Source of the DNA: Diplocarpon mali
Taxonomy: Eukaryota; Ascomycota; Leotiomycetes; Helotiales; Drepanopezizaceae
Length of the DNA: 15,884 nt
NCBI GenBank assembly: GCA_024741835.1
Contig: JAENRP010000525.1
Coordinates: 1 to 15,884, forward strand
Direction: 5' to 3'
The notes beneath the pieces are model-generated. The model searched no databases. It had not been told where the DNA came from and saw only the letters and a program-made list of their open reading frames with translations. Within the stretch, counting starts at the first letter, position 1. Each line of letters begins with the position of its first letter. Position numbers and translations under genes: made by a program. Positions 1-15,884 of this stretch are shown in pieces.

Positions 1-603
1 TATTATCATTTATATAGAGTATAAAATTTTTCGAAACTAAAGTCCTTAAATATCCCTATTACAAATTTACTTAATTGTATCTTTATCTTTAGTATTATTG
101 TAATCTTAAATCTATCGCTATATTAAAGTATTATCTTAATATTAAAGGGAACTTTATAGCACTCTATAAATATAATTATTATACTATTTTCTAGCTTTTC
201 TTTAAGGATATAGTAATCGCCCTTCGATTTCTTATGCTTAATAAAGAAATGCATAATATTATCTATAGAAAATTCGTCTTATTGTAGCTTTATAATTTAT
301 TTAATAGCTCTTGCCATCGCTTCCTATATTAGCAAAACTTCTCCTTGACCTTCCTTTTTCAAACGCTTCATTATTGACTTATAGAATTTTAAAATAAATT
401 TTTGCAGGTCTTTGGAAAAGGTTTATATAATATCGGCTGTATCCTTCTTAGTATTATTAAAAATTTCTATTACATTAGTAATAGGGTTATTCTCTTTATC
501 TATTAGATTATCTTTAGAGTCTATATTATCACATATTCTAACCCGTAGGCCAGGCTTATAAGTCAACTTCTTTACTACTAGTATTCTAAGTGTTATAGAG
601 ACC
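1..603 (-). pseudogene. Copy C: truncated inverted relic of the unrecognised A/B ORF family
   Basis: Read on the minus strand, this stretch aligns to copy B from about 13330 to 13940, roughly three quarters identical by eye. The alignment includes the palindrome at 541-563, which matches the B palindrome at 13374-13396 in place and reading phase. The product is not recognised. The copy runs off the left edge of the window and its upstream third is missing: similarity to B stops near 600. It is broken by TAA/TAG/TGA codons. It is diagnostic for the mutation process because it keeps CAA (plus-strand TTG at 402-404 and 345-347) where B has TAA (13533-13535) and TAG (13590-13592). Those stops in B are therefore former glutamines. 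Orientation is opposite to every other relic here. Confidence 0.85.
541..563. repeat. Dispersed palindrome, copy 1 (inside copy C)
   Basis: On the minus strand it reads with phase Thr-Tyr-Lys-Pro-Gly-Leu-Arg-Val in copy C. It aligns exactly with the B palindrome at 13374, flanked by the same downstream sequence. Arms differ by C/T and G/A transitions. Confidence 0.85.
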
Positions 604-1099
604 TGAGATGGATAGGTCTTGTGATATATATCATATGATCGGCGCAGGCCGGTAGGAGGATAAAAGGGCCACCTTCTATATATAGAGATAGTGCATATCG
701 CTATAGTACTGAATATACCCCATACTTAGGACTTATCCTTAATATCTTATCTAGGAGAGCCTGCTTATAGTGCTTCCTCCTCTTGTTTTTAGGTCTTCCC
801 TTAGGCCTATTCTTATATTATCTCCTCTTTAAGTTTTATATTAGTGATCTATACAAGGACCGATTTCTTAAGATTTCCATTCCTATATGACCTTATCGAT
901 CTCTTAGTTTGTAGACAAGAGACTAGCCTTTAAAATACGTCTTTAAAACACTTATAGCATTTTAATTAACTCTAAAACCCTTATCCTTAATTGCTTAGTT
1001 ACTTAGAACTATTGATTTTCGTTTAGCAACTATTAATAACCTTAGATTTTCCCTTTTTAGCTCTGCTCCGAAAACCCCTATTTTCTTCCTTAACTTTGA
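604..1099. other. Junction between copy C and the gypsy element, with a less mutated island
   Basis: No gene could be supported. From about 604 to 730 the sequence is richer in G+C and in CA/TG dinucleotides than either flank, with runs such as GGCGCAGGCCGG near 641 and an ATCATATGAT palindrome near 630. Similarity to copy B ends at its left edge. From about 740 the sequence becomes pyrimidine-rich on the plus strand, like the leaders before copies A and B. The gag frame can be extended back into this part (an ATG lies at 887), but TGA codons interrupt it at several points, so I did not extend the gene. A 5' LTR or leader would be expected here; no matching direct repeat was found downstream. 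Confidence 0.5.
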
Positions 1100-1512
1100 G
1101 ATTCTCGGAATTTTCGGCTTTTTAATATAAAAAGTTTAATAAACCCTATAATAGCAATCTCAAATAGCGGTAGTTTCGAGTACTTAAGTAATACTAAGCG
1201 CAAACTCTAATAGGAAGTGCCTCTTTAGAATCTTTAGAAATCCGAATCTGATAATTCAGCCGCCTTAGCTTAATAAAACTCTAAAAATTGCCTTAGAATC
1301 GTCTCTAAAGACCCCTTTATTCTAAAGACCAATAGGAATTGGCCTAAAGGCTAAGAAGAATCTTAGATATAAACCTTATCTTAGAAATTGGTCTTAAATT
1401 AGGTAAACCTTATCTTATTGCGATTAGTTGCAACGCTCCTATTAGTTGTTTAATACCTACTTAAAATCTCTTAACAAACTTAGATTAAACTTTTAGTAGA
1501 ATCCGGAATTCT

Positions 1513-1535
1513 ACTCCTAGGCCTAGCCTATAAGT
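1513..1535. repeat. Dispersed palindrome, copy 2 (upstream part of the gag frame)
   Basis: ACTCCTAGGCC arm, then T-centred or A-centred GGCCT-like return arm (here TAGCCTATAAGT). Relative to the gag frame it is in a different phase (Leu-Leu-Leu-Gly-Leu-Ala), 271 bases before ATG 1784. Confidence 0.75.
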
Positions 1536-1608
1536 AAAAGGATAAAAAGATATCTTTAAATAACTTAAGACTACTACCTACTTTTTTAATATCGACGCTT
1601 AAAAATAC

Positions 1609-1623
1609 TAATAATAATAATAA
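1609..1623 (+). repeat. (TAA)5 microsatellite
   Basis: Five TAA units; in the gag frame they read AAT, a poly-Asn run upstream of ATG 1784. Confidence 0.9.
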
Positions 1624-2521
1624 TTTTGAACTTTTTACTAACCCTTTATCTGAATCTTTTTAAACTTATCCTAGTCACTTTAAGATTGACTCGGATTCTG
1701 AACGCTCTTTAAGCCCTTTTAAATCTTAAAGTACTCTTCTTAGCAATCAATCTTATAATATTAAAGCTTCCCCTTTGCCCCTTATGAATTCTATTAACTT
1801 AGACAGTTAGTATAAAACGATAATAGCCGCATTTAAGGCTATTATTAGTCACTTTCCCTTCCTTAGTTCCTTTAGCGCTTCTTACTTTATAAGCGCTAAT
1901 ATTACTAATTTCCTTAAGCAATATAAGGAAACTTATTACGATTTTAGTATTATATAAGAGGATATGATTTCTCGACTTCTTTACTACTATAACTATATAA
2001 GTAAAGATATTATTAAATCCCTCTTTAAATAGAAAACGCATAGTTTATAAGAACTCCTTATTAAGGCTCTTAAGTCTGAATTCTAAGAATTTGATAGATA
2101 GCAGATTCGCAATACCTTAGCTTTCTTAAAGGAATTTGTTCTAATCACTTATACTCTTAAGGAACTTAAAAACTACTATCGGACTTTTACTTATATATTA
2201 AATACCTTGATTAGCTAGAAAATACTTAGCGAAGTTAAAAGAGGCTGCTTTTTCTTACTCAAATTACCTACTAGCCTTTGAAATAAGATTATCAAGCATT
2301 TTAAGATTAATAAGTAAGACCCTATAACCTTTGCCTTATTTAAGGAATTCTTAGCCTTTGCTTTAAAATCAGATCTTAATAAGAGAACTATTAATGCTAT
2401 AGAGTAGGAAAAAGCCCCTACTCTATCCTATACTAAAGACTTTAAGAGCCTGGTCCAAGAACACTCGAAAGCTTTAAAAGTTATAGAAGAGGCAAAGAAG
2501 AACCTAGTAGTCATACCTTTC

Positions 2522-2544
2522 ACTTATAGGCCCGACCTAGGAGT
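2522..2544. repeat. Dispersed palindrome, copy 3 (gag, capsid to zinc-knuckle linker)
   Basis: In the gag frame it encodes Thr-Tyr-Arg-Pro-Asp-Leu-Gly-Val, between the capsid-like region and the zinc knuckle. Confidence 0.8.
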
Positions 2545-2857
2545 AAGATCCAACCTTAGAATTAAGGAACTTAAGACCTAATTTGCAAAACTCCAAATCT
2601 AAAGCTTAGAAACTAAGATTAATAATCTCTTATAAGAAAAATAGCATATTCCTTAGTTTAGTAATAAATAAAACTCAGCTACTATAAGCCAACCTAGTAG
2701 TTCCTATTATCAGACTCCTGCTTCTTATCATTCGGAACAATCAGTTAATATAAGAACGCAATAGCTAGCTAAAGAAGGAGGAATTAATCCCAACTAGCAC
2801 TTTGCCAATATTAATGCTATAGGATACTAAGGAAACGGCAATAGAAGACAACTAACC

Positions 2858-2905
2858 TACAACTTTTGCAATAACGAAGAACCCAACTACGCTCTATATA
2901 AGTAT
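2858..2905 (+). other. Degenerate nucleocapsid zinc knuckle with Cys/His ligands turned to Tyr
   Basis: In the gag frame the codons TAC (2858), TGC (2867), TAC (2888) and TAT (2903) fall at the spacing C-x2-C-x6-H-x4-C. Only the second ligand is still Cys. The other three are Tyr, which TGC to TAC, CAC to TAC and TGT to TAT would produce, all G-to-A or C-to-T in CA/TG context. The knuckle would bind retroelement RNA during packaging. The spacing is slightly longer than the classic C-x2-C-x4-H-x4-C, so the identification rests partly on position after the capsid and partly on the mutation pattern. Confidence 0.55.
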
Positions 2906-3949
2906 CGCAACAATTGCCCTCTTTTCCTTTGTTTTATTAATACTAAGGTTATGCATATTAATAAGTATGGGATGCTTTGTATTAAGGATCCTAGGCTAGA
3001 AGCTATCCCTATTAAAAAGTACCAGAATCGCTTATAGTTATAGACTATTCGAACGATAATATATAATATAAAATAGGACGAGAATTTAATCGAACGATAG
3101 CGTATTATAGATATAAATGCTAAAATCCCAACTTATATATATATAGGTCCAACTAGCAATCTACCTAAGGGAGTTCTTAAGGACTTAGCTTCTAATTAAA
3201 TAGCTATAGAAGTTAAAGGCATCTCTATCTTAAGATAGGTTAATAATAATATTTCAGCTGATATTAATGCTACTTCTATATCTAGGAACCCTTAGAATTC
3301 TTAGCGTCCTTCTAGATCTTCTACTTTACTAATACTAATAAAACTAGCCAAAGTCCAGAAATCAGCGTATATAACTCGGGAATCTTAATATAGAGTCTAA
3401 ATGCTAAAAGACACCTAATAATTTGAAACCGTAGTAAATAAGGATAAAGCTAATATAGTAGACAAATTGATCAGAGATATAATAGATAAAGATGGCTTTA
3501 AGCTCGAAGATTAAGAAGTTGAAGTTATTACGCAGACCCTTGACCTTAAGTAAAAGAGACAGATGTTAAAATAGGAAAAATTCGTCGACAAATACGCTAG
3601 TTCAATTGCAATAGAGAAAGCTATAGAGAATATTATAGCTTAGCAAATTAACCTTACGTTTAAAGACCTATTTGGTTTAATTAAACGCTTTAATAAAGTA
3701 CTAGGAAAGTATATCCTAGTTGCCTTTAAAGATTTGAATAATAATAAGGAAATGGAAATTGTAATGCAAAAGAACTTTAAAAAGCACTTAGCCTTAATCA
3801 AATGTCTTTAGATTATAAAAAATAAAGGAACCTAAAGGTATTATAATATTATAGCAATAGCTTTAATATCTTAGAATATCAATTGAAATTGTTTAGCAGT
3901 TGCGATAAAAAGCCCTATTATTATTTATTTAATAGAAGAATTAGTTAAA

Positions 3950-4215
3950 GCAAAGGCTTTGATCGATTATAGTTTAGAAGTTAATATAATAATTAGAAAA
4001 GTAGCAGAAATGGCTTGATTGACAATTGTTAGCAATCGACTCCTTATTTATTCGACTGTTTTTAGATTAAAATACAATTTTAATAGATAGGTGAAAAACG
4101 TAAAGGTTAGAGTTAGAGGAATTGTTAATTATACTAACTTTCTAATAATAGAGAATTCTTCGAATAATATTCTTTTAAGAATGCCCTTTATTTTAAAATC
4201 TTAGCTAATATTTAA
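3950..4215 (+). other. Retropepsin-like protease domain (degenerate)
   Basis: In the gag frame, LID-YSLEVNI near 3959-3988 matches the active-site region of fungal gypsy proteases (family pattern LID-SGSEVN). The catalytic Asp codon GAT at 3965 is retained but the following Ser/Gly positions are altered. About 60 codons later a hydrophobic ILLRMPFI stretch (about 4161-4185) corresponds to the second conserved motif, normally ILG-x-PF. The domain would cleave the Gag-Pol precursor. It lies in the same frame as gag, so this element encoded Gag-Pro before the change to the pol frame. Confidence 0.65.
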
Positions 4216-4437
4216 CTATCTTAGAGATAGGCTTATAAAAGCTAGCTTTTAAAATATAAATCGATCCTTAGAAGGATAAATAGTTATTATAAGAGATATA
4301 GCCGAATTCTAAAATAAGGTTTTAAGAAACGATTAGCTAGTATAAGGGCTAGGCTTAATACTAGTAAAGGAAGGCACTTAGCAAGGAGTTATAGTAAAAG
4401 AAAGGTAAGTTTATCGATTTTAAATAATAGTGATTTA

Positions 4438-4460
4438 ACTTGCGGTCTTAGACTAAGAGT
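4438..4460. repeat. Dispersed palindrome, copy 4 (protease to RT linker)
   Basis: Arms ACTTGCGGTC... and ...GACTAAGAGT with several transitions. In the later pol frame it reads Thr-Cys-Gly-Leu-Arg-Leu-Arg-Val; in the gag frame it reads out of the usual phase. It lies 162 bases before copy 5. Confidence 0.75.
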
Positions 4461-4599
4461 CAAATTTGGAATTTTGAAAAATGGTACAATTAGCGTTTTA
4501 TTAGCTTAACAATTAAGAAAAAAGAAAAATAAAGTAGAGAAGAGAGTTTGTTTTATAAATTTCGACAATTTACCAATTATTTTGAAAAACCTAAAAACC

Positions 4600-4622
4600 A
4601 CTTATAGGCCGGATCTGCAAGT
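4600..4622. repeat. Dispersed palindrome, copy 5 (protease to RT linker)
   Basis: In the pol frame it encodes Thr-Tyr-Arg-Pro-Asp-Leu-Gln-Val. It marks the earliest point at which I am confident the pol frame is in use. Confidence 0.8.
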
Positions 4623-5100
4623 GAAAAACAATAAAATTACTAATGATATTTCTATCTACGCATTTTAAATTAACAACTTAGAAAATCTTTTATTTATTTT
4701 TAAAAAGGAAAATTCGGATCGTTTTATAGGATTTAATAAAAAAGGAAAGAAGTAGAGAAGTATAGTACTAGCTAATATTCGAACTATATATAAAAGTAAG
4801 GCTAATAAAGTACGACTAGTAGATTAGGGAATCTCTAACAGCTTAAAGCTTAAAGGACTAGATGATTAGTTTGAATAAGATAAGAAGCTTCAACCTTTAA
4901 AGCTAGGTAGCAAATTCGATAAGTTTATTATAAGCAGATTTTCTAATAAACCTATCGGATATCGATTAATAAAAGAACATTTCAATATGCTAAAAATTAG
5001 AGAAGACTTAATAGAGTAAGAATGCGAACTACTTTATAAAACCTTAATAAATCAAAAGGACGCCTTAGCTTTTGACTAAACGGAACTTAGCTAGATTTAA

Positions 5101-5850
5101 AAAGAGGTCACGCCTTATATTAAGATTAAGATAATACCTTATAAAGCCTAATAAGAGAAAACATTCAAGGTCCTTAAAGCTCTTTAAGAAAAGGTAATCG
5201 AAATATTAAAGGATAGGCTAAAGTAAGGTGTTCTCGAGTTTTATAATAGCCTTTATAAGAATAAATAGTTCTTAATTGCTAAGAAGGAAAAGGGAACTTA
5301 TAAACTAATAATAATAGTAGTAGAGATGAACTAAGTAACTATTAAAGATGCTAATATTCCTTTGAATATAGATAAATTCTTAAATGAATTTGTAGGATTA
5401 ACCTGCAGCTCTCTTATTAACTTCTTCTTTAGATATAACTAATTCATTCTTAATATTAAATCGAGAGATATAATAGTAATTCAAACCCCTCTTAGGCTAC
5501 TTTAAATAATAAGATTACCTTAAGAGGCTATAAATTCGATCGCTTAATTTATTTAAGTAATCTATAAGATACTAGTGGATTATATACCTAATATTGCGCT
5601 CTCTTATATAGATAATATAGGAGTAAAAGGATTAAGATCATTCTATAACTATAAAGAAGTTCTCCTTAATATATGATAATTTATAATAGAATATATTTAA
5701 AACTTAGACTAAGTACTTATACAATTCGAAAGGGTAGGAGTAATAGTTGGTCCGAAGTTATAATACTATCTCCTATCGATGGAAATTGTTAGTTTTATTA
5801 CTAATTCTAATAGCCGAAGTCCTTAAAGGGCTAAAGTACTTAAAATCGAC
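5101..5850 (+). other. Reverse transcriptase domain with catalytic Asp-to-Asn changes
   Basis: Recognisable motifs are KALQEKVIEILKDRLKQG near 5170, FLIAKKEKGTYKL near 5269, LPQ-EAINSIAQF near 5515 and YIDN-IGVKG at 5605-5631. The first catalytic Asp, expected in LIDFFSGYD, is AAC (Asn) at 5419-5421, and the neighbouring GYD Asp is AAC at 5437-5439. The active-site YIDD is YIDN, with AAT at 5614-5616. GAT to AAT after T is the minus-strand equivalent of CA to TA. The domain would copy element RNA into DNA; with these changes it cannot, independently of the stop codons. Confidence 0.9.
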
Positions 5851-6084
5851 AAATGGAAGAGGTATAATAATATAGCAGAAGCTTGCGCGTTTATTAAAGT
5901 TATAGTATACTATTGCATTTAGATTAAGGATTTCGCTAAAAAGGCAGCACTTATTTACTCCTTATTTCGGAAAGGGGCTGAGTTTTAGTAGGAGAAACCC
6001 TAAATGGAGGCTATGAAACAATTGAAGCAAGCGTTGCTTAAGGTGCTTTATCTAATTAAAATAGACTATAGAGCTGACGCTAGG

Positions 6085-6470
6085 CCAATTATACTAATAA
6101 TTGACGCAAGCTTAATCAGATAAGGTACTATCCTTTAATAAGCTAATAGCTAATAGAAAAGACATCTAGCTCGCTTTGAAAGTGGTCTTTAGAATCTAGT
6201 AGAGATAAAGTATAATGCTATTAAACGGGAATGCAAAGGCGCCTTAAAGGCAATAAAAAAGATAAGAAGCGACCTTTATAATACTTACTTTATTCTTAAA
6301 ACTGATATTAAAGTGCTAGTAGAACAATTGAATAAAGCTGCAAGCGACCTATTAAGAGCCTTACTAATAAAATAGATTGCTTAAATAAGACTAATGGACT
6401 TTGAAGTTAAATACATTCTAAGAATGAAAAATACTACTACCGATAGCCTTTTAAGAAGAACTTAGCCCTA
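6085..6470 (+). other. RNase H domain with acidic residues apparently spared
   Basis: The domain begins at IILIIDASL (Asp codon GAC at 6103-6105). KRECKG (about 6223-6240) supplies the conserved Glu, LKTDIKVL (about 6298-6320) the second Asp, and KNTTTDSL (about 6427-6450) the last Asp, although the His of the usual H-x-AAD is Asn. RNase H removes the RNA strand during reverse transcription. Unlike RT and integrase, its four acidic positions look unchanged, while nearby TAG/TAA codons still break the frame. Assignment rests on the motif series and its position directly after RT. Confidence 0.85.
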
Positions 6471-6566
6471 CCCCTTTAATTTGATTAAAGAAAATGAAAT
6501 AGATATTAATAAGTAGGTAGAAAACGAAGTTAGTTATCTATTGATATATTGCCTTAAAGGGACTCG

Positions 6567-6589
6567 ACTTGCGAGCCTAGCCTGCGAGT
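6567..6589. repeat. Dispersed palindrome, copy 6 (RNase H to integrase linker)
   Basis: ACTTGCGAGCC, A, GCCTGCGAGT-like return arm. In the pol frame it is read one base out of the common phase (Leu-Ala-Ser-Leu-Ala-Cys-Glu-Ser). The surrounding frame is unbroken. Confidence 0.85.
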
Positions 6590-6779
6590 CAAATAAGAGA
6601 ATTTTATTACCTAACTACTTAAGTGACTTTAAAGAAATTGCGAAGTTTTTAATTACGCTTAAATAACTAAAGATAGTTGCTCTTAAGGATTTTTAAAAAT
6701 TCAAAGCTAAAGCTTTGATTTATCTAATATAAGGAAGACGATTATTTAAAAGGAGCAATAACTTATTTCTTATACAACT

Positions 6780-7720
6780 CTACTTAAATAATGAAAAACT
6801 AAAGGCTAAGGCTATCTAAGATATTTATAAGGAAACTGGCCACTAAAGAGCTAAGTCCACTTACTATTAACTCTTAAGAAAATTCTTTTAAAAAGGCTCT
6901 TTTAAAGACTATAAAGCTTTTATAAAGAGTTGCGTCTCCTATTAGAAATGAAAACCTAATTATAAGGAAAATCCCTTATTCCTAACCTGGCTATTAGGCC
7001 TTTTTTATAAAGTCAGCCTTGATATTATATAAGTATTAACTATTAAGAATAGGATAATATATTTTACTTTAATAAAGGAAGACTTATTAGGATGGCCTAA
7101 AGGACAACCTTTAAGATCTACTAACTCTGAATCTATTATAAAGTTCCTTTAGGAAGACATAGTCTATTACTATAGACTTTTTGGCAAATTAACTATTAAT
7201 AGAGGCCTTGAAAATAAAGGAGTAGTTAAAGCTTTCTTATGAAAATATAATATCAAACGGGTTCAAATCTTAGTATATAACTCGAAAGCTAATAGAATAG
7301 TAGAACAAGGATACTATAACATTTTTAATAGTCTATTTAAAGTTATTTGCAAAGGATTTAAGGATTAGATAAAACGCTTTTATAGAATACTCTTTACTTA
7401 TCGAACGATAATCTATAAACCGACTGAAGTTATACTATTCTTCTTTATCTATAGTAGAGAGGCATAACTCCCTTTTGAATCCTAATAGCCTATTTAGAGA
7501 TTGTTCGACTATAGTCAAATTCGGAACCGTTCCGATTTGCTTATAATAAGATGCCGATAACTTAAGCTCTAAGATATAGATATAGAGGAAATTATTCTAT
7601 AAAAGAAACGATATTAGGAAAAAGCTAAGGAAGCGTAGGCTGCTTTTAAAGTACTTAAAACGCACCCTATTTAAAAAGATAATCTTATCCTAGTCTATAA
7701 TATTATAAAAAATATTAATA
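6780..7720 (+). other. Integrase: zinc-binding region and DDE core (degenerate)
   Basis: The zinc-binding region ends with ETGH (His CAC at 6841-6843) and SCVSY, where Cys TGC at 6931 is kept but the second Cys of C-x2-C is TAT (Tyr) at 6940-6942. The core shows the first Asp in SLDII (GAT 7021-7023), the second as Asn in INRGLENKG (AAT 7198-7200), and the Glu in IVEQG (GAA 7303-7305), with 34 residues between the last two. TGA at 6949 sits where the family has Arg (CGA to TGA). A YRTIIYKPTE stretch near 7399 and a REAQLPFE stretch near 7459 correspond to the gypsy-type core end. Integrase would insert the cDNA into the genome. Confidence 0.88.
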
Positions 7721-8001
7721 TATTAGTAGATACTAAACTTGATTATTAATAGCTTAGTCTATTTAAGGTTAAATTTAAGTAGAAAGATAAAGGATACTAT
7801 TCTCTTTAGGAACTTGATAGAGTCGATATTAAGGGAACCTTTACAGCTAACCGACTAAAGCGCTTTTATTAATACAACTAGACCTTATTCCCTTTAGAAG
7901 ACGAATCAGAAATTGATATAACCTCCGAATCCTTTATAAGAACTAACGGCGATATAAGTAATTTTAAACCCTTAGATAAAGACCAAGATTTTTCTAATTT
8001 G

Positions 8002-8024
8002 ACTTATAAGCCAGTCCTATAAGT
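8002..8024. repeat. Dispersed palindrome, copy 7 (C-terminal tail of pol)
   Basis: Encodes Thr-Tyr-Lys-Pro-Val-Leu-Gln-Val (Gln from TAA) after the integrase C-terminal motif. Confidence 0.8.
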
Positions 8025-8118
8025 GAAGAATATTAAAATACCTAACTAATTGCAACCTTAAGTTATTATTTCTAAAGTATCTAAAGAACGTAAGCGGGAA
8101 TATCGAACGATTTCCTAG

Positions 8119-8418
8119 CCTATTAATTATCTTACCTTCCTTTAATTCTTATTTTTACATTTTTAGCAAGGTCGCCTCCTTTATTATTTAAGATATAGAT
8201 CTTTTAAGATTACTTTAAATTCTTACCTACTCTGACTTATTTTACATTTTTAATATTAGCCTTTAATTATAATATTCCTATTACTTTCCTTAAATAATAA
8301 ATAAAAAGTCCAATTTCCTTAATATATATATAGCAAACCTATTGCAGCTTATATGCCCTTTTAATTCTTATACCCTATTAAACTCTCTTATTTATACTAC
8401 CTATCTTTTATAAGCAAT
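8119..8418 (+). other. Pyrimidine-rich spacer between pol and copy A
   Basis: No gene seen. The plus strand is rich in T and C with tracts such as CTTACCTTCC and TTATTTTTACATTTTT, and ends just before the ATG at 8419. In filamentous fungi such tracts are common in promoters and 5' leaders, so this may be the leader of copy A, the 3' end of the gypsy element, or both. No direct repeat of it was found near 600-1100, which argues against a simple intact LTR. Confidence 0.4.
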
Positions 8419-9264
8419 ATGCCTTTAAAGAACTTATAAATGGTTTTGTCTATTATAATAGGAGATGAATAAGCATTAGTTATAAACTTCTCTTAGGACA
8501 GTAGAGCTATTGCATCATTAGAGAGCTTTAAATCGACCTATATAGCCTTAGGAGATATAGAGTAATAAAAACTCCTTTTAGCTTATGCGAATGCTATTAG
8601 CAACCTTTTAACCTAGGTGGCCCTTAGAATTCTCTAATTTAATGACTTCCTAACTAAAGAATTAAGACTAAAGGGAATCTTTAGAGAGGAATTCTTAGCT
8701 GATGTAGATTAATATATAACCTTAGCTGATACTTTTAAAATAGACTAAGATAAAAGAGAAGAATCTATTTGATAATTAGATAATTTAGCTATTAATAAGA
8801 GAGGACTCCTATTTTATTTGCGCTTTTTAACAAATATTAATTCTAATAATAGAAGATAAGTGTTATTAAAAATTCTTAAGGAAAATACTTCTACCGCTAG
8901 AGCTATTTAGATTCTTAATTTCTTTATTATTTAAGAAGGAGTAGTAAAATTCTAAGGCAATCGAATTCGTAGTCGCAGATTTATAGGCCTATCTAATGCA
9001 GTACTTATAGTAGCTAATAGGGCTATAAAAAGATCAAATTAGGCTATAGATATTACCCTACCTAATAGCACTATTATTAATATGCTAAGGCTCTGCGCTT
9101 CTACTTATAGTTTGCTTATTTTAAAAGAGAACTGGACTCCTATAATAGGATTTAAATGAGATTTCTTTAATAATAAAGAAGGGAATTAGTTATTTATGGT
9201 CAAGCTTGCCTTGAAATTCGCTTTTTAACCTAAAGATATAATAAGTGCTAAATTATATAATTTG

Positions 9265-9287
9265 ACTCGCGGTCTTAGACTAGGAGT
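9265..9287. repeat. Dispersed palindrome, copy 8 (copy A, site 1)
   Basis: Encodes Thr-Arg-Gly-Leu-Arg-Leu-Gly-Val, 846 bases after the A start. It corresponds to copy B site 13188, about 890 bases after the B start. Confidence 0.8.
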
Positions 9288-10650
9288 TAGAAATGAGAAT
9301 TTTAGAACTAGACCCAACTTGCCTTTTGCCGAAATGATTTTAGAAACCGCTATTAAATAAATTGCCCGAACGCTTAGCGCAATCTCTTTGGAATTTTCGG
9401 AATCTTTAAGGGACTCTCCTTTAGCTAAACGACCTATTTTAGCTTAACCTTTAAAAAGGATAGATCGTTCGATAGCTACCTTAGCTAATTTGCAATTTAA
9501 AACCAAAGGATTGCGCGCTCGCTTAAACTCTTTCCTTAATAACTTAAAGGAGCTAGTTCTTGACTTCTTTATATTTATATACAACCGTTTTAAAAACGAT
9601 AATATAAGGGAAGACCTTATTCCTACTGCTTTAGAGACAACTAAGAGAGCTATTAGACAGATTTAATAGCTTATCTTAGACGAGTTCGCTTCTATAGATA
9701 TTATTTAATTCTTTAATAATTATAGAAGTTAAGAACCTAATCTTTTAGATATTAAGCAAGACTATTTTATCTTATAAGAAAGAGAACGTAAAGAGGAATC
9801 TATTGATTAGGATATTTATAATTATAGCAATATGCCTCAATCGGTTATTCTTAACCTTAAGCTTAAAGAACGATATAATATTTAAGTGTCCTTTATAATA
9901 AAGACTCGCTTTCGATAGTATCTTCTTAGCATAGGAATCGAAGGGAGAAGACTTTGCGACTTTTATATTTGCTCTCTTTCGGTTTACTATAGTCTTAATT
10001 ATAAAGGATTTAATATTAACGAAACTATTAAATACTTTAAACTTCTTTATATAGTAGAAGATGTCGATCTTTTTCTAATCCACTTTGATAATTAGTTCTT
10101 TATCTCTTTAAGGATATATAAATCTAACCTATTAATAATAGAGGCATCTTTAGGTGCTATAAAATTCAAGGCTGATCCTAAAGCCTTAAAGGCGTTAGAG
10201 CCGATTGAATGGAATAATTCTTTCTTTTCGATATTATTAAGTAATAAATAGTAAGAGGAAATAGAGGAAGAAGGGTCAATTATAATGCCTAAACCCTTCG
10301 GATGCCGCTTTTTAACTAACAATTTTACTATTAATAATAGTGCTTTTATAAGTATATTCCTCTTTATTATAAGATAAGAAGTAGAGATGTACCTTTATCA
10401 CTTCTGCCCTATAGATAATGCGACCTTTATACCTTCTTATTTTCTTTATAATATGATATTCAGCCTTACTTAATAAGTCCTTTGGATATATTATAGACTC
10501 TACCTCTTAGCTATAATAGCGAAAAGTAAAGGAGCCTATTAGCTTATGACCTACCTCGAACCTTTTTAATTGATTGGCTTTGGTCTTTATAATTAAGTCG
10601 TTTTAATAAAGAGAGATGCAAGTGCTATTAATAAAGAAATTCCAATTTTC

Positions 10651-10673
10651 ACTTGCGGTCCTAGCCTGTAAGT
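10651..10673. repeat. Dispersed palindrome, copy 9 (copy A, site 2)
   Basis: Encodes Thr-Cys-Gly-Pro-Ser-Leu-Gln-Val (Gln from TAA). The flanking protein aligns with B around 14604 (DYQIL versus DYYMIL downstream). Confidence 0.85.
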
Positions 10674-11535
10674 CAATTTTATTAAAAAGCAAGTCTTAGA
10701 TTATTAGATCCTATCGATTAGATAAGGGCCAGCTTTTAAAAGCCTTAATAAGTAGGTCGGCTCTTAGTTGATTGTAAAACTCACTCTATTTATAAAGAAG
10801 ATAAGTCGATAGACTTCTTAGGCACTTAGTTTAAAATCTCAACTAGCTTAAATAATCGCAAAGTTGAAGCGAAAGGAGATTTTGCGACCTATTACTAATA
10901 ATAGCAATCTAATTATAGTAATAATAAAATAGGGATACCTTTTTAAAATGCTTTCGAACAATTCTTATAGGACTAGTAGTTTTATAGCCTTTTGTAATAA
11001 CTATATAGCCGTCCTTAATAAGAATACCTTAGAAAATAAGACTCGAATCTCCGATTTTATCTTTTTAATCTCTACTTTAAAGCAACCTTTAGTACCTTAA
11101 TAGATTAATACAAGTAGAACTACTGCACCTTTTAAGGTAGCTTTTCATCTTAAGAACTGCAGTAGCCTCTTTAAAGCCATTATTAGTCGATACTTTTAAA
11201 TAGATCTATTGGTTATAATCAAAGTATAGGAGTTATTTCTTTTTAATAAAGACGAATTGAAAATCCACTTTATAGAATATAATTAAAAGCTCTTTAATGC
11301 CCTTGTTAAGGCTTAGACGAATGTTATAAATACTGAGTCGCTTCTTTATAGACTTAAGTCTTAGGGATAGCGCGATAAAGTAAATGCTATCTGAGAGCCT
11401 AATGCATTAATTGATAAAGGCATTATTATAAGAAAATTCGGAAAAGAGACGAACTAAGACTCTAGTATAGTATTAGACCTTGATTTAAGAACTAATCCCC
11501 TGTTTTTACCCTTAAGCTTAGAAACGCTAAGACTG

Positions 11536-11558
11536 ACTCGCAAGCCTAGCCTGCGAGT
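11536..11558. repeat. Dispersed palindrome, copy 10 (copy A, site 3)
   Basis: Arms ACTCGCAAGCC and GCCTGCGAGT; encodes Thr-Arg-Lys-Pro-Ser-Leu-Arg-Val in the low-complexity C-terminal part, probably the counterpart of B 15426. Confidence 0.85.
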
Positions 11559-11736
11559 GAGGTTGGACTTAGCTAGCTTAAGCCTATAAGATAGTTCGGA
11601 TGAACCTTAGTCACTAAATCTAGGAGTACTAATAAAAGATCCTTTAAAAGAGGTCCCTAAAGCTGAGAAATCGCCGAGAAATAAAAACTAATATAAGAGA
11701 AGAAGACTTTAAAGTGACGATAGAACTGACAATTGA

Positions 11737-12293
11737 GTCGACTTAAGCCTAGAGAATCGAGTCTACTACCCTTTCCCCTTGAAAACCATTTAAAGAGATT
11801 GCGAATTAGAAGTTGAATTTTTTAAGGATTATCTACTTTCTATATACCTATACCTCTTTATTCTTAACCTATTATTCCATTCTATATATATTCTTTATTT
11901 ACTTTACTTTTTATATAATTCATTCTTTAATTATTCCCTTTATATGCAACTTTCTAATGCTTACCTTTGAAATATCTTCCTTACCTTTGACAATTGTCAT
12001 TTACCAATTATAAGTCCTTATATGCGTTATACCTTACTTTTGTTCCTACTTCTAAGCTTATTATGCCTACTTTTCCTATATGCACTAGTGCGATTTCAAA
12101 CTTTATAAATAAGCCTCTCCTTATACTACAATTTTACTTTTTTTACTTTTTCTATAACCCTACTAGACCTATAATACTAGCACTACTACTATTATCTTTT
12201 ATTATTAATCTTTTCTAGTATAAGCCTTTTGTATCGTTAATCTTTCTTAAATAATTATCTCTTTATTTAGAACTACTCCCTCCTATTAAATAA
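11737..12293 (+). other. Strongly pyrimidine-rich spacer before copy B
   Basis: No gene supported. The plus strand is dominated by T and C over about 450 bases, with tracts such as CTTTATTTACTTTACTTTTT. Short open frames here (11813-12013 and 11994-12218) translate to Phe/Leu/Ile/Tyr-rich, membrane-like peptides only because of this composition. Sharp strand asymmetry next to the start of copy B suggests a fungal promoter or 5' leader. The exact border with copy A is uncertain because its final TGA could itself be a mutated Arg codon. Confidence 0.45.
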
Positions 12294-13187
12294 TTCATTA
12301 TAGTACCACTGAGCTTAAGTAAGAGAGCTATACTTAAGAAGAATATATCAGTTGTGGCTTTGGGTAGCAAACCCTTGAATACTGCTAATAATAAACTAAT
12401 ATTAAAGGGTAACTTTTTATAAGATAGAAAAGCTTTAAGATCATTAGAAGATATAGTAAGCACTTATAGAACGTTAGGTGAAATAGAATAGCAAGTATTC
12501 CTAAACTTATTTATAGAAGTATTGAATTATAGAATTTCTACTATAGAAGAAGGATTTTTAGGCTTTGATGATTTTCTTAAGAATGAGCTTAAGATAAAAG
12601 GGATTAATTATAAAAAATTTCTATAGGAATATTAAGGGTATGCTAATTTAATAGATTTGTTTCGGAAAAATTGAGATAAGAAGAATAAGTATATAAAAAG
12701 ATTGTTGCAGTTTATAAGTAGCACTTATAGTATACTTTTCCAAACCTACTTTATAACTAATATTACTACTAATAACGCCTTGCAAAGGCTTGGCAAAATC
12801 TTTAAGATATACTAACCTATAGCAAAGGCTATATAGGTATTAAATCATTTTACTATTTAAGAAGGTATAAAAAAGCTATAAGGAAATAGTATTAGAGGTA
12901 GAAAATTTGTTAGGTTTTTAAGCATTATTATATACTCTACTATTTAGATTATAAAAGATGAACCCTTATAGTATAATAATTTTATACTTTCCGACCAAAC
13001 TATTTTAGATATACTTAGCCTTTAATAGTTGTAATATAGTTTACTTATTATAAAAGAAAAGATGACTTATCTTATTAAGTATACTATAAATTACTTTAAT
13101 AATAAGTTAGAGAGATAGGAGTTTGCTATCCTTATTACTTTAAAAATGCTACTACCCTTAGTAGGAATAATTGATAAGGAGAATTTG

Positions 13188-13210
13188 ACTTATAGGCCTG
13201 GCCTATAAGT
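13188..13210. repeat. Dispersed palindrome, copy 11 (copy B, site 1), perfect
   Basis: A perfect inverted repeat with 11-bp arms around one central T; arm ACTTATAGGCC. Encodes Thr-Tyr-Arg-Pro-Gly-Leu-Gln-Val. Confidence 0.9.
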
Positions 13211-13373
13211 AGAATTAGCATATAAGAAGAATGTCCTTAAGCCGGAGGTGCTTATAACACTAGGAACTTAAGCAGCTAACCTGCCTGACTACTATTCCTT
13301 TGACTTAGACGAATTTGAGTTACTATCCTTAGAAATGCCTTAAACACCTTGAATACTAGTAGTAAAGAAAATG

Positions 13374-13396
13374 ACTCATAGGCCTGGCCTATAGGT
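13374..13396. repeat. Dispersed palindrome, copy 12 (copy B, extra site shared with copy C)
   Basis: Encodes Thr-His-Arg-Pro-Gly-Leu-Gln-Val-like residues, 186 bases after copy 11. Present at the same place in C (541-563); the aligned part of copy A has none. Confidence 0.9.
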
Positions 13397-14603
13397 TAAT
13401 ATATATAATATTATAGACTTAGAAGATGAATTGTCTAATAAAGAAATAGGCACTATTACTAATATGCTAGAAATTTTTAGTAATATTAAGAAGGATACTA
13501 CTAATATTATACAATCTTTCCCTAATAACCTGTAAAAATTTGTTCTCAAATTCTATAAGTTAATAATAAAGCGTTTAAGAGAAGAAGGTTAGGGAGAAGT
13601 CTTATTAGCATAAGAAGGGATAATAAGAGCTATTAAGCAGATTATGAAACTGCTATAAGATAAATTTTCTATAGATAATATTATACAGTTCTTTATTAAG
13701 TATAAGAAATTGAAGGGTGACTTCTATATTCTTAAGGAGAAATCCGAAGTTAATATGAATATCATTTCTATAGAATGTTATTAGGTCCCTCTTAATATAA
13801 AGATAATACTATAGTATAGCAATAGTTTTAAGATAATAGTAATACTAGAAATGAAGATAAGACTTGCAAAGTTTATAATAGGAATATTTAGGGACTTCAA
13901 TTTTGAAAAGTTCTACGCCCTTTATAAACGCTAATATACGCAGTACTATAGATTGGTAACGATAGGCCTTACTAATGAAGATATATTGTCTAATATTTAC
14001 AAATTTTACACTACTTTTAACCCGACCTTATTTTTATTGCATTTAGGAAATTATATAATTGTAGCTACTGGCAATAGAATGGCAAGCCAAGTTAAGAAGG
14101 ATATGTCGTTAGGCTTCTTTAAGTTTAGAGTAGCACTTAAAGCCCTTAAATTATTTTATAATATTATATGGACCCTTGCCTAGTATAATGCTATACTAAC
14201 TATTGATAACTTTATATCATTCTATAGCAAAGGCTTTTTAAATATGCCTAAGTTATTTAGCTGCGCCTTTTTAGGCACTATACGCACGTATAGTTATGGT
14301 AATTGTAGAAAGAATTCATTTTTAATATTAGTATAAGAAGAATTAAAAATGTACTAATACTACTTCTGGACCTTAGATAAGAAGCCAAACCCCCCCTTTG
14401 CCTACCTTTATAATATGACTTATAGCTTAATATAATAGATACTAAGGATATATTATAGATTATACCTAAGTGCTCTGCTGACTTAATATAAGTCTTTATA
14501 CAAACTAGTAATATATCTTAAGCTTGCATAGTTTATTAGAATTGACTACCACTCGAGAGTTATTACTACTAAGATTAATACTAATATAAGATTTGTAAGA
14601 TTG

Positions 14604-14626
14604 ACTCCTAGGCCTAGCTCGCGGGT
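14604..14626. repeat. Dispersed palindrome, copy 13 (copy B, site 2)
   Basis: Encodes Thr-Pro-Arg-Pro-Ser-Ser-Arg-Val; positional counterpart of A 10651. The right arm is the more diverged one. Confidence 0.8.
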
Positions 14627-15425
14627 TAATCTACTTAATAATAGAACTATTGACTACTATATGATTTTAGCAGCTAAACAATCGACTAGAGAATTCGCTA
14701 TTTGGGAAAAATCCTATAAATTATTAAATCTTATACCTTAACGCTTTAAGAATGCTTAGTGGATCTTACTAAATCTGGCTCGAAATGCAGTATAATAGAA
14801 AGAATTAAATACTAGAGAGAAGACACTTCTAAAGGAGTATATCTCTAATAAGACGACTCCGTTCTCTATATTTATTAAATAAGGTACATTTATTAATATA
14901 GAATCTGCTAAAGAACTAGGAAAAGGTGGCTTTCTTACTATTAGTAACAACTATATAGAAGTTGTTAGCAATGACTCACTAGAGAATAGCATAGACTTAG
15001 AAGATTTTCTTATTAATTCTATTAGTATAAAGAGACCTAGCACTACGAGATAGAGTATTACTAAAGAATCGTTAGCCAAATTTCGTATAACGCTTAGTAT
15101 AATAAAAGGAGGCCTACTATTAGAGGTACTTATAGGGAAACGGCTATAGAACGATCTATTAGTAGTAATAATAGTAAAGGAGTTATTCTCTAAAGATGTG
15201 ACTCAGTTGATAATATATTTAAAGAAGTATAAGTAGGAACTTTTTAATAATTTTACCTATACTTAAAAGCTGATTTAATAGTTGAAGCTATAACTATATA
15301 GGGATAAGTCCTAGACTAAGACAAAAGGCATTAATAATAATATTAAGGCTAATAATATAATTAATAAGACGATCCTTCTTGAAAAGTATAGCACTAAGAA
15401 ACCTTATGCTAAACCCTCTAATACA

Positions 15426-15448
15426 ACTCCTAGGCCTGGCCTGCAACT
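15426..15448. repeat. Dispersed palindrome, copy 14 (copy B, site 3)
   Basis: Encodes Thr-Pro-Arg-Pro-Gly-Leu-Gln-Leu (Gln codon CAA intact) in the low-complexity C-terminal region. Confidence 0.85.
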
Positions 15449-15529
15449 TATATCAACCAAAGGCAAAGAAAAGGAAGTATTATCTATTAAATTGCCTGCT
15501 TCATCTCCCTCTGCAGTAGAAGACTCTTT

Positions 15530-15570
15530 AAAGGATGATAATAATAATAAAAAGGATGATAATAATAATA
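15530..15570 (+). repeat. Tandem 21-bp duplication encoding Asp/Asn-rich heptads
   Basis: AAAGGATGATAATAATAATA occurs at 15530-15549 and again at 15551-15570, period 21 bases. In the B frame this gives two Lys-Asp-Asp-Asn-Asn-Asn-type heptads. Asn here may derive from Asp (GAT to AAT after T), so the ancestral tract may have been acidic. Confidence 0.9.
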
Positions 15571-15773
15571 CTATAATACAAGTCTCCCTTCCTATTAGCA
15601 GAAGCCGTCAAACTATACTAGCATCTTTATAAAATACTAAAGCTCTTATAATACTAAGACTGGACTCTTCTAATACTAATAGTGAACTATTAAAAAGAAG
15701 TAGGCGCTCTATAAAGAGAGTATTATCTAGTAATGGTTCTCCTTATCTCCTAAAGAGAACTAAGGAAAATTAA

Positions 15774-15884
15774 TATCTAGGTTAGTACTATTTTTAATTG
15801 TTTTTACAACTCTATAGCTATTTGTTTATTTTACTAATTTCGTTTTCTAACGCCTAGGCCCGGCCTATAGGTGAAAAGTGTATA
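15774..15884. other. Downstream flank of copy B
   Basis: No gene. T-rich sequence, then a dispersed palindrome (15850) outside the B frame, up to the window edge. Confidence 0.5.
15850..15872. repeat. Dispersed palindrome, copy 15 (intergenic, after copy B)
   Basis: Arms ACGCCTAGGCC and GGCCTATAGGT around a central C. It is the only clear copy lying outside a recognisable ORF, 77 bases after the B stop. Confidence 0.85.

Follow-up and report, generated by a model that had tools for sequence, protein, structure and literature searches.

A 23-bp coding-compatible palindrome shared by several LTR-retrotransposon families of Diplocarpon mali, a possible recognition site for a DNA-binding protein

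Results

Organisation of the locus

The window, by which we mean the whole 15,884-nucleotide stretch of Diplocarpon mali DNA analysed here, is occupied from position 593 onward by a long, stop-ridden copy of a Ty3/gypsy retrotransposon, gypsy-1 (593–15884, plus strand), which is at least 15.3 kb long and runs past the contig at its 3′ end. Its 5′ LTR is taken to start at 593, most other copies beginning to match at 593–594. Upstream lies a truncated, inverted fragment resembling ORF B (196–592, minus strand; BLAST matches of 78–84% over about 196–598). Within pol, an RNase H domain (6082–6333, plus strand; Pfam PF17917, E = 6.7e-10) and an integrase H2C2 zinc-binding domain (6790–6957, plus strand; Pfam PF17921, E = 4.2e-06) are recognisable, and the pol piece searched matched distant gypsy polyproteins only, at 19–22% identity.

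Two further ORFs of about 1,100 amino acids each follow on the plus strand. ORF A (8437–11760, ends approximate) is 68% identical over 99% to protein P0005, and its paralogue ORF B (12303–15773, start approximate) is 55–67% identical to P0001–P0004. Intact relatives of both, P0005 among those of ORF A, were found in Diplocarpon coronariae only, and intact A and B proteins are 36–38% identical to each other. The window pieces of ORF A had no Pfam match, ORF B had no Pfam family above the cut-off, and structure models of B and A relatives (mean pLDDT 31 and 30) were unusable. For a 366-residue piece of ORF B, 112 genome matches were scored, of 488 candidates; a plasmid search with window positions 8001–15884 gave no match.

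Palindromes in the window

Checked site by site, all 15 positions at which a palindrome had been predicted hold one (none is assigned a strand). The first, at 541–563, is the counterpart of the 13374 site in the inverted ORF B fragment, its flanks matching the reverse complement of that site. The remainder lie in gypsy-1, beginning with an apparently non-coding copy 5′ of gag, where the palindrome's phase is stop-rich (1513–1535), and continuing in gag (2522–2544, frame from stop density), upstream of reverse transcriptase (4438–4460 and 4600–4622, both placed by eye), in the RNase H-integrase linker (6567–6589) and near the 3′ end of pol (8002–8024). ORF A contains copies at 9265–9287, 10651–10673 and 11536–11558, and ORF B at 13188–13210, 13374–13396, 14604–14626 and 15426–15448. 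A final copy (15850–15872) lies in the 3′ UTR, separated from the ORF B stop by 76 nt, and recurs in the gypsy-1 copies L014, L018, L024 and L027. Site order and spacing from 6567 or 8002 through 15850 are repeated in L018 and L014. Twelve of the 14 gypsy-1 sites, 8002 less surely, are thus inside ORFs, so the motif is not mainly non-coding. Positions 593–1138, taken as LTR sequence, contain no palindrome, though this is where one would look for an ordinary promoter operator.

A symmetric scoring matrix, derived from the same 15 copies that it scores, found 15 sites scoring at least 18 bits and 16 scoring at least 10 bits. In 200 dinucleotide shuffles of the window the mean was 0.3 sites at the lower threshold and the top score 18.2; the lowest-scoring listed copy, 4438, reaches 21.5 bits. 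The copies are less uniform than the original prediction had it. Its 11-bp arm describes part of the set, positions 4–7 and 8–10 being variable (ACTCCTAGG, ACTTGCGGT, ACTCGCAAG), and the second arm, said to be the reverse complement of the first, is perfectly so (11/11) at 13188 alone and matches at 5 to 11 of 11 positions overall. The proposed TTG/CAA flanks survive in part, with T at −2 in 25 of 30 half-sites and a mixed position −1. Differences between copies are, as had been claimed, mostly transitions, with transversions present too, chiefly at pairs 5/19 and 9/15.

Genome-wide distribution and host families

Across the 49.4-Mb genome, a search for the degenerate palindrome ACTYRYAGGCCNGGCCTRYRAGT that tolerated at most 3 mismatches yielded 4,420 matches. 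The control, the same pattern read backwards, yielded 1, so the counts are far above control. Nor are the copies limited to a single duplicated host element, which is ruled out by a Ty1/copia family and a second Ty3/gypsy family, gypsy-2, that carry the site. The hosts had been described as unrelated. Within the window this is not the case, since a single long element contains 14 of the 15 copies and the inverted ORF B fragment contains the other, 541; elsewhere the description holds, the site being present in no fewer than two further LTR-retrotransposon families (a gypsy and a copia). In gypsy-1, gypsy-2 and the copia family, whose coding sequences are unrelated, the palindrome sits mostly in coding linkers, and also in non-coding ends. 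The gag-side site, integrase-side array and 3′ site of copia are assigned to one family because all are in line on contig C152.

When the genome was sampled on a grid (18 samples of 10 kb), palindromes were confined to the three AT-rich, RIP-like samples, and none was found in the other 15 (GC at least 0.43 and presumably gene-rich; a small sample with genes unannotated). The motif is concentrated in the element and scarce outside it, and among the samples only the AT-rich, element-like ones hold it. Exact-match scans found no stretch of the GC-rich form in prokaryote genome contigs and none of the degenerate form in viral contigs.

A constrained dyad in a preferred reading phase

Reduction to purine and pyrimidine classes, which is blind to RIP transitions, was applied to 37 representative sites, author-chosen and not independent, such that common ancestry could explain part of any invariance. 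The classes are invariant at pairs 1/23, 3/21, 4/20, 6/18, 7/17, 8/16 and 11/13. Pairs 5/19 and 9/15 and the central base are free, and three sites deviate at 10/14 and two at 2/22. This near-fixed pattern includes several silent codon positions.

At the palindromes, intact A and B relatives read (T/S)-(R/P)-(G/E)-P-G-(P/S)-(R/Q/G)-(V/L), a peptide kept within otherwise variable linkers. Because of these readings we regard the AT-rich arms as having arisen by mutational decay from a GC-rich ACTCGCGGGCCNGGCCCGCGAGT-like site. We dropped the idea that GPGP is 2A-like, as the Asn that 2A peptides require is absent. With homologues and arrays collapsed, one reading phase is used at 11 of 12 coding positions (p = 4.7e-5), a count in which the frame of gag was chosen by stop density and that at 8002 is ambiguous; the exception, and the sole in-ORF site out of phase, is 6567. 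Across 20 coding in-phase sites, third bases are always C/T in codons 1 and 2 and always A/G in codons 6 and 7, a mirror-image choice, and codons 3, 4, 5 and 8 vary. Elsewhere in A and B, 24–29% of Arg codons and 60–66% of Pro codons end in C/T. Tandem units are 39, 45, 48 and 54 nt long, all whole codons (13, 15, 16 and 18 residues), and the same motif is carried by the 3′ UTR copy and by the apparently non-coding copy ahead of gag.

Conservation, retention and integration

Comparison of the paralogues places the homologous palindrome pairs 9265/13188 and 10651/14604 at coincident positions in both A/B alignments made, and a third pair, 11536/15426, coincides in two of three alignments; opposite 13374, ORF A shows a 10-residue alignment gap and no palindrome counterpart was seen. 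Purine/pyrimidine classes match between A and B at 63 of 72 positions inside palindromes versus 2,110 of 3,036 outside (p = 0.0004), and a third-base comparison points weakly the same way (14/18 versus 107/201, p = 0.037). Within ORF B, transversions are modestly scarce in the palindromes (1/46 versus 78/654 columns, p = 0.024), in copies partly picked by palindrome.

Retention was compared at 6567, 8002, 13188 and 13374, a single copy being available of each of 1513, 2522, 4438 and 4600. The 6567 site is retained in all 22 copies (20 of 40 listed, plus the window and L018), and 13188 and 13374 are both retained in 12 of 12 copies. Of these, L014 alone came from the grid, the other 11 being the window and copies to which a search for the palindrome had led, directly or by contig. 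The L018 counterpart of 8002 is badly decayed (8.6 bits). If anything, the 6567 palindrome varies more than its flanks (2/23 versus 4/301, p = 0.06), and its arm variants, of GAG and GGT types, resemble variants at other sites. Among the gypsy-1 copies compared, partly palindrome-picked, we found neither empty sites nor target duplications, only changes in tandem-unit number.

Three LTR junctions lie close to a palindrome, at distances of 29 bp (window), 17 bp (L029) and 10 bp (L041, a different LTR). The integration targeting that these three junctions suggested is rejected on the evidence of 39 other gypsy-1 LTR flanks, just 1 of which comes within about 200 bp of a palindrome, at 63 bp; the 39 are partly non-independent, three sharing one flank and two following a partial LTR copy.

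Discussion

Among the options raised by the original prediction, a protein recognition site fits these sequence patterns best. We thus favor, at a probability of roughly 45%, the reading that the palindrome is a coding-compatible 23-bp dyad recognition site for a putative dimeric DNA-binding protein, present in several LTR-retrotransposon families, where the same site also looks translatable as a short linker peptide. A single site common to Ty3/gypsy and Ty1/copia elements and constrained at silent positions would point to a putative binding factor on which unrelated transposons all depend. We infer that a protein binds the 23-mer and that the elements benefit; by analogy with VANC and VANDAL transposons, the gain would most simply come through expression or anti-silencing. 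Candidates for the binder are a host factor and the product of gypsy-1 ORF A or B, serving other elements in trans. Insertion and tandem duplication are the probable means of spread, and rare insertion or template exchange may have come first, with local duplication after. Against the binding-site reading, the presumed LTR contains no palindrome, the 6567 copy is if anything more variable than its flanks, and protein binding alone does not predict so strong a phase bias.

That bias is at home in an alternative we consider unlikely, though well worth weighing, in which the palindrome is a mobile protein-coding mini-element of the Rickettsia kind, inserted in frame into unstructured parts of genes, here retrotransposon genes, and functionless for the element that hosts it. 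Occurrence of the same motif in linkers of unrelated families agrees with such spread, as does 13374 with its alignment gap in ORF A. Present-day mobility finds no support, an empty orthologous site not having been seen within our limited, partly palindrome-picked sampling. Other points against the mini-element are that at least two positions appear to predate the A/B duplication, that the motif is absent from the small set of presumably gene-rich samples, and that the arms are non-complementary at pair 5/19 in 24 of 37 sites. The excess of mispairing at this most variable pair over arm shuffles (p = 0.0066) also weighs against selection for a hairpin or cruciform in the nucleic acid, such as might serve RNA dimerisation, packaging or translation. 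The GC-rich arms and their dyad symmetry would suit a hairpin. At pair 9/15, T-A replaces G-C in 4 of the 37 sites, and 28 sites are complementary where shuffles give 23.9 (p = 0.077), but beyond this weak trend we saw no compensatory stem change. Total arm complementarity over the 37 sites is no higher than in shuffles (369 versus a mean of 371, of 407), and Rfam gave no match at gathering scores. On these two grounds we reject a hairpin or RNA element, which could be right only against very long odds.

Selection might instead act on the peptide TRGPGPRV, shared by these element proteins for instance as a site of cleavage or docking or as a flexible linker, with DNA symmetry a by-product. The phase bias, whole-codon tandem units and conservation of the peptide in intact A and B proteins amid variable linkers all accord with this, but it leaves the mirror-wise fixed third bases of four codons, the copies in the 3′ UTR and ahead of gag, and the out-of-phase coding copy at 6567 to be accounted for, and the 61–66-nt spacing of some arrays, not assigned to a host, would disrupt the reading phase. 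We judge it improbable. A neutral relic, left by ancestry and template-switch exchange between co-expressed retrotransposons only, would be consistent with the resemblance of 6567 arm variants to those of other sites; silent constraint and retention across the A/B divergence speak against it, the excess change at 6567 is not significant, and its chance of being correct seems slight.

Returning to the dyad as a protein-binding site, a more specific version is that a putative gypsy-1 ORF A/B product recognises the 23-bp operator and shields or activates a guild of retrotransposons from two superfamilies against silencing. This version is doubtful. If true, it would constitute a fungal counterpart of transposon anti-silencing, with the operator embedded in coding linkers and element ends.

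Several known systems resemble the present one in some respects. VANDAL transposons of Arabidopsis have likewise accumulated a short motif, partly as variable-number tandem repeats, the VANC-binding motif being bound by a VANDAL-encoded protein (PMC5735166). The VANDAL21 motif, 9 nt long, lies mainly outside coding sequence and is seldom present in other elements (PMC5735166), whereas ours is a dyad of 23 bp that lies mostly in coding sequence of gypsy and copia elements and has a putative binder. Rickettsia palindromic elements and other protein-coding palindromes, in Wolbachia and Methanocaldococcus, are, as here, short, in frame and in unstructured parts of unrelated coding sequences (PMC10969869, PMC2996958). 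The Rickettsia elements are about 150 bp long and occupy metabolic genes (PMC10969869), in contrast to a 23-bp site in fungal retrotransposons with non-coding copies too. PARCEL shares coding repeats, dyad symmetry, tandem arrays and a partial link to mobile elements, but is a 25-residue amphipathic motif with varying palindromes (PMC2996958), unlike one 23-mer encoding a Gly/Pro-rich 8-residue peptide in tandem units of 13, 15, 16 or 18 residues. Bacterial REP sequences are also high-copy palindromes, of 20–40 bp (PMC3733652), but are extragenic and prokaryotic, whereas these lie within fungal transposon genes.

Protein-coding palindromes are thus already described in bacteria and archaea. 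For fungal retrotransposons, none appeared in titles or abstract openings among the best 6–20 of hundreds or thousands of records, a search outside most of the subscription literature. Yeast mitochondrial GC clusters are also short, GC-rich palindromic elements in AT-rich DNA; here, in contrast, the DNA is that of retrotransposons and its AT-richness is RIP-like.

Abundance and genomic setting

The 15 copies of the 23-bp palindrome in the original prediction are all at their predicted places in the window. Scored with a symmetric matrix made from these same copies, the window holds 15 places of at least 18 bits, versus a mean of 0.3 places at ≥10 bits, and a best score of 18.2, in 200 dinucleotide shuffles. 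The excess also holds genome-wide: across the 49.4-Mb assembly (676 contigs, including that of the window), the degenerate palindrome, allowing ≤3 mismatches, has 4,420 matches versus 1 for a reversed control, and its GC-rich version 505 versus 0.

Eighteen 10-kb regions were sampled on a rough grid from contigs C1 (13) and C4 (5), excluding L018 and L024, two regions chosen for known matches. Palindromes occur in three (13, 9 and 9 sites), all with GC ≤0.38; the other 15, with GC ≥0.43, have none. The site-rich regions show the signature of repeat-induced point mutation (TA raised, CA/TG depleted); accordingly, the most plausible reading of AT-rich palindrome arms is that they belong to decayed copies.

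Host elements

From 593 to the contig end, the window is occupied by gypsy-1, a long Ty3/gypsy copy whose RNase H and integrase domains are followed by two extra, paralogous ORFs of ~1,100 aa, ORF A (8437–11760) and ORF B (12303–15773). An inverted ORF B fragment (196–592) holds palindrome 541. ORFs A and B make for a long LTR retrotransposon. They are 36–38% identical when intact; the decayed window copies share 323 of 1,141 alignment columns, counting X matches. Two other regions (L014 and L018) repeat the window's palindrome order and spacing, and a 366-aa piece of ORF B has 112 scored genome matches among 488 candidates. Within the searches made, intact relatives come only from Diplocarpon coronariae, where stop-free proteins exist for ORF B (P0001–P0004) and ORF A (P0005). 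Strain assemblies of that species are given as 50.3–54.5 Mb in PMC11527701, the main text of which does not contain “palindrom.” The window contig ends 12 bases past palindrome 15850, and in L014, L024, L018 and L027 palindromes of this type have assembly gaps (N runs) no more than ~25 bases away.

The demonstrated host families number three, spanning two superfamilies. In a copia family, the palindrome has three locations: in the interval from gag to the Pol_BBD domain (L031 has two units and L033 one, a difference of 54 nt); as a three-unit array of 48-nt units past the integrase SH3-like domain (L025, L108); and, as a single copy, past the part encoding reverse transcriptase and RNase H, probably beyond the end of pol (L024:8022). 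The Pfam matches are above the curated cut-off in L031 and L025 and below it for Pol_BBD in L033 and SH3 in L108. Contig C152 has all three copia locations in line and on the same strand. A second gypsy family carries the palindrome between RNase H and a sub-threshold integrase match, in 45-nt in-frame tandem units, one to four per copy (L036, L038–L041, L047); copies differ in having one, two or four. Other gypsy bodies lack it (in L026 the best score was 10.8). Palindromes also occur in L004, L028 and L034, and ten-unit arrays at L005:43–512 and L016:9320–9789, spaced mostly by 39 or 48 nt. The units of these arrays are diverged palindromes, readable as repeats such as TLKLGLQV.

Reading phase and constraint

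Once A/B homologues and tandem arrays are each counted a single time, 12 coding positions are left, of which 11 share one phase (p = 4.7e-5), the sole exception being 6567; the frames at 2522 and 8002 rest on stop density and are less certain, that at 8002 the least. Read by eye, the GC-rich pattern has no stops closing the other two phases within 23 bases, and thus stops alone do not force the single phase. In this phase the intact proteins carry, at the palindromes, TRGPGPRV, SRGPGPRV, TPGPGSRV, TPGPGPQL, TPGPGPRL and TRGPGPGV, with TREPGPRV at the 11536 place in P0005; the third ORF B palindrome is missing from P0004, inside a larger gap.

Several silent positions are also restricted. Across 20 in-phase coding sites, the last base is always C/T in codons 1 and 2 and always A/G in codons 6 and 7 (20/20 each), while codons 3, 4, 5 and 8 vary; elsewhere in A and B, C/T endings make up 24–29% of Arg and 60–66% of Pro codons. 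Where A and B have the same residue, its third codon position agrees at 14/18 inside palindromes versus 107/201 outside (p = 0.037); over all codon positions of A and B, a test mixing peptide and DNA constraint, agreement is 63/72 versus 2,110/3,036 (p = 0.0004). Among ORF B copies, 1/46 palindrome columns show a transversion versus 78/654 outside (p = 0.024); 6567 shows the opposite trend (2/23 versus 4/301, p = 0.06).

We picked 37 representative sites from 136 matches in 49 flank clusters (three of ten L005 array units, none from L016). Reduced to purine/pyrimidine, seven of 11 pairs are invariant. Pair 5/19 is Y/Y in 17 sites, R/R in 7, R/Y in 13 and Y/R in 0 (~3 expected); its 13 complementary cases are fewer than in shuffles (p = 0.0066). 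Pair 9/15 has a weak positive association (28 versus 23.9, p = 0.077). A preserved stem was rejected, because total arm complementarity equals that of shuffles (369 versus 371). A pair of half-sites with tolerance at two positions is the better fit.

Possible function and origin

The best account is that the palindrome is a candidate dyad protein-binding site that must also be translated. We infer the binding protein, its effect and the advantage to the elements; the effect could be anti-silencing, by analogy with VANC proteins of plant VANDAL transposons, whose target motifs likewise expand by tandem repeats (PMC5735166), as the palindrome units do here. The chief rival is a selfish coding palindrome resembling the Rickettsia palindromic element (cf. 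PMC10969869, PMC2996958). For mobility, we saw no empty site for palindromes 6567–15850 among the 2–22 copies compared per palindrome, many of them chosen for having one; at 8.6 bits, the L018 counterpart of 8002 has decayed badly. Palindrome 13374 in ORF B lies opposite a ten-residue gap in ORF A and could be one old insertion, in a linker too variable for proof.

Two gypsy-1 LTR starts are close to palindromes, at 29 bp (window) and 17 bp (L029), as is a different LTR in L041, at 10 bp. The palindrome as an integration target was nevertheless rejected, since only 1 of 39 further gypsy-1 flanks has one within ~200 bp. Palindrome 6567 and its homologues (L048–L067, L018) have a left arm of GAG or GGT type within nearly identical flanks, hinting at exchange between palindromes.
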